From positions 2,577,393 through 2,641,392 of the forward strand of contig NZ_FOJA01000001.1 in NCBI RefSeq assembly GCF_900110535.1: a stretch of 64,000 nucleotides of DNA, written 5' to 3'. The DNA is from Halobacterium jilantaiense. GTDB taxonomy: Archaea; Halobacteriota; Halobacteria; Halobacteriales; Halobacteriaceae. The notes beneath the pieces were generated by a model. The model had not been told where the DNA came from, ran no database searches, and saw only the letters and a list, made by a program, of their open reading frames with translations. Numbering within the stretch: the first letter of the stretch is position 1; the number at the start of each line of letters is the position of its first letter. Positions 1 through 64,000 of this stretch are shown in pieces. The translations under genes and the position numbers were made by a program.

Positions 1-45
1 ACAGGCGGTTCGCCGCGTCCGCCAACGCACCTAGGGAAACGCAAG

Positions 46-53
46 TCTTAATG
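46..53 (+). promoter_or_regulatory. TATA-like box of the tRNA-Val gene
   Basis: TCTTAATG lies about 31 nt upstream of the first base of the tRNA, the distance expected between an archaeal TATA box and a tRNA transcription start. The flanks are G/C-rich, so the A/T core stands out. Confidence 0.45.
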
Positions 54-80
54 CCGGCCTCCGGGTACCAACTGGTGTCC

Positions 81-155
81 GGGTCGGTGGTCTAGTCCGG
101 TTATGACGGCTCCTTCACACGGAGCAGGTCGGCGGTTCAACTCCGCCCCGACCCA
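81..155 (+). tRNA. tRNA-Val (anticodon CAC)
   Basis: The 75-nt stretch folds as a complete cloverleaf. The 7-bp acceptor stem GGGTCGG (81-87) pairs with CCGACCC (148-154), and A155 is the discriminator base. The anticodon stem GCTCC/GGAGC encloses the loop TTCACAC, giving anticodon CAC, which reads the valine codon GTG. The T arm is GGCGG-TTCAACT-CCGCC. No intron is seen and CCA is not encoded, as is usual in haloarchaea. The 3' 22 nt are repeated with one mismatch at 277-298, which suggests past use as an integration target. Confidence 0.95.
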
Positions 156-679
156 CTTCTACCGAAGCAACGACCGCGAGCGACACGCTGGTCGCTCGCG
201 TCGTTCGCGGGTGTATGCGGTCGGAAGGAGTTGAATCCTGCCAGTCGCGCGCAGCGAAGCGAGCACGTCTGGCTTCGGTTCAACTCTGCCCCGACCCACT
301 ACTACTGTACTCACGCCACCGAGCACCGCGTAGCGTGTGCGTGATGATGGTGTGTAAGAACGTGGTCTCCTCACGGACTCTGCTGCGGCCACGGTCCTCC
401 CGCCGCCAGTCGGTACGCGTGACGTTGGCGACCGGTGGGCGTGTTGCGGGTCTCGATACTCCGCCGGGCTGACGAGCGGGAGTGGACCCCGAGATTCGCG
501 TCCGGTGCCCACCGGCACGGCGGAACGCAATCGGTGATTGATGGCTGGTTTGGTCTGTGCTAGATGCGAAATCACGGCTGGAATTGCCTCAGTATGCCTG
601 GACAGTGAGCGGTGACCTTCTGCCACGTTCATCGGAGGAACCAAATCCACCGGAGGGAAATATCCGGTCAGATACGGGA
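156..679. other. Gene-free stretch between tRNA-Val and trkA
   Basis: No convincing gene is present: the open frames here are arginine- and serine-rich and lack the acidic composition of the neighbours. The stretch holds a perfect 10-bp inverted repeat (CGCGAGCGAC at 175-184, GTCGCTCGCG at 191-200, 6-nt loop) and the tRNA 3'-end copy at 277-298. From about 540 the base composition becomes more A/T-rich leading up to trkA, which fits a promoter region. A purine-rich GGAGGG sits at 652-657, within 30 nt of the trkA start. Confidence 0.6.
277..298 (+). repeat. Duplicated 3' end of tRNA-Val (possible att remnant)
   Basis: These 22 nt repeat tRNA positions 134-155 (T loop to discriminator base) with a single C-to-T difference. 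A duplicated tRNA 3' end is the usual scar of integrase-mediated insertion, where the target end is regenerated at the far side of the element. Here the copies are only about 120 nt apart and no integrase gene lies between them, so this would be a collapsed remnant or a miniature element. Confidence 0.55.
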
Positions 680-2014
680 ATGCGGGTGATAATTGCCGGC
701 GCTGGTCAGGTGGGAACCAGGGTTGCAGCGGAACTCGATGCGGACCACGACGTCGTACTGATCGACACCGATGCCGAACGAATCGACAGGCTCAGCTACG
801 ACCTCGACGTCCTCACGGTCACCGGCGACAGTTCGGCCATCGACACGCTCCGAGAGGCCGGCATCGAGGACGCCGACATCCTCATTGCGAGCACCGACAG
901 TGACGAGATCAACATCCTCACGTGCGCTACGGCGAAGGCTCTCGCCGACGTGACGACAGTCGCCCGGGTCAAGGACGTGAAATACATCGACACCTGGGAC
1001 CAGGCCGAGAACGTCTTTGACGTCGATTTCATGGTCGGAACGAACCTGTTGACCGTCGCCGCCGCCGCCGGCGGGACCGGTCTGTCGGCCGCACGCAACT
1101 TCGACGTGTTCGCCGGCGGGATGGTCCAGATGGCCGAGTTCGAAGTCGGTGCCGACAGCCCGCTCGTGGACCAATCGGTACGTGAGGCCGACCAGTTCGA
1201 TGGGCTCACGTTCGCTGCGATTCTTCGAGGCGGAACGACCATCGTCCCGACCGGCGAGACGCGTATTCAGGCTGGAGACGACGTGGTCGTCGTGGGGCCG
1301 CCGCAGTCGGTACACGCGTTCGGAGCCGAACTGGCTTCCAGGGAGCCCGACGCGAAGAACGTCCTGGTCATCGGGGGAAGTGATGTCGGCTACCACACGG
1401 CCCGGCTGCTGGAGGAGCGCGGCCTCCGTCCCCATCTCGTGGCGGCGAACGCTGACCGCGCCAGGGAGCTCGCCGAACGGCTGTCCACCACCACGGTTCG
1501 AAACAGGGATCCGACCGACCGGGACTTTCTGGAGAGCGAACGGATGACAGACGTCGATGTCGTCGTCGCAGCCCTCGACCACGACAGTGAGGAGAACTTG
1601 TTGGCTGCCTTGCGGGCCCAGCGGCGGGGAGCAGACCGGTCGGTCGCCATCGTGGACCACGGTGAGTACGTCGATCTGTTCGAAGCGGCCGGCGTCGACG
1701 TCGCCGTGAATCCGCGCCGAGCGACGGCCACGGAGATTATCGAATTCGTTCGCGACCAGGACACGCAGAACGTCGCCCTGTTGGAAGACAATCAGGCGCA
1801 GGTGATCGAGATTCGGATCGACAGGGACAGCGTCCTCACGGGGCGACCGATCAGGGAGTCGGTCGGTGACCTCCCGGAGGGCGTCGTCGTGGGCGCGATT
1901 ACGCGAAACGGGAGTTTCCTCGTGCCGCGGGGTGACACCGTGATAGAGACCGGAGATCACGCCGTGATACTCGCGGACAGTGACGTCGTCGAAGAGACGA
2001 TTGCCCGCCTATGA
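680..2014 (+). CDS. trkA: Trk potassium uptake regulatory subunit TrkA
   Basis: A 444-residue peripheral, NAD(H)-binding gating subunit of the Trk potassium uptake system, acting on the cytoplasmic face of TrkH. Two tandem RCK (TrkA-N plus TrkA-C) units are visible. The first Rossmann motif GAGQVG is at residues 7-12, with the acidic ribose-binding end of strand two (VVLIDTD). The second nucleotide fold begins near residue 225 (VLVIGGSDVG). Length matches E. coli TrkA (458). The frame is open upstream to 557, but the ATG at 680 is exactly at the family N terminus (MRVIIAGAG). The transporter TrkH follows 83 nt downstream on the same strand. Confidence 0.93.
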   Translation: MRVIIAGAGQVGTRVAAELDADHDVVLIDTDAERIDRLSYDLDVLTVTGDSSAIDTLREAGIEDADILIASTDSDEINILTCATAKALADVTTVARVKDVKYIDTWDQAENVFDVDFMVGTNLLTVAAAAGGTGLSAARNFDVFAGGMVQMAEFEVGADSPLVDQSVREADQFDGLTFAAILRGGTTIVPTGETRIQAGDDVVVVGPPQSVHAFGAELASREPDAKNVLVIGGSDVGYHTARLLEERGLRPHLVAANADRARELAERLSTTTVRNRDPTDRDFLESERMTDVDVVVAALDHDSEENLLAALRAQRRGADRSVAIVDHGEYVDLFEAAGVDVAVNPRRATATEIIEFVRDQDTQNVALLEDNQAQVIEIRIDRDSVLTGRPIRESVGDLPEGVVVGAITRNGSFLVPRGDTVIETGDHAVILADSDVVEETIARL

Positions 2015-2097
2015 ATCGCTCCAGAAACCGACGCCGAACCACGCGAGTCGGCGACGTGTCGGGGCGTCGTTCCGGTTCCCGGGGGTGGGGTCGCTGA

Positions 2098-3666
2098 ATG
2101 CAGGTGAACGTGAACTGGCGACAGAGTGTCGCGCTCGTCGGCACGGTGCTGAAGTACTTCGCAGTGACACTCGCAGTCCCCCTGTTCGTCGCCCTCGTGT
2201 ACCGAGACGACATTCTGGTGTTTCTCGTGTCTATCGCGGCGACGGCCGCGCTCGGACTCGCGCTCGAACGGGTCGACGGTGACGCCGAACTCGGGCTAGA
2301 GGAAGCCCTCCTGTTCGTCACGCTCGCCTGGGTCGGCGTCTCCGCCGTCGGGACAATCCCGTACCTGCTCGCCGGCGTGGGCACACAATCGACAGTGGGC
2401 CTCGCTCTCGATTCGCCGACCGCCCTGCTCCACTCGCTCGTCAACGCGCTGTTCGAATCGACCTCGGGATTCACGACGACAGGGGCGACCGTGCTCGGCG
2501 AGATATCGTTCGAGCGGCACTCCCACGCGCTGTTGATGTACCGGCAGCTGACACAGTGGCTCGGGGGCATGGGAATCATCGTACTCATGGTCGCGATTCT
2601 CCCCGAACTGGCAGTCAACGGCGCGCAACTCATCGACGCCGAGGCCCCCGGACCGGAGCTGCAGAAGCTGACCCCGAAAATCTCCGAGACCGCGCGCATC
2701 CTCTGGCTCGTCTACGCCGGGTTCACGGTCGTGTGCATCGGTCTGCTGTACAGCCTCCACTGGCTCGGACTCGCGCCCGAGATGAACCTGTACAACGCGG
2801 TCGCCCACGGATTCACGACGCTTCCGACGGGCGGGTTCTCCCCGCAGGCCGAGAGCATCGCGGCGTTTACGCCGGCCGTCCAGTGGCTCGTCATTCCGTT
2901 CATCGTCGTCGCGGGGACGAACTTCGCGCTCTTCTACTTCGTCCTGCGCGGGCAGTACGTCGAGGTGTTCCGGAACCGGGAGTTCCAGGGGTACATCGGT
3001 GCCATCGTCGGTATCGCGGTGCTCCTGTGGGGGCTGCTGTTCACCGGGGCTGCGCCGCCGCTGGAACTGGGGGGCGTCACGCTGGGTGTCCCCGAGAACT
3101 CACTCCGGCAGGCGCTGTTCCAGACCGTCACGCTCCTCAACTCGACGGGGTTCGCCACGAGCGACTTCGCGCAGTGGAGCGAGTGGGCGCAAGTGCTGTT
3201 GTTGGGCGTGATGTTCATCGGTGGGTCGGCAGGCTCGACCGGTGGCGGCATCAAGGTGATTCGGTGGCTGGTCGTCCTCAAGGCCGCCCGGAGACAGCTC
3301 TCGACGACGGTCTACCCGGACGTCGTGGAGCCGGTTCGTCTCGGTGGGCGCGTCATCGACGAGGACGTCGTCAGAAGCGTCTTCGCGTTCACGTTCCTCT
3401 ACCTGTTCATCTTCGGGGTGTCCGCCGTGGGTATCGCACTCGACGCGAGTCGCGTGGGACTCGACCTGACGACCCTCGAGGCGCTCAGCGCGAGCATCGC
3501 AACCATCGGAAACATCGGTCCCGGGTTCGGCCTGCTCGGACCGTTCGGGAGCTATCTCGCGTTCCCGGCGACGACGAAACTCCACATGATACTGCTGATG
3601 TGGCTCGGCAGACTCGAAGTGATTCCCGTGCTGGTGCTGTTCACTCGGTCGTTCTGGGAGTGGTAG
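2098..3666 (+). CDS. trkH: Trk potassium uptake transmembrane subunit TrkH
   Basis: A 522-residue polytopic membrane protein that forms the K+ pathway. The four MPM repeats of the TrkH/TrkG/KtrB superfamily show their selectivity-filter loops: SGFTTTGAT, GFTTLPTGGFS, NSTGFATSDF and ATIGNIGPGFG. Each carries the conserved filter glycine. Length is usual for TrkH (about 480-550). It follows trkA directly and is probably co-transcribed. The only feature of the 83-nt spacer is its high GC content. The C terminus ends in the typical RLEVIPVLVL amphipathic segment. Confidence 0.93.
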   Translation: MQVNVNWRQSVALVGTVLKYFAVTLAVPLFVALVYRDDILVFLVSIAATAALGLALERVDGDAELGLEEALLFVTLAWVGVSAVGTIPYLLAGVGTQSTVGLALDSPTALLHSLVNALFESTSGFTTTGATVLGEISFERHSHALLMYRQLTQWLGGMGIIVLMVAILPELAVNGAQLIDAEAPGPELQKLTPKISETARILWLVYAGFTVVCIGLLYSLHWLGLAPEMNLYNAVAHGFTTLPTGGFSPQAESIAAFTPAVQWLVIPFIVVAGTNFALFYFVLRGQYVEVFRNREFQGYIGAIVGIAVLLWGLLFTGAAPPLELGGVTLGVPENSLRQALFQTVTLLNSTGFATSDFAQWSEWAQVLLLGVMFIGGSAGSTGGGIKVIRWLVVLKAARRQLSTTVYPDVVEPVRLGGRVIDEDVVRSVFAFTFLYLFIFGVSAVGIALDASRVGLDLTTLEALSASIATIGNIGPGFGLLGPFGSYLAFPATTKLHMILLMWLGRLEVIPVLVLFTRSFWEW

Positions 3667-3754
3667 CACCGAGACCCACCGAGTGCAGGGTTGTCGGGGT
3701 TCCGGTCACGGTGAGTCGGGCTGGTGGCCGTGACTGGTGCCGGGTGCGAGACGG

Positions 3755-4573
3755 TCAGATTCCGAGCTGGCTTTTCGTCATCGCCCAGCCCGTCCGGAGG
3801 GTGGAGGGGGCGGTGATTCGGTCGTGTTCGTCGCGAGTGAGCCGGAAGCCGAAGCTATCGAGGTTCTGGGCGAGATGTCCGCGCGACGTGGACATGGGAA
3901 TCGTGAGGACGTTTTCGTGCTGGGTCGCCCAGCGGAGCGCGACCTGCGCGGGGCTCTTCCCGTAGCGGCGGCCGATCTCGGCGAGCGTGTCGTCGTCGAC
4001 GAGCGCGCCGTTCGCCAGCGGACTGTAGCCGGTGAGCGTCACGCCCTCGCGCTGGCAGTACGCGAGCAGGTCGCGCTGCGGCCACCACGGATGGAACAGC
4101 ACCTGGTCGGTGAAGATGGGGGCGTCCGAGCGGTCTCGCGCGCGGTCGAGGCGGTCTCTCCCGAAGTTGCTCACGCCGATGTGTCGAGTCAATCCCTCGT
4201 CGCGGGCCGCGTCGAGCCCTCGCATGACGGTATCGAGTTCGGCGAGGGGATGCGGCCAGTGGATGAGCAGGAGGTCCACGTGGTCGACGCGGAGCCGCCG
4301 GAGGCTCTCGCGGACGGACGCGACGATGTCGGTGATCGTCCGGTTGGACGGGTCGACCTTCGTGGTGAGGAACACCTCGTCGCGTTCGACGTCGGCGTCC
4401 TCGATAGCGCGGCCGACACCGGCCTCGTTCTCGTAGAGCTGTGCCGTGTCGACGTGGCGATACCCGAGGTCGAGGGCTGTGGAAACCGCGCGATAGGCGG
4501 TTTCGGTCTCCATCTGCCAGGTCCCGAGGCCGATGGCCGGGACGTCGTCGCCGGCCTGTGTGACGAACTCCAT
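3755..4573 (-). CDS. Aldo/keto reductase
   Basis: A 272-residue NADPH-dependent (alpha/beta)8-barrel oxidoreductase, cytoplasmic, reducing aldehydes or ketones. The catalytic tetrad is recognisable: Asp and Tyr in HVDTAQLYEN, Lys in LTTKVDPSN, His in LLLIHWPHP. The coenzyme-binding GVSNFG and GYSPLANGAL segments follow. The frame continues upstream, but those residues are arginine-rich shadow sequence; the ATG at 4573 gives the family start MEFVTQAGDDVPAIGLGTW. It is transcribed toward trkH and lies downstream of the small flavoprotein gene on the same strand, with 146 nt between them. The substrate cannot be told. Confidence 0.9.
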   Translation of the reverse strand: MEFVTQAGDDVPAIGLGTWQMETETAYRAVSTALDLGYRHVDTAQLYENEAGVGRAIEDADVERDEVFLTTKVDPSNRTITDIVASVRESLRRLRVDHVDLLLIHWPHPLAELDTVMRGLDAARDEGLTRHIGVSNFGRDRLDRARDRSDAPIFTDQVLFHPWWPQRDLLAYCQREGVTLTGYSPLANGALVDDDTLAEIGRRYGKSPAQVALRWATQHENVLTIPMSTSRGHLAQNLDSFGFRLTRDEHDRITAPSTLRTGWAMTKSQLGI

Positions 4574-4719
4574 ACCGTCGCGTTCGTCTCCCGCCCGGTT
4601 GAGTGTACGGGGCACCCGACGTTCCGTGTCGGCTCGCTCGTCGCTGACGAGGTCGCCCGGTCGCCGTCGCGTGTTCGTTACCGACGCAACGACCGTGAGA
4701 AGCCGATGTAGTCCGCCGA

Positions 4720-5283
4720 TTAGAGCTCGGGGACGTCCGACGGCATGTCGAAGTCGTGGTAGTACTCGCCTTTCTCCGTCGAGAGGATGTCGAGGACGGC
4801 GGCGGCTCCGTCGCCCGCGGCGATGACGGCCTGCCACTTCTCGGCGCGGCCCATCGCGCCGGTGGCGTAGACGCCGTCGACGCTGGTCTCCATGTCGACG
4901 TTCACGTCGACGACGTCCTCGTCGGTGAACGCGCAGCCGAGGTCCGCGGCGAGGCTGCGGTCGCCACCGGTGGCGAGCACGACGTACTCCGCGTCGTACT
5001 CGTCGCCGTCGTCGGTCGTCACGACGAAGCCGTCCTCGGTTTCTTCGACGGCGGTGACTTCGGCGTCCTGGAGGTCAGCGCCGCGGGAGCGCGCCTGGCC
5101 GCGGGCGACGGTGAGGAACTCGTCGCCGCTGATGGAGCGCACCGCGGGGTAGTTGAAGAGGTGGGCCTTGTGCATCCAGGACTCGTCCGTGTCGAAGAGA
5201 ACGGTGTCGAGGTCGTTCTTGGCCGCGTACTGTGCCGCTGTCAGGCCGGCGGGGCCGCCGCCGACGACTGCTACGTCAGTCAC
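4720..5283 (-). CDS. Small thioredoxin-reductase-like FAD protein
   Basis: A 187-residue flavoprotein with a dinucleotide fold at the N terminus (VVGGGPAG) and the C-terminal FAD-contacting YATGAMGRAEKWQAVIAAGDG of the thioredoxin reductase family. True TrxR has about 310-330 residues, a complete NADPH domain and a CxxC pair. Here the middle domain is much reduced and only one cysteine (LGCAF) is visible, so disulfide reduction is unlikely; an NAD(P)H-FAD oxidoreductase role is inferred. A TTG at 5307 would extend it, but GTG 5283 starts at the fold and sits about 30 nt below the A/T box at 5311-5318, fitting leaderless expression. Confidence 0.8.
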   Translation of the reverse strand: MTDVAVVGGGPAGLTAAQYAAKNDLDTVLFDTDESWMHKAHLFNYPAVRSISGDEFLTVARGQARSRGADLQDAEVTAVEETEDGFVVTTDDGDEYDAEYVVLATGGDRSLAADLGCAFTDEDVVDVNVDMETSVDGVYATGAMGRAEKWQAVIAAGDGAAAVLDILSTEKGEYYHDFDMPSDVPEL

Positions 5284-5315
5284 GTCCGTGTCGAGTACGC
5301 CCGGCAAGAAGTATT

Positions 5316-5329
5316 TTACCGATTGGAAA
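5316..5329. promoter_or_regulatory. TTACC-N4-GGAAA element in flavoprotein promoter
   Basis: TTACC GATT GGAAA is a near-palindrome overlapping the TATA-like sequence of the flavoprotein gene (reads GGTAAAATAC on the minus strand). It shares architecture and half-sites with the elements at 6117-6130 and 6215-6228. This is the weakest of the three copies, with one half-site mismatch (GGAAA for GGTAA). Confidence 0.45.
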
Positions 5330-5357
5330 AATCTCGCCGAGTCGGTCGGTCCCGCCG

Positions 5358-6104
5358 TCAGAGCACGAACGGGCCGCGCTGCTGGATGGGCTGGTCGTGT
5401 GGCTCGCCGGCCACGGCGACCACCCGGAGCCCCGAGTCGCTCCGGAGTTGCGCCGTGCCCCCGTCAGCGAAGGCGGCCACGTCGCCCACGCCGAACGCGC
5501 TCTCTTCGACCGTGCCCTCGCCGTCGACGCCGAACAGGAAGCCGGACCAGCCGTCGGGGACGGTCCACTCCCAGGCGTCGGTCACGGACGCGTCGAGGTA
5601 CTCCATCGGCGTGTGGAGCGAGAGCGGGGAGTCCTCGCCGACGACGGTCGTCACGGTCGCGCCGCCGCGGTCGGAAGTGGGGAGGTCGCTGGCGCTCGCG
5701 TCCACGTAGTCTGGGTCGGCGTCCTTCCGGTCGCGGGGGAGATTCACCCAGAGTTGGAGGCCGTTGCACGCGCGGCCGTCGGCGGGGAACTCGGAGTGGC
5801 GAATCCCCTCGCCCGTGGTGATGCGCATGGCGTCGCCCTCGCGGGCGGTGTTCGCGACGCCGAGCGAGTCCTCGTGGTCCATGCCGCCGTTGAGCATGTA
5901 GGAGACGATTTCGAACCCGCGGTGGGGGTGCATCGGGAAGCCGTCCTCGGGGTCGATGTAGAAGCGCTCGAACAGCACGAACGGGTCGAGGTGGCCCGGG
6001 AACCCCTGCGTGGGGAACGCTCGCGTCGAGTGGACGCCGGTGCCGTGTCTGACTCGCTCACCGGGGACGGGGCCGTCGGGACTGCGCGGGGCGTCGCTGA
6101 CCAT
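5358..6104 (-). CDS. Pirin family protein (bicupin)
   Basis: A 248-residue pirin homologue. The N-terminal cupin keeps the metal ligands: the two His of PMHPHRGFE and the His and Glu of GEGIRHSE. The conserved FPTQGFPGHLDPFVLFE and LQLWVNLPRDRKD stretches are also present. Family members act as iron-dependent quercetinase/dioxygenase-like enzymes or redox-responsive cofactors; which applies here is unknown. Start ATG 6104 is followed closely by the conserved region. The gene is divergent from the aldehyde dehydrogenase across a 129-nt intergenic region with two palindromic elements, and lies upstream of the flavoprotein gene on the same strand. Confidence 0.88.
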   Translation of the reverse strand: MVSDAPRSPDGPVPGERVRHGTGVHSTRAFPTQGFPGHLDPFVLFERFYIDPEDGFPMHPHRGFEIVSYMLNGGMDHEDSLGVANTAREGDAMRITTGEGIRHSEFPADGRACNGLQLWVNLPRDRKDADPDYVDASASDLPTSDRGGATVTTVVGEDSPLSLHTPMEYLDASVTDAWEWTVPDGWSGFLFGVDGEGTVEESAFGVGDVAAFADGGTAQLRSDSGLRVVAVAGEPHDQPIQQRGPFVL

Positions 6105-6116
6105 ACGGACGTTCGC

Positions 6117-6130
6117 TTACCGCGCGGTAA
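6117..6130. promoter_or_regulatory. Perfect palindrome TTACCGC-GCGGTAA in pirin promoter
   Basis: A 14-bp perfect palindrome centred about 20 nt upstream of the pirin ATG. On the minus strand it reads TTTTACCGCGCGGTAAGC, so the A/T portion doubles as the pirin TATA-like box. The form TTAC-N6-GTAA resembles operators of HxlR/DUF24-type regulators (inference). It is the best copy of a three-member motif set in this locus. Confidence 0.55.
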
Positions 6131-6214
6131 AACACTCGTGGTTCGCGCGGGCGTCGCCGACTCCGGAGAGCGAACCGGCGTCACTCTCTCCATCCAGCCG
6201 CCTTATCCGTCGTT

Positions 6215-6228
6215 CTACCGTCTGGTAA
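6215..6228. promoter_or_regulatory. CTACC-N4-GGTAA element in aldehyde dehydrogenase promoter
   Basis: CTACC GTCT GGTAA ends five bases before the ATG at 6234. The likely TATA box (CTTATCC, 6202-6208) lies just upstream, so the element sits between TATA and start, a classical place for a repressor to act. The following AAAAC matches the sequence after the palindrome at 6117-6130. Confidence 0.5.
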
Positions 6229-6233
6229 AACGT

Positions 6234-7724
6234 ATGCCAGAGGGCTTCTCCATCGACGCGGACTGGAGCGAACTGTACGTCGGCGGCGAGTGGACCACCG
6301 GCGAGAGCACCGAGACCATCCCGAACGAGGACCCGTCGACGCGCGAGGTGGTCACGGAGGTGGCCGCGGCGACGGAGGCCGACGTGGACGCCGCTTACGA
6401 GGCGGCCGCCGAGGCCCAGGCCGAGTGGGCCGAGGCCCCGCCCGCGCAGCGGGCCGCCGTCGTCCAGCAGTTCCTGCACGCGCTCGACGAGCACAGCGAG
6501 GACGTCATCGACCTGCTCGCCCACGAGGTCGGCGGCTCCCGCGTCATGGGCGAGACCTCCATCCAGATCGCCTCCGACCACGCCAGCGAGGCGGCGACGC
6601 TGCCGCGACGCATGAAAGGCGAGCACGCCGAGTCCAACATCCCCGGCAAGGAGAACCTCGTCGAGCGCGGCCCGAAGGGTGTCGTCACGGTCATCTCGCC
6701 GTGGAACTTCCCCCTGAACCTCAGCGCCCGCGCGGTGCTGCCAGCTATCGCCGCCGGCAACAGCGTCGTCCTGAAGCCGTCCTCGAACTCCCCGATTACG
6801 GGCGGGCTGCTGTTCGCGAAGCTCTTCGAGGAGACCGACCTGCCGGACGGCGTCGTCAACGTCGTCACCGGCCAGGGCTCGGACATCGGTGACCGCGTCG
6901 CCAGCCACCCCGAGAGCGACGTGGTCTCGTTCACCGGCTCCACGTCGGTCGGCCAGCACGTCGCGGGGCTCGCCGGCGAGAACCTCGCCGTGCCCGCGAT
7001 GGAACTCGGCGGGAACAACGCCTTCGTCGTCGCGAGCGACGCCGACGTCGACCGCGCCATCGACGCCGCGACGTTCGGCTCGTTCGTCCACCAGGGTCAG
7101 GTCTGCATCTCCATCAACCGCCACATCGTCCACGAGGACGTCTACGACGAGTACGTCGAGAAGCTCACCGAGCGCGCCGAGGAACTCGCGGTCGGCAGCG
7201 CCCACGAGGGCGACACCGTCGTCGGCCCCATCATCGACGAATCCCAGCGCGACGAGATGCTGGGCTACGTCGAGGAGACGGTCGACGCCGGCGCGACCCT
7301 CGAAACCGGCGGTGAGACCGCCGACCTCGACGGCGTCGACGACTCGCTGGTCGTCCGGCCGACCGTCCTCTCGGGCGTGACCAACGACATGGCGGCCGCC
7401 TGCAACGAGCACTTCGGCCCCATCGCGCCCGTCATCCCGTTCTCGACCGTCGACGAGGCCGTCGACATCGCGAACGACACCGAGTACGGACTCTCGGGGG
7501 CCGTCCACGCGGGCGACCTCTCGGTCGCGAAGGACATCGCCGGGCGCATGGAGACCGGCAACGTCCACATCAACGACCAGCCCATCAACGACGAGGCCCA
7601 CGTGCCGTTCAGCGGCACCGGGGCCTCCGGCGTGGGCGAGTACAACAGCGACGCGTTCCTCCGCGAGGTCACGGAGACCAAGTGGATCTCCATCCAGCAC
7701 GAGCCCCGCGACTACCCGCTGTAA
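6234..7724 (+). CDS. Aldehyde dehydrogenase (NAD(P)+-dependent)
   Basis: A 496-residue cytoplasmic ALDH that oxidises an aldehyde to the acid. The cofactor-binding ISPWNFPLNL and FTGSTSVGQH motifs are present. The general base Glu257 lies in MELGGNN and the catalytic nucleophile Cys291 in QGQVCIS. Length matches the family (about 480-500). The frame is open far upstream, but ATG 6234 gives the normal N terminus and sits 26-32 nt below a CTTATCC box. It is divergent from pirin and shares the palindromic promoter element, which suggests a joint response to reactive aldehydes, quinones or oxidants (inference). The physiological aldehyde is unknown. Confidence 0.93.
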   Translation: MPEGFSIDADWSELYVGGEWTTGESTETIPNEDPSTREVVTEVAAATEADVDAAYEAAAEAQAEWAEAPPAQRAAVVQQFLHALDEHSEDVIDLLAHEVGGSRVMGETSIQIASDHASEAATLPRRMKGEHAESNIPGKENLVERGPKGVVTVISPWNFPLNLSARAVLPAIAAGNSVVLKPSSNSPITGGLLFAKLFEETDLPDGVVNVVTGQGSDIGDRVASHPESDVVSFTGSTSVGQHVAGLAGENLAVPAMELGGNNAFVVASDADVDRAIDAATFGSFVHQGQVCISINRHIVHEDVYDEYVEKLTERAEELAVGSAHEGDTVVGPIIDESQRDEMLGYVEETVDAGATLETGGETADLDGVDDSLVVRPTVLSGVTNDMAAACNEHFGPIAPVIPFSTVDEAVDIANDTEYGLSGAVHAGDLSVAKDIAGRMETGNVHINDQPINDEAHVPFSGTGASGVGEYNSDAFLREVTETKWISIQHEPRDYPL

Positions 7725-7751
7725 CGCGACCACAGTAGCGCGAGCGGGCAG

Positions 7752-8285
7752 TCAATCGTTCGCCTCGCGGGCGTCGAGGCGGCCGCCGCAGCCGCCACAC
7801 CGGTAGTCGCCGGGATTCTGCACGAGCTTCGACTTCCGGTAGCGCGCCATCCGGCTGCCGCAGTCCCGACAGACCACCCAGTAGTTCGGCTCGGCGAACA
7901 GCTCGCAGGTCACCGCGGTCTGGAGGCGCTCGGCCCAGGCCTCGAAGCGGTCGCCGTGGCTCGGGTCGCCGTGTTCGTTCAGGAGGTGGACGTGGACGAG
8001 TTCGTGGCGGACGGTCTCCGCGGCCGCGCCCCAGCCGCGGTTCGTGAACACTTTCCACGTGAGCGAGACCGTCTCCGGGTCGCCGTCGCGGTGCCGGACG
8101 GCCCCGGCGCGCCGTCGGGCGCGCTTGCTGACCGTCCAGTCGAGGTCGTCGACCGTCACAGAGAGGTCGTAGTTCTCGACGACCTCGCGGGCGTAGACGC
8201 GCGCGACCGCGAGGAACTCCTCGGGAGACGCGTCGGTGTCGATGGCGTAGAACGCCGTGTCGAGCCCGGGGTCGTCGACTGTCAT
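7752..8285 (-). CDS. SprT-like zinc metallopeptidase
   Basis: A 177-residue protein with the zincin motif HELVH (His94, Glu95, His98) and a following His-rich segment (VHLLNEHGDPSHG) that supplies the third ligand. A C-terminal zinc ribbon follows (CRDCGSRM and CGGCGGRL). This is the SprT/Spartan-type architecture; relatives cleave DNA-protein crosslinks, but haloarchaeal members are uncharacterised. The ATG at 8285 is clear, though the protein has no homologous constraint before residue 10. It converges with the aldehyde dehydrogenase and is divergent from the ammonium transporter operon. Confidence 0.85.
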   Translation of the reverse strand: MTVDDPGLDTAFYAIDTDASPEEFLAVARVYAREVVENYDLSVTVDDLDWTVSKRARRRAGAVRHRDGDPETVSLTWKVFTNRGWGAAAETVRHELVHVHLLNEHGDPSHGDRFEAWAERLQTAVTCELFAEPNYWVVCRDCGSRMARYRKSKLVQNPGDYRCGGCGGRLDAREAND

Positions 8286-8605
8286 CGTCGCTGTGGGTTC
8301 GCGGTCACGGGTGGGCCAGTCGGCTGCCGGCTCGGCCTACCGGAGGCGGTGGGCCTGCAAAAATGCTCGCTCGGCCACCCCGACCCGCAGGGTCCAGCCG
8401 GCGCGTCTCCCTTATACACCTGATACGCCTCGATACCATTCCCCACACTACCGAACGCAGTATCAGTACTTTACGATTTTCAGGAGTAGCGATAAGTGGA
8501 TGTTTGGTTTGCTCTTCTACTGGAATGAACGATACGAACGTAGCGGAAACTTCGGAGAATGTTGAACATCGCGGTCCGCAGTCCGGGTCCGGGGGTGGTG
8601 CCTGA
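8286..8605. other. Amt upstream region with a small in-frame leader ORF
   Basis: This 320-nt stretch separates sprT-like and amt. A TATA-like CTTTACGA lies at about 8466-8473. From 8525 an ATG opens a 26-codon frame ending in GSGGGA and TGA at 8603-8605. The amt ATG follows immediately in the same frame (TGAATG). A GGGGGTGG tract 6-14 nt before the amt ATG could serve as a Shine-Dalgarno. The peptide may be a translated leader coupling amt expression; codon use is less GC-biased than in real genes, so this is tentative. Confidence 0.35.
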
Positions 8606-9937
8606 ATGGCGGTCCCCGCCGGCGTCGCCGACGGCATCAACACGGTGTGGGCGCTCGTGGTCGCGTTCCTCATCTTCTTCATGCAGCCCGGATTCGCGCT
8701 CCTGGAGAGCGGGCAGGTCCGCGCGAAGAACGTCGGCAACGTCCTGATGAAGAACGTGACCGACTGGACGGTCGGCGTGCTCGCGTACTTCCTGCTCGGC
8801 TACGGGCTGTCCTCGGTCCTCGCGTCGCTGACGAGCGGCGCGGCCCTCGGCACGCCGTTCGCGTACTTCGGCGACCCCGGCGGCTGGGTGACGTGGCTGG
8901 TCGGCGCGGTGTTCGCGATGACCGCCGCCACCATCGTCTCCGGTGCCGTCGCCGAACGCATGAACTTCCCCGCGTACGTGTTCGTCGCGGTCGTGATGAC
9001 CGCCGTCGTCTACCCCGTCGCCACCGGGATGACGTGGGGCGGCGGGCTGCTCGCGGTGAACGCCAACGGCCCCGACGGCTACATCGCGCGCGTCGTCGGC
9101 GCGGGCTACCTCGACTTCGCGGGTGCCACCGTCGTTCACATGCTCGGTGGCGTCGCCGGCCTCGTCGGCGCGTGGTTCGTCGGCCCCCGCGAGGGCCGCT
9201 TCGACGCCAGCGGCGACAGCCACCCCATCCCCGGCCACTCGATGCTGCTGGCCGTCCTCGGGACGCTCATCCTCGCGTTCGGCTGGTACGGCTTCAACGT
9301 CGGCACCTCGGCCATCTACGGCGCTGACAACACGCTGCTGTCCGCCCAGCTCGGGCGCGTCGCGCTCAACACCACGCTCGGCATGGGGGCCGGCGCGGTC
9401 GCAGCGATGGTCGTCTCGGCGCGCCGCCAGGGCAAGCCCGACCCGCTGTGGACCGCCAACGGCCTGCTCGCCGGCCTCGTCGCCGTGACGGGTGCCGTCC
9501 CGCACGTGACCTGGGCCGGCGGCATCGTCCTCGGCGCGCTCGGCGGCGCGCTCGTCCTGCCGACGTACCGCTTCGTCGTGGACGCGCTGCGCGTCGACGA
9601 CGTCTGTGGCGTGTTCGCCGTCCACGGGATGGCGGGCGCGGTCGGCACAGTGCTCATCCCGGTGTTCGCGACCAGCGGGTTCTCCGCCACGCAGCTCGCG
9701 ATGCAGGTCGTCGGCGTCGCCGTCATCGGTGCCTGGGCGGTCGTCGGCAGCGGCGCGACGTTCTGGGTCGCGGACCTCCTGTTCGGCCTCCGGGTCTCCC
9801 CCGAGGAGGAGGAAGCCGGCCTCGACGCCAGCGAACACGGCGTCGCGGCCTACCCCGAGTTCACTGGCGGCGGCAGCCCGGACAGCCAGCCAGTGAGCGC
9901 CGACGGCGGCTACGCCGGGGGTGACAGCGATGACTGA
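8606..9937 (+). CDS. amt: Ammonium transporter Amt
   Basis: A 443-residue membrane protein of the Amt/Mep/Rh family with about eleven helices, which conducts ammonium or ammonia into the cell. The N-terminal [19 protein letters not shown] and the two pore histidines ([11 protein letters not shown] and [10 protein letters not shown]) are clear, with the conserved Asp in YLDFAGA. The C-terminal cytoplasmic tail contacts GlnK in this family. Start ATG 8606 is the first codon after an upstream TGA. The PII gene overlaps its end by 8 bp, which shows translational coupling. Confidence 0.94.
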
Positions 9938-10283
9938 CGACGACATCGAGATGGTCGTCGCCTACGTCCGTCCGGACGTCCTCTCGAACGTCAAGCAGGC
10001 GATTGCGAACGCCGGCGCGCCGTCGCTCACGGTGACGAAGGTCTCCGGGCGCGGCAGCCAGCCCGTGAAGACCGAGCAGTGGCGCGGCGAGGAGTACACC
10101 GTCGACCTCCACGAGAAAGCGAAAGTCGAGTGCGTCGTCGCGGACGTCGAGACCCAGCGCGTGGTCGACGCCATCGCGGACGCCGCTCACACCGGCGAGA
10201 AAGGCGACGGCAAGGTGTTCGTGCTGCCTGTGTCGTCGGCGGTTCAGATTCGCACCGGGAAGACGGGGCCGGACGCGGTCTAG
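9930..10283 (+). CDS. glnK: Nitrogen regulatory protein PII (GlnK type)
   Basis: A 117-residue trimeric signalling protein that senses ATP/ADP and 2-oxoglutarate and plugs the Amt channel when ammonium is plentiful. The T-loop tyrosine region [17 protein letters not shown] and the C-terminal [24 protein letters not shown]-loop signature are present. ATG 9930 lies inside the last codons of amt (8-bp overlap); a GTG at 9921 is an alternative start. The amt-glnK pair is the standard arrangement. Confidence 0.94.
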
Positions 10284-10316
10284 GTCCACTGCCGCCGGCG
10301 TTCAGTCCGATACCTC

Positions 10317-11348
10317 TCAGTCCTCTGTGTCGTACGGTCGGTGTGTCGCCCGCCAGCCGTCGTCACGCTCCGCGACGTCTGTGACCTCGTACAGCCGGAG
10401 TCCTCGTTCCTGTTTCGTGCGCACCGGCGTGTCGTAGTGGTCGGACTCGTACGAGAGGTCGGCGTCCGTCCCGGCGACGAACTCGCGGTGGGCTGCCAGC
10501 CGGTCGGCCACGAGGTCACGGGAGAGTCCGGGCGCGTCCCGGATGCGGTCGTCGAACGCCGCGGCGAGGTCCGGGTCCGTCTCGACGCCGACGGAACTCC
10601 GGCCCGCCACGGCCGCCGCGAGGCTCGTCGTCCCCGTCCCCCAGAACGGGTCGAGGACGGTGTCGCCGTAGACGGAGTACATGTTCACGAGACGATACGG
10701 CAGTTCGAGCGGGAAGGCGGCCGAGCGCTCCCGCAACTCGGGGTCGGCCAGCGCCTGCCGCGCGCCGTTGAGGTCCGTCCAGACGTCGGAGAACCAGTCG
10801 TTGCGCTCCTCCCAGAAGTACGCCGCCTCGTAGCGCCGGTCGGCCCCCGGCTCGAACTCGCGGCGGCTGCCGTTCCGGAAGACGAGGACGTGTTCGTGTT
10901 CGAGCGTGACGTAGGCGTTCGGCGGCACCATCCCGGAGCCCATGAACTTCGCCGCGGAGTTCGCGGGCTTCCGCCAGAGTACGCCCGGCAGCGGGTCGAA
11001 GCCCAGATCGGCGAACGCCTCGGTGACCCGGGCGTGGTTGTCGTAGACCCGGAACCGACCGAGCGACCGAGTGGCGTCACCGACGTTCACCACGGCGATG
11101 CCGCCCGGCCGGAGGACGCGACCGACCTCCCGCCAGGCGTCGGCGAGGACCGCGTGCATCAGGTCGTGGGCGCGCTCGCCGTCGCCGGCGTCCAGCGCAC
11201 GCCCGATTTCGCGGTCGAGGTCGGCGAAGACCTCGTCCCACATCTCGATCATCGGGTACGGCGGGGACGTGACCACGAGGTCCACGCTGTCGTCGGCGAG
11301 GGGTAGCTCCCGGGCGTCACCGACGTGCACGCGGTGCGTGGTCTCCAT
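10317..11348 (-). CDS. zim: Site-specific DNA methyltransferase, CTAG type
   Basis: A 343-residue amino-methyltransferase. The catalytic motif TSPPYP (about residue 27) precedes the AdoMet-binding motif DPFWGTGTTSLAA (about residue 215). That order and the SPPY box mark a beta-class N4-cytosine or N6-adenine enzyme. Size and sequence recall the orphan haloarchaeal CTAG methylase called Zim, widespread without a partner nuclease; none is adjacent here. ATG 11348 is preferred over the GTG immediately before it. The gene converges with glnK (33-nt gap). Recognition specificity is from family memory, not from the sequence. Confidence 0.8.
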   Translation of the reverse strand: METTHRVHVGDARELPLADDSVDLVVTSPPYPMIEMWDEVFADLDREIGRALDAGDGERAHDLMHAVLADAWREVGRVLRPGGIAVVNVGDATRSLGRFRVYDNHARVTEAFADLGFDPLPGVLWRKPANSAAKFMGSGMVPPNAYVTLEHEHVLVFRNGSRREFEPGADRRYEAAYFWEERNDWFSDVWTDLNGARQALADPELRERSAAFPLELPYRLVNMYSVYGDTVLDPFWGTGTTSLAAAVAGRSSVGVETDPDLAAAFDDRIRDAPGLSRDLVADRLAAHREFVAGTDADLSYESDHYDTPVRTKQERGLRLYEVTDVAERDDGWRATHRPYDTED

Positions 11349-11415
11349 CACCTCACGCGACTAGACCCGGCCCCAAACCAGTTTCGGCACCGGGCCGAGC
11401 CGAGTGTCGCGGTCC

Positions 11416-11616
11416 TCAGGCGTCGTTCATGCGGCGGGACCGGCTGGTCTCGCAGCGCCGGCACGTCGCCACCCGGTACGGCTCCCGTGAGAACGCCGCG
11501 TTCTCGCCGGGGTCGTCGCTCTCGGCGCGCAGTTCGATGTGGACGTCGTGTGGGGTGTCGCGGCTGCAGGACTCACAGCGCTCCTGCCGTTCCGTCCCCA
11601 TGGGTGTGGTCGCCAT
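11416..11616 (-). CDS. Small zinc-ribbon protein (DUF7835-like)
   Basis: A 66-residue protein with two CxxC knuckles: CESC near residue 14 followed by TPHDVH, and CRRC near residue 52. It has the SREPYRV segment before the second knuckle that is typical of a conserved haloarchaeal putative zinc beta-ribbon family (DUF7835 as I recall). Function is unknown. ATG 11616 follows an A/T-poor leader with a CTTATGCC box about 30 nt upstream on the minus strand. It lies upstream of the methylase on the same strand, 67 nt away. Confidence 0.75.
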   Translation of the reverse strand: MATTPMGTERQERCESCSRDTPHDVHIELRAESDDPGENAAFSREPYRVATCRRCETSRSRRMNDA

Positions 11617-11902
11617 CGTGACTCGTCAGTGACGTGGCAGGGGCATAAGCCGGGACGACGCTCGCCCGGGCTCTGCCCGAATTAACCCGGATTAAATCGC
11701 CGAAATGCTGGGGTTTCACGCCTCGAAAACCCAGAATCAGTTTTGCCGGGGTGATTCAGTGATTTCTGCCCGTCGACGGCGGGCAAGTCTAGTGTCACCG
11801 AACCGAGTGGTCGGGGGCGCTCGGGGGCCGAGGGACAGCGAAGCCGCTACCGGAGCCGACCAGCGCGAGAAATTGCAGAACGGTGGACCGCGAGTGCGCG
11901 GT
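11617..11902. other. Intergenic region downstream of sucD with hairpins
   Basis: No gene is seen. A near-perfect inverted repeat (CTGGGGTTT at about 11707 and AAAACCCAG about 10 nt later, one mismatch) and a second one (TGCCCG and CGGGCA around 11768-11786) lie downstream of the minus-strand sucCD operon and may take part in 3'-end formation. The 11617-11650 part holds the promoter of the small zinc-ribbon gene. Confidence 0.4.
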
Positions 11903-12772
11903 CTACAGCAGGTCTTCGATGTTGTCGGCGACCTCCTCGGGGGTGTCGCCGACGGGGACGCCCGCGTCGTTCAGGGCGTTGATCTTGGACTCCGCGGTGC
12001 CGGTGCCGCTGCCGGAGACGATAGCGCCCGCGTGGCCCATGCGCTTGCCCGGCGGCGCGGTGCGGCCCGCGATGAAGCCGGCGACCGGCGTGTCCATGTG
12101 CTGGGCGATGTACTCGGCGGCCTCCTCCTCGTCTTCGCCGCCGATTTCGCCGCACATCACGACGGCGTCGGTCTCCTCGTCGGCCTCGAACAGCTCGAGG
12201 GCGTCGATGAAGTCCGTCCCGATGATGGGGTCGCCGCCGATGCCGATGGCGGTCGTCTGGCCGATGCCGCGCTGCGTGAGCGAGTCCACGACCTGGTAGG
12301 TGAGGGTGCCCGAGCGGGAGACGAGGCCGACGTTCCCCTCGGAGAAGATGTTCCCCGGAAGGATGCCGAGCTTCGCCTCGCCTGGCGTGATGATGCCGGG
12401 GCAGTTCGGGCCCTGGAGGCGGGTGTCCGTCTCCTGCAGGCGCTTGTTCACCTTCGCCATGTCCTGGGTCGGGATGCCCTCGGTGATGGCGACGGCGAGG
12501 TCGAGGTCCGTGTCCAGCGCCTCGAAGATGGCGTCGCCGGCGAACGCCGGCGGCACGAAGATGACCGACGCGTCGGCGTCTTCCTCGTCCACGGCGTCGT
12601 GGACGGTGTCGTAGACGGGAACGCCGGCGACCTCCTGGCCGCCCTTCCCGGGCACCGCGCCCGCGACGACGTTCGTCCCGTAGTCCATCATCTGTTCGGC
12701 GTGGAACTTGCCTTCCCCGCCCGTGATGCCCTGCACCACGACGCGAGTGTCGTCGTCGACTAGAATGCTCAT
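11903..12772 (-). CDS. sucD: Succinate-CoA ligase (ADP-forming) subunit alpha
   Basis: A 289-residue alpha subunit of succinyl-CoA synthetase, a citric-acid-cycle enzyme making ATP from succinyl-CoA. The CoA-binding ITGGEGKFH and the phosphohistidine site GHAGAIVSG near the C terminus are clear, as is the [19 protein letters not shown] signature. Length is that of the family (about 290). The start overlaps the sucC stop by 4 bp (ATGA type), so the two subunits are translationally coupled. Confidence 0.96.
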
Positions 12773-13917
12773 TGGTCTCCCTCCTCGTCAGCGAAGTCGA
12801 CGGCGCGCTGCACAGCGCCCTCGAGGGTCTCCTCGACGGTCACGAGCTCGTCGTTCAGAATCTCGCGGCCCTCTGCGGCGTTCGTGCCGGCGAGCCGCAC
12901 AACGACGGGCTTCGGAATCTCGTCGAACTGTTCGAGCGCGGCGTTGATGCCCTTCGCGACTTCGTCGCCCCGGGTGATACCCCCGAAGATGTTGAAGACG
13001 ACGCTGTCGACGTTCTCGTCGCTGAACACCATGTCCAGGGCGTTCGTGACGCGTTCGGCCTTCGCGCCGCCGCCGATGTCCAGGAAGTTCGCGGGCTTGC
13101 CGCCGTAGTAGTCCACGAGGTCCAGGGTCGTCATCACGAGCCCGGCACCGTTGCCGATGATGCCCGTGTTGCCGTCGAGGCGCACGTAGTCGAAGCCGTA
13201 CTCGTTGGCCTTGGCTTCGAGGTCGTCCTCGGCGGCTTCCTCCTCCATCTCGGCGAGTTCGGGCTGGCGGAACAGCGCGTCCTCGTCGATGTTCATCACG
13301 GCGTCCGCGGCGATGACCTCGTCGTCTGCCGTGACCATCAGCGGATTGACCTCGACGTCGCTGCCGTCGCGGTCCTCGTAGAGGTCGTACAGCGTGGTGA
13401 GGATGGACGCCACGTCACCCGCGACTTCGCGGGGGATGCCGGCGTCGTAGACGGCCTTCCGGGCCTGATACGGGTGGAGGCCGAAGGCGGGGTCGACGTG
13501 CTCGCGTGCGATGGCGTCGGGGTCCTCTTCGGCGACCTCCTCGATGTTCACGCCGCCGCGCTCCGAGACCATGACGACGGGCTGGCCCTCGCCGCGGTCC
13601 ATCGTCACGCCGACGTACAGTTCGTTCGTGAAGTCGACGGCCTTCTCGACGAGGACCTTGTTGACCGTGTAGCCCTTGAGGTCCATGCCGAGGATGTCCT
13701 CGGCGGCCTCGCGGGCTTCGTCGGCGTCCTCGACCAGTTTGATGCCGCCGGCCTTCCCGCGGCCGCCGACGTGTACCTGGGCCTTCACCGCGACGGGGTA
13801 GCCGAGGTCCTCAGCGACCTCTACTACCTCGTCGGCAGTCGTGGCGAGCGCCGACCCCGGGGTCGGGATGCCCGCGTCGGCGAAGACTTGCTTCGCCTGG
13901 TACTCGTGAAGCTTCAT
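12769..13917 (-). CDS. sucC: Succinate-CoA ligase (ADP-forming) subunit beta
   Basis: A 382-residue ATP-grasp beta subunit of succinyl-CoA synthetase. The N-terminal [19 protein letters not shown], the nucleotide-binding [17 protein letters not shown] and the C-terminal [16 protein letters not shown] succinate-binding segment are all canonical. It is first in the sucCD operon, with ATG 13917. Upstream (13918-14094) is a 177-nt region shared with the divergent SDR gene. Confidence 0.96.
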
Positions 13918-14094
13918 GCGTTCGAAAACGCGACCCGGGCGCGCATAAAGCCCATCGTTCTCCGTTTCCGGACACGCCTGCTGGTACCGACAGGAAACCG
14001 CTATGACCGCCTAGAACCGGATGGTTCCACGGTCACGAACCGGCTCTGTCGGCCCGCGGATACGTTTACGGTGGGGCGGGCCCTTGGTAGCTGC

Positions 14095-14799
14095 ATGCAC
14101 GCCGAATTCGACTGTTCGGACGACGTGGTACTGGTCACGGGCGCGTCTGGCGCGCTCGGGAGCGAGGTCTGCCGGGCGTTCGACGACGCCGGCGCGACGG
14201 TCTGCGGGACGGACGTGGTGGAACCCAGCGAGGACACCGAGCTGGACCGCGGCGAGGTGTCGTTCTACCGCGGCGACCTCACGGACGAGACGCAGGCCGA
14301 ACAGGTCGTCTCGGGCGTCGTCGACGCCCACGGCGGCCTCGACGCGCTCTGCAACGTCGCGGGTATGTGGCAGGGCGGCGACCCCATCGAGGAGACAGAC
14401 GCCGAGACGTTCGACGCCGTGTTCGACGTGAACCTGAAGACGATGTTCCTCGCGTCGAAGTTCGCGCTCCCGCACCTCCAGGACAGCGGCGGCAGTATCG
14501 TCTCCGTCTCTGCTCGCGCGTCGCTGGAGGGCGGCGAGGGCGACGGCCCCTACCGGGCGGCGAAGGCGGGCGTCCGCCTCCTCACGGAGACCATCGCCGA
14601 GGAGAACCGCGGCGAGGTGCGCGCGAACGCCGTCATGCCGTCGGTCATCGACACGCCGCAGAACCGCGAGATGCTGCCCGACGCCGACCACGACTCGTGG
14701 GTCGACCCCGCGGAAATCGCCCGCGTCGTTCTGGCACTTTCCACCGACGCCACCCCGCCCACGAGCGGCGGCGCGATTCCGGTCTACGGCGAGGCCTGA
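14095..14799 (+). CDS. Short-chain dehydrogenase/reductase (SDR)
   Basis: A 234-residue NAD(P)-dependent oxidoreductase with a Rossmann N terminus (VLVTGASGALG), the strand-4 motif NVAG and active-site YRAAK (YxxxK) preceded by Ser in SVSARAS. A C-terminal DPAEIARVVLALSTD helix is typical of classical SDRs. The glycine spacing GxxGxxG is a little unusual for that group. The frame is open far upstream through the antisense of sucC, but ATG 14095 gives the family start and lies below a GTTTACG box. Substrate unknown. Confidence 0.88.
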   Translation: MHAEFDCSDDVVLVTGASGALGSEVCRAFDDAGATVCGTDVVEPSEDTELDRGEVSFYRGDLTDETQAEQVVSGVVDAHGGLDALCNVAGMWQGGDPIEETDAETFDAVFDVNLKTMFLASKFALPHLQDSGGSIVSVSARASLEGGEGDGPYRAAKAGVRLLTETIAEENRGEVRANAVMPSVIDTPQNREMLPDADHDSWVDPAEIARVVLALSTDATPPTSGGAIPVYGEA

Positions 14800-14990
14800 C
14801 TCGCCACCGCCGCTCCGCACTGGACTTTCGATTCCGCTACAACACGCCCCCGCCACTGGACGCTCGTCACGCTCCCGGTCGCATAGCCGTCCGGGACTGG
14901 ACACACGGTAACCGAGTGTCCTGTTGGCGTGTTGTACTCTACCAATCCGAACGGCTTTTCAAGCGGGCACGGAGAACGGCGTGGTAGACC

Positions 14991-16334
14991 ATGGCAGAAC
15001 GAGAAACGTGGGGGACCAGAATCGGGTTCATTCTGGCCGCCGTCGGCAGCGCAGTGGGACTAGGGAACATCTGGCAGTTCCCGTTCAAGACCTCGACCGA
15101 AGGCGGCGCGGCCTTCGTGTTCGTCTACCTCGTCGCCGCGCTCCTCATCGGCCTCCCCGCCATCCTCGGGGAGTTCGTCGTCGGGCGGCGCGCGAACATC
15201 AACGCGGTCGAAGCGTTCGACCGCCTCAAACACCCGGCGTGGACGGTCGTCGGCGCACTCGGGCTGCTGACTGGGCTGTGGATTCTCTCGTACTACAGCG
15301 TCGTCGGCGGCTGGGTCACGCGCTACATCGTCGGCAGCGCCACCGGCGCGTACTTCGCCGCGCCCGCCGAGTACTTCGGCCGCGTGTCGATGGGCTGGGA
15401 GGCAATCGCCTTCCACGGCGGCTTCATGGCCGTCACTGCCGGCATCGTCGCGTTCGGCATCGAGGACGGCATCGAGAAGGCGACCAAACTGATGGTGCCG
15501 TCCATCATCGTGATGCTCGTCGGCCTCGCCGTGTACGCGTTCACGCTCGACGGCGCGGGGGCCGCCTACGAGTTCTACCTCTCCCCCGACTTCGGATTCA
15601 TCGCGGACAACCTCGGGACCATCGTTCCGTACGCCGTCAGTCAGGCGTTCTTCTCGCTGTCGCTGGGGATGGGCGCAATGATAACGTACGCCTCCTACCT
15701 CGGTGACGACGACAGCCTGTTCGCCGACGGCAGCCTCATCGTCGTGCTGAACACGGCGGTCGGCCTGCTCGCCGGCCTCGTCGTCATCCCGCTGCTGTTC
15801 GTGCAGTTCGGCACCGTGCCGGACGCCGCTGCGGGCGGTGGTGCCGGCGCGCTGTTCGTCTCCGTCGCGCAGGCGTTCGCCGACCTCGGGATGGCCGGCC
15901 GCGCGCTCGGCGTCGTGTTCTTCGGCGTCGTGCTCGTCGCCGCGCTCTCCTCGGCAATCAGCCTCCTCGAAGTCGTCACGTCCTACGTCGTCGACAACTA
16001 CGGCTACAGCCGGCCGGCGACCGCCTTCGGCTTCGGCGGCGCGCTGTTCGCGCTCGGTACGCTGTCCGCGTGGAACACCGCGTGGCTCGGCTGGTTCGAC
16101 TCGCTGGCCTACGGCGTCCTGCTGCCGCTTTCCGTGCTGCTCGGCGTCATCTTCGTCGGCTGGGTGTACGGCCCGGAGGCCGTCGACGAGATTCAGAAGG
16201 GCACCAGCAACGGCGGGTCGTTCGCCACGGCGTGGCTGTGGTCCGTCCGGACGTACGTGCTCGCGGGCGTCTTCGTGACGCTGTACCTCGGGGTCACCGA
16301 CATCTACTCGGCACCCCCGATTCCCTTCCTCTAG
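14991..16334 (+). CDS. Sodium-dependent symporter (NSS/SNF family), copy 1
   Basis: A 447-residue membrane transporter of the neurotransmitter:sodium symporter family (LeuT fold), which imports amino acids or related solutes with Na+. The signature after the N terminus ([26 protein letters not shown]) contains the unwound helix-1 substrate/Na+ site. About eleven helices are visible. ATG 14991 follows a GGCTTTTCAAG box about 33 nt upstream. A paralogue follows 139 nt downstream, so the pair probably arose by tandem duplication. The substrate cannot be deduced. Confidence 0.92.
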   Translation: MAERETWGTRIGFILAAVGSAVGLGNIWQFPFKTSTEGGAAFVFVYLVAALLIGLPAILGEFVVGRRANINAVEAFDRLKHPAWTVVGALGLLTGLWILSYYSVVGGWVTRYIVGSATGAYFAAPAEYFGRVSMGWEAIAFHGGFMAVTAGIVAFGIEDGIEKATKLMVPSIIVMLVGLAVYAFTLDGAGAAYEFYLSPDFGFIADNLGTIVPYAVSQAFFSLSLGMGAMITYASYLGDDDSLFADGSLIVVLNTAVGLLAGLVVIPLLFVQFGTVPDAAAGGGAGALFVSVAQAFADLGMAGRALGVVFFGVVLVAALSSAISLLEVVTSYVVDNYGYSRPATAFGFGGALFALGTLSAWNTAWLGWFDSLAYGVLLPLSVLLGVIFVGWVYGPEAVDEIQKGTSNGGSFATAWLWSVRTYVLAGVFVTLYLGVTDIYSAPPIPFL

Positions 16335-16473
16335 GAATCGTCAGCGAAATCCAGAATTCAGCACAGATTCCAAATTCCGTAACGGTTCTTCACGGCCGCA
16401 ACGCGGTGGTATTCGGGAGTTGACGATTCGTCGGTCGTAACCCTGAAATGGGGTGGCTTGCTACGCGCTCTCA

Positions 16474-17907
16474 ATGACACGAGAGTCCTGGCAGACGCGA
16501 CTCGGCTTCATCCTCGCCGCCGTGGGGTCGGCGGTGGGGCTGGGGAACCTCTGGCGGTTCCCCTGGATGACCAGCGAGAACGGCGGTGCGGCCTTCCTCC
16601 TCGTTTACCTCGGCGTCGTCCTCCTGGTCGGCGTCCCCGGCCTCCTCGCGGAGTTCGTCATCGGCCGGCGCTCCGGCCGCAACCCGGTCGGCGCGCTCTC
16701 CTCGCTCTCCGACTCGAAGGCGTGGTCGGCGTTCGGTCACGTGTTCGTCGTCACTGCCATCGTCCTGCTGTCGTTCTACAGCGTGGTCGGCGGGTGGATT
16801 CTCCGGTACGTCGGCGCGAGCGTCACGGGCGCGTACTTCGCGAACCCCGGCGGCTACTTCGACGCCGTGAACTACGGGCTCGAAGCCGCGGGCTTCCACC
16901 TCCTCTTCCTCGGTATCACGGCGCTCATCGTGTTACGGGGCGTCAAACGCGGCATCGAGAGCGCGACCAAGGTGATGATGCCCGCCATCGTCGTCCTGCT
17001 GGTCGCGCTCGCCGTCTGGGGCGTCACGCTCGACGGCGCGGGCGAGGGGCTCACGTTCCTGCTGTCCCCGGACTTCGCCGCGCTCGAAGCGAACTTCTTC
17101 GACATCCTCCCGGTCGCCGCCGGCCAGGCGCTGTTCACGCTCTCGCTGGGCGCTGGCACGATGCTCACGTACGCCTCCTACCTCGGCGAGGACCGGTCGC
17201 TCGCCGCCGACGGCACCGCCATCGCCGTGCTGAACACGTTCGTCGGTGTGCTCGCCGGCGTCGTCGTCTTCCCCATCATGTTCGCGCTCGTCGGCGAAGT
17301 CGGCGACGGCGGCCCCGGCGCGCTGTTCGTCGGTCTCGCGAGCGCGTTCGCGTCGCTGCCCTACGGCCAGCTCGTCGGCACCGTGTTCTTCGGCGTCGTC
17401 GCGCTCGCCGCGCTCTCTTCCTCCATCTCGATGCTGGAGATTCCGGTCTCCTTCCTCGTCGACGAGTACGGCGTCTCCCGACCGACCGCGACCGCCGGGC
17501 TGGTCGGCGTCTTCGCGGTCACTGGCTCCGTCTGCGCGCTCGACCCCGGGGTCTTCGACCTCGTCGCGAGCACCATCGTCGACCTCCTGTTGACCGGCGG
17601 CCTCGTCGGCTTCCTGCTGTTCGCGGGCTGGGTGCTCGGCCGGGACGCCGTCGCGGAGTACGAACTCGGCGCGGGGGCGTTCGCCAGCCGATTCGGGACG
17701 CCGTGGCTGTACGCCGCCGGCGTCTTCATTCCGGTCTTCCTCATCTTCACGTTCGTCTCCGGGCTCGCCGGCGCGCTCGGCGTCTCGGTCGCGTCGACGG
17801 AGCTGCTCGGTGTCACGTTCAGCCAGACACGCGTGTTCGTCGTTGTCAGCGTCCTCGTCGCGCTCGCCTCGTTCCTCGGTCTGCGGCGCGCAGACTCGGT
17901 CATCTGA
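16474..17907 (+). CDS. Sodium-dependent symporter (NSS/SNF family), copy 2
   Basis: A 477-residue paralogue of the upstream transporter, again with the helix-1 signature ([24 protein letters not shown]) and twelve or so helices. The central segment [33 protein letters not shown] matches its neighbour closely, while the C-terminal third is longer and divergent. ATG 16474 is chosen over the upstream GTG 16453 because [12 protein letters not shown] aligns with the first copy. Tandem NSS pairs with different tails may transport different amino acids (inference). Confidence 0.9.
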
Positions 17908-17984
17908 CGGGTCTGGACCGGCGGTCGACCCATCCCCGTCTCGGAATCCTTTTGCCGTCGGTCGCGGAAACGTCTCTCAATCAG

Positions 17985-19535
17985 ATGACGATGGAAGAGC
18001 GCATCGAGGAACTGCGCGAGAAGACCGAGCGCGCACTCCTCGGCGGGGGCGAAGACCGAATCGAGTCCCAGCACGAGAAGGGGAAGATGACGGCCCGCGA
18101 GCGCATCGACTACTTCCTCGACGACGGGACCTTCAACGAACTGGACCAGCTCCGCACGCACCGGTCCACGAACTTCGACATGGACGAGACACAGCTCCCG
18201 GGTGACGGCGTCGTCACGGGCTACGGCGAGGTCAACGGCCGCACGACGTTCGTGTTCGCCCACGACTTCACCGTCTTCGGCGGGAGCCTCGGCGAGGTGT
18301 TCGCCGAGAAAGTGACGAAGGTGATGGACCGCGCGATGGAGGTCGGCGCGCCCGTCGTCGGCCTGAACGACTCCGCGGGGGCCCGCATTCAGGAGGGCGT
18401 CGACGCCCTCGGCGGGTACGCCGAAATCTTCACGCGCAACGAGAAAGCCTCGGGCGTCGTCCCACAGATTTCCGCCATCATGGGGCCGTGCGCGGGCGGC
18501 GCGGTGTACTCGCCGGCCATCACGGACTTCGTCTTCATGGTGAAAGACACCAGTCACATGTTCATCACCGGTCCCGACGTCATCGAGACGGTGACCGGCG
18601 AGGAGGTCGGCTTCGAGGAGCTCGGCGGCGCGACGACGCACTCCTCGGAGTCCGGGGTCGCGCACTTCGCTTGCGACAGCGAGGAGGAGGCACTGGACAA
18701 CATCAAACGCCTGCTTTCGTACCTCCCGCAGAACAACGTCGAAGACCCGCCGCGGGTGGAGCCCTACGACGACCCGGAGCGCCGCGACGAGGCCCTCGAA
18801 TCCATCGTCCCGGACCAGCCCCGGAAGCCCTACGACATGACCGACGTCATCGACAGCGTCGCGGACGAGGGCTCGTTCTTCGAGGTGCAGGCGAACTACG
18901 CGAAGAACATCGTCGTCGGGTTCGCGCGACTCGACGGCCGCTCCGTCGGTATCGTCGCGAACCAGCCCCGCGTGAACGCCGGCACGCTCGACATCGCGGC
19001 CTCCGAGAAGGCCAGCCGGTTCGTGCGCTTCTGTGACTCCTTCAACGTCCCCATCCTGACGTTCGTGGACGTGCCCGGGTTCCTGCCCGGCACCGACCAG
19101 GAACACAACGGCATCATCCGGCACGGCGCGAAACTCCTGTACGCGTTCAGCGAGGCGAGCGTGCCGCTGATGACGGTTATCACGCGGAAGGCGTACGGCG
19201 GTGCCTACGACGTGATGGCGAGCAAGCACATCGGCGCGGACGTCAACTACGCGTGGCCGACCGCCGAAATCGCGGTGATGGGGCCGAAGGGCGCGGTGAA
19301 CGTCCTCTACGACGACGAACTCGAGGAGGCTGAGGACACCGAGGCGCGCCGGCAGGAGCTCATCGACGAGTACCGCGAGGAGTTCGCGAACCCCTACACG
19401 GCCGCGGACCGCGGCTACCTCGACGCGGTCATCGAGCCGACCGAGACCCGACCGCGGCTCGTCGACGACCTCGACATGCTGTCGAGCAAGCGCGAGGACA
19501 CCCCGGACAAGAAACACGGCAACATCCCGCTGTAA
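17985..19535 (+). CDS. pccB: Propionyl/acyl-CoA carboxylase carboxyltransferase subunit
   Basis: A 516-residue biotin-dependent carboxyltransferase that moves the carboxyl group from biotin to propionyl-CoA (or acetyl-CoA). The N-terminal [17 protein letters not shown], the oxyanion-forming glycine pairs in [11 protein letters not shown] and [16 protein letters not shown], and [13 protein letters not shown] are canonical. ATG 17985 (a second ATG is two codons on) lies about 30 nt below CCTTTTGCC. The epsilon-like pccX overlaps the stop by one base. The biotin carboxylase subunit pccA is 3.1 kb further on. Confidence 0.94.
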
Positions 19536-19792
19536 TGCCCGCCGAGATGGACCTGACAATTCCCGAGGACGCAACCGACGAGGAGGCGGCTGCCATCGCT
19601 GCGGCCGTCCAGAGCCACGTCTCGGCGCTCGCTGCCGCCGCAGAAGCGGCCGAAGACGACGAGGAGACGTGGACCGACCGGAAGTGGGCGTTCGCCGGTC
19701 GCGTCGAGGGCCTCGGCGGGCGCTCGGTTCGCGTGCCCGACGGCGCGCCCACGGACGCCTGGAGCGCGGCCGGCCGGCGCGAGCGGTTCTGA
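19535..19792 (+). CDS. pccX: Acyl-CoA carboxylase small (epsilon-like) subunit PccX
   Basis: An 85-residue protein overlapping pccB by one base (TAATG). It has an alanine-rich helical N terminus and the W..RKWAFAGR...[11 protein letters not shown] pattern of acyl-CoA carboxylase epsilon subunits, which stabilise the holo-complex. In Haloferax mediterranei a small PccX of this kind is needed for propionyl-CoA carboxylase. Here the normally adjacent pccA is displaced. Confidence 0.85.
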
Positions 19793-19830
19793 CAGGGGGC
19801 TTTTAGAAGCAGTCCGTCGTTGTTGGGGTC

Positions 19831-20391
19831 ATGCCCGGCCCAGTGTTCCTCGACGGCGATACCGTATCACTCCGTCCAGCGACGGACGCAGACGTCTCGT
19901 TTCTCCGGGAGAACGAGCAAGACCCACAGATTCGAGCGTCGCGGAGCGTTCAGACGCCGGTGAGCGAGGAGCAGGCACGGAGACGAATCGGTGGCACGAT
20001 GGGGCGGAGCGACGACACGCTCGGGCTGCTCGTCTGCCGGGACACGACTCCCGTGGGCTTCGTCTACCTGCTCCGTGAGCAACCGAACGCCGACGTGTAT
20101 CGGGCCGCCGAACTCGCGTACTGGGTGACTCCCGGAGAGTGGGGGAACGGGTATGCGACTGCGGCCAGCGAACTCGCTGTCGAATACGCGTTCGCCGAAC
20201 TCGGTCTGCACCGGGTCGACGCCTCGGCGTTCGAGTCGAATACGGCGTCGAAGCGAGTACTGGAGAAACTCGGGTTCACCCGGGAGGGGACGGCTCGGCG
20301 TGCCGCCTACGTCGACGGCGAGTGGATTGACGTCGCCGAGTTCGGGCTCCTCGAATCCGAGTGGGCGACCGGCCGCCACGAGCAGTCTTGA
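19831..20391 (+). CDS. GNAT family N-acetyltransferase (RimJ/RimL type)
   Basis: A 186-residue acetyl-CoA-dependent acyltransferase. Core features are VSLRPATDADVSFL at the start, AELAYWVTPGEWGNGYATAASELAVEYAFAELGL with the acetyl-CoA loop (W-G-N-G-Y-A), and the C-terminal NTASKRVLEKLGFTREGTARR of the RimJ/RimL subgroup. Members acetylate protein N termini or small molecules; the target here is unknown. A GCTTTTAG box (19799-19806) lies about 28 nt before ATG 19831, implying its own leaderless promoter between pccX and P450. Confidence 0.9.
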   Translation: MPGPVFLDGDTVSLRPATDADVSFLRENEQDPQIRASRSVQTPVSEEQARRRIGGTMGRSDDTLGLLVCRDTTPVGFVYLLREQPNADVYRAAELAYWVTPGEWGNGYATAASELAVEYAFAELGLHRVDASAFESNTASKRVLEKLGFTREGTARRAAYVDGEWIDVAEFGLLESEWATGRHEQS

Positions 20392-20521
20392 CTGGTTCGG
20401 CCGACCACTCTTCGCGACTGTCGTGGTTGGTTCGCGGGATTCCCTCAACGGTGCTCACGCTGACTACAGATGGCGACGAGGGTCGGGAGCAAGCAGTCGC
20501 CGAACAGACGCTGGACTCCCG

Positions 20522-21898
20522 CTAGCGCGTCTCGAAGGTCGCCCGGACAGTTTCTTCCGGCCGCGTCGTGGAGCCAATATCGACACCGACCCCGTCGTGG
20601 TCGTGGTTCACGGTCGTCCGAGCCGCTATCGTCGCCAGCGCGAGCCGTAGCTCCATGCGCGCGAACCGCATCCCGATGCAGTGTCGGGGGCCGCCGCCGA
20701 ACGGGAAGTAGGCGTACTCGGGGCGGCCGTCTCCGGGCGGGTCGGTGATGTCGTCCCACCGGCTCGGGTCGAAGGTCATCGGGTCGTCCCACCAGCGCTC
20801 GTCGATGTGAACGTGGAACTGCGGGAGCGTGACGAACGTTCCCTCGGGGAGCCGGGAACCGTCGACGACCACCGGCTCCCGGGTCTCGCGGAACACTGCG
20901 GAAGCTGGCGGATACCGCCGTAAGACTTCCCGGACCACCTGTTCGGTGTAGGACAGCGCTGGAAGGTCGCCCAGCGTCGCGCGCCCGCTGTCGACGACGG
21001 CGTCGACTTCTGCCTGCAGGCGGCTCGCCACCGCTGGATTCCGACCGAGTTCGTACAGCGCCCACGTCAGTGCGGTGGCGGTCGTCTCGTGGCCAGCGAA
21101 CAGGAACGTCACCACCTGGCTCCGGACCTCGGCCTCGCTGGGGCCGTCGGGGTCGTCCTCGCTGGCAGCGACCAGAAGCGAGAGGAGGTCCTTGCCGCTG
21201 TCATCGGCGTCCGCGAGCAGCTCTTCGACGACGCCGTCCAACCGTTCGATGCCGCGGCGGTACCGCAGATTCGCGGGCGTCGGGAGCCAGTCCGGGACCG
21301 ACACGGCGACGGGGTTCTCGCTCGTGCGTTCGCGGATTGCCTCCGCCCCGGCCCGGACCGCTGCGTGCTGGTCGGCCGTCTCAGCGCCGAGCAGCGTCTT
21401 CCCGAGCACACGGAGCGTGTACCGGGACGCGACATCTTCGACGGGGACGGCGTCGCTGGTCGCCCACTCGTCGGCTGCCGCCGCGGCGTACGTCGCCATC
21501 GTCTCCGCGTAGGTCGCCACGCGCTCGCGGTAGAACAGCGGCTGGAGGCGGCTCCGCTGGCGCTGCCAGCGGTCGCCGTCGGTCAACAGCAGGCCGTCCG
21601 AGAGGACGTCGACGCCCGGCCCGTCCGGCTTCTCGTAGGCGGCGTCATCCTCAACGAGGACCTGTCGGATACCGTCCGGATGGAGGACAGTCGCCATATC
21701 GTAGGTCCCCATCGAGAACCGAACGACGTCGCCGGTCTCACCGAGGCGTTGGTACAGCTCGTAGGGGTCCCGGGCGAACGTCACGGCGCTCCCGACGAGC
21801 GGGACTCCGTTGTGTTTCGGTGCCAGTGGCGCGCGGTCGGCTGGTTCGCTCACGTCGCGGGCTTCGCGTGAGCCCCGAATCGGCGTTGGCGCGTCCAC
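20522..21898 (-). CDS. Cytochrome P450 (CYP174-like)
   Basis: A haem-thiolate monooxygenase of up to 458 residues. The I-helix proton-delivery motif FAGHETTATAL, the K-helix ExxR (EVLR) and the haem-ligand loop FGGGPRHCIGMRFA are intact. Its own start is uncertain. GTG 21898 is the longest option, but the only A/T box (21903-21912) is too close to it. GTG 21853, with a leader of about 30 nt, fits promoter geometry better and would give 443 residues. It is divergent from an HTH-10 regulator. Halobacterium encodes a related soluble CYP174A1; the substrate is unknown. Confidence 0.9.
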   Translation of the reverse strand: MDAPTPIRGSREARDVSEPADRAPLAPKHNGVPLVGSAVTFARDPYELYQRLGETGDVVRFSMGTYDMATVLHPDGIRQVLVEDDAAYEKPDGPGVDVLSDGLLLTDGDRWQRQRSRLQPLFYRERVATYAETMATYAAAAADEWATSDAVPVEDVASRYTLRVLGKTLLGAETADQHAAVRAGAEAIRERTSENPVAVSVPDWLPTPANLRYRRGIERLDGVVEELLADADDSGKDLLSLLVAASEDDPDGPSEAEVRSQVVTFLFAGHETTATALTWALYELGRNPAVASRLQAEVDAVVDSGRATLGDLPALSYTEQVVREVLRRYPPASAVFRETREPVVVDGSRLPEGTFVTLPQFHVHIDERWWDDPMTFDPSRWDDITDPPGDGRPEYAYFPFGGGPRHCIGMRFARMELRLALATIAARTTVNHDHDGVGVDIGSTTRPEETVRATFETR

Positions 21899-21902
21899 AC
21901 TA

Positions 21903-21912
21903 GCCTATTTAT
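21903..21912. promoter_or_regulatory. Shared A/T box between P450 and HTH-10 regulator
   Basis: CCTATTTATG is the only A/T-rich run in the 38-nt gap. On the plus strand it is about 28 nt upstream of the regulator ATG (21937), ideal for a leaderless transcript. Read on the minus strand it would start P450 transcription near 21882. Confidence 0.45.
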
Positions 21913-21936
21913 GAGTGTCGCCGGTACGGAGCGACG

Positions 21937-22593
21937 ATGCGGCACCTGCGCGTCCGTCTGGCGTTCCCGCCGCGCACCCGTCACCCGATGCACCAGTTCC
22001 TCGTCGACCACCCGGCGCTCCACCGCGAGGAGCTGTGGTCGTGGAACTTCGAAGGCGCAGCCCCAGCGGTGCTGTTCCGCGTCGAGGGGGCCCGAGAGCC
22101 CTACCGGAAGCGCATCGCCGACGTCGACAGCATCGCGGGCTTCGACCTGACTACCGGCGGGGACGGCTGGTTCTACGCGTTCGTCCGCGGGACGCCCACC
22201 GCCGAGGAGTGGGAGTGGCTGCTGGCGTTCGCGTACGCGTCGCTGCTCGTCGTGCCGCCCGTCGTCTACACTGACGAGGGGGACGCGGTGTTCGAGGTGG
22301 TCGGCGAGCCGGACCATCTGCGGGGGCTCCTCTCGGAACTCCCGGCACGTGTCGACACGACCGTCGAGCGGGTCGGGGAGTACGACCGCCGTCGGGGGCC
22401 GGCGGTACCGCTGACCGACCGTCAGCGGGAGGTCGTGGCTGCGGCGGTCGACCTCGGGTACTACGACGTGCCGCGGGCGGCGACACTAGCGGACGTGGCG
22501 GCCGAGGTCGGGGTGGCGTCGTCGACGGTCTCCGACCACCTTCGGAAGGCGGAGTCCGTGGTGATGTCAGAACTCCGCGGCCCCACCGGGTGA
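21937..22593 (+). CDS. HTH-10 (Bat-type) transcriptional regulator
   Basis: A 218-residue haloarchaeal regulator. The C terminus (about 150-212) is the HTH_10 domain: LTDRQREVVAAAVDLGYYDVPR, then LADVAAEVGVASSTVSDHLRKAE as the helix-turn-helix. The N-terminal 130 residues are an uncharacterised ligand- or signal-sensing region without a recognisable GAF or PAS motif. Because it is divergent from the P450 gene with only 38 nt between them, it probably controls that gene and itself (inference). It also lies just upstream of pccA. Confidence 0.88.
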   Translation: MRHLRVRLAFPPRTRHPMHQFLVDHPALHREELWSWNFEGAAPAVLFRVEGAREPYRKRIADVDSIAGFDLTTGGDGWFYAFVRGTPTAEEWEWLLAFAYASLLVVPPVVYTDEGDAVFEVVGEPDHLRGLLSELPARVDTTVERVGEYDRRRGPAVPLTDRQREVVAAAVDLGYYDVPRAATLADVAAEVGVASSTVSDHLRKAESVVMSELRGPTG

Positions 22594-22606
22594 CCCCTTC
22601 GAGGGG
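22594..22606 (+). terminator. Short hairpin after HTH-10 gene
   Basis: CCCCT-TCG-AGGGG begins at the first base after the TGA of the regulator. The 5-bp G/C stem is short and there is no T run, so it is only a possible 3'-end signal before the pccA promoter (CTATGAG at about 22628). Confidence 0.3.
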
Positions 22607-22663
22607 CGGCCCGTCCCAGAACCGAAGCTATGAGTAGGGCGTCCCAAGAACGAACGTTCAAGA

Positions 22664-24487
22664 ATGTTCGAGAAGGTGCTCGTCGCGAACCGCGGCGAAA
22701 TCGCGGTGCGGGTGATGCGGGCCTGTGACGACCTCGGTGTCGACACGGTCGCCGTCTACAGTGACGCGGACAAACACGCGGGCCACGTCCGGTACGCGGA
22801 CGAGGCGTACAACGTCGGGCCGGCGCGCGCGGCCGACTCCTACCTCGACCACGAGGGCATCATCGACGCCGCGAAGCAGGCCGACGCGGACGCCATCCAC
22901 CCGGGCTACGGCTTCCTCGCGGAGAACGCCGAGTTCGCCGGCAAGGTCGAGGACACCGAGGGCGTCACGTGGGTCGGCCCGTCCGCGGACTCGATGCGCC
23001 AGCTCGGCGAGAAGACCAGCGCTCGGAAGACGATGCGGGAGGCCGACGTGCCCATCGTCCCCGGTACCACGGACCCCGTGGAGTCCGTCGAGGAGATTCA
23101 CGAGTTCGGCGAGGAGCACGGCTACCCAATCGCCATCAAGGCCGAGGGCGGCGGTGGCGGCCGCGGCATGAAGATCGTGCGGAGCGAGGACGAGGCCGAG
23201 GACCAGCTGGAGTCCGCCGAGCGCGAGGGCGAGGCGTACTTCGACAACGCGAACGTCTACCTCGAACGGTATCTGGAGAACCCCCGACACATCGAGGTCC
23301 AGATTCTCGCCGACCACCACGGGAACGTCCGGCACCTCGGCGAGCGCGACTGCTCGCTGCAGCGCCGCCACCAGAAGGTCATCGAGGAGGGGCCGAGCCC
23401 CGCGCTCACCGACGAACTCCGGGAGGAGATTGGACGCGCAGCCCGTCGCGGCGCGGACTCCGCGGGCTACTACAACGCGGGCACCTTCGAGTTCCTCGTC
23501 GAGGAGGACCCCGACCGCGAGCCCGGCGAACTGCTCGGACCGGAGACGGACTTCTACTTCCTCGAAGTGAACACCCGCATCCAGGTCGAGCACACCGTCA
23601 CGGAGGAGCTGACCGGCATCGACATCGTGAAGTGGCAGCTCAAGGTCGCGTCCGACGACGAGCTCACGTTCGAGCAGGACGACGTGGAGCTGGACGGTCA
23701 CGCGGTCGAGTACCGCATCAACGCGGAGAACGCCGCCAACGACTTCGCGCCGGCGACGGGCGGTGAACTGGAGACCTACGACCCGCCGGGCGGCATCGGC
23801 GTGCGGGTCGACGACGCGCTCCGGCAGGGCGACGACCTCGTCACCGACTACGACTCGATGGTCGCGAAGCTCATCGTCCACGGCGGCGACCGCGAGGAGT
23901 GCCTGGCGCGCTCCCGGCGCGCGCTCGCCGAGTACGACATCGAGGGCATCCCGACTATCGTTCCCTTCCACCGGCTGATGCTGGAGGACGACGAGTTCGT
24001 CGGCGGCACGCACACGACGAAGTACCTCGACGAGGATCTCGACGAGGAGCGTGTCGCCGACGCGCAGGAGCAGTGGGGCGGCGACACCACCTCCGAGGGC
24101 AGCGACGAGGACGTCGTCGAACGCGACTTCACGGTCGAAGTCAACGGCAAGCGCTTCGAGGTCAACCTCGAGGAGCGCGGCGCGGCCCAGCTCGCGACCG
24201 GCGGGAGCAGCGGCGGCGAGCGCCCCGAGCCCGCGGGCGGCAGCGACGACAGCGAGACGGTCGTGGAGAGCGACGGCGAGACCGTCGAGGCCGAGATGCA
24301 GGGCACCATTCTGGACGTGAACGTCTCCGAGGGCGACGAGGTCGAGCCCGGCGACGTACTCGTCGTCCTTGAGGCGATGAAGATGGAGAACGACGTGGTC
24401 GCCTCCCACGGCGGCACCGTTACGCAGGTCGCGGTCAACGAGGACGACAGCGTCGACATGGGCGACGTGCTCGTCGTCATCGACTGA
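22664..24487 (+). CDS. pccA: Propionyl/acetyl-CoA carboxylase, biotin carboxylase and carrier subunit
   Basis: A 607-residue subunit combining biotin carboxylase and a C-terminal biotinyl domain. ATP-grasp features are [14 protein letters not shown] and [16 protein letters not shown], then [13 protein letters not shown] of the active site. A G/S-rich linker follows, and the lipoyl/biotinyl domain carries EAMKMEN, whose Lys is biotinylated by the BirA encoded 2.7 kb downstream. It acts with PccB and PccX in propionyl-CoA assimilation (methylmalonyl-CoA route) or acetyl-CoA carboxylation. It has its own upstream gap of 70 nt. Confidence 0.94.
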
Positions 24488-24509
24488 CGGCAGCCGAATC
24501 TTTATCTGG

Positions 24510-24529
24510 CGTCACCGTCCTCGGTGACG
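24510..24529 (+). terminator. Hairpin downstream of pccA
   Basis: CGTCACCG-TCCT-CGGTGACG is a perfect 8-bp stem with a 4-nt loop, 22 nt after the pccA stop and just after TTTATCT. Either a 3'-end structure for pccA or a regulatory element. The rest of 24530-24710 contains no gene. Confidence 0.35.
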
Positions 24530-24710
24530 TACGAGAACATTGGCGGTGGGTCGATCGCCGGAGCCGTGCCCCGACCGGTATCTACAACTCGGTGAGGCGC
24601 GTTCACTCGACGGCCCGCCATCCCTTACGCATGATTCACGCCGAGTCCGTCGCTACTGCCCCCGTCGAAAACTACCGACGCGAAGGTCGGCCGAGAGTCG
24701 GGTGGTCTGC

Positions 24711-26807
24711 GTGAAACCGCAGTTCGAGTCGCTAACTAAGCCACCGGGCGTCCGCGTCAGCGACCCGATCGAGAACGCGCAGTTCGAGGTCTACACGGAC
24801 AACCCCGTGAATCCAACTCCAGCAGACGGCGACCGGTTCGCGCTCCCGGTGGACAACGCAGTCCGGTTCACCGTCACGAAACTGGAGTTCCCGCAACTGT
24901 TGAACGTCGACGTCTGGACACAGGACGGTACGCTCGCCGACCAGTCCGTAAACCAGGAAGTGGATTCCTACCCTGCGCGGCAGTACTCCCTCGACATGGA
25001 CCTCGGGCCGATGAAACTGGCAGTTTCGACCGGTTCGGCGTTCACTGTGCGACGCGAAGGCAACACGACGTACATCTCTTTCCACAATCCAACGCCGATC
25101 CGGCTCGGAGCCCGATCACTCCACGAGTCGCCCGCCGCGACCATCACTGTCAGCGACGATCCGGTCGACGGGATGCGCGCAGTCTCCCTGTTTGGCTCTG
25201 CACTGAAGACCACTAGCCCCGAACGTTCATTTCCGACGCTACGGGGTCACCCGCCACTCGTCGAGTTGGGGGACAGCTTCGACGCACCCGATGCCCTCTC
25301 ACGTCCGGAGACGGGCATTGCGATCGAACTCCCCCGAAACTGGGGAGATGTCTACCGGACGAGCTCGCTAGCGTTCTACCTCGGCGCAGACGTCCGTCCG
25401 GGCGACGAGCGTACGCTCGTCGTCGATGGTGACCGTCACTCGCTGGACACTCCACAGGGGTTCGAGCGGGGGGTAAACGCGCTCCTCAAACACGTGTTCT
25501 TCCTCGACTGCGTCGTCCGAACAGAGGGACTCTACCCAGTAGACCTCCACGAGCGGTCTGTCGTCGAAGACGAGCTCGACTTCGACCTATCGAACATCTA
25601 CGATGCGTCGCTGTCGACGCGTCTCGCAGCGTACCTCGATGTCCCGACCGAGGTGACGAAGCCACACTGGCCACGCTGGAAGCAGACTGTCGACGTTGCA
25701 GCCGAACCCAAACGGGTCGAGTCACTGCCGTTCGTGGTGAACGACCTGGCGGAGATCCGAATTCCCAGAACCGACGAGGAGACACCCGATGTCCGGGAGG
25801 AGCCGGAGGCCGTTACGTCGTTCCTTCGCGCTCGCGAAGGCCTCGCTCGGAGTCCCTTGGGGGAAGAACACGAAGACGACAGCGCGTCCGGGTACTCGAA
25901 CGTGATCAAACCAGACGCGACGAACACGATCGAGCACACGTGGCTCGCGAACGGTTTCCCACTGGGAGCCAGCAAGGCGGCCGCCGAGTACTACAAGCGG
26001 CGGTTCGACCACTCGCCCTCCGAGCGGGAGTCCATCCGAATCGACATCGTCTGTAACGACCAGTCGATGACTGAGGAGGACATCGTCGAGGAGTTCTACG
26101 GTGCGCGGGACTTCTTCGAGTTCGACATCAGCGTCCACTACGACCTCGAACGAGCCGAACTCCGGGAGTTACTGACCGCTGATATCGACTTCCTTCACTA
26201 CATCGGGCACGTCGAGGAGGGTGGGTTTCAGTGCAGTGACGGGCTCTTCGACGCGCGGACGCTCGACGAGACAGAGGTCCGGGCATTCCTGTTGAACGCT
26301 TGCCGGTCGTACGTACAGGGGCGTGCACTCGTCGATGCGGGGAGCATCGGCGGAATAGTCACGCTTACGGACATCAGCAACGACCCGGCCGTGCGCATCG
26401 GCCGAGCGCTCGCACGACTCCTGAACAAGGGGTTCTCGTTGCTCGCTGGGCTGTCTGTCGCGAGAAACGTGACGCTGTTCGGGAACCAGTATATTACGGT
26501 CGGTGACGGAACGGTCCAGTTAGTCCAGTCGTCGGCCGGGACACCGACAATGTCCGAGGTTGAGCGGGTTGGGGACGAGTATCGCGTTACGGTTCACGGA
26601 TACCCGACCTCCCGAACTTCGATTGGGTCGCTCATCACAGTTCACGTAAAAAACCTCACAACCCAGTATCTAAACTCGGGTGAAATTGACGAATATCTCC
26701 TTGATGAGAGCGATCTACGGACGTTTTTCCAGCGTGGAGTCTTTCCAGTAATGTTCGAGGGGTCACTGACTTGGAGCGATTACTTACTGGAGAACAGGCT
26801 GAATTAA
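24711..26807 (+). CDS. CHAT-domain (caspase-like) protease
   Basis: A 698-residue protein whose C-terminal third is a CHAT (clan CD, caspase-like) peptidase. LHYIGHVEEGG supplies the catalytic His500 (His496 is four residues before) and FLLNACRSY the nucleophile Cys531, followed by GGIVTLTDI and a long helix-strand tail. The first about 400 residues are unrecognised, beta-rich in part, with no signal or membrane segment. GTG 24711 begins at MKPQFESLTKPPGVRVSDPI; the open frame upstream is arginine-rich shadow. Codon use is clearly less G/C-biased than in pccA or birA on either side. It ends head-to-head with, and overlaps, a 44-residue membrane peptide gene. It is presumably cytoplasmic, and the substrate is unknown. 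Confidence 0.8.
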   Translation: MKPQFESLTKPPGVRVSDPIENAQFEVYTDNPVNPTPADGDRFALPVDNAVRFTVTKLEFPQLLNVDVWTQDGTLADQSVNQEVDSYPARQYSLDMDLGPMKLAVSTGSAFTVRREGNTTYISFHNPTPIRLGARSLHESPAATITVSDDPVDGMRAVSLFGSALKTTSPERSFPTLRGHPPLVELGDSFDAPDALSRPETGIAIELPRNWGDVYRTSSLAFYLGADVRPGDERTLVVDGDRHSLDTPQGFERGVNALLKHVFFLDCVVRTEGLYPVDLHERSVVEDELDFDLSNIYDASLSTRLAAYLDVPTEVTKPHWPRWKQTVDVAAEPKRVESLPFVVNDLAEIRIPRTDEETPDVREEPEAVTSFLRAREGLARSPLGEEHEDDSASGYSNVIKPDATNTIEHTWLANGFPLGASKAAAEYYKRRFDHSPSERESIRIDIVCNDQSMTEEDIVEEFYGARDFFEFDISVHYDLERAELRELLTADIDFLHYIGHVEEGGFQCSDGLFDARTLDETEVRAFLLNACRSYVQGRALVDAGSIGGIVTLTDISNDPAVRIGRALARLLNKGFSLLAGLSVARNVTLFGNQYITVGDGTVQLVQSSAGTPTMSEVERVGDEYRVTVHGYPTSRTSIGSLITVHVKNLTTQYLNSGEIDEYLLDESDLRTFFQRGVFPVMFEGSLTWSDYLLENRLN

Positions 26808-26938
26808 GGTCCAGACGTCGATGCTGTCTCGGACGCCATAGCGGCGCCTGTCGTCGACAGGAACACCAGCATCGAGAACAGCACGCCGATCATTCGCGGG
26901 TGGTCCGACAGGAACTGACTGAACTTGTTGTCTGCCAT
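26804..26938 (-). CDS. 44-residue single-helix membrane peptide paired with CHAT protease
   Basis: The small gene encodes a charged N terminus (MADNKFSQFLSDHPR), one hydrophobic helix (about residues 16-34, MIGVLFSMLVFLSTTGAAM) and a short polar tail ending TSGP. The helix could be a membrane anchor, or a signal sequence with a possible AMA-S cleavage site. Start ATG 26938 lies 28 nt below a TATATT box, as for leaderless genes. Its TAA shares bases with the stop of the convergent CHAT gene. It resembles a family of tiny haloarchaeal proteins with an NHPR/DHPR motif and a GP ending (DUF7503 as I recall), often found near such proteases. Function unknown. Confidence 0.75.
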   Translation of the reverse strand: MADNKFSQFLSDHPRMIGVLFSMLVFLSTTGAAMASETASTSGP

Positions 26939-26962
26939 CGTCATCTGTTCCAAGCCACGCCC

Positions 26963-26969
26963 GTATATT
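26963..26969 (-). promoter_or_regulatory. TATA box of the membrane-peptide gene
   Basis: On the minus strand GAATATACGG is centred 28 nt before the peptide ATG. The whole 26961-27010 stretch is strikingly A/T-rich for this genome and includes an inverted repeat ATCTAT...ATAGAT around 26973-26995, a possible regulator site. Confidence 0.55.
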
Positions 26970-27141
26970 CAATCTATCTGAAAATAACATAGATAAATAA
27001 AGTGAAAAGATCGTGGATAGATGACTGGTGCTGGACGCGTCCCGCGCTGAAGCGGGCTCGAAGCGGCGTTTCGTGGCCGCACGGAGACTCGCTGGGATGT
27101 ACGCGCGAGGTTTAACAGCGACGGCCGGCAACGCGAGTGTG

Positions 27142-28086
27142 ATGAACGACACGCGACGAGCGGTCCTCGACGCGCTCGCCGACGGCCCCGAACCGGGGCC
27201 GGCGATCGCCGACGCGCTCGATGTCTCGCGAGCGGCGGTCTGGAAGCACGTCGAGGCGCTCCGTGACGCCGGCTTCGAGGTGGACAGCGGCGACGACGGC
27301 TACGTGCTCGCCAGCGTTCCCGAGTACGGCGGGCCCGCCGTCGAATTCGGGCTGGACGCGTCGTTCGACGTGGAGTACCACGACGCAGTCGCGAGCACGA
27401 ACGACCGCGCGCGGGAACTCGCCACCGAAGGCGCGGCGGACGTGGTCGTGCTCGCGGACCGCCAGACGGGCGGCCGCGGCCGCCGAGACCGCGAGTGGTC
27501 GTCGCCGTCCGGCGGTATCTGGGCGAGCCTCGTTCTGCGACCGGACCTGCCGCCCGCTCGCGTCCCGCTGCTGACGCTCGCTGCTGCGGTCGCAGTCACC
27601 GACGCCGCGCGGGAGGCCGGCGTCGACGCCGCTATCAAGTGGCCGAACGACGTGGTCGTGCCGGACGAGACGAGCGAGCGCGGCGGCCGGAAGCTGGCGG
27701 GCGTCCTGACGGAGATGGAGGGCGAGGCCAGCCGCGTCTCCTGGGTGGTCGTCGGGATGGGCGTGAACGCGAACGTCGACCCCGCCGATCTGGAGGGTGA
27801 GGCGACGAGCGTGCGCGCCGAGGCCGGCGACGTGTCACGGCGCGTGTTCGTCCAGCGCGTCCTCGAACGCTTCGACGACCTGCGCGCCGACCCCGACGGC
27901 GTGCTCGACGCGTGGCGGGAGCGAGCCGCGACCCTCGGGCAGCGCGTGCGCGTCGACCTCGGCGACGAGACAGTCGAAGGCGAGGCCGTCGACGTCACCG
28001 AACACGGCGCGCTCGTCGTGGCGACCGACGACGGCGAGCGCGTCGTCCACTCCGGTGACTGCCAGCACCTCCGGCCGGCGGAGTAG
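27142..28086 (+). CDS. birA: Bifunctional biotin-[carboxylase] ligase / repressor BirA
   Basis: A 314-residue protein with an N-terminal winged helix (about 1-60, ISRAAVWKHVEALRDAG-like) and a biotin protein ligase core. The biotinyl-AMP loop GGRGRRDREWSSPSGG and KWPNDVV are visible, followed by a small C-terminal SH3-like domain. It attaches biotin to the Lys of EAMKMEN in PccA. ATG 27142 is preferred; it lies 28 nt below TTTAACA (27111-27117), which excludes the longer upstream frame. Its separation from pccA by the CHAT/peptide segment is unusual. Confidence 0.92.
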   Translation: MNDTRRAVLDALADGPEPGPAIADALDVSRAAVWKHVEALRDAGFEVDSGDDGYVLASVPEYGGPAVEFGLDASFDVEYHDAVASTNDRARELATEGAADVVVLADRQTGGRGRRDREWSSPSGGIWASLVLRPDLPPARVPLLTLAAAVAVTDAAREAGVDAAIKWPNDVVVPDETSERGGRKLAGVLTEMEGEASRVSWVVVGMGVNANVDPADLEGEATSVRAEAGDVSRRVFVQRVLERFDDLRADPDGVLDAWRERAATLGQRVRVDLGDETVEGEAVDVTEHGALVVATDDGERVVHSGDCQHLRPAE

Positions 28087-28089
28087 CCA

Positions 28090-29850
28090 TTACTCGACCG
28101 TTCTCGACATTTTCAGCGCGTCGGGCGATAGCTCGGCGTAGTGCGCGATGCTCTCGAAGTGGTCGAGGGCGAGGGCGCGCTCCGGACTGGGTCGGTCGTC
28201 GCCGAAGGCGTCCCGGACGAACAGCCTCGCGACGGCCGCCTCGCGGGCGTCCCCAGCCGCCAGTCTGTCGGCGGCGAGCGCGAGCAGGGCGCTGGCGGCG
28301 ACCACGTCGTAGGCGTAGTCCGCGAGCGCCTTCGCGTCGTGCTGGGCGCGGTCGCGGTCCGCGCCCGCGACGGCCGCCATAGACTCCCGGAGCCCGTCTC
28401 GCTCGCTGCTGACTCGGCTCACCAGGTCGGCGAGTCGGCTGTCGCGCGCGGCGTCGAGATTCTCGTCCACGCGAGCCAGGAGCGCGTCGGCGGCACCCTC
28501 GCGTTCGAGCGCGCGCAGGAGGTCGAGCGCGAGCACGTTCGACGGCCCCTCCCAGATGGGCAGCACCTGTGCGTCCCGGAGCAGGCGCTCGGTGACGTAG
28601 TCGGCGACGTAGCCGTCGCCGCCCCGAATCTCCATCGCGTAGGAGGTGGCGTCGACGGCCAGCCGGCCGGTGCGGTACTTCGCGATGGGGACGAGTCCGC
28701 GCATGAGCGCGCGAGCGTCGGCGTCTCCCTCGTCCCGCTCGGCGGCGTCGAGCGCGTGGGCGGCTTCCAGCGTGACGGCGACCATGCCCTCGTAGCGGGC
28801 GGTCCACTCGGCGAGGTCGCGCCGCATCAGGGGGTGGCCGTCGAGCGCACGCCCGAAGGCCGCCCGGTCGGCGGCGTGGGTCTTGGCTTCGAGGAGTGCG
28901 CGGCCCGTGACGCCGACCGCGCCCGCGGCGTTCGCGACGCGCTCGAAGTTCAGCATCGTGGTCATCTGCCGGAAGCCGTTCTCGGGCTCGCCGACGAGGT
29001 AGCCGGTCGCGCCCGTCAGCTCGACCTCGCCGGTGGGCACCGTCTCGGTGCCGAGTTTGTCCTTCAGCCGGCGGTACGTCTGGTCGTTCAGGCTGCCGTC
29101 GGGGAGCGTGTGCGGCACGAGGAACAGCGAGAGGCCGTCGGTCCCCTCGGGGGCGTCCTCGCGGCGGGCGAGCACGAGCGTCCCCTCCGCGTCCACGTTC
29201 GAGCAGAACCACTTCTCGCCGGCGAGCCGGTACGTGCCGTCGTCTGCCTCGACGGCGGTCGTCTCGTTGCGCCCGACGTCGCTGCCGCCCTGCTTCTCCG
29301 TGAGGAACATCGCGCCCTCGATGGCGTCCCCGTGGTCCCGGGCGACCAGCCGGTCGAAGTAGTCTCGGAGGACGTCGGGCTGGGGGCTGTGGTCGGCGTA
29401 GGTGTCGAGGACGAGCGCGGCACCCGCGGTCATCGACACCGGGCACGCGAACCCGATGTCGGTGTACGCCAGCAGCGCCTGTGCGGTCAGCGAGTACGCG
29501 ATACCGGGCGCGTCCTCGCGGTCGTCGGGCGCGGTGAAGGCGTCCGCGACGACGCCGAACTCGTAGGTCAGTCGGTCGTTCTCGTGCTGGGCGGGGTGGT
29601 AGGTGACGTCGTTCGCTCGCTCGCCCCGGCGGTCGTAGGTGTCCAGTGTCGGCGGGTTCGCGTTCGCCACGTCGGCGTTGTCCGCGACTGTCTCCCCGAC
29701 GATTCGCCCCCAGTCGTCGAGGCGGTCGTCGACCCACGGCCAGTCGGCGTCGTCGGTCAGTCGACGAGCGTGGCGTCGCAGGGTCGGGTCCCACTGCCAG
29801 TAGTTGCAGTCCCGACCCTCGTCGAGACTGCCGTAGTCGAGACTGTCCAT
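28090..29850 (-). CDS. Acyl-CoA dehydrogenase, AidB-like
   Basis: A 586-residue FAD enzyme of the long acyl-CoA dehydrogenase type. The FAD/substrate motif FLTEKQGGSDVGRNETTA and YRLAGEKWFCSN are typical of the AidB/isovaleryl branch, as are the EIRGGDGYVADYVTERLLRDAQVLPIWEGPSNVLALDLLRAL segment and the extended C terminus. In E. coli AidB binds DNA and protects against alkylation. Whether this protein oxidises acyl-CoA or protects DNA cannot be told. It converges with birA (3-nt gap). Confidence 0.88.
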   Translation of the reverse strand: MDSLDYGSLDEGRDCNYWQWDPTLRRHARRLTDDADWPWVDDRLDDWGRIVGETVADNADVANANPPTLDTYDRRGERANDVTYHPAQHENDRLTYEFGVVADAFTAPDDREDAPGIAYSLTAQALLAYTDIGFACPVSMTAGAALVLDTYADHSPQPDVLRDYFDRLVARDHGDAIEGAMFLTEKQGGSDVGRNETTAVEADDGTYRLAGEKWFCSNVDAEGTLVLARREDAPEGTDGLSLFLVPHTLPDGSLNDQTYRRLKDKLGTETVPTGEVELTGATGYLVGEPENGFRQMTTMLNFERVANAAGAVGVTGRALLEAKTHAADRAAFGRALDGHPLMRRDLAEWTARYEGMVAVTLEAAHALDAAERDEGDADARALMRGLVPIAKYRTGRLAVDATSYAMEIRGGDGYVADYVTERLLRDAQVLPIWEGPSNVLALDLLRALEREGAADALLARVDENLDAARDSRLADLVSRVSSERDGLRESMAAVAGADRDRAQHDAKALADYAYDVVAASALLALAADRLAAGDAREAAVARLFVRDAFGDDRPSPERALALDHFESIAHYAELSPDALKMSRTVE

Positions 29851-29890
29851 GCGAACTGTTGCCGGGCCGTCGTGCTTGAAGGTTCGCCCG

Positions 29891-30331
29891 CTACTCGTCG
29901 ACGCGAACCGTCAGCACGGGCACCGTCGAGGACCGCACGACTTTCTCGGCGACGCTCCCGAGCAGGAGGCGGTCGATGCCGCCCCGGCCGTGTGTCCCCA
30001 TCACGACGAGGTCGCAGTCCTCGTCCTCGGCGTACCGCACGATTTCACGCGCGGGGTTGCCGTCCGCGAGCTCCCGCTCCGCGTCGACGCCGTGGTCCTC
30101 GGCGACGGCGGCGACGTCGTCGAGCGCCGTCGACCCCTCCTCGCTCAGCATCGCGGAGACGTTCTCCCAGGAGGAGTCCATCGGCAGCCCCGCGAAACTC
30201 GCGGAGTTCACGACGTAGAGCGCGTGAATCGTCGCGCCATGCTCGGCGGCCAGATCGACGGCCTGCTGGACGGCCTCTATCGTCGCGTCGGAGCCGTCCG
30301 TCGGCACGAGGATGCGCTCGTAGCGACCCAT
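29891..30331 (-). CDS. Universal stress protein UspA
   Basis: A 146-residue single-domain UspA, a Rossmann-like ATP-binding protein. RILVPTDGSDAT opens the fold, and the nucleotide motif GTHGRGGIDRLLLGSVAEKVVRSSTVPVL (G2xG9xGS type) closes it. Start ATG 30331; an ACTTAACA box about 28 nt upstream on the minus strand gives it a separate leaderless promoter between the amidohydrolase stop and its own start. The stress signal is unknown. Confidence 0.93.
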   Translation of the reverse strand: MGRYERILVPTDGSDATIEAVQQAVDLAAEHGATIHALYVVNSASFAGLPMDSSWENVSAMLSEEGSTALDDVAAVAEDHGVDAERELADGNPAREIVRYAEDEDCDLVVMGTHGRGGIDRLLLGSVAEKVVRSSTVPVLTVRVDE

Positions 30332-30365
30332 CGTGTGGTAGTTCTCGCGGTGGTGTGTTAAGTCT

Positions 30366-31382
30366 TCAGGGGGAGACGACCCGCTTCACGTCGGCGGCAC
30401 CCGCCCGCCGGACGGCCGCGCGAACGGCGTCCCGGTAGCCCGCGAGGTTGTGCGAGTCGCCGTCCAGCACCACGAGCCGCGCCTCGCGGCCGGCCTCGAT
30501 GGTGCCGTAGTTCGCGTCCAGCAGTTCAGCGCCCGCCCGCGTCGCCATCCGCAGCACGTCGACGGCGTCGACGTCGAAGCGTTTGGCCGCGAACGCCATC
30601 TCGCGGAACATCGACGGCGAGTTCAGGAAGACGTTGTCGGTGCCCAGCGCCACCGTCGTGCGCTCCAGCAGCTCCTCGACCGGCGGGAGCCCGACGTCCG
30701 TGACGAGGTTCGAGCGCGGGCAGACGGCGACCGGAATCCCGCTGTCCTCCACGCGGTCGAGGTGGAGCGGTTCGGCGTGGACCATGTGGACGAGGATGTC
30801 GGGGTCGAGGTCCAGCGCGGGGTTGATGTCGCTCTCGTCGACCTCGCCGGCGTGGATGGCGAACGGCTTGCCGGCCTCCCGGGCCGCCGTGCGCTCCCGC
30901 CCGAACTCGCCGTCGCCCGCGCCGCTCGCACCGTAGCCGTCAGCGACGTCGAGGACTTCGGGGTCGCCGCGGCCGAAGACCACGGAGTCGACGTCGACGC
31001 CCTCGCCGGCCTCCCGGATGGCGCGCACGCCGTCGCTGCCGCCCTCCCGGAACTCCAGGTGGCTAGTCGTGCCGGTGTCGGCCATGAACGCCAGCGACCG
31101 CCGCATCGCCGCGACGAGGTCGTCGCGGTCGGCCTCCCGGAGCAGCCGGTGTTTCAGACCGTCCGGCGGCGCGACGAGCTCTTCCAGCGAGAGCCCGCGG
31201 CCGGCCTCCTTCGCAATCGAATCGCCGGTGTGGGTGTGGGCGTTGACGAACGCCGGCAGCACGATGTCGTCGCTGTCGACGCGCTCCTCGTCCAGCCGCA
31301 CGACCTCGCCGTCCTCGACGACGAGTGTCCCCTGCACGGGCTCGAAGTCGTCGCCCCAGAGAACCGTTCCGGAGAGTTCCAT
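30366..31382 (-). CDS. Amidohydrolase family metal-dependent hydrolase
   Basis: A 338-residue TIM-barrel hydrolase of the adenosine/chlorohydrolase-like subgroup. Metal ligands are seen in AFVNAHTHTGDS, the barrel His in FAIHAGEVDE and VHMVHAEPLHLDRV, and the catalytic Asp in VALGTDNVFLNSPS. The C-terminal beta-sandwich ends with ARLVVLDGDSHNLAG. Relatives deaminate nucleosides, guanine or S-adenosylhomocysteine; the substrate is not predictable, and this protein is shorter than SAH deaminases (about 430). Confidence 0.85.
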   Translation of the reverse strand: MELSGTVLWGDDFEPVQGTLVVEDGEVVRLDEERVDSDDIVLPAFVNAHTHTGDSIAKEAGRGLSLEELVAPPDGLKHRLLREADRDDLVAAMRRSLAFMADTGTTSHLEFREGGSDGVRAIREAGEGVDVDSVVFGRGDPEVLDVADGYGASGAGDGEFGRERTAAREAGKPFAIHAGEVDESDINPALDLDPDILVHMVHAEPLHLDRVEDSGIPVAVCPRSNLVTDVGLPPVEELLERTTVALGTDNVFLNSPSMFREMAFAAKRFDVDAVDVLRMATRAGAELLDANYGTIEAGREARLVVLDGDSHNLAGYRDAVRAAVRRAGAADVKRVVSP

Positions 31383-31432
31383 GTCCGCTCGTCTCGCTGC
31401 GAGCCCGTAAGCTTACTCGAAGCGGCTCCGCC

Positions 31433-32659
31433 TCACTCGAAGTCCTGGAGGCTCGCGTACCGCCCGGGCGTACTGACCTCGCTGACGAGCGCGCCCTCCG
31501 TCTCCAGGCCGAGGACGCGTTCGGCGGCCTGCCCGACGGCCTCGACGTGCTCGGCGGGCGCGTAGACGCCGAGCCGCCACTGCTCGCGCTGGGCGAGCCG
31601 GAGCGCGTTCACGAGCGTGGACTGCTCGTGGAGCCGCCGCACCTCGCCGTTCACGAGGACGCCCGTGGAGGACTCCCGCATCGAGGGCTCGCCCTGCACG
31701 TCGACGACGACGCTGGACTCGGGGACGCTCGCGTCCGCGGCGATGTCCCGCTCGAAGTCCCGGACTGTCTCGTGGTCCGCGCCGACGACGGCCTCGTCGA
31801 CGTCGCCGAGCTCCGCCCAGACGGCGCGCTTGTAGAGGTCGCGCTCGGAGAGCCGGCGCGCGATGTCCCCGGCACCGTCGTGGCTGCGGAGCGCGACGAC
31901 GAGGTCGTGGTCGTCCATCCGGCGGAGTCCGCTGGCGGTCGCGTCGGTCTCGGCCAGGAAGTCCTCGGTCGCCCGCCGCAGCATCGACTTCGAGATGCGG
32001 GCGACGTGGTGGCTGTAGACGGTGGGGTTCATCAGGGCGCGCGCCAGCAGCAGGCTCTCCGCGGTCTGGACGTTCCCCTCGCCGAGCACGAGGTCGCCGT
32101 CGATGAACGTGAGTTCTCGGACGAGCCGGCCGGTGTCGATGGTGCCGTAGGGGACGCCGGTGTGGTGGGCGTCCCGCACGAGGTAGTCCATCCGGTCGAC
32201 GTCCAGCTCTCCCGCGACGAGCTGCGCGAGTTCGCCCTCGCCGGCGACCAAGTCGGCGATGGTCTCGGGGTCGATGTCGTGGGCCGCGAGCACGTCGGCG
32301 ACCCGCCCCGAGGCGAGCAGGTCGTCGACGTCGTCGTGGCGTTTCCCGGTGTGGCGTTCGACGACGCCCTCGACGTTGTGGCTGAACGGACAGTGGCCGA
32401 TGTCGTGGAGGATGGCGGCGGCGCGCACGCGCTCCGCGCGCTTGCCGGCGATGCCGAGGTGGCCGAGCGCGCGGTCGGCGAGGTGGTAGACGCCCAGCGA
32501 GTGCTCGAAGCGCGTGTGGTTCGCCGACGGGTAGACGAGGTGGACTGTCCCGAGTTGCTTGACGTTCCGCAGCCGCTGGACGGGCGGCGTGTCGAGGAGC
32601 GCGGCCGCGACGCCCTCGACCTCGATGTGGTCGTGGACGCTGTCCTTGATGGTCGTCAT
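31433..32659 (-). CDS. HD-domain phosphohydrolase (dNTPase-like)
   Basis: A 408-residue cytoplasmic HD-superfamily hydrolase. The motif order RFEHSLGVYHL, AAILHDIGHCPFSH (HD) and ELDVDRMDYLVRDAHHTGV matches the YdhJ/SAMHD1-like dNTP triphosphohydrolase group, which controls dNTP pools. ATG 32659 is chosen because MTTIKDSVHDHIEVEG is the family N terminus; the open frame beyond is antisense of the next gene. It shares a bidirectional TATA with the divergent lipoprotein gene. Confidence 0.88.
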   Translation of the reverse strand: MTTIKDSVHDHIEVEGVAAALLDTPPVQRLRNVKQLGTVHLVYPSANHTRFEHSLGVYHLADRALGHLGIAGKRAERVRAAAILHDIGHCPFSHNVEGVVERHTGKRHDDVDDLLASGRVADVLAAHDIDPETIADLVAGEGELAQLVAGELDVDRMDYLVRDAHHTGVPYGTIDTGRLVRELTFIDGDLVLGEGNVQTAESLLLARALMNPTVYSHHVARISKSMLRRATEDFLAETDATASGLRRMDDHDLVVALRSHDGAGDIARRLSERDLYKRAVWAELGDVDEAVVGADHETVRDFERDIAADASVPESSVVVDVQGEPSMRESSTGVLVNGEVRRLHEQSTLVNALRLAQREQWRLGVYAPAEHVEAVGQAAERVLGLETEGALVSEVSTPGRYASLQDFE

Positions 32660-32684
32660 TGGCTGGGCGTTGGTCGCTCTCCGG

Positions 32685-32690
32685 TATAAA
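32685..32690. promoter_or_regulatory. Bidirectional TATA box
   Basis: TATAAA (TTTATA on the other strand) is the only A/T element in the 55-nt gap. Its centre is about 28 nt from the ATG of the plus-strand lipoprotein gene (32715) and about 28 nt from the ATG of the minus-strand HD gene (32659). One box may position leaderless transcripts in both directions. Confidence 0.5.
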
Positions 32691-32714
32691 CTCGTGTCAC
32701 CGGCCTCGGGAACT

Positions 32715-33527
32715 ATGACGGCGGCGACACCAACAGCCGACGTGTCCCGCACGGCCCCTGTCCTCCTAGCAGTCGCGGCTCTGGTCGCCCTCGCGGGCTG
32801 TGGCGGCGTCCTCCCGGGGGGCGACGCCACGCCGAGCCGCGACGCCGACCTCGAACCGGCGGAGTCACCGTACGACACGCCGCTCGAAGACAGCGACCTG
32901 CTCGCCGACCACGAGGCCGCGCTCCGCGACGCCGAGACCGTCACCGTCGTCCGGAACACGACCATCACGGGGACCGGACCCGGTGCGGGCTTCGAGTCGC
33001 TGGCCACCGCTCGCGTGAGTCTCGCGGACGGCCGCGTCTACCTCGTCGAGCGCCCGGCACCAGTCACGCAGACGTACCGGTACGCGAACGACACCGTCTT
33101 CAGCCGGTCTGCCGGCGGAACTTCGTACTCGCGCGCCGAGAACGACACAGCGGGCAGGACCGCCGTCGAGTGGACGCGAGCCCCGCTCGAACGGTTGCTC
33201 CCGCTGGCGTCGTTCACCCACCGTGGCGTGACCGAACGCGACGGTGAACGCGTCCACGTCTACCGCGCGACCGACCCGGCGGCCGTGAACACGTCCACGG
33301 TCACGCCGGGAGATTTGACGGGCGTCGAACTGACAGACGTGAACGTAACGCTGCGCGTTCGCGAGTCGGGCGCTGTCGGCCGCCTGCGGTTCGCGTACAC
33401 GGTCGAAGAGGGCGACCAACGCCGCGAAGTAGCAACTTCAGTGACGTTCTCGGACCTCGGCGAGACGGACGCCTCGCCGCCCGCCTGGGTCGCGGACCTC
33501 CGCGACCGCTTCGCCGACGACGAGTGA
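32715..33527 (+). CDS. Haloarchaeal lipoprotein, paralogue 1
   Basis: A 270-residue exported lipoprotein. A hydrophobic signal ends in the lipobox LAGCG (Cys near residue 30), followed by a low-complexity acidic linker. The mature part has beta-rich segments with YRYANDTVF, TSTVTPGDL and TDVNVTLRVRESGAVGRLRFAY. The same organisation is seen in the next gene, so the two are paralogues of a haloarchaeal lipoprotein family (perhaps DUF7537). They look like LolA/LppX-type beta-sheet lipid-binding folds, but this is a guess. Function unknown. Confidence 0.75.
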   Translation: MTAATPTADVSRTAPVLLAVAALVALAGCGGVLPGGDATPSRDADLEPAESPYDTPLEDSDLLADHEAALRDAETVTVVRNTTITGTGPGAGFESLATARVSLADGRVYLVERPAPVTQTYRYANDTVFSRSAGGTSYSRAENDTAGRTAVEWTRAPLERLLPLASFTHRGVTERDGERVHVYRATDPAAVNTSTVTPGDLTGVELTDVNVTLRVRESGAVGRLRFAYTVEEGDQRREVATSVTFSDLGETDASPPAWVADLRDRFADDE

Positions 33528-33579
33528 GACCGAACGGCGACTCCGCAGGACTCTTCCACGCGCTGCCCGAATTTCGCGT

Positions 33580-34344
33580 ATGCGACGCAAACTCGCCGCC
33601 CTGCTCGTCGTGGGGCTGGTCGCTGTCGCCGGCTGTGCCGGCGGGAGCGGCCCGGCCGCGGACGGGAACACGACGACCGGAGACCCGATTTACGAGACAT
33701 CGCTGGACGCCGACACGGTCACCGAGGCCCACATCGACGCGCTCGGCGACGCGGGCTCGTACACCATCGAGTCCGAGGGCACCCAGACGATGGCCGGACA
33801 GAACCAGACCGTCGAGACGAGCGGCGAAATCAACGGCGACATGGCTTCCGACGCGGTGTTCTCGCGGACGGAAGGCGTCCAGCAGACGGTCGAGCTGTAC
33901 GCTGCCGGCGACGGCACCGCGTTCCGGACGTTCATCGCCGGCGACCGGACCCGGTACCAGAACGTCTCCGGGCAGGCCGGCAACGCGACGCAGTACGCTC
34001 GCACGACCGTGCAGTCGTTCGTCGGGCTGTTCGACTTCTCCTACGAGGGCACCGAGGACGTTGACGGCGAGACGGTCCACGTCTACGGAGCCGAGGGCGG
34101 AGCCGCGGTGAACACGTCCTCGCGGGCGTTCGGGCAGCTGAACGAGTCGAACATCGACGCGGCGACGGCGACCCTCCGCGTCCGCGACGACGGCGTGGTG
34201 ACGACGGCGGGCTACAACCTCACCGTCAGTTTCCAGGGCCAGACGCAGTCCGTGAACACCACCCAGCGGTTCACTGCAATCGGCGACACGGACGTGGCCG
34301 AGCCGGACTGGCTGAGCGACGCGCAGTCGAACACCTCCGCGTAG
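33580..34344 (+). CDS. Haloarchaeal lipoprotein, paralogue 2
   Basis: A 254-residue lipoprotein with signal [22 protein letters not shown] (lipobox VAGC). The conserved pieces of its neighbour recur: a Tyr/Thr-rich [17 protein letters not shown] strand region, [42 protein letters not shown]. It follows paralogue 1 by 52 nt and may be co-transcribed. The tandem duplication is inferred. Function unknown. Confidence 0.75.
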
Positions 34345-34412
34345 ACCGCAGCAGCGCTTTCTCGCCGCCCGGGGTCGGAAGCGTTTACCGGACGGCACTC
34401 GCATCGTCGGGT

Positions 34413-35429
34413 ATGACGACGTTCCTCGCCGGGGGGACGGGCACGCCGAAGCTGCTCGCGGGCGCTCGCGAGGTCTTCGACCCGGCCGAGACGACAGTCG
34501 TCGGGAACACCGGCGACGACGTCGAACTCGGCGGCCTGCTCGTCTGTCCCGACGTCGACACGGTGCTGTTCGCGGGCGGCGGCGTGCTCGACCGCGAGAC
34601 GTGGTGGGGCATCGAGGGCGACGAGTCGACGACACACGACTACCTCGGCGACCTCGCCGAGCGCGCCGGCGTCGACTCCGAGCCGCGCTACCTCCCGGAC
34701 GACCGCCAGACGGCTGGCCGGGACATCGCGGACTGGCGGCGGTTCTCGGGTGCCAGCGAGTTCATGTTCATCGGGGACCGCGACCGCGCCGTCCACACGC
34801 TCCGCAGCAGCCTGCTCGACGAGGGGCACACGCTCACCGAGGTCACGCGCCGGCTCGCCGACGCCTACGACCTCGACGTCGACCTCGTACCGATGAGCGA
34901 CGACCCGGTGGCGAGCATCATCCACACGCCCGACCGCGAGCTGCACTTCCAGGAGTTCTGGGTGGCCGAAGCGGGCGAGCCCGCCGTCGAGGACGTGGAG
35001 TTCCGGGGCGCTGACAGCGCGACCGCTGCCGAGCCCGCAGTCGACGCACTCCGGGAGGGGCCCGTGGTCGTCGGCCCCTCGAACCCCGTGACGAGCATCG
35101 GCCCGATGCTGGCCCTCGACGGCATCCGAGACGCGCTCCGCGAGACGCCGGTCGTGGCCGTCTCGCCGTTCGTCGAGGACGAGGTGTTCTCCGGCCCCGC
35201 CGCGAAGCTCATGGACGCAGTCGGGCACGACCCCTCGACGGCGGGCGTGGCCGAGGTCTACGACTTCGCTGACGCGTTCGTCCTCGACGCCGAGGACGAC
35301 ACCAGCCTCGACCGGCCCGTCGTGCGGACAGACACGAGTCTCGACTCCGCGGCCGACGCCGAGCGCGTCGCCGAGGCGTGCCGGGACGCCCTCGCCCGCG
35401 TGGACGAGGCGGCCGAGGGGGTGGCGTAG
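34413..35429 (+). CDS. cofD: 2-phospho-L-lactate transferase CofD (F420 biosynthesis)
   Basis: A 338-residue enzyme that joins the lactyl-phosphate moiety to Fo to give F420-0. The N-terminal [19 protein letters not shown] and [17 protein letters not shown] are the diagnostic substrate loops; [15 protein letters not shown] is the second conserved region. A GTTTACC box lies about 27 nt before ATG 34413. It is the first gene of a four-gene overlapping operon (next start GTG overlaps its TAG). Confidence 0.94.
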
Positions 35430-36160
35430 TGTTCGCGCCCCGACTCGCCCTCGCGAGCCTCAGCGGCGAGTCCGACGCCGAGTGGGCGAACGCGTCGGTC
35501 CAGCACGCCGGTGGCGCGTTCCTCGGCGGCATCGCCATCGACGGCCCCACGCGGGAGGCGGCCCGCGAGATGGTCGACCGCGACCGCGTGGAGTTCCTGC
35601 CCGAGGACCCCGTGGCGTGGGTCGACGACCAGCTCGCCGACCTCGACGAGGCGTTCCTGCGACCGGGTGTGAACGTCCGCACGACGACTCTCGACCCCCT
35701 TCGCGAAGTCGCCGGCGTCTGCGCCGACCACGACGCACTCGTCGAACTCAACGCCCACTGCCGGCAGGACGAGATGTGCGCGACCGGTGCCGGCGAAGCG
35801 CTCCTGCGGGACACCGACCGGCTCTGCGAGCAGGTCCGGACCGCCAGCGAGCGGGGAGCCCCGGTCTCGGTGAAAGTCCGAGCGGAGGTCGACGGCGTCC
35901 ACCTCCAGGTGCTCGCGCAAGCCCTCGAACGCGCCGGAGCGGACGCGATTCACGTCGACGCGATGGACTCCCGGCGCGTCGTCCGGGACGTCGCCGACGC
36001 CACCGACTGCTTCGTCGTCGCGAACAACGGCATCCGTACCCGCGAGGACGTCTTCGAGTACTTCTCGTACGGCGCAGACGCAGTGAGCGTCGGCCGGCCG
36101 AGCCGCGACCCCGAGCGCGTCCGGGCAGTCTACGCGGCCGTGAAAGAGTGGTTCCTGTGA
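35429..36160 (+). CDS. tRNA-dihydrouridine-synthase-like TIM-barrel protein
   Basis: A 243-residue FMN-type barrel protein related to Dus. ELNAHCRQDEMCATGAGEALL takes the place of the Dus NxGCP loop, and VSVKVRAEVDGVHL plus NNGIRTREDVFEYFSYGADAVSVGRPS give the flavin phosphate site. It is shorter than true Dus (about 320) and lacks its C-terminal helical tRNA-binding domain, so tRNA modification is doubtful. It recalls the Dus-like proteins encoded next to coenzyme genes in methanogens. Start GTG 35429 overlaps the cofD stop (TAGTG). Confidence 0.8.
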   Translation: MFAPRLALASLSGESDAEWANASVQHAGGAFLGGIAIDGPTREAAREMVDRDRVEFLPEDPVAWVDDQLADLDEAFLRPGVNVRTTTLDPLREVAGVCADHDALVELNAHCRQDEMCATGAGEALLRDTDRLCEQVRTASERGAPVSVKVRAEVDGVHLQVLAQALERAGADAIHVDAMDSRRVVRDVADATDCFVVANNGIRTREDVFEYFSYGADAVSVGRPSRDPERVRAVYAAVKEWFL

Positions 36161-37047
36161 CGCCCAGCGAGCACGCCGAACTCGCGTTGCTGCTCGAAGT
36201 CGCTGGCGCGCCGAAGCCGGGCAACGTCGACCGGGAGCGCGACCTCGCAGACCTCCGCTTCGAGCAGTTCCTCGCCGGTGCCGTCGGCGCACGAGAGGGG
36301 CTCGAACTGGCCGCGGAGCCCGACGAGCGACTCGGAGCCGCGTTCGAGACGGCCGTCGCCGGGATGGCGGCCGCCTCGGACACGAACACCCAGTTCGGCT
36401 GCCTGCTACTGGTGACGCCGCTCGTCCGCACGGCCGCGACGGGCGACCTCACTCGGGAGCGCGCGAGCGAGGTCACTGAGGCCACGACAGTCGCGGACGC
36501 GGCCGGATTCTACCGGGCGTTCGAGCACACCGACGTGGCCGTCGGGGACCCGCCAGAGGGCGCTGCCGACCTCGACGTGCGCCGCGGCGCGGCCGCCGTT
36601 CCGGCGCTCCGCGAGCGCGACCTCACACTTCACGACGTGATGGAGTTGAGCGCCGACGGCGACGCGAACGCCCGCGAGTGGACGACCGGCTTTTCGCGGG
36701 TGTTCGACGCCGCGGAGCGAATCGCGGCGGGCGACGGCCCGCTCACCGACCGCGCCGCCGACGCCTTCCTGCGGTTGCTCGCCGAGGAACCGGACACGCT
36801 GGTCGTCACCGAACACGGCGACGCGACGGCCGAGGCGGTCCGGTCGGAGGCCGAGCGTCTGATCGAAGCGCCGGACGCCGACATCCGCGAGTTCGCCGAC
36901 GACCTCGTCGAGCGCGGCGTGAACCCGGGGACGACGGCGGACCTCACGGCGGCCGCGCTGTTCGTCGCGCTCGAATCCGGGGCGTCGGTCGCCGGCGTAT
37001 CGACCGACGGCACGGCCAGCGGCGGCGACGGCGGTGGTGGCCAGTGA
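36157..37047 (+). CDS. Triphosphoribosyl-dephospho-CoA synthase-like (CitG family)
   Basis: A 296-residue protein with the CitG/MdcB signature: LEVAGAPKPGNVDRERD near the N terminus, AAASDTNTQFGCLLLVTPL as nucleotide-binding core, and VERGVNPGTTADLTAAALF at the end. In bacteria CitG makes the prosthetic-group precursor of citrate lyase. Haloarchaea have no such lyase here, so a related nucleotidyl/ribosyl transfer in cofactor synthesis is likely. Homologues occur in tetrahydromethanopterin gene clusters of methylotrophic bacteria. Start GTG 36157 overlaps the preceding TGA by 4 bp. Confidence 0.83.
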   Translation: MTPSEHAELALLLEVAGAPKPGNVDRERDLADLRFEQFLAGAVGAREGLELAAEPDERLGAAFETAVAGMAAASDTNTQFGCLLLVTPLVRTAATGDLTRERASEVTEATTVADAAGFYRAFEHTDVAVGDPPEGAADLDVRRGAAAVPALRERDLTLHDVMELSADGDANAREWTTGFSRVFDAAERIAAGDGPLTDRAADAFLRLLAEEPDTLVVTEHGDATAEAVRSEAERLIEAPDADIREFADDLVERGVNPGTTADLTAAALFVALESGASVAGVSTDGTASGGDGGGGQ

Positions 37048-37625
37048 CGGACTGGCCGGTCGACCTCGCCGGCGTGACGGAGACGGTCGTCGCGACGCTC
37101 GGGCCGAACGACCGCTGGAACCACGCCGCGCTCGGCCTGCACGCGCCCGACCAGCCGGGGGAGCCGGCGACGGCGACGACGTGGGGGAACACGCGGACGC
37201 GCCGGAACTTCCACCGGCAGGGCGGCGGCTACGTCCAGTTCGTCGACGACCCCGTGGCGTTCGCCGACGCCGCGCTCTCGATTCGCGAGACCGACGACCC
37301 GGTGCTGGACGCCGCGGCGGCGTGGGCGCGCGTCGACGCCGAGCAGACCGGCAGCGGCGACGACGAGGGCACGCGCGTCGAACACTGGGCGCTGTCGCCC
37401 GCGGAGACGGCGGTGGTCAGGGACGCGCCGTTCCGGGTGAACCGCGGCTTCTACGCCGTCGTCGAGGCGACGGTCGCGGTGTCGCGGCTGAACGTCGACG
37501 CCTACGACACCGAGACGCTCCGGGAGCGACTGCGGTACTTCGAGAGCGTCGTCGAGACGGCCGGCGGCCCCCGCGAGCGCACAGCGATGGCGCGCGTCCG
37601 CGAACACGCCGACGCCGACTGGTAG
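37044..37625 (+). CDS. DUF447 family protein
   Basis: A 193-residue protein of an archaeal flavin-binding-like split-barrel family (DUF447). The conserved NDRWNHAALGLHAP and TWGNTRTRRNFHRQG are present, followed by VQFVDDPVAFADAAL and a helical C terminus with NRGFYAVVEATVAVSRL. Its function has not been established. As with CitG-like genes, homologues sit in methanopterin-type biosynthetic clusters. Start GTG 37044 overlaps the upstream stop by 4 bp, making it the fourth translationally coupled gene after cofD. Confidence 0.83.
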   Translation: MTDWPVDLAGVTETVVATLGPNDRWNHAALGLHAPDQPGEPATATTWGNTRTRRNFHRQGGGYVQFVDDPVAFADAALSIRETDDPVLDAAAAWARVDAEQTGSGDDEGTRVEHWALSPAETAVVRDAPFRVNRGFYAVVEATVAVSRLNVDAYDTETLRERLRYFESVVETAGGPRERTAMARVREHADADW

Positions 37626-37827
37626 CGCCGCACCGCTCACGACTGTGTACGAGACACGGCGCTAGACTGCGCGCCGACACGGTATCGGCCGCTGTGACCG
37701 TCGAGCCCGCGGACTGGACACCACTGCTGGCGTTCGACCGTGGCGCTGTCGGGCACACGTTTCGAAATTCCGAACCGAAGTAGCGTCAAATGTAAGATGT
37801 GGGCACGGAATTGATGTACTCGTACTG

Positions 37828-40746
37828 ATGGCCGGTATGTTCGATTTCGTGCGCGGGCTGTTCTCGTCGTCTGCTGGACGCGCCGAGTCCGACGAACCGC
37901 CGAGCGAGCGCCCCGAACCCGACCCGCCACGCGACCTCCCCGACACAGACGTGGTAATCAAGGGCGGGGACGGCGACGAGGGAGTCGCGGCGACCCGCGA
38001 CGAACTGCGCGAGTGGCAGTCGGGGTACGCCGACGACTACCGGGACTACCTGACAGTCGAAGACGCTCTCGAAGCGTACCAGCGCGCCGAGACCGCGCTC
38101 GACCGACTCGCGCCGATTCGCGAGAACCCCGGCCAGTTCAGTTCGAACGCGGTCGAGGCGGCGGAGACGCTCCACGAGGACATCCAGCGGGTGCGGGAGT
38201 TCGTCGAACACCGAGACAGCTACAACGAGGCGTGGCTCGACGCGATGAAAGCGAAACACGGCGACGAACTGAACAGCTATTTCGGGGACGGCCTCACGCA
38301 CACCGACCAGCAGTTCCGGGCGATTTTCTCGAACGACAACTTCAATCGGGTGAACGCAGCCGCCGGCACCGGGAAGACGACAACGTTCGGTCGGCGCGTG
38401 AACTTCGTCCTCTCGGAGTACGACGACGTGTCGGCCAGCGACCTGCTCGCGATTACGTTCACGCGCAACGGCGTCTCGGAGATGGAGTCGGAGCTGGCGG
38501 AGACGTTCGACATCACCGGCGTCGAGGTGTCGACTATCAACGCCTACTGCAAGTCCGTCGCCGAAGCCCAGTATCCGGACATCGAACTCGTCGTCGGGGA
38601 GGCGAAGACGACCGAAATCGCCGCCATCTGGCGGGCAATCTGTACCTCCGAGCAGTACTCGGACGCGCACGACGCGTTTCTCTCGGCCTGGAAGGACGCC
38701 CAGTACGACCCGAACGACTACGACGTGGTCCGGGGCGTCTACGAGGAGCTCACCGAGAAGTCGGGCGTGACCGTCGGCGACGAGTCCGTTCCCATGGACT
38801 CGATTCCCGAGGAAGGGCTGGCTCACGAGGCGATTGCGCGGTTCCTCGTGGAGCACGACCTCGACTACGACTACCAGGTCCACTTGGACTGGGCGCACTC
38901 CGCGTCCGGCGGCTTCGTGATGGACTTCCGACTGGTCGACGCCGGGACCGACGAGACGGTCTACATCGAGTACTGTGCGTCCGAAGCCACGCGAGCAGAC
39001 CGTCCTGCCTACCGGAACAGTAACAGCGAGCGCCCCGAGACCGTCGAGCGGCTCTTCGAGCCGAACGAACACCTCGACACCGATACCAGCGACAGGACGG
39101 GAATCGTCCTCGACGGCGACGCAATCCTCGGGACGCCCAGCGACGAGCTCGACTGGGACGACCAGCGGACCCGCGAGCGGTTCAGGGGGGCCGTCAGGGA
39201 GCGGCTCGCGGCCGCCATCGAGGGAACGACGGTCACACCGGGAACGCGACTCCGGGGCGACGACCTCGCGGACCGCGTGTACGACCACAAGGTGCTGTTC
39301 CGCGATGTCGTCGAGACAGTCGAGACGTTCATCACGCAGGCACGGGTCCGGGAGTGGGACCCCGAGCGTGCCGCCAGCGAAGTCCGCGAATACCTCGACC
39401 AGGCCGAGGACGTCGACGACGGCGTGCCGGCGTTCTGTCGCCTCGCTCTGGCGGCCTACAAGCGGTTCGACGCCGTCTTCGACAACCGGACGAAGACCGA
39501 CTTCCACGGGTCCGTCGTGCTGACACGGGACCTCCTGGACGCCGGCGAGGTCGACGACGAGTTCCTGTACCCGTACGTCTTCGTGGACGAGATGCAGGAC
39601 CTGAACCAGGTCCAGTTCGGCGTGGTTCGCGCGCTCGCGGACCAAATCGACGACGTGCGGGTGTTCGGCGTCGGCGACGACTGGCAGTCCATCTTCGGGT
39701 TTCAGGGTGCGCGACCCGACCTGTTCATCGACTACGGGGACGTACTCGGCGCTGGCGACTACGAGGGGCTCCCCGACCCGGTGTCCGTGTTCACCGACGA
39801 CAACCCGATGCTGTCGTCCTACGACGCGTTCGCCGACACGCGCCTGGAGGACAACTTCCGGTGTCCGAACACGGTCGTCGACGCGAGCAACTGCGTCATC
39901 CGAAACAACGAGATTCGGACCGAGAAAGACCCGGACGGGAGTCCCGAGGGCACACCCATCGACGTCCATCACCTCGGCTGTGACACGTACGAGTACAAGC
40001 GGAACGTCTCGATGCGGCGGAAGATCGAATCCCTCGTCAGCGAGTCGCCACACCCGCCGCGGGACGTGCAGGTGTTGTTGCGCCAGCAGGACGGCGACCC
40101 GGAGTTCTACTACAGTCTCGTCGACGCGCTCCCGGACGCGGTCGACATCCGGACGGCACACGACGCGAAGGGGTCCGAGGCGAAACACGTCATCGTCCCG
40201 AAGGTGTCGGAGGTCGGCGGGTATCCGAGCACGAAAGCCGACCGGTGGGTGGAGCCGGTGAAACAGCCGCCGGACGTGTACGAGGCGGAAGCGGCGTCCT
40301 ACAAGCTCGAAGAGGAACGCCGCCTCTTCTACGTCGCCGTGACGCGGGCGGTCGACCGGCTCGACGTGTTGACCGTGCAGGGTGCGGAGTCGGTGTTCGT
40401 CGAGGAGCTCCCGGACCACCGCTGCGAACACCATCGCCCGCTTTCCGACGCCGAACTCGACGAGATCGAGACCGACTACGAGTGTCGCAGGCCGGTCAGT
40501 GGGTCCGTGGACGCGAAGTTCAACGACAACTTCGCGACGCTCGACTGGGACGGCCGTGGCCTGATCGACCTGAACCTCTACGACGCGACGGCCGAGCAGA
40601 CGCGGCGTCTCGACGAGCTAGCGGCCTCCGGCGGCCGCGTGACGCTCGCGAACTGCGGTATCCAGTACCGGGACCCGCAGGACGACGACGCCGACTACCA
40701 GCGGCTGCAACTCCAGGTCGACGAAGACGTGACAATCGAGTCCTGA
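37828..40746 (+). CDS. UvrD/helicase IV-like SF1 DNA helicase
   Basis: A 972-residue ATP-dependent helicase. Motif I AAAGTGKTTT is near residue 180 (Lys183), II is VDEMQD (Asp587-Glu588), III GDDWQSIFGF, IV LEDNFRCP, V HDAKGSEAKHVIV and VI EERRLFYVAVTRA. Between motifs Ia and II a domain with IARFLVEHDLDYDYQVHL, FVMDFRLV and VYIEYC matches the PD-(D/E)XK-like insert of helicase IV; the usual lysine position is not obvious, so nuclease activity is uncertain. The N-terminal about 170 residues are helical and unrecognised. It probably works in repair or recombination. It is a single gene with its own promoter region. Confidence 0.9.
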   Translation: MAGMFDFVRGLFSSSAGRAESDEPPSERPEPDPPRDLPDTDVVIKGGDGDEGVAATRDELREWQSGYADDYRDYLTVEDALEAYQRAETALDRLAPIRENPGQFSSNAVEAAETLHEDIQRVREFVEHRDSYNEAWLDAMKAKHGDELNSYFGDGLTHTDQQFRAIFSNDNFNRVNAAAGTGKTTTFGRRVNFVLSEYDDVSASDLLAITFTRNGVSEMESELAETFDITGVEVSTINAYCKSVAEAQYPDIELVVGEAKTTEIAAIWRAICTSEQYSDAHDAFLSAWKDAQYDPNDYDVVRGVYEELTEKSGVTVGDESVPMDSIPEEGLAHEAIARFLVEHDLDYDYQVHLDWAHSASGGFVMDFRLVDAGTDETVYIEYCASEATRADRPAYRNSNSERPETVERLFEPNEHLDTDTSDRTGIVLDGDAILGTPSDELDWDDQRTRERFRGAVRERLAAAIEGTTVTPGTRLRGDDLADRVYDHKVLFRDVVETVETFITQARVREWDPERAASEVREYLDQAEDVDDGVPAFCRLALAAYKRFDAVFDNRTKTDFHGSVVLTRDLLDAGEVDDEFLYPYVFVDEMQDLNQVQFGVVRALADQIDDVRVFGVGDDWQSIFGFQGARPDLFIDYGDVLGAGDYEGLPDPVSVFTDDNPMLSSYDAFADTRLEDNFRCPNTVVDASNCVIRNNEIRTEKDPDGSPEGTPIDVHHLGCDTYEYKRNVSMRRKIESLVSESPHPPRDVQVLLRQQDGDPEFYYSLVDALPDAVDIRTAHDAKGSEAKHVIVPKVSEVGGYPSTKADRWVEPVKQPPDVYEAEAASYKLEEERRLFYVAVTRAVDRLDVLTVQGAESVFVEELPDHRCEHHRPLSDAELDEIETDYECRRPVSGSVDAKFNDNFATLDWDGRGLIDLNLYDATAEQTRRLDELAASGGRVTLANCGIQYRDPQDDDADYQRLQLQVDEDVTIES

Positions 40747-40808
40747 CCGCTGCCGCTGTGGGTCAACGCCGAGACAAGGCATATACGCCGACCGCGGGTA
40801 CTCCGGGT

Positions 40809-41666
40809 ATGCGACGACGCGCCCTCCTCTCCACCGGTGCTGCCGCCGTGGGTGCCGCACTCGCGGGCTGCCTCGACTCCGGCCCGGCGACCTCGAACGA
40901 CAGCGCGACGACCACGCATGCCAGGACGGACGACGACATCGTCCGGACAACCGACGCCTCCGGGAATGTGTCGCTGTCCGTCGAGTACGAGCGCGTCCAG
41001 CCCGGCGTCCTCGTGACGGGCGTCGACTCGGTGGGCGTGCGGTCGGACAGCGCCCAGTACCTGTTCTGCCGCGTCGACGTGACCGGCGGCGAGCCCCCGG
41101 CCCGCAGCGAGTTCGGGCTCCGGTACGGCGGCGACGTGTTCGCGCCGGTGCTGGACGTCGGGTCGGGCGCGTCGCTGTACCGCGAAACGGAGACCGACGA
41201 CCCGCAGTACAGCAGCGCCCGCGGGTCGGGGTGGCTGCTGTTCGAACTCCCCGTGGCGCGGTCGGCTGCTCACGCCGCGTTCGTCTACGGGGGCCGCGAG
41301 TGGCCGGCCAGCGAGGCGATTCGTCAGCGGCTGTCGCAGCCGGAACCGGAACTGACAGTCGACTGGGGGTTGACGGATACACAGCCCGAGAACGCCGCCC
41401 GGCTGACGTTCACCGTGACGAACGAGGGCGACGACGACACTCGGTTCGTCGCTGCCCTGAACGGCGTCCTCGTCGTCGGCGCGCACAGCCCCGTCACCGC
41501 CTTCGACCGCGAAATTCCCGCCGGCGAGACGGTGTCGTGGACGTACACCCACGACGGCGGCGACCCGTACATCGCCACCACCGAGGAGGAGTCGGACAGC
41601 TACTACCGCCTGACGTGGCCGGGCGGCGAGGAGGAGGTGTACGTGGCGCACGCGAGCGGCGAGTAG
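40809..41666 (+). CDS. Secreted lipoprotein with Tat-like signal, unknown function
   Basis: A 285-residue protein starting MRRRALLSTGAAAVGAALAGC, with an RRR n-region and lipobox LAGC: a Tat-type lipoprotein, the main route in haloarchaea. A Ser/Thr-rich linker precedes two beta-sandwich-like parts; the second (LTFTVTNEGDDDTRFVAALNG...IPAGETVSWTYTHDGG) looks like a CARDB-type adhesion/extracellular domain. Function unknown. A GCATATAC box (40779-40786) lies 27 nt before ATG 40809. Confidence 0.78.
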   Translation: MRRRALLSTGAAAVGAALAGCLDSGPATSNDSATTTHARTDDDIVRTTDASGNVSLSVEYERVQPGVLVTGVDSVGVRSDSAQYLFCRVDVTGGEPPARSEFGLRYGGDVFAPVLDVGSGASLYRETETDDPQYSSARGSGWLLFELPVARSAAHAAFVYGGREWPASEAIRQRLSQPEPELTVDWGLTDTQPENAARLTFTVTNEGDDDTRFVAALNGVLVVGAHSPVTAFDREIPAGETVSWTYTHDGGDPYIATTEEESDSYYRLTWPGGEEEVYVAHASGE

Positions 41667-41718
41667 GCCGCGGCCCGATGTCGGGACGTTCAAATCGCCG
41701 CGGCCAGTATCCGTGGCC

Positions 41719-42711
41719 ATGACCGACGAGGACACGCGCGAGAACGTCCTGCCGGGGTCCGACGAGGAGCTGGACACCGAGGACGTGCGCGGCTACGACT
41801 TCCGCGGGGAGTTCGATTTCTTCGAGATGCTGGACTCGTATGCGACCACTGGCTTCCAGGCGACCCACCTCGCCGAGGCCGTCGACATCACGAAAGAGAT
41901 GCGCGACGAGGACGCCACCGTCTACCTGACGCTCACCTCGAACATCGTCTCCTCCGGGCTGCGCGAGGTCGTCGCGCACATGGTCCGGGAGGGGTACGTC
42001 GACGTCATCATCACCACGTCGGGGTCGCTCACCGAGGACGTCATCAAGACCGCGAAGCCGTTCAAGATGGGCGAGTGGGACGTCGACGAGGCCGCGCTCC
42101 GCGAGGAGGGCATCAACCGCCTCGGCAACATCTTCGTGCCGTCGGACCGCTACGTCTGGCTGGAGGAGTACCTCTACGACTTCTTCGACGACTTCTTCGA
42201 CGACGAACTGGTCCGCACGCCGACCGAGTTCGCGAAGGAGCTCGGCGAGACCCTCGACGACGAGGACTCCATCCTGAAGAACGCCGCCGACAACGACGTG
42301 CCGGTCTACTGTCCCGCGCTGACCGACGCCGAAATCGGGAACTTCCTCTACTACTACCGGCAGGGCAGCGGGCCCGACGTCGGCATCGAGATTCTCGACG
42401 ACTACGACTCCCTCATCGAGGACGGGCTGCTGTCGGACACCACGGGCCTCATCTGCGTCGGCGCGGGCGTCCCGAAACACCACGCCATCATGACGAACCT
42501 CTTCCGGGGCGGTGCCGACTACGCCGTCTACATCTCCACGGGCATGGAGGGCGACGGCTCGCTCTCGGGCGCGCCGCCCGAGGAAGCGGTCTCCTGGGGG
42601 AAAATCAAGGACGAGGACGCCGAACCGAACTACACCCAGATAGAGGCCGAGGCCACCCTCGTCCTCCCGCTGCTCGTCGCCGGCGCGTTCGAGGACCCGC
42701 GAACAGAGTAA
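41719..42711 (+). CDS. dys: Deoxyhypusine synthase
   Basis: A 330-residue NAD-dependent enzyme that transfers the butylamine group of spermidine (or works on agmatine in some archaea) to the lysine of translation factor aIF5A. It shows TLTSNIVSSGLREVVAHMV, DVIITTSGSLTEDVIKT, PVYCPALTDAEIG and the C-terminal EEAVSWGKI with the active lysine. ATG 41719 is preferred over GTG 41713; a TTCAAAT box is about 27 nt upstream. Length is normal for archaeal DHS (about 310-340). Confidence 0.94.
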   Translation: MTDEDTRENVLPGSDEELDTEDVRGYDFRGEFDFFEMLDSYATTGFQATHLAEAVDITKEMRDEDATVYLTLTSNIVSSGLREVVAHMVREGYVDVIITTSGSLTEDVIKTAKPFKMGEWDVDEAALREEGINRLGNIFVPSDRYVWLEEYLYDFFDDFFDDELVRTPTEFAKELGETLDDEDSILKNAADNDVPVYCPALTDAEIGNFLYYYRQGSGPDVGIEILDDYDSLIEDGLLSDTTGLICVGAGVPKHHAIMTNLFRGGADYAVYISTGMEGDGSLSGAPPEEAVSWGKIKDEDAEPNYTQIEAEATLVLPLLVAGAFEDPRTE

Positions 42712-42843
42712 CCGAGCGACTCCCACACTGGTTTCGACGGCTCGAACGCGGCTATCGTCTGCTCGGTTCACGCTACGCCATCGAGAACGGGGGGCTGCTC
42801 GGGAAACGAATGCTTTTAACGCGCGGCGAGTGAAACGTCGTGC

Positions 42844-43023
42844 ATGGCCATCAAGCCCGACTACGTCAAGAAGACGGGGAACATCCTCATGGAGCGATAC
42901 GAGGACGCGTTCTCCCGGGAGGACTTCGAGCACAACAAGGAAGCCGTCACGGAGCTGACGAACATCGAGTCGAAGAACGTCCGTAACCGCATCGCGGGCT
43001 ACATCACGCACAAGCGCAACTAA
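42844..43023 (+). CDS. rps17e: 30S ribosomal protein S17e
   Basis: A 59-residue archaeal/eukaryotic-type ribosomal protein: [19 protein letters not shown], then [30 protein letters not shown]. It is a complete small gene with a CTTTTAAC box (42813-42820) about 27 nt before the ATG. It stands between deoxyhypusine synthase (132 nt upstream) and asd, both plus strand; the dys-rps17e neighbourhood joins two translation-related genes. Confidence 0.95.
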
Positions 43024-43069
43024 TTCTGCGACCCGAAGTCGTATCACCGCCCGCCGCCGAGGGACGGGT

Positions 43070-44101
43070 ATGACCACGGTTGGCGTACTCGGTGCGACCG
43101 GCGCAGTCGGCCAGCGATTCGTACAGCTCCTCGACGACCACGGCGAGTTCGACCTCTCCGTCGTGACGGCGAGCCCGTCGAGCGCGGGCGACTCGTACCG
43201 GGAGGCGGCGAACTGGGGGCTCGACACCCCGATTCCGGAGGAGACGGCCGACCTGACTGTGCGGGCGACCGACCCCGGAGCGATTCCCGACGACACCGAC
43301 CTGCTGTTCTCGGCGCTGCCCTCGGACGTGGGCGCTGCGGTCGAACCCGAACTCTGCGAGGCCGGGTTCGTCGTGTCCTCGAACGCGAGCAACGAGCGCC
43401 GCGCCGACGACGTGCCGCTCGTGATTCCCGAAGTGAACGCCGACCACCTCGACCTCATCGACGTGCAGCGCGACCAGCGCGGCTGGGACGGGGCGCTCGT
43501 GAAGAACCCGAACTGCTCGACCATCACGATGGTGCCGACGCTCGCCGCACTCGACGAGTTCGGGCTGGAGCGCGTCCACGTCTCGACGCTGCAGGCGGTC
43601 TCCGGCGCGGGCTACTCCGGGGTCACCTCGATGGAGATTCTGGACAACGTCGTCCCCCACATCGGCGGCGAGGAGGAGAAGATGGAGACGGAGTCCCGGA
43701 AGCTCCTCGGCGAGTTCACGGGCACCGAAGTGGACGACCACGACGCCGTCGTGTCAGCGTCGTGCAACCGCGTGCCGACCCTGGACGGCCACCTCGAGAA
43801 CGTCTTCGTGGAGACCCGGGACGACCCCGCGCCCGAGGACGTGGCGGCCGCCCTCGCAGACGCGCCGACGCTCGACCTCCCGAGCGCGCCCGACCCCCTA
43901 ATCGAGGTGTTCGAGGACCCCGAGCGTCCGCAGCCACGGCTCGACCGGATGCGCGGCGACGGCATGGCCATCGCGGCCGGCGGCATCCAGACCACGGACA
44001 CCGGCATCCAGTACAACTGCCTCGCGCACAACACCATCCGGGGCGCGGCCGGAGCCAGCATCCTGAACGGCGAACTGCTCGCCCGCGACGGCTGGCTCTG
44101 A
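43070..44101 (+). CDS. asd: Aspartate-semialdehyde dehydrogenase
   Basis: A 343-residue NADPH enzyme of the archaeal/fungal type, making aspartate semialdehyde for lysine, threonine and methionine. The Rossmann motif VGVLGATGAVGQRF opens the protein, the catalytic Cys is in VKNPNCSTITMVP, and the active His region is VVSASCNRVPTLDGH. EEEKMETESRKLLG is typical of the archaeal branch. Start ATG 43070. Confidence 0.95.
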   Translation: MTTVGVLGATGAVGQRFVQLLDDHGEFDLSVVTASPSSAGDSYREAANWGLDTPIPEETADLTVRATDPGAIPDDTDLLFSALPSDVGAAVEPELCEAGFVVSSNASNERRADDVPLVIPEVNADHLDLIDVQRDQRGWDGALVKNPNCSTITMVPTLAALDEFGLERVHVSTLQAVSGAGYSGVTSMEILDNVVPHIGGEEEKMETESRKLLGEFTGTEVDDHDAVVSASCNRVPTLDGHLENVFVETRDDPAPEDVAAALADAPTLDLPSAPDPLIEVFEDPERPQPRLDRMRGDGMAIAAGGIQTTDTGIQYNCLAHNTIRGAAGASILNGELLARDGWL

Positions 44102-44144
44102 GAACCGGCCAAGCACTTTAGCCCGCGCCCGAGAACGCTCGGGT

Positions 44145-44981
44145 GTGACCCGCATCGAGTGGACGTACACCGTCGAGACGAGTCGGCTCCTCCACGCCCT
44201 CGCGCTCGTCGGCACGGGCGCTATCGGCTCGCTGTTCGTCTTCTTCGGCGGCGCACTCGTCTTCGTCGTCGCGACCTCGCTGCTGTCCGGCGAGTCCGCG
44301 ATTCTCGCCGCCCTGCTCGCGTTCGCGCTACTCGGCGCGCGCAGATTCGCGCCCGCCCTCGCGGCCTTCGACAGCGACATCTCCGGAACGCAGGGGTTTC
44401 TCCCGGCTCGCGAACTGCTCGCGGCGAGCGTCGCGTGGGCGGTCGTCCTCGCGGTGCTGCTGGCCGCCGGCGTGCGGTCCGCTGTGGTGTACGGCGTCGT
44501 CTTCGTCACTGCGTTCGTCTCCTTCCCGTTCGCGGCGCTCCTCCACACAGAGGGGTACGTCGACACCGACGAGGGCGTCGTCGTGGCCGACCGCGGCACC
44601 GGCAGCGGCAGCGAATCGACGCTCGCCGAAGTCGCCGCTGTTCGGCGGTACGACCTCGGCGGCGTCGCCGTGCTCCGCGTCGGCTACCACGACGGAACCG
44701 GGTCGTCAGCGCGGCGACTGCTGGCAGTGCCCGCGGCGCGGGCCGACGCCGTGGAGCGCGCGCTCGTCTCCAGCGACGCCGACCCGCCGGAGGGCGACCG
44801 GAACCCACTGATAGCGAAGACGCTGTACGCGTTCGCGCTCGGCTCGTTCGGGGTCGCAGCGGCGTTCGGCTACTTCGCGGCGACCGAGGGCGGGGACGCC
44901 GCCGGTATCGGCCTCTACGTCGCGCTCTTCGCGTCCCTCATCGGCTGCATGTTCGCGTGGCTCGGTGCGGTCGAGGGCTAG
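44145..44981 (+). CDS. Haloarchaeal multi-pass membrane protein
   Basis: A 278-residue unrecognised membrane protein with helices at about 15-45, 50-70, 90-130 in the first half and two more at the C terminus (LIAKTLYAFALGSFGVAAAFGY and the end). The middle 130-220 is a soluble domain (HTEGYVDTDEGVVVADRGTG, VRRYDLGGVAVLRVGYHDG) resembling a PH-like bPH_2 fold. Start GTG 44145 directly follows a CCCGAG-aacg-CTCGGG hairpin (44128-44143). Its stop overlaps the convergent dehydrogenase stop by 4 bp. Confidence 0.75.
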   Translation: MTRIEWTYTVETSRLLHALALVGTGAIGSLFVFFGGALVFVVATSLLSGESAILAALLAFALLGARRFAPALAAFDSDISGTQGFLPARELLAASVAWAVVLAVLLAAGVRSAVVYGVVFVTAFVSFPFAALLHTEGYVDTDEGVVVADRGTGSGSESTLAEVAAVRRYDLGGVAVLRVGYHDGTGSSARRLLAVPAARADAVERALVSSDADPPEGDRNPLIAKTLYAFALGSFGVAAAFGYFAATEGGDAAGIGLYVALFASLIGCMFAWLGAVEG

Positions 44982-45925
44982 TCGACGCGGTTCCGGAGTT
45001 CCTCGCCGCTATCCAGTTTCGGGACGTTCGCCGCCAGAATGTCCGCCAGCCGCGGCCAGTGCTCGGGCGTGTGGCCGGCGTTGTGCGGGGTGAGGAGGAC
45101 GTTCTCGAAGTTCCAGAGCGGGTGGTCCTCGGGCAGCGGCTCCGGGTCGGTGACGTCGAGTGCCGCGCCCCGAATCGACTGCTTGCGGACGGCGTGGACG
45201 AGCGCGTCCGTGTCCACTACGCCACCGCGAGCGACGTTCACGAGCACGCTCTCGGGTGGTAACGTCGCGAACGCCGCTTCGTCGACGAGGCCTCGTGTGG
45301 TGTCGGTCAGCGGCGTCGCGAGCACGAGGTAGTCGGTGCGAGCGAGCGCGTCGTGGACGGCCTCGGGGTCGAAGCCGACCACCTCGTCGGTCGGCCCGCC
45401 TTTCTCGGGCGTGTACCGCACGCCGATTGTCTCCACGTCGAACCCCTGAAGCCGGTCCACGACGGCGTGGCCGATAGCCCCAAGGCCGACGACAGTGACT
45501 GTCGACCCGCCGAGTTCGCGGGCCTGATAGTGTCGGTACTCGCGGTTCCGCTGTCGCCGCCACCCCTCGTGGAGGTCGCGAGCGAACGTCAACAGGTACC
45601 CGAGGACCTGCTCGGCGATGCTCGGCGCGTGGATGCCCGCGGCGTTCGTCACCGCCACCCCGTGCTCGCGCAGCGCGTCCATCGGCAGGTGGCCGTAGCC
45701 GGCGTACGCGCAGGCGAACAGCTCCAGCGATTCTGCTGCGTCGAGGAGTTCTTCGTCGATGCCGACGCCCGTCACGACCGGCGCGTCCGCCACCAGTTCG
45801 CGCTCCTCCGCCGGCGTCCGTGCGAGCGCTATCTCGCGGTCCGGCAGGCGTTCGCGGAGTTCCGCGGCGTACTCGTCCATCGGCAGTCCGTGCGTTCCCC
45901 GACGAAGGACGACGATGTCGGCCAT
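44978..45925 (-). CDS. D-2-hydroxyacid dehydrogenase
   Basis: A 315-residue NAD-dependent dehydrogenase. The Rossmann site TVVGLGAIGHAVVDRL, catalytic Arg in NVARGGVVD, Glu in DPEPLPEDHPLW and His in LTPHNAGHTPEH complete the D-2HDH catalytic set. Length is normal (about 310-330). ATG 45925 starts the family MADIVVLRRG; the frame beyond is antisense arginine-rich. Substrate (glyoxylate, phosphoglycerate or other) cannot be told. Confidence 0.9.
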   Translation of the reverse strand: MADIVVLRRGTHGLPMDEYAAELRERLPDREIALARTPAEERELVADAPVVTGVGIDEELLDAAESLELFACAYAGYGHLPMDALREHGVAVTNAAGIHAPSIAEQVLGYLLTFARDLHEGWRRQRNREYRHYQARELGGSTVTVVGLGAIGHAVVDRLQGFDVETIGVRYTPEKGGPTDEVVGFDPEAVHDALARTDYLVLATPLTDTTRGLVDEAAFATLPPESVLVNVARGGVVDTDALVHAVRKQSIRGAALDVTDPEPLPEDHPLWNFENVLLTPHNAGHTPEHWPRLADILAANVPKLDSGEELRNRVD

Positions 45926-46026
45926 CGTCTCCGACTCGGCGCGGCGAGCCGTAAGCGTTCCGCGACGCCGGCCCCTACTCGCCGCTTTACGAAGGGTTTT
46001 TGACGCGTGTAGAGTACCCTCGGACG

Positions 46027-46260
46027 ATGAGTGAGTCCGGGTCGCTGTCGTGCGCGGCGAAGCTCGCGCGCGTCGTCCTCGACAACTGTGGGCCGCTCTC
46101 CCCCGCGGAGATCGCCGACGAGGCACGCCTCTCCGAGGACCAGGCCAGCGAAGCACTCGCCGAACTCGAAGCCGCGGGCTTCGTGGACTGCGTCTGCGGG
46201 CTCTGCGAGAGCAAACAGCAGGTGTACGAGCTCGCCGACGCCGCCGAGGACACGGCGTAA
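46027..46260 (+). CDS. Small winged-helix protein with CVCGLC cysteine cluster
   Basis: A 77-residue single-domain winged helix (MarR/ArsR-like). The helix-turn-helix is PLSPAEIADEARLSEDQASEALAELEAAGFV and the following turn carries DCVCGLCESK, three closely spaced cysteines, with one more at the N terminus (SCAAK). The cysteine cluster could bind metal or sense redox state (inference). ATG 46027 lies 28 nt below GGTTTTTGAC; an AGGGT...ACCCT inverted repeat flanks that box. No obvious partner; it borders the gene-poor hairpin region. Confidence 0.75.
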   Translation: MSESGSLSCAAKLARVVLDNCGPLSPAEIADEARLSEDQASEALAELEAAGFVDCVCGLCESKQQVYELADAAEDTA

Positions 46261-47021
46261 CCCTCTTTCTACGCCGCCGCGTACGTCGACGTGCGCGCCG
46301 TTTGTCCCCGACCGAGTACGTCCACTCGGACGCGATGACGCTCGGAGAACCCCGGCGTGCGACACCGGAACTCCGGTTCCCGGCTGGCGTCCGTACCACG
46401 CCCGACTGGCACCCACACCGTGCCCGGCTGGTGGCCGTACCCGCCCGCGTGATTCACGTCACGAATCGCCCGCCGCGGCGGCTGACGCCGTCTCGGCAAC
46501 TGGTGGCGCGTAGCGCCACCCGACTCGCCGGCTTTCGCCGGCTCGTCACCCGTCGGCCTCGCAGAGGCCGACCGCTTCGCCGGTGTTCGCCGGCTCAGCA
46601 ACTGGAGGGGTCCACGACCCCTCTCGCCCGCCACGAGGGTTTCCCGGCCGACAGGGCACGCCGCCCACGGATGAGGCCGGTCGTTAGTGTCGCGGGCGAC
46701 ACCTCGAATGTACCACCAGAACAATCTATAAACGAGGTCTATCGCTTCGGCTACGGTCTACAGTTGCGGTTGGTGCTGGCGTGGTAGTCGCCCGACACGT
46801 CGAATTATCGGACGCAGTCGATGCAGGGGAGCCGGGGAACGAAATCTTCCGGAAGTATCAATTTCGTCGTCGGCCGAATCGGGCGGTAGCTGGCGCAACT
46901 CCAGCGATCGGCAGTGCTGAACTAGACGATGCCACGCGAGAGACCGGGTCGAACATCGGGGCTGCCGACTCGCCAGTCGACTCGTCGTCCACGTGGTACA
47001 GCCTCGGCGGACGGGTTCGAT
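46261..47021. other. Gene-poor region of 760 nt
   Basis: No open frame has the acidic, G/C3-biased character of the neighbouring genes; long frames on both strands are Arg/Pro-rich and look like non-coding shadow. The central part (46502-46702) holds a run of perfect short hairpins. A TATA-like TCTATAAAC (about 46725-46733) faces right, but downstream frames are weak and run antisense into the MBL-like gene. Might be the site of a lost gene or mobile element, or hold an unrecognised RNA. Confidence 0.5.
46502..46702. repeat. Run of short perfect hairpins
   Basis: Six inverted repeats lie within 201 nt. They are GGTGGCGC/GCGCCACC (46502-46520), GCCGGC/GCCGGC (46527-46542), GTCGGCCTC/GAGGCCGAC (46552-46572), GCCGG/CCGGC (46579-46594), GAGGGGTC/GACCCCTC (46605-46623) and GTGTCGC/GCGACAC (46687-46702). 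Stems are 5-9 bp with loops of 2-6 nt, three of them exactly 3 nt. Sequences differ, so it is the shape and not the sequence that recurs. Confidence 0.6.
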
Positions 47022-47645
47022 TCAGTCGCTGTCGAGTGCCGCGTCTAGCTCCGCCGCGCCGCCCTCGTAGATGCTCTCGCCGTGGCCGACGAGGATGCGC
47101 TCCGGCTGGTAGTCGGCGAGGCCGTCCGGCGTCTCGTCGAGGGTCGGGTGCAAGCCGATATCGTCGTCGCTCGCACAGAATCCCGGCAGCGTTCCGAGTG
47201 TCTCCACGACTACCAGAGTCTCGCCGGCTTCGTCGACGAGAATCGCTTCCTCCCACTCGTCGGTGTCGATGAGACGACGAATCTCGTAGGTCGTGCCGGG
47301 GAGTTCGTCGCCGAGGGGCTCGGGCTCGCTCTGGAGTTTCTCGCGCGTGAGGTCCATCCACTCCGGAACGTACACGGCGACGTCGTGGCGGTTCGCGATT
47401 GCTTCGGCGTCGCGCGTGTGCCGGTCGTGGACCACGGCCACGCCGGTGACCTCGCCGAGCTCGGACAGTCGGTCATCCAGTCCTTCCGCGTCGAGCGGGT
47501 CGATCACCCAGACGCCACTCTCGGTTGCGAGGGCGTGACTCCCGCGCATGGCGTCTTCGTCGGGCTGTGCGAACCAGCCGATACCCCTGTCCCATTCGGT
47601 GATCGCTTCGAGCGTGGGTCGTTCCGCTGACTCGTCTTCAGACAC
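47022..47645 (-). CDS. Metallo-beta-lactamase-like fold protein (degenerate site)
   Basis: A 207-residue haloarchaeal protein resembling MBL-fold hydrolases: an N-terminal beta region (GIGWFAQPDEDAMRGSHALATESGVWVIDPL), then AVVHDRHTRDAEAIAN in place of the canonical HxHxDH, and ERILVGHGESIYEGGAAELDAAL as the C-terminal His motif. The metal site therefore looks altered, and hydrolase activity is uncertain. GTG 47645 (MSEDESAERPTLEAI) is preferred to an upstream TTG. Confidence 0.75.
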   Translation of the reverse strand: MSEDESAERPTLEAITEWDRGIGWFAQPDEDAMRGSHALATESGVWVIDPLDAEGLDDRLSELGEVTGVAVVHDRHTRDAEAIANRHDVAVYVPEWMDLTREKLQSEPEPLGDELPGTTYEIRRLIDTDEWEEAILVDEAGETLVVVETLGTLPGFCASDDDIGLHPTLDETPDGLADYQPERILVGHGESIYEGGAAELDAALDSD

Positions 47646-47976
47646 GCGTAACAATAACAGATCTCACACGTAAACGCCTGTGCATGGTGTCTGCTCTGGA
47701 TTCGGCAGGGTGGTGCTGACAGAGTCTCGATAGAACGTCAGCCGACCGTCAGACCGCACCGAAACTCGGTCCAGTCACTAACACCGACTCCCGATATCGG
47801 GCTCAGACCGTTGTGGCGTGTTTTGTGCCCGCAACTGGTTCGAGGGCGGTAGTTGCTCTGTTGGCTGTGTCATCCCAGACACGGTCCGACAGAGTGGCCT
47901 AGCAGATGCGTGACGCAGTTGCTGTGAGTGAGAACCCGTGTCTGGGTTCATTACACTAACATCGATACGACAGTGT
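47646..47976. other. Intergenic region of 330 nt
   Basis: No gene found. It contains a 12-bp palindrome CCCGATATCGGG (47790-47801), and base composition is lower in G/C than the neighbours. The right end carries a CATTACACT sequence about 28 nt before the ATG of the next gene. The left end should hold the promoter of the MBL-like gene (ACAATAACAG at about 47651). Confidence 0.5.
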
Positions 47977-48681
47977 ATGGCTGCAAGCACCGAGAAACCG
48001 CCCGACGATGAACCGGGTGATGGCGTGTCCAGATTGGCATTCAGTCGGACAATCGATTGGGGCATCGGGGCGGTTCTTTGGGTGTTTGGCACTCTGGTTG
48101 CACTCAGCGGAGGCGTGCTGTACGCCTCGTCGAGTTCCGCTGTCGTCACAGCGGTGATACGGAACGGGGAATTCGAATCGGAGGTCTTGACCGAGGCGGA
48201 AGCAATCGATATTCTGGTCGGCCTCGGCCAATGGGGCGGAATCGGCCTCCTCGTCACAGGAGTACTCCTCGTAGCCTTCGGAGTTACTGTCGTGGTCGTG
48301 CACGGGCGAGTGCGTGAGAGCGATGAGGCGACACCCGCCTGGGTTCTCGGTGTCGCCGGTGCGATGGTTAGCGGTCTCCTGAGCTTCATCCCGTTCTCTC
48401 CCGTGATCGGCGGTGGGGTAGCCGGCTATCTGGATTCGGACCAGTCGGCGAGCGGACTCGGACCGGGCATGCTCGCGGGCGTCATCGGGAGCCTCCCATT
48501 GCTCACCATCACGGTATTTGCCGGGTTCGGCCTTTTCGTGCGCATTCCGGCAGATCTGGCACCAGCCGCCGCTGCACTCCTCGCACTCACGGTGATTCCG
48601 GCATTCCTCTACTTTATCGTGTTGAGCGCAGTCGGTGGATATCTCGGCGCTCGGGCACAGAACTACTGGCGAGACGCGTAG
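47977..48681 (+). CDS. Haloarchaeal four-to-five-helix membrane protein
   Basis: A 234-residue membrane protein of unknown function. Helices are at about 25-50 (GAVLWVFGTLVALSGGVLYAS), 82-106, 117-145 (glycine-rich FIPFSPVIGGGVAGYLDSD), 155-180 and 190-220 (ending SAVGGYLGARAQNYW). The glycine-rich GGGVAGYL and C-terminal GGYLGA elements recall the DUF5518 group of haloarchaeal membrane proteins, but this is unproved. Codon bias is weaker than in housekeeping genes, as for the lipoprotein next to it. Confidence 0.72.
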   Translation: MAASTEKPPDDEPGDGVSRLAFSRTIDWGIGAVLWVFGTLVALSGGVLYASSSSAVVTAVIRNGEFESEVLTEAEAIDILVGLGQWGGIGLLVTGVLLVAFGVTVVVVHGRVRESDEATPAWVLGVAGAMVSGLLSFIPFSPVIGGGVAGYLDSDQSASGLGPGMLAGVIGSLPLLTITVFAGFGLFVRIPADLAPAAAALLALTVIPAFLYFIVLSAVGGYLGARAQNYWRDA

Positions 48682-48857
48682 GGAACGCAGCCGTCGCCCA
48701 CTCCTACGTAGATGGACAGATTGAGCCCCCGACTGTTTCACGCCGCTGCTGCCGGGTGCTACGTCGGCTGAGTCTACGTTCAAGACGAGTGCGATACCAC
48801 CACCAGCTCTGACCCTCTCGCCAGAAAACACTTAGCTGCGCCACAGGAATCACGGCC

Positions 48858-49205
48858 ATGAAACGCCGCCGGGTCCTCGCCTCCGCCGTCGGTGCTGTTT
48901 CATTGACCGGGGGGTGTCTCTGGGACAGGACAAACGACGGAAGCATCACGATTGCTGCGTCAGAAATCCCGTGCAACGAGGCCACTATCGACGTGAATGT
49001 CGATACGCGAGATATCTCACGGGCGGTCGAGCAGATCGCCGACGAGTTAGTGACTGAGGGTGAGTACACAGCCACCCCTCCCTACGATTCCGCTACGATG
49101 ACGTTCTACGATATGCTCTGGAACAGCTCCGGGGGGAACGATGCGACGGTGAAGCACGACGGCACGTGCTACGACGTTACTGTCCAGCGCATATTCGATG
49201 AGTGA
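48858..49205 (+). CDS. Small lipoprotein of unknown function
   Basis: A 115-residue protein with a Tat-like start (MKRRRVLASAVGAVSLTGGC) and lipobox LTGGC. The mature part of about 95 residues is acidic, with two further cysteines (IPCNEATI and GTCYDV) that could pair. No family is recognised. A CACTTAGC box is about 28 nt upstream. Codon use is more A/T-rich than in conserved genes, so it may be an accessory gene. Confidence 0.68.
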   Translation: MKRRRVLASAVGAVSLTGGCLWDRTNDGSITIAASEIPCNEATIDVNVDTRDISRAVEQIADELVTEGEYTATPPYDSATMTFYDMLWNSSGGNDATVKHDGTCYDVTVQRIFDE

Positions 49206-49414
49206 CGCTCCACACGTCTCACAATCACGCCGCTCATCGTCTCTTCGAGACGACCACTGCAACAGCTACTCGCAGAGTGGGCTGCCGGCGTCCTCCTGAC
49301 GGTGGGGTTCCTCGGCGCTGCGTCCCGGCCGGCACAGCAACCCCGCTCGTCTTCGGGGCCATCGGCTTCCTCGCGCTACTCGGCGCACTCGCGCACCGAT
49401 ACCGGCAGGTTTGA
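49206..49414 (+). pseudogene. Frameshifted remnant of a membrane protein
   Basis: One frame reads SRRPLQQLLAEWAAGVLLTVGFLGAA from about 49242, clearly a membrane helix, and then loses sense. A different frame from about 49345 continues with GTATPLVFGAIGFLALLGALAHRYRQV and a stop at 49412-49414. Joined, they give a typical two-helix C terminus, so a small indel near 49320-49345 has broken a gene whose N terminus is missing. The intact family is not identified. Confidence 0.5.
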
Positions 49415-49627
49415 CCGCTGGAACTCTGTTTGTTCTCTCCGCCGTGTTTCGGACAGTGTCGTCAGCGACACGTCCCACCGCGGAGGCGCGACGCTGTTCT
49501 CGCCGTATTGGTCTCCGAGTCGCGGCCCTGTGCCAGCCGCGTGTAGGCGTCGGGTTCGGCGACGTACCCGTGTTAGTCGCCGCGCTCTCGCCGCGCTCGC
49601 GCTCCGGGACGCGGCTGCCGACTGGGA
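49415..49627. other. Intergenic region after the remnant
   Basis: No supported gene. A hairpin GTGTCG-TCAG-CGACAC at about 49456-49471, flanked by GGAC/GTCC, is the main feature. It may lie at the 3' end of the E/V-repeat gene transcribed from the right. Confidence 0.4.
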
Positions 49628-50182
49628 CTACTCGGTCGTCGCCTCGTCGTCGAGCCGCTCGTCGACCCGTTCGGCGACCTCCTCGCTGACGGTGTCCTGT
49701 ACTTCCTCGCGGACCTGCTCTTCGACCTCCTCGCTCACCGCGTCCTCGACGTGTTCGCCGACCTGCTCGGGCACTTGCTCGGCCACTTCGTCTGCGACCT
49801 CCTCGCTGACGGTGTCCTCGACCTCGGCGGTCACCTCGTCGGCGACGCGCTCGTCCACCTGCTCGGGCACCCGCTCGGCGACCTCGTCCGCAACCTCGTC
49901 GCCGACGGTGTCCTCGACCTCCGCCTGCACGCGCTCCTCGGCCTCGACCTGCACCTGCTGTTCAGCTTCCTCGGAGACCGCCTCCTGGATGACGCGCTCG
50001 TAGATGGACATCTTCTCCCAGACGCGCAGGATGTAGCCGACGACGAGCCCGCCCTCGAAGGCCGCCAGCCGCGGGTCGAAGCGGAAGACGAGCGCCGCGA
50101 ACCCGCCGACGAACAGCACGCCGTACAGCAACTCGATGTGGAACATCGACTGCCAGCCCTGGAAGCGACTCGTCACGGACAT
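49628..50182 (-). CDS. Membrane-anchored protein with long Glu/Val repeat
   Basis: A 184-residue protein: one or two N-terminal membrane helices (about 13-55, IELLYGVLFVGGFAALVF and GGLVVGYILRVW), then over 110 residues built almost only of E, V, D, A, Q, R with Val every fourth residue (EVADEVAERVPEQVDERV and so on). The units starting VEDTV recur three times, as VEDTVGDEVADEVAERVPEQ, VEDTVSEEVADEVAEQVPEQ and the shorter QDTVSEEVAERVDERL. This predicts a rod-like highly acidic helix or coiled coil on one side of the membrane. A GCTTTTTGTC box is about 30 nt upstream. Function unknown. Confidence 0.8.
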   Translation of the reverse strand: MSVTSRFQGWQSMFHIELLYGVLFVGGFAALVFRFDPRLAAFEGGLVVGYILRVWEKMSIYERVIQEAVSEEAEQQVQVEAEERVQAEVEDTVGDEVADEVAERVPEQVDERVADEVTAEVEDTVSEEVADEVAEQVPEQVGEHVEDAVSEEVEEQVREEVQDTVSEEVAERVDERLDDEATTE

Positions 50183-50265
50183 GGTCGCCCGCTAGTACGT
50201 CCGTATCGACAAAAAGCCTACCACCAGACCCGGGGAGGGCGCGGCCTCGAACACTCGTCTCGTCG

Positions 50266-51864
50266 TCACCGGCCGACGCCCGGGACCAGCCCCCGGTACC
50301 GGTCGGCGAGCGTCGCGGCGAGCTGGCGCTCGGCGCGCGTGAACCCGAGCCGCCAGAGGACGGCGGCGTAGGCCGCGAGACCGAGGAGCGTTCCGACGAG
50401 CGCGCCCGTCGCGGCGGGTGCGACCGCGCGCACCGCGAACGCGATGGCTGCCAGCGGGACCGCCGCGAGCAGCGGGTAGGCGTGCCGGCGCGTGAACGGC
50501 TGGAGCCCCTCCAGCCGGTAGAGGACGGCGACTTCAAGCCCGTTGTTCAGGGTGAGCATCAGGACGTACGACGCCACGAGCCCCGGCAGCCCGTACGCGA
50601 GCGTGAGCGGGACGGCGGTCACGACCAGAATCGCCGTGATGACCGCGTTCACGACGAGCAGCGCGCGCTGATTGTCCGTCATCGTCAGCAGGATGCCGAC
50701 GCTGCCGGCCGCACACGCGCCGTACTGGGCGACGATGAACCCCGGGAGCAGCCACGCGTACTCGACGAACGTCGGGCCGAACAGCTCCATCACCGGCCCC
50801 CGGTAGATTACGGCGGGCACCGACAGCGCCGTCACGCCGACGAGCACCAGCCGGCTAGTGACGTGGTAGAGCCGCTTCAGCGCCGCGCGGTGGCCGGCGT
50901 CGTGGAGCGTCGCGGCGACCGGCTGGATGAACTGGTTGACGGCGAGCAGCGGCAGCCTGACGAGCCCGCCGACGAGCACGCCGACCGCGAACACGCCGCT
51001 CGCGACGCCCGTGAGGAAGACGGCGATGAGCGGGTAGAACCCCAGCCGCTGGACGGTCGTGGCGATGCCGCCGAGGAACAGCGGCACCGTGAATCGGACG
51101 TATCGTCGCCGGACTTCGCGAGCGAGGTCGCCGGACAGCCGCGGCCGGAAGCCGTGTTCGTAGGCGAGCCACGCCGCGGCGGCGGTCCCGGTCGCGCCCA
51201 TCACCGCGACGACGCCGACAGCGACGAGCACGATGTCCCCGAAGACGAGCCAGCCCGCGACCCCGACGAGCAACTGGAGGCCGGGGTAGGCGACGCGAAT
51301 CGTGAGGTTCAGCGCGCCGACGGCCTCCAGGCCGCGCAGCAGCTCGACGGTCGTGAACAGCCAGACTGTCGCTGGCAGACCGAGCGCAAACACCCGCAGC
51401 AGCGTCTCGAAGCGGCCGCCGACCGAGGTGTTCGCGGCGACGAGCGGCGTCGCGGCGTACAGCACGAGCCCGAAGACCGCGGCGACGCCGACCAGCAGCA
51501 CTGCCGCGAACGACGCGATGGCGTCCCGTTCGGCGTCGCTGTCGGCGTTCGGCAGGAACCGGCTGATGCCGCTGCGGAACCCCAGAGACAGCGACATGAG
51601 CATGCGCTGGAGGCGGCGGGCGAGCGCGAACACGCCGTAGGCGGCCGCCGAGAAGCCGTTCGTGAGGGCGGCCGTGAACGCCACGGTGAGCACGCGCTCG
51701 GTGAGGATGCTCGGGACGGAGACGGCTGCGCCGTGCGCGACCCGTTCGAGCGCGTCGTCGAGGCGCGCCTCGACGCCGTCAGACTCGCCGCCGGCAGGGG
51801 TGGTGGCCCCGCTGGGCGGCTTCTCGTCGGCGTCGTCGCTGGCGACCGGCTCCTGACGCGACAC
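50266..51864 (-). CDS. Polysaccharide/oligosaccharide flippase (MOP superfamily)
   Basis: A 532-residue protein with about 12-14 helices and a disordered acidic N terminus of 35 residues. The pattern LTERVLTVAFTAALTNGFSAAAYGVFALARRLQRML, with charged loops FRSGISRFLPNAD and QFIQPVAATLHDAGHRAAL, is that of Wzx/RfbX-type flippases, which translocate lipid-linked sugars. In haloarchaea such genes often serve N-glycosylation (AglR-type), but no glycosyltransferase is adjacent here. Start GTG 51864. Confidence 0.83.
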   Translation of the reverse strand: MSRQEPVASDDADEKPPSGATTPAGGESDGVEARLDDALERVAHGAAVSVPSILTERVLTVAFTAALTNGFSAAAYGVFALARRLQRMLMSLSLGFRSGISRFLPNADSDAERDAIASFAAVLLVGVAAVFGLVLYAATPLVAANTSVGGRFETLLRVFALGLPATVWLFTTVELLRGLEAVGALNLTIRVAYPGLQLLVGVAGWLVFGDIVLVAVGVVAVMGATGTAAAAWLAYEHGFRPRLSGDLAREVRRRYVRFTVPLFLGGIATTVQRLGFYPLIAVFLTGVASGVFAVGVLVGGLVRLPLLAVNQFIQPVAATLHDAGHRAALKRLYHVTSRLVLVGVTALSVPAVIYRGPVMELFGPTFVEYAWLLPGFIVAQYGACAAGSVGILLTMTDNQRALLVVNAVITAILVVTAVPLTLAYGLPGLVASYVLMLTLNNGLEVAVLYRLEGLQPFTRRHAYPLLAAVPLAAIAFAVRAVAPAATGALVGTLLGLAAYAAVLWRLGFTRAERQLAATLADRYRGLVPGVGR

Positions 51865-51914
51865 GCCCCCGCTTGCGCCACGCCGAGAATAAGTCCGACG
51901 ACTCGCCGCGGGCG

Positions 51915-53201
51915 CTACTCGTCGTCGAGCGCGCGCTCGGCCTCGCTGATCGACTCCTCGATGTCAGCGAGCATCGCCGTCTGCTCCTGGTTCGCGGCCG
52001 CGACGGTCGACGTCTCGTCGGCGATTTCGTCGGCCCGGTCGACGACGCCGTCGACCGCGTTCGCAATCTGTTCGGCGGTCGTCGCCTGCTCGTCGGTCGC
52101 CGCCGCGATTTCGGCGATGCCGTCGGTCGTCTCCGTGATCGCCTCCACGATGGCGGTCTGATTCTCCACGAGGCGTTCGGCGGCTTCCCGGGCCGCGTCG
52201 ACCTCGTCGATGGCGTCCGCGACGCTCTCCGCGGTCTCCTCGCTGTCCGCTTCGATGTCCGCGACCAGCGCTTCGATGTCCGCCACCTGGCTGCGGGACT
52301 GCTCGGCGAGGTCCTTGACCTCGTCGGCGACGACGGCGAACCCGCTGCCGTCCTCGCCCGCCCGCGCCGCCTCGATGTTCGCGTTCAGCGCGAGCATGTT
52401 CGTCTGGTCGGCGATGTCCGTGATGACGTCCACGAGCTGGTCGATTTCCTCGAGGTGTTCGCGCAGCGACGACGTGTTCTCGGCGACCGTGTCGCCGGCC
52501 GTCGCGAACGCCTCGACGGCGTCGAGGACGCGCTCGGCTGCCTCCAGGGACTGCTCGGCGCGTTCCCGGGCGTCCTCGCTGCGCTGGCGCACCTCTTCGG
52601 CGCTCGCCGCGACCTCCTCGACCGTCGCCGACAGCTGTGAGACGTCCTCGGCGACCTCCTCGATGCGGTCGGCCTGCTGGGTGGCGAGCTCGTTGATGAG
52701 CTGGCTGGAGTCCGCGACGTCCTCGCTGGCCTCCGAGAGTTCGGAGACGGTCGCCTCGACTTCGTTACCGAGGGTCTCCTGGGCGCGCTCGACGCGCTCG
52801 CGTTGCTCGACCACGCTCGTCACCTGTGTCAGCACTTCGACCGCGCCGACGACGCCGTCCGGGCCGCGAAGCGGCGTGGCGGACGCCTGCGCGTGGTGCG
52901 TCCCGGACGCCATCTCCGCCGTCCGAATCTCGCTCTCTCGAATCGGTTCGCCGCGCCGGGCGACCGTGTCCGCGAGCGTCTCCTCTTCGTCTTCGGTGCC
53001 GAACACCTCGATTGCGGGCGTGCCGACGGCCTGCTCGGCCGGCAGCCCCGTCATCTCGACGACCGCGTCGTTCCAGAGCCGTATCTCCCCGTCGTTGTCG
53101 ACGATGAACAGCGGTTCGGGGTACTCTTCGAACAACTGCTCGGTCATCTCTTCCCAGATTACTCCGTCGGCCCCCGTGGTGTCGAGCAACCCCACTGACA
53201 T
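51915..53201 (-). CDS. Soluble methyl-accepting transducer (Htr) with PAS domain
   Basis: A 428-residue cytoplasmic chemoreceptor. An N-terminal PAS domain (about 20-135, [26 protein letters not shown]) senses a soluble cue or a bound ligand. There is no membrane segment. The long helical signalling domain carries the receptor hairpin tip [40 protein letters not shown], which contacts CheA/CheW. Q/E sites in flanking helices are candidates for methylation. No che genes are nearby. A CTTATTCGG box lies about 30 nt before ATG 53201, in the gap shared with hisD. Confidence 0.92.
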
Positions 53202-53294
53202 ACTACGTACACAATGGCTACACGCCGAATAAGTTTCCCGGTGTTTACTGCTGGTGATGAAAACGCACTAACGCCGGGCTGTCCAACGACAACT

Positions 53295-54623
53295 ATGGAT
53301 TACGAAGCCGTGGCCGACCTCGGTCCGGACCGCCGGCGGGCGCTGTTCGAGCGGGACGCCGGCGTCGACGCCGTCCGGTCGGACGTGCGAGACATCGTCG
53401 ACCGGGTGCGGACGGAGGGCGACGTGGCGCTCCGGGAGTTCGCCAGCGAGTTCGACGGCGTCGAAGTGGGGAACCTCGACGTCACGGACCAGACGGAGCG
53501 CGCGTACGAGGCCATCGACGACGACGTGCGGGCCGCCATCGAGGACGCCGCCGAGAACATCCGCGAGTTCCACGAGGCCCAGCTCCCCGAGGACTGGCGC
53601 GAGCAGTTCGGGGAGGGTCGCGCGAGCGACGCGAACGCGACGTCGGAGGAGCACGGCTCCTCCGGAAGGAGGGAGCTCGGTCGTCGGTTCCGGCCGGTCG
53701 AGCGCGTCGGCGTCTACGCCCCGGGCGGCACCGCGACCTACCCGTCGTCGGTGCTGATGGGCGTGATTCCGGCGGTCGTGGCGGGCGTCGAACAGGTGGC
53801 GGTGGCGACGCCGCCGGCGGAGGAACTGAGCCCGGTGACGCTCGCGGCAGCCCACGTCGCGGGCGCTGACCGGGTCTATCAGGCCGGGGGCGCACAGGCA
53901 GTCGGTGCGTTCGCCTACGGGACGGAGACCGTCGACAGCGTGCAGAAGGTCGTCGGCCCGGGCAACAAGTGGGTGACCGCGGCGAAGGCCGAGGTCCGGG
54001 GCGACGTGGACATCGACTTCCTCGCCGGTCCCTCCGAGTTGCTGGTGCTCGCCGACGAGACGGCCGACCCGGGGTTCGTGGCGGCCGACCTGCTCGCACA
54101 GGCCGAACACGACCCGAATGCGAGCGTCGTCGCCGTCACGGACGACGAGGCCACGGCCGCGGCCATCACCGACGAGGTCGAGGATAGAATCGACGACCGC
54201 GACCGGGCGGACACTATCCGTTCGGCGCTGGGCAGCGACGCGAGCGGCGTGTTCCTCGCGCGCTCGATGAGCGAGGCAGTGGTGGTCGCCGAGGAGTACG
54301 CGGCCGAACACCTCTCCATTCAGGCCGACGACGACGAGGCCTTGCTGGACAGAATCGACAGCGCGGGCTCGGTGTTCCTCGGCGGCTACGCGCCCGTTGC
54401 GGCCGGCGACTACGCCACGGGGACGAACCACGTGCTGCCGACGAACGGGCTGGCGAAGCTGACCGGCGGCCTCAGCGTCGACACCTTCCTGCGGTCGACG
54501 ACCGTCCAGCGCCTCGACCGTGACGGCCTCGCGGCCCTCCGGGAGACGGTGACGACGCTCGCCGACGCCGAGGGCCTAGAGGGTCACGCCGCCAGCGTCG
54601 ATGCGCGGTTCGAGGACGAGTAA
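53295..54623 (+). CDS. hisD: Histidinol dehydrogenase
   Basis: A 442-residue Zn-dependent enzyme for the last two steps of histidine synthesis. Family blocks are RVGVYAPGGTATYPSSVLMGVIPAVVAGV, AGGAQAVGAFAYGTETV, VVGPGNKWVTAAK, GPSELLVLAD, the catalytic AEHLSIQ and NHVLPT. ATG 53295 is chosen because MDYEAVADLGPDRR starts the conserved part. Between EQFGEG and RRELGRRFRP there is an in-frame stretch of about 16 residues (109-124) absent from HisD proteins I recall. It contains an 8-bp hairpin at the DNA level. Confidence 0.94.
   Translation: MDYEAVADLGPDRRRALFERDAGVDAVRSDVRDIVDRVRTEGDVALREFASEFDGVEVGNLDVTDQTERAYEAIDDDVRAAIEDAAENIREFHEAQLPEDWREQFGEGRASDANATSEEHGSSGRRELGRRFRPVERVGVYAPGGTATYPSSVLMGVIPAVVAGVEQVAVATPPAEELSPVTLAAAHVAGADRVYQAGGAQAVGAFAYGTETVDSVQKVVGPGNKWVTAAKAEVRGDVDIDFLAGPSELLVLADETADPGFVAADLLAQAEHDPNASVVAVTDDEATAAAITDEVEDRIDDRDRADTIRSALGSDASGVFLARSMSEAVVVAEEYAAEHLSIQADDDEALLDRIDSAGSVFLGGYAPVAAGDYATGTNHVLPTNGLAKLTGGLSVDTFLRSTTVQRLDRDGLAALRETVTTLADAEGLEGHAASVDARFEDE
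53619..53666 (+). repeat. In-frame hairpin-bearing insertion inside hisD
   Basis: A 48-nt segment encoding RASDANATSEEHGSSG interrupts a conserved junction of hisD without shifting frame. It carries GGAGGAGC-ACG-GCTCCTCC (53645-53663), a perfect 8-bp stem with a 3-nt loop. Stem length and loop resemble the hairpins at 46502-46623. Boundaries are estimated by comparison with remembered HisD sequences. Confidence 0.45.
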
Positions 54624-54661
54624 ACCGACACGAACTCCTACTTGCTCGCGAACGGACTGGC

Positions 54662-55879
54662 ATGTCGTCCCTCCAGCGCCGCGGCTTCCTCGCGGCTTGC
54701 GCGAGCGCCGTCGCCGCCGGCTGTCTCGGGTCCCCGCCCGACTTCGACCCGGACGCGGCGGACGCGTGGCCGATGCAGCGCGCCGACCCCGGCGGCACGA
54801 ACGGTACCGACGCGCCCGGTCCACGAACCGAACCGGAAGTGGCGTGGACAACCGAAGTCTCGGGGATGGGAGCCCAGCCCGACCCCGTCGTCCACGGCGA
54901 CCGACTCTACCACGGCGCGTTCGACCGCTTCTACGCGCTCGACCCCGAGACGGGCGAGATGCACTGGGAACTCAGTGAGCACGGGTCGTGGCTCCAGCCC
55001 GCGCTCGCCGCCGCGCCCGCGTACGGCGACGTGATGCCCGTCGTCGCCACGCGGTCGGGCTACGCGGCGATTTCGGCGACCGGCGGCTTCGACACGCCCG
55101 GCCGCCAGCGCGACTTCGAGACGCGCTGGAAGCGCACCACCGTCGAGGACCCCGGCGGGAGACTGGCGCTCACTGTCACGCGTCCGGCGCCACCGGTCGT
55201 CGCAGAGGGCACGCTGTACGCCGCCACCGAGGATGCCGTCGTCGCACTCGACGCGGCGACGGGGACGACCGAGTGGACGACTCGGCTCCCGGGCGCGAAC
55301 CGCGAGCGCGTCGCCGTCGCCGCCGGACGCGTGTTCGTCTCGTCGTACGCGCGGGCCGCCGACGGCGGCCTCGTCGCGCTCGACGCCGACTCCGGCGAGC
55401 GCCTGTGGGGCGTCCCGGAGACCGACGTGTACGTGCTGCCGCCGACCGCCACCGAGGACGCGGTGTTCTTCCACGACCGCGACGCGCTGTACGCGTACGA
55501 CGCGGCGAGCGGCGATGAGCTGTGGCGGGTCGACGACTTCGGCGGTATCGACGACAGCCGCACGCCGCTCGCGGTGGGCGGCGGGCGCGTTGTCGCCGTG
55601 GGCGAACGCGAACGCGAGCGCGAAGTCGTCGCGTTCGACGGCGACTCGGGCGAGCGCCTGTGGCGTGTTCCCGGCGGAACCCACGAGACGCCGCCCGTCG
55701 TCACCGGGGACACCATCTACGTGCCCGAAGACGCGGGCGTCCGAGCGCTCGACGCCGCGACTGGCGACGAACTGTGGACGCGAGGCGACGGCGACGTGCG
55801 GGGCCTCGCCGTCGTCGGAACGCGAGCGTACGCCGTGACTGCGACCGGGACGCTGTACGCACTGGAGGGGTCGGCGTGA
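54662..55879 (+). CDS. PQQ-like beta-propeller lipoprotein
   Basis: A 405-residue exported protein: signal with lipobox AAGC (about residue 21), then seven or so beta-propeller blades of the PQQ/YncE type, recognisable by repeated YALDPETGEMHW, VALDAATGTTEW, VALDADSGERLW, YAYDAASGDELW, VAFDGDSGERLW and RALDAATGDELW. No PQQ-enzyme catalytic motif is seen, so it is probably a binding or assembly scaffold similar to BamB. It overlaps the next gene by 4 bp (GTGA), implying an operon. ATG 54662. Confidence 0.86.
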   Translation: MSSLQRRGFLAACASAVAAGCLGSPPDFDPDAADAWPMQRADPGGTNGTDAPGPRTEPEVAWTTEVSGMGAQPDPVVHGDRLYHGAFDRFYALDPETGEMHWELSEHGSWLQPALAAAPAYGDVMPVVATRSGYAAISATGGFDTPGRQRDFETRWKRTTVEDPGGRLALTVTRPAPPVVAEGTLYAATEDAVVALDAATGTTEWTTRLPGANRERVAVAAGRVFVSSYARAADGGLVALDADSGERLWGVPETDVYVLPPTATEDAVFFHDRDALYAYDAASGDELWRVDDFGGIDDSRTPLAVGGGRVVAVGEREREREVVAFDGDSGERLWRVPGGTHETPPVVTGDTIYVPEDAGVRALDAATGDELWTRGDGDVRGLAVVGTRAYAVTATGTLYALEGSA

Positions 55880-56565
55880 ACGTCCGCGACCGAACCCGTG
55901 GCGTCCTGCCGTTTCTCGCGCTCGGCGTCGTCGGCTGGCTGTTCGACTGGATTCGGCTCCGCGACCCGGTCCCGACCGCCGTCGAGTCCGGGTTCTACAC
56001 TGGACAGGTGGACGTCCACCTGCTCGGGTTCCCGACCGGCGTGCAGGTGACTGGCCTCTGGTCCGGGACCCTGTACGGTCTGCGGCTCCCGTCCCTCATC
56101 GAAATTCTCGGGCTCTACGCCGCCTTGCACGCCGTCGCGGCGGTGGTCGCGGGCGTCGCGTACGCTCGGATGCTGCCCGACGCGCCGCGCCCGACGCCCG
56201 CAGTGTACGCGCGCCTGTTCGTCGTCGCCCTGCTCGCGACCGCACTCGTCCATCCCCTGTTCGCCGTCGCGCGCGTCGAGTTCCTGCTCGTCGTCGCCTA
56301 CCTCTTCGTGCTCGTCCTCGGCGTCCTCCCGACGCTTCTGCTCGTCGGGCCGACTCTCGTTGCGGAGCGCGCGAGCGTCCGGGACGCGTGGCGAATGGCA
56401 GAAGCCCGACTGCACGGACAGCGCGCCCGCGTCCTCGTCGGCTTGCTGCTGGTCGGCGTCGCCGCCGACGCGCTCGTCTCCGCCCCCGTCGCGGGCGGCT
56501 TCCTCGGGACGGCGGGCGGCGGCTTCGCGTACGCCGTTCTCGCGACACGCGCGTATGCGACGTAG
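55876..56565 (+). CDS. Membrane protein coupled to PQQ-like lipoprotein
   Basis: A 229-residue protein with five to six membrane helices (residues about 8-25, 62-90, 110-130, 133-160, 185-225), starting GTG 55876 inside the preceding stop. An extracytoplasmic loop (SGFYTGQVDVHLLGFPTGVQVTGLWSG) follows the first helix. Family is not recognised. Its overlap with the beta-propeller gene suggests that the two act together at the cell surface (inference). Confidence 0.78.
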   Translation: MNVRDRTRGVLPFLALGVVGWLFDWIRLRDPVPTAVESGFYTGQVDVHLLGFPTGVQVTGLWSGTLYGLRLPSLIEILGLYAALHAVAAVVAGVAYARMLPDAPRPTPAVYARLFVVALLATALVHPLFAVARVEFLLVVAYLFVLVLGVLPTLLLVGPTLVAERASVRDAWRMAEARLHGQRARVLVGLLLVGVAADALVSAPVAGGFLGTAGGGFAYAVLATRAYAT

Positions 56566-56656
56566 CCGAACGTAGCGGTTTCTCTCTGCGCTCTCCCCGC
56601 TGCTCCACGGTCGGACGTTCTTCGTGCGAACCCACCCGAGAAGGCGACGTGACCGA

Positions 56657-56863
56657 CTACTGGGGGCCTTCGAGCTCGAACGCGACCTCCACCTCGCACT
56701 GGTACTGTCGGCCGTCTGCGGCCGCGAGCTCGACGCCCTGTTCGACAACTTCCGCCCACTTCACGTTCTGCAGTGTGTCCTGCGCGCGGTCGATTGCGTC
56801 GTCCGCGGCGGCGTCGAAGCTCTCGTCGCTGGTGCCGATGAGCCGCACCTTCTTGAATACCAT
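56657..56863 (-). CDS. Dodecin (flavin-storage protein)
   Basis: A 68-residue protein nearly identical in plan to Halobacterium salinarum dodecin (68 residues), a dodecameric shell that stores riboflavin and lumichrome. The start [24 protein letters not shown], flavin-stacking Trp in [13 protein letters not shown] and the end [12 protein letters not shown] match. ATG 56863 is used; a shorter upstream extension (MVSCI) is not family sequence. It may buffer flavin for the FAD/FMN proteins of the cell. Confidence 0.93.
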
Positions 56864-56894
56864 GATACACGATACCACTGGTGGTGGCTTAAAA

Positions 56895-57563
56895 CTACTC
56901 GCCGGTCGACCACTCCCCGAGACGCTGGCCCAGCGCCGCCGTGACGCCGCCGAGGTGTGCGGTCCCCCAGACGGCGGCGACGACGGCCCCCGCGGCGTTG
57001 AACACGAGGTCGAGGACGATGTCTCCGAGGCCGTAGACGACGAGGAGGCTGCCGCCGGTCAGGTCGCTGACTGCCATCAGCGCGTACTCCACGACCTCCC
57101 AGAACACGCCCGCCGCGAGCACGGTCGAGAGGATGAACACCGACACGAACCGCGGCGGCAACTCCACGTCGTCGCTGTGCTCGTCGACGGCCCGCACCAC
57201 CGCGTAGCCGCCGCCGGCCACGACCGACGAGGACAGCGCGTGCGTCAGGTGGTCCCACCACGGGATGCCGCCGGGCGCGTAGAAGTTCGTCTCGCTGCCC
57301 GGCAGCCCCACGATGCCGAGCGCGTGCAGGAACACCGCCGACGTAATCCACAGCGTCAGCCCGGCGTCCATCGGGATGCCGTAGTCGCGTTCGAGGACCG
57401 CCGGCAGGTACGTGACGGCGAGCCCGAGTCCGGCGTTCGCCACGATGCCCGGGTCGCCCTCGTAGACGCCGACGAACAGGAACCCGACCAGCGACAGCTG
57501 CATCCCGCGAGCGGCCTGCCGCTGGCGGCGCGCGGAGACCCGGATGCGGTCCGCGAGCGTCAC
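56895..57563 (-). CDS. Membrane protein (YjdF/DUF2238-like)
   Basis: A 222-residue protein with six or so helices. The sequence [31 protein letters not shown] is followed by [10 protein letters not shown] and [23 protein letters not shown]. The pattern of conserved charged residues inside helices (D-H, E-E, D-D) resembles the YjdF/DUF2238 family, whose function is unknown. Start GTG 57563 overlaps the upstream gene by 4 bp. Confidence 0.7.
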
Positions 57564-58207
57564 TCGGCGACCACCTCCGCGACTTCCGTCGGGAGCCGGC
57601 CGTGCGGGTCGGCGTACCGCCGGACGTAGTAGACGAACACGCCGCCGGCGAGCACGCCGACGGCCGTCGCCGCGGCGAAGTCCAGCATCAGCGCGTCGAC
57701 AGCGGCGGCCTCCTGGGCGTCGGTCAGCGGCGGAGCGGCCGGCAGCACGAACCGCGTCCCGAACAGCAGGTCCGACGCCGACTGGACGATCGCCCAGACG
57801 CCAGCGGTCGCCATCGTCGTCACGACGACGAACACGCCGGCGAACCAGTTGGTCATCGCGACGGGCGTGAACACGTCGAGTTCGACGGCGACGACGAGCG
57901 CGAGCGCGGCGACGGAGACGTAGGCGGCGACGTCGGCCGTCAGCGGCGTGGTCGCGACCGCCCGCCAGACACACGGGGCGGCGACGCCGGCGACGACCTC
58001 CCAGGGGAGCATCGCGGCCGGCCGGCGGAACGCGACCGGCGGCACGGCGACGACAACGAGCACGCCGACGGCGAACGCCGCCCACGCGAGGTCGCTGGTG
58101 GCGCTGGCGGCGGCGACGGCCGCGACGACCGCCGCGACCAGCCACGAGAGTGCGGCGTTCGCGCGCTCGTTCCGTACGAGCGGCGCGAGCGAGGCGGTGC
58201 TGTTCAT
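57560..58207 (-). CDS. Uncharacterised membrane protein
   Basis: A 215-residue protein with about six helices and little soluble sequence. ATG 58207 (MNSTASLAPLVRNERANAALSW) is preferred over a start 9 codons upstream. Features of note are a loop SDLLFGTRFVLPAAPPLTDAQEAAAVD before the last helix and a short cytoplasmic tail (RRYADPHGRLPTEV). It is co-transcribed with the next gene (4-bp overlap). No family is recognised. Confidence 0.72.
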   Translation of the reverse strand: MNSTASLAPLVRNERANAALSWLVAAVVAAVAAASATSDLAWAAFAVGVLVVVAVPPVAFRRPAAMLPWEVVAGVAAPCVWRAVATTPLTADVAAYVSVAALALVVAVELDVFTPVAMTNWFAGVFVVVTTMATAGVWAIVQSASDLLFGTRFVLPAAPPLTDAQEAAAVDALMLDFAAATAVGVLAGGVFVYYVRRYADPHGRLPTEVAEVVAE

Positions 58208-58264
58208 GCTCGCGGCTACGAGTGTCCCCGGCATTAAGCGTGAGGTGTCGCCGCCGACCGCCGG

Positions 58265-59185
58265 TCAGGCGACGCCGGCGGCGTAGGCGACGGCGTACGC
58301 GACGCCAGCGACGGTGACTGCGGCGAGCCCGGTGATTGCCGCGCTCGGCAGCCCCGGGAGCGTCCGTGGCGCAGTCGGCTTCGGCGTGACGCCGACGGTG
58401 CCGACGGCGAGCACGCTGAACACGAACTGGTAGGAGGTGTCGAGGGTGGGCGCGGGGACGGCGACGACGGCGAGTGCGTACGCCGCGCCGGCGGCCGCCC
58501 GGTAGTCGACGAACTCCCGGACCTGGAGGTCCGCGATTGCGAGCGCACCGAGGACGCCGAGCCAGATGGCGGCGAGTTCGACGCCGAACGCGCCGAGGAG
58601 GTGGAGCGTCGGGTCGGCTGACAGCACCACGGTGTCCCCGAAGACGACCACGTCGAGGGGGTAGAGGAGCGCGGGCGGTTCGCCGGTGAGCAGGTCCCCG
58701 AAGGGGTGGCTGGCGAGCCCGACCGCAGCGACGGCGAGCAGGCTGCGGCCGCGCACGCCGACGGCGTGCCCGAAGCGGGCGAACATCCAGCCGAACGCCG
58801 CGAACAGCGCGGCGACGGCGGCTGCGACCGGCCCGGAGACGGCGAACACGACGGCGACGAGCGCCGCGAGGACGCCGGCTGCCGTCCGGCGGCGGGTGGG
58901 CGCGAGCGCGAACGCGGCGGCCGCGGGCAGCGCCACGGCCAGCGAGTGCGTGACGCCCCGGTGGACGACCGTGGACGCGCCCCAGAACGAGTTGGCGGCC
59001 GAGAGCGGTTGGGTCGGGTCGACGCCGACGAGCCCCACGAGGGCGTACGCCATGTCGACGTCGGGAACCGCGGCGAACAGGCCGGCGGTCACCGCGAGCG
59101 CGGCGGCCCGCCGTCTGGACACGCCGGCGAACAGGGCGAGCAGTGCCACTGCGCCGAAGGCGGCCGTGGCGTGTCCGACGAACAT
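58265..59185 (-). CDS. Membrane-bound metal-dependent hydrolase (YdjM/DUF457 family)
   Basis: A 306-residue protein with the metal-site motifs of YdjM: an early MFVGHATAA, VPDVDMAYAL, VVHRGVTHSLAVALP and LASHPFGDLLTG, spread between about eight helices. Members are membrane hydrolases of unknown substrate (E. coli YdjM is LexA-regulated). A CTTATAGCC box lies about 27 nt before ATG 59185. It lies 58 nt upstream of the two membrane genes on the same strand. Confidence 0.83.
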   Translation of the reverse strand: MFVGHATAAFGAVALLALFAGVSRRRAAALAVTAGLFAAVPDVDMAYALVGLVGVDPTQPLSAANSFWGASTVVHRGVTHSLAVALPAAAAFALAPTRRRTAAGVLAALVAVVFAVSGPVAAAVAALFAAFGWMFARFGHAVGVRGRSLLAVAAVGLASHPFGDLLTGEPPALLYPLDVVVFGDTVVLSADPTLHLLGAFGVELAAIWLGVLGALAIADLQVREFVDYRAAAGAAYALAVVAVPAPTLDTSYQFVFSVLAVGTVGVTPKPTAPRTLPGLPSAAITGLAAVTVAGVAYAVAYAAGVA

Positions 59186-59377
59186 GCGCGAGCGTACGAG
59201 GCGATTGGCTATAAGTCAGTCGGCCAGCGTGATTCTGTTCGTTCATCCACCGTCTGCGCGGACGAAGACCGCCTCCCGTTCAATCTACGCTCCAGAATCA
59301 CGCCACCTGCTCCGCACGACTCGTTCAGTCGTCCACGCTCGTACGCGAGGGGGCACCGGAACGTGACGGCTGGGAGA

Positions 59378-59581
59378 TTATTCGTGGACCGGCTCTCCGT
59401 TCTTGACTAGGTACGCAGTCGCCCCCGCTCCCGGGAGGAACATCATCAGCCCCGTGGCGGCCCGTGCGGGATTTCTCTCCAGTAGCCCGAGGACGAGAAC
59501 CACGGTTCCCGCCAGTAGCAGAGTGCCGTAGCTCAGCCCCGCGAGCACGGGCGTCGCGTCTTCTTTTTCATACTCTCCCAT
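59378..59581 (-). CDS. Small two-helix membrane protein
   Basis: A 67-residue protein: a charged start MGEYEKEDATPV, hydrophobic segments about 13-33 (LAGLSYGTLLLAGTVVLVLGLL) and 42-58 (TGLMMFLPGAGATAYLV), and a short acidic tail. ATG 59581 is preferred to MTNH at 59593, because a TTTTAC box at about 59608-59613 puts transcription near 59584. Function unknown. It is preceded by an inverted repeat that probably acts as operator. Confidence 0.62.
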   Translation of the reverse strand: MGEYEKEDATPVLAGLSYGTLLLAGTVVLVLGLLERNPARAATGLMMFLPGAGATAYLVKNGEPVHE

Positions 59582-59582
59582 G

Positions 59583-59603
59583 TGATTTGTCATATAAATC
59601 ACA
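59583..59603. promoter_or_regulatory. Inverted repeat GTGATTT-N7-AAATCAC
   Basis: A perfect 7-bp inverted repeat with a 7-nt spacer covers the region between the TATA-like box and the start of the small membrane gene. It is highly A/T-rich for the genome, and position and symmetry fit a dimeric repressor site. Confidence 0.5.
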
Positions 59604-59662
59604 GCAGTAAAAGATTCCCTTGCCCGGCCAGAGCGGGGCTCCTGTGCGCCACCGCTAAGCCC

Positions 59663-60196
59663 CTACTCGGCCCGCTTCGTCCACTTCTTCTCCACGTCGG
59701 CGTTCGCTCGCACGACTGTGTCGCCGTCCACGTCGAAGCGCGTCTTCCGGAGTTCGATGGCCGTCACGGTGCCGGTGACGTCGCCCGTCGTCACCTGGTC
59801 GCCGGGGTTGAAGTCGGGGTCGCGGAGGAGGTAGAGGCCGGCGACGGCGTCCGCCAGCATCCCGGAGAGCGCGTACGAGACGCCGAGCGCGAGGAAGCCA
59901 GACGCGGTGCCGAGCGCCGCCGCGATTTCGGGGAGGCCGACCGCCGAGAGGAACGCCAGCAGCACGCCGAACCAGAGCGCGATGGAGGCCAGCGTCGACC
60001 CGAGCTGGACGTAGACCGGCTGGTCGGCGAACGTCCGACGGAGCACCGCGCGCACGACGGTCACGAGGACGCGCACGGTGACGGCCGCGAGGACGAGGAA
60101 GACGACGCCGGCGAGGACGTTCGGGACCGCGCCCGTGACGCTGTCGACGAACTCCGCGAACGCCTCCTCGACGACGGCCGAGGTCTGGATTGCCAT
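59663..60196 (-). CDS. Small mechanosensitive channel (MscS family)
   Basis: A 177-residue MscS-like protein: helices at about 22-48 and 66-90, then the pore helix ALGTASGFLALGVSYALSGMLADAVAGLYLL, and a beta domain FNPGDQVTTGDVTGTVTAIELRKTRFDVDGDTVVRANADV. It lacks the long C-terminal alpha/beta domain of E. coli MscS (286), as usual in short archaeal members. Protects against hypo-osmotic shock in this family. Confidence 0.88.
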   Translation of the reverse strand: MAIQTSAVVEEAFAEFVDSVTGAVPNVLAGVVFLVLAAVTVRVLVTVVRAVLRRTFADQPVYVQLGSTLASIALWFGVLLAFLSAVGLPEIAAALGTASGFLALGVSYALSGMLADAVAGLYLLRDPDFNPGDQVTTGDVTGTVTAIELRKTRFDVDGDTVVRANADVEKKWTKRAE

Positions 60197-60330
60197 GCCG
60201 ACTCCTCACAGGCCGGGTACGTAAGCTCTGGTGGCCGCCGGTACCCGCGTAGTGTGTGAAAAACACTCGTGCAAAATAGTATGAACAACTCCTAGAAATT
60301 GATTTTACGTAGAGTAATTAGTAACGAACC

Positions 60331-61236
60331 GTGCGTGGAAACCACTCACTCGTGGCAGTCTTCGTAGCAGCGCTCCTCGTAACCAGCGCCGGCGTGGCGA
60401 CCGCCGGGGTCGCGGCCGACTCGCCGTCGAACGTGAGCATCACGGACTCGGTGACAGTCACCGTCACGTCCGTGACCGACGGCGACACTGTCGACGTCGA
60501 GTACCAGAACGGCAGCACCGACACCGTGCGCCTGCTCGGCGTCGACACGCCCGAGGTGAACGGCGAGAACACGCCCAGCGAGTACGAGGGCGTGCCGGAC
60601 ACGCAGGCCGGTTCGGAGTGTCTCGCGTCCGCCGGCGACGACGCGAGCCAGTACACCACGTCGGCGCTCGCCGGCGAGACGGTGACACTGAAATTCGACA
60701 GCGAAGCCGACCGCCGCGGCGACTACGGCCGCCTGCTCGCGTACGTCTACGCGGACGGCGAGAACGTCAACCGCGACCTCGTGGAGACCGGGAACGCCCG
60801 CGTCTACGACTCCGCGTTCTCGAAGAGCGAGACGTTCTACGACGCCGAGGCCGACGCTCAGGACGCCGGCGACGGCCTCTGGACGTGCCAGAGCCCGGAC
60901 GACGGCGGCGACGGCGAGACGGACGCGGTGTCCATCGACTGGGTGTACGCCGAGGCCGACGCCCTCAACGACGAGCGCGTGAAACTCACGAACGACGGCG
61001 ACAGCGCCGTGGACATGTCCGGCTTCGTGCTCTCGGACGCGGCCGACCACGAGTACGCCTTCCCGGACGGCTTCACCCTCGACCCCGGCGCGTCGGTCTG
61101 GGTGCACTCCGGCAGCGGGACCGACGACGCCGACGACCGCTACGCGGCCTTCGGCTCGGAGGTCTGGAACGACGACGGCGACACTGCGACGCTGACTGAC
61201 GCGGACGGTGACACCGTCGACGAGCGCTCGTACTGA
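60331..61236 (+). CDS. Secreted thermonuclease with C-terminal lamin-tail domain
   Basis: A 301-residue exported nuclease. A signal sequence of about 30 residues is followed by the SNase fold: GDTVDVEY, VRLLGVDTPEVNGEN with catalytic Arg/Asp/Glu, and DRRGDYGRLLAYVYADGENVNRDLVETGNARVY with the second Arg. From about residue 195 an LTD domain (IDWVYAEADALNDERVKLTNDGDSAVDMSGFVLSD) follows, often found on secreted nucleases. Haloferax uses such an exported TNase to grow on external DNA; this could be its equivalent. GTG 60331 is used. A TTAC-N5-GTAA repeat (60305-60317) lies in its promoter. Confidence 0.88.
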   Translation: MRGNHSLVAVFVAALLVTSAGVATAGVAADSPSNVSITDSVTVTVTSVTDGDTVDVEYQNGSTDTVRLLGVDTPEVNGENTPSEYEGVPDTQAGSECLASAGDDASQYTTSALAGETVTLKFDSEADRRGDYGRLLAYVYADGENVNRDLVETGNARVYDSAFSKSETFYDAEADAQDAGDGLWTCQSPDDGGDGETDAVSIDWVYAEADALNDERVKLTNDGDSAVDMSGFVLSDAADHEYAFPDGFTLDPGASVWVHSGSGTDDADDRYAAFGSEVWNDDGDTATLTDADGDTVDERSY

Positions 61237-61288
61237 CCGGGGTGCCGATTTCCGAACCTTCTTGCTGGCCGCGCGACCCGGGTAGCCT

Positions 61289-62473
61289 ATGCAGGAGACC
61301 CCAGACGTCGGAGAGCTGTCGCCCCCGCAGCGAACGCTGATGGGGCCGGGTCCGAGCCCGGTCCACCCGCGCGTGCTGAAGGCGATGAGCACGCCGCTGG
61401 TCGGCCACCTGGACCCGTCGTTCGTGGAGATCATGGACGAGACCCAGGAGCTGCTGCGGTACGCCTTCCAGACCGACAACCAGTGGACGATTCCGGTCTC
61501 GGGCACCGGGTCGGCCGCGATGGAGGCGGCCATCGGGAACCTCGTCGAGCCCGGTGACACCTTCCTCGCGCCGACGAACGGCTACTTCGGCGACCGGATG
61601 GCGGAGATGGCGCGCCGGGCCGGCGGCGACGTGGTGCGCGTCGGCGCGCCCTGGGGCGAGCCGCTGGACCCCGACGACGTGGCCGACGCCTGCGAGGAGT
61701 TCGACCCGGACGTCTTCGGGTTCGTGCACGCGGAGACCTCCACGGGCGCGAAGCAGACGAACGTCCCCGCCATCACGGCAGCCGCCCATGAACACGACGC
61801 GCTCGTCGTCGCAGACACCGTCACGAGCCTCGGCGGCGTGGAGCTCCGGGTCGACGACTGGAACATCGACGCGGCGTACTCCGGCCCGCAGAAGTGTCTC
61901 TCCTGTCCGCCGGGCGCGAGCCCGCTGACGCTGAACGACCGCGCGATGGACAAGGTGCTCGACCGCGACGCGCCGGCTCGCTCGTGGTACCTCGACCTCT
62001 CGCTGCTGGAGGGCTACTGGGGCGACGAGCGCGCGTACCACCACACCGCACCCATCTCGAACGTGTACGCGCTCCGGGAGGCGCTGCGGCTCGTCGCGGA
62101 GGAAGGCATCGAGGAGCGCTGGGCGCGCCACGAGCGCGTCGCCGGCGCGCTGAAGGCGGGCGTCGAGGCGATGGGACTCGGGCTGAACCCCGAGCCGGAC
62201 TACTGGCTGCCGAGCCTGAACGCCGTTCGCGTCCCCGACGGCGTCGACGACGGCGCGGTTATCGACTACGTGCTGGAGCACTACGACCTCGAAATCGCGT
62301 CGGGGCTCGGCGACTTGGAGGGCGACATCTTCCGCATCGGCTGCATGGGCCACGGCGCGCGACCGGAGAACGTCACGCTCGTGCTCGCCGCGCTGGCCGA
62401 CGCGTTCGACGCGCTCGGCGCGGACGTGGACGGCGCGGCCGGGATGGCGGCGGCTCGCGAACAGCTGCGGTAG
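61289..62473 (+). CDS. Serine-pyruvate / alanine-glyoxylate type aminotransferase
   Basis: A 394-residue class V PLP enzyme. It shows LMGPGPSPVHPRVLKAMSTPLVGHLDP at the start and VSGTGSAAMEAAIGNLVEPGD for cofactor phosphate. ADTVTSLGGVEL has the Asp that contacts the pyridine nitrogen, and YSGPQKCLSCPPG the Schiff-base Lys. The protein length is standard. It transfers the amino group among alanine, serine and glyoxylate or pyruvate; precise specificity is unknown. Starts ATG 61289. Confidence 0.91.
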   Translation: MQETPDVGELSPPQRTLMGPGPSPVHPRVLKAMSTPLVGHLDPSFVEIMDETQELLRYAFQTDNQWTIPVSGTGSAAMEAAIGNLVEPGDTFLAPTNGYFGDRMAEMARRAGGDVVRVGAPWGEPLDPDDVADACEEFDPDVFGFVHAETSTGAKQTNVPAITAAAHEHDALVVADTVTSLGGVELRVDDWNIDAAYSGPQKCLSCPPGASPLTLNDRAMDKVLDRDAPARSWYLDLSLLEGYWGDERAYHHTAPISNVYALREALRLVAEEGIEERWARHERVAGALKAGVEAMGLGLNPEPDYWLPSLNAVRVPDGVDDGAVIDYVLEHYDLEIASGLGDLEGDIFRIGCMGHGARPENVTLVLAALADAFDALGADVDGAAGMAAAREQLR

Positions 62474-62496
62474 AACGGGAGCGTCGGGGGGTCGCG

Positions 62497-62808
62497 TTAC
62501 TCGGCGGGCGGAGCGCGCGCGACCTCGTAGTCACCGTCCTCCTCGACGCCGAGTACCGCCCACTCGCAGGGCGGGTCGAGCCGTTCGAGTTCTCGCTCGA
62601 GTGCCGGCGCTTGGTCGGCCCACGTGACGAAGCAGCGATAACCGCCGTCGTGGGTGGCTTCGTCGACGTCGTCTGTGACGGCGCGCACTCGTATCTCCTT
62701 CCAGTCGCGCGTGGCGGAGAATTCGGCACCGTCGCCAGCGAGGCTGTACCCGAGGTCGTCGAAGATCGACCGGGCCTGCTCGTCGGGAGGGGTGGTAACA
62801 GTCCCCAT
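62497..62808 (-). CDS. Small haloarchaeal protein (DUF7116-like)
   Basis: A 103-residue acidic protein. MGTVTTPPDEQARSIFDDLGYSLAGDGAEFSATRDWKEIRV is the conserved start of a haloarchaeal family I recall as DUF7116; DGGYRCFVTWADQAPALERELERL follows. No motif suggests enzymatic activity. ATG 62808 is chosen because the frame beyond lacks the family pattern. Converges with the aminotransferase (23-nt gap). Confidence 0.74.
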   Translation of the reverse strand: MGTVTTPPDEQARSIFDDLGYSLAGDGAEFSATRDWKEIRVRAVTDDVDEATHDGGYRCFVTWADQAPALERELERLDPPCEWAVLGVEEDGDYEVARAPPAE

Positions 62809-62974
62809 GCAACTACTTCCTTCGCGGGCATGGGTCATAAGCTTTCTTGCCGTGACATCTAGTGGCATGGCTCGTCGGTGACGCTCCGCTCAGACGCCAG
62901 CACTGCTGAACGGGCGCACCTCTGACACGCCCAGATGTGGTAGCGACCGGCAGAGAAGTGACGACGGCGGCAGC

Positions 62975-63214
62975 CTACTCGTGGGCCGAGTCCCACTCCT
63001 CGGCCTTCCGGAAGTTCCCGCAGACGTTGCACTTGATGCGCCCCATCGAGTCCATCGCGTTGTCCACGGACTCGCAGTTCGAGCAGTACCAGCCCCAGCG
63101 GTTCTCGCGCTCGGGCGTCCCGTAGACCACGAAGAACGGCCCGTCCTGCCCGCGCTCGCCCTCGTCCTCCGCGACGTACAGCGTCTCGCCGTCGTCGCGC
63201 TCGACCGTCAACAT
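62975..63214 (-). CDS. Small zinc-ribbon protein (DUF5816-like)
   Basis: A 79-residue protein with a C-terminal zinc ribbon (YCSNCESVDNAMDSMGRIKCNVCGNFRKAEEWD, four Cys in two CxxC pairs), preceded by a beta region GPFFVVYGTPERENRWGWY. The layout matches the haloarchaeal DUF5816 family, possibly nucleic-acid binding. Function unknown. ATG 63214 follows the gap to the divergent phosphoesterase. The 166-nt gap 62809-62974 holds no gene. Confidence 0.77.
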   Translation of the reverse strand: MLTVERDDGETLYVAEDEGERGQDGPFFVVYGTPERENRWGWYCSNCESVDNAMDSMGRIKCNVCGNFRKAEEWDSAHE

Positions 63215-63307
63215 ACTCCCGCGTACCGCAGTCCCGCATTTATCCCTTTCTCCCCCGGGTGCCGCTTCCGAAACCCCCTTGGCTCGAAACCGCCTCCTGT
63301 CGACATC

Positions 63308-64000
63308 GTGGCCCCCTCCATCTATCACTACTCGGACCTGGAGAACGTCTACGACACGCCCGAGCGAGCCGGCCGGCTCGCGACCCTGCTGGCCGAGCGC
63401 GGGGACGCCATCGCCGCCGGCAGCGGCGACAACACGTCGCCGGGCGTGCTCTCGCTCGTGACCGACGGCTGGCAGGCGATGGACCTCTACGACGCCGTCG
63501 ACCCGGACGTCGCGACGTTCGGCAACCACGACTTCGACTACGGGCCGGAGACCACTGCGGAACTGGTCTCGGCGTCCCAGCAGACGTGGGTGTCGGCGAA
63601 CGTCTACCTGGACGACGAGCGCGTCGCCGGCGTCGACCCGTGGACAATCGTCGAGCGCGACGGCGTCGCGGTCGGCTTCTTCGGCGTACTGGACGACTCG
63701 ACCCCCGCGCTGAATCCCATGGCCAGCGACCTCACTGTCACCGACCCCGTCGCGGCCGCGACGGAGGCGGAAACCGAACTGCGCGAAGCCGGGGCGGACT
63801 ACGTCGTCGCGCTCTCGCATCTCGGTCGCGGCGACGAAGAGCTCGCCGCCGCGACCACCGTCGACGCCGTGCTCGGCGGCCACATCGCCAGCGAGCGCGT
63901 CGAACGCCTCGACGACACCCTGCTCACGCGGCCCGGTTCGGGCGGCGAGGTCGTCCTCGAAGTCGACCTCGACTCCGGCGACGTGGCCCGCTACGTCGTC
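63308..64000 (+). CDS. 5'-nucleotidase/UDP-sugar hydrolase family metallophosphoesterase (partial)
   Basis: 231 codons from GTG 63308 are visible before the window ends. Calcineurin-like metal motifs are present in altered form: IYHYSDLENVYDT for the usual DxH, AAGSGDNTSPGVLSLV (GDN) and ATFGNHDFDYG (GNHD), then VVALSHLGRGDEELAA and VLGGHIAS (GGH). This subfamily hydrolyses nucleotides or nucleotide sugars. No signal sequence is seen, so it is probably cytoplasmic. The C-terminal nucleotidase domain is outside the window. Confidence 0.85.
   Translation, partial: MAPSIYHYSDLENVYDTPERAGRLATLLAERGDAIAAGSGDNTSPGVLSLVTDGWQAMDLYDAVDPDVATFGNHDFDYGPETTAELVSASQQTWVSANVYLDDERVAGVDPWTIVERDGVAVGFFGVLDDSTPALNPMASDLTVTDPVAAATEAETELREAGADYVVALSHLGRGDEELAAATTVDAVLGGHIASERVERLDDTLLTRPGSGGEVVLEVDLDSGDVARYVV

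Follow-up and report, generated by a model that had tools for sequence, protein, structure and literature searches.

Do a CHAT-type protease gene and the gene of a small hydrophobic peptide, converging on the same four bases, form a working pair and, if they do, what might one product do to the other? The window, which is the whole stretch of 64,000 nucleotides of Halobacterium jilantaiense DNA analysed here, raises the question with the locus set out in Table 1. The original prediction took the two genes for a convergent module; this is confirmed and, if anything, was an understatement. Its description of the layout as 'head-to-head' has to be set aside, since the genes are tail-to-tail, i.e., convergent, as its own title had it. 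The bases that it assigned to both stop codons are indeed common to the two, and both codons of its His500/Cys531 dyad are in place.

The two genes and the family of the protease

Table 1. Features of the CHAT/peptide locus (positions in the window).
Feature	Position	Strand	Basis or remark
CHAT-type cysteine peptidase gene	24711..26807	+	GTG start, 698 aa; Pfam CHAT matches in relatives
CHAT N-terminal ~400 residues, with the conserved motif GSALKTTSPERSFPTLRGHPPL (residues 162-183)	24711..25900	+	Conservation in homologues
His500 codon, predicted catalytic (HYIGH)	26208..26210	+	Invariant in 156/156 homologues
Cys531 codon, predicted catalytic (LNACRS)	26301..26303	+	Invariant in 156/156 homologues
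TTAA common to both stop codons (4-base tail-to-tail overlap)	26804..26807		Sequence
Partner peptide, 44 aa, DUF7503 (PF24335)	26804..26938	-	Pfam E 1.1e-18, 67 bits
Peptide C-terminal Gly-Pro, conserved	26807..26812	-	Kept in 108/115 unique peptides
Peptide tail SETASTSGP (9 residues, 36-44)	26807..26833	-	Tail length and near-random sequence in relatives
Peptide hydrophobic core (residues 16-35)	26834..26893	-	Alignment of 115 unique peptides; signal-peptide or membrane-helix like
Predicted A/T-rich promoter island of the peptide gene	26945..27016	-	Sequence

The window peptide matches the PF24335 profile along its entire length (positions 1-42 of 42), at 67 bits for a cut-off of 27; a start at the in-frame ATG that lies 6 bases farther upstream would extend it to 46 residues. 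Pfam returns no match for the window CHAT protein itself, and its CHAT profile (PF12770) matches 18 of 58 members of the family, with 7e-5 as the best E value. The dyad motifs of the family are the expected ones (HYxGH and LNACxS), invariant in all 156 homologues of a first set and intact in 194 of the 198 CHATs of a wider one, so that loss of the dyad in most homologues is not the case. No partner ORF is in range of the four dyad-less CHATs (L196, L206, L208 and L211), about three independent cases given that L206 and L208 are paralogues lying next to each other. AlphaFold models of three CHAT sequences have a mean pLDDT of 35, too low for comparison with caspase-like folds, and the family profile finds no match among the sequences of solved structures. 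None of the 58 members matches a TPR family of Pfam, and no export signal is evident in the CHAT sequence. The N-terminal ~400 residues may be a sensor or peptide-binding part.

Some genomes hold many CHATs. G125, G174 (g52) and G043, the genomes of loci L186-L212, have 13-16 CHAT-family matches apiece, many with divergent partner peptides and some with the dyad lost. The genome from which the window comes also has, elsewhere, a tandem pair of CHAT paralogues that lack DUF7503 (L180:5483-9895); their convergent neighbour is the gene for a 154-residue acidic protein, whose stop codon overlaps the CHAT stop by 4 bases.

Linkage, position and neighbours

The survey covers 195 genomes drawn from the haloarchaeal class. 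DUF7503 is present in 164 of these and relatives of the window CHAT in 180; CHAT occurs alone in 16, neither is found in 15, and there is no genome with DUF7503 and without CHAT. All 92 DUF7503/CHAT pairs among the matches listed are convergent, as are 148 of the 150 DUF7503 ORFs in fetched loci (a number that counts some loci twice; there are 126 unique peptide ORFs). The linkage across genomes is thus near-universal, and chance is excluded as its origin. Conserved convergent pairs are probably unusual, because co-transcription does not explain them. Spacing ranges from -23 to +260 bp (with one gap of 992 bp) and is often -4 to +1; the 4-base overlap of stops recurs at about 30 other loci. 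Of the two exceptions, one peptide gene stands alone, 5 kb of flanking sequence to each side being free of any CHAT remnant (L075), and the other shares its strand with a CHAT that lies 1.4 kb off (L119). Counted from the side of the protease, 119 of 163 distinct CHATs have DUF7503 and 20 another candidate partner; 24 have none by the criteria used, some of these having a peptide slightly beyond the limits of the search. At one locus (L229, in G012) two tandem DUF7503 genes stand behind a single CHAT gene. Haloferax volcanii, searched as a control, encodes DUF7503. A phylum-wide draw turns up weaker CHAT relatives in one family of the same phylum outside the class; a clear partner peptide was looked for beside these and not found, and the pairing therefore looks like a haloarchaeal trait.

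The A/T-richness on which the idea of an acquired cassette leaned is real in the window, where GC is 0.58-0.63 in the CHAT gene, 0.52 around its 3' end and the peptide gene, and 0.69-0.74 in the flanks, but CHAT genes do not share it in general: means over 89 module loci are 0.643 (CHAT), 0.562 (peptide) and 0.654 (flank). An A/T-rich stretch at about -90 to -30 is common to 111 peptide genes. A/T-richness by itself does not point to a recent arrival, and the pccA-module-birA order is shared by all the other Halobacterium genomes checked, that of H. salinarum DSM 3754 among them. The module is therefore no younger than the genus, and a recent horizontal cassette is rejected on this ground. CHAT relatives are also found on haloarchaeal plasmids, suggesting that copies do move. 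pccA adjoins a CHAT module in a different family as well, on the opposite strand (L077:435-2255).

Defence genes were sought with PADLOC, which has no match for 58 CHATs and finds no recurrent defence family among 80 neighbour proteins; membership in a defence system or island was rejected on these grounds, as was an association with viruses, for which there is nothing in the phage records or viral contigs searched. What does recur is a third gene. DUF7504 (PF24336), like DUF7503 a Pfam family classed as a domain of unknown function, lies beside about half of the representative modules (about 27-30 of 62 loci, some of which have one gene in common), often immediately 5' of CHAT, in the same direction and touching its frame; L065, L094, L121, L142, L143 and L155 are among the loci that bear it. 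Pfam confirms its identity, and in one tested case it is fused to the haloarchaeal output domain HalOD1. The window's genome has about ten DUF7504 genes, none of them within the CHAT/peptide module.

The Gly-Pro end of the peptide and of its substitutes

The aligned DUF7503 peptides are 37-47 residues long, and the consensus of the 115 unique ones is [YF]LxxHP[RK]MxGxLFTxLLLLSQAGxxAAxN...GP. The C-terminal GP is written with all four Gly and all four Pro codons, and in moderately close pairs of GP-ending peptides (the comparison leaving aside the 7 of 115 that end otherwise) its codons differ by 437 synonymous and 0 replacement changes, although pairs of common ancestry do not represent independent events. 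Differences per codon are 0.24 synonymous and 0.12 replacement in the core, and 0.28 and 0.45 in the tail that precedes GP; positive selection on the tail was considered, but these values fit relaxed constraint instead. Where CHATs are 37% identical, the 23-residue core is 59% and the tail 11% identical; across families the tail before GP has about 11-14% identity. Its length is held at 8 or 9 residues in 95 of 99 peptides, with near-random sequence up to the last two. Charges are scarce in it (0.06 K/R and 0.14 D/E per nine residues), the K/R residues of the peptide lying almost wholly N-terminal to the core. The core ends as A/V-x-A/G in most members, which resembles a signal peptidase site, a rule that Ala-rich helices would meet too.

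The reading frame of the peptide is thus conserved, by alignment and by codon comparison alike, and the weight that was placed on the tail ending in TSGP is strongly supported: no part of the peptide is under tighter constraint than its C-terminal GP. Overlapping genes do not explain this in the window, since the CHAT reading frame does not include the GP codons. GP is missing from at least 13 DUF7503 tails (TID, TIG, TIR, SGI, TGI and others). Two CHAT residues were tried and rejected as readers of such tails: Tyr341 accompanies all seven exceptions of a first set and only one of six held-out non-GP loci; a residue other than Leu183 is found at all six held-out loci, yet also at many GP loci. 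No CHAT column could be linked to the sequence of the tail.

Where DUF7503 is missing, CHAT is often faced by a different convergent ORF that ends in GP. There are 14 of these without even a weak match to DUF7503, and five of six weak matches end in GP; the background is 0.6% of ORF ends. Divergent hydrophobic partners with this end are found at L128, L143, L146, L148 and L157, and GP-ended partners also at L192 and, in genomes with 13-14 CHAT matches, at L186, L195, L204 and L207; at L199, L200, L205 and L210 a few more residues follow GP. The partner at L147 appears to lack a helix and has the tail SGP. The most divergent design is that of one genus (g43; L129, L131 and L132), where the partner is devoid of any hydrophobic segment and consists, after a short start, of 13-residue units repeated in tandem 6-13 times (xTADGNSGGISGP or close variants); the protein ends in GP, and its gene overlaps the CHAT stop by 4 bases. 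By their sequence these repeats resemble multi-copy peptide precursors. Separately, helix-less convergent ORFs 3' of CHAT in two genera (L193 and L198) have the near-identical ends RAKRVS[ST]YGGP; several ORFs with nothing beyond GP to recommend them, these two and that at L187 (258 bp off) included, may be due to chance or be something else.

The peptide is, in sum, more than a membrane helix, and its GP tail is likely a recognised element, judging by how selection is distributed along the sequence: it is strictest at GP, which lies at a fixed distance from the core, and GP persists where soluble repeats take the place of the core. That CHAT would do the recognising is suggested by the linkage.

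What the pair may do

Our preferred account, held tentatively at somewhat short of an even chance, makes CHAT and its convergent peptide one unit, a peptide-ligand/protease switch in which the protease side would recognise the Gly-Pro tail. A promoter of its own would drive synthesis of the peptide as a membrane precursor resembling a signal peptide. The activity of CHAT would be set by the 8-9-residue xxxxxxxGP tail, or by the repeated GP units in its place, serving as ligand or substrate, much as in propeptide-receptor pairs or as a sensor of envelope state. CHAT would respond by cutting, whether the peptide or some other target, and DUF7504, where present, would tune the switch. There are weaknesses. 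The main one is topology, as positive charges predict N-in insertion, which would put the tail outside and require its re-import to meet a cytosolic CHAT; the core (59% identical at 37% for CHAT) is conserved beyond expectation for a mere signal peptide; and the tails without GP and the partnerless CHATs (24 of 163 by the criteria used) have to be accommodated.

We rank this switch above two other protein-level readings. A membrane-active effector, as originally proposed, would work like the caspase-like protease/gasdermin pairs, a trigger causing CHAT to clip the tail and the freed helix to damage the membrane. A conserved active-site dyad, a hydrophobic core that is better conserved than the protease, and a separate A/T-rich promoter region for the peptide are what one would want of such a device, and dyad-less CHATs have no peptide. 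It is weakened by the helix-less tandem GP-repeat partner of g43 (that of L147 apparently also lacks a hydrophobic segment), by the character of the tail that would be cut, which is uncharged, near-random and constrained only at its extreme end, and by the lack of a defence neighbourhood among the 80 neighbours, and we consider it unlikely. Slightly less likely still is a restraining role, in which the peptide, acting constitutively as a membrane tether or as a pseudo-substrate, would keep CHAT inactive until loss of the peptide or membrane stress releases it, much as with an antitoxin. The terminal GP at a fixed tail length would suit a tethered plug, the peptide has its own promoter region, and a linkage with no DUF7503-only genome agrees with restraint of this kind; but the g43 partner has no anchor, and the existence of CHAT-only loci with an intact dyad (16 genomes) implies that restraint of CHAT does not always depend on the peptide.

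Control at the level of RNA, with convergent transcripts overlapping at their 3' ends as mutual antisense, is very improbable as the main reason for the arrangement. Convergence at 148 of 150 ORFs with many overlapping stops is what it would produce, but spacing ranges to 100 bp and more, and selection for GP acts on protein. It can operate alongside any of the protein-level models.

CHAT peptidases with small partners have precedents in TPR-CHAT/Csx29 with Csx30, and a caspase-like protease accompanies bacterial gasdermin. The haloarchaeal pair is like these in having a small candidate partner gene adjoin that of a caspase-like protease; it is unlike them in that the partner is convergent rather than operonic, is 37-47 residues long, keeps a C-terminal GP and has no recurrent defence gene beside it. 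RRNPP pairs offer another comparison: they are defined as a propeptide of 10-100 residues directly adjacent (-60 to 400 bp) to a receptor of 250-500 residues with TPRs (PMC10075063). The likeness extends to a small propeptide with a hydrophobic N-terminal part and a short, variable C-terminal segment, adjacent to a large and presumably intracellular protein, to spacing of tens of bp and to intragenic propeptide duplications. At 37-47 residues and gaps of -23 to 260 bp, all but one DUF7503/CHAT pair falls within the RRNPP bounds for propeptide size and adjacency, and an A/V-x-A/G motif and charge asymmetry are the only marks in the sequences that may bear on Sec secretion and re-import of the mature peptide. 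The receptor is where the two part company: the window CHAT has 698 residues, and no TPR family is found in 58 members, so that the pair does not belong to RRNPP. A protease replaces the receptor, the organisms are archaea, the C-terminal GP is constant, and signalling by the pair would be a prediction.

The literature searched contains no paper naming DUF7503 or DUF7504 (a silence that does not amount to proof of novelty), nor does any paper in it mention a 'CHAT domain' together with haloarchaea or Haloferax volcanii; no earlier description of the CHAT linkage, the GP rule or the repeat variant was found there. Haloferax volcanii is reported to have a caspase-like activity, measured on LEVD, VEID and IETD substrates, for which there is no clear gene homologue (PMC3615174). 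CHATs are candidates for this orphan activity, any link being a guess.

If a caspase-like protease and a peptide dedicated to it do make up a module, its presence in about five out of every six haloarchaeal genomes would place it at the core of a model archaeal class, as a means of regulation or of deciding cell fate that has so far gone undescribed. A bolder extension, which we regard as unlikely, is a class-wide archaeal peptide-signalling or cell-fate system, in which a caspase-fold protease would serve inside the cell as receptor for a peptide that is exported or sits in the membrane, GP would be the constant code and the preceding residues the variable part, and the g43 partner a polyprotein-like source of many GP-ended units; if true, it would be unlike any described. 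The genes offer a handle on which of them, if any, underlies the caspase-like activity of H. volcanii (PMC3615174) and on whether archaea use gene-encoded peptide signals, and the two-residue GP tail is a direct mutational handle on the idea in laboratory strains.
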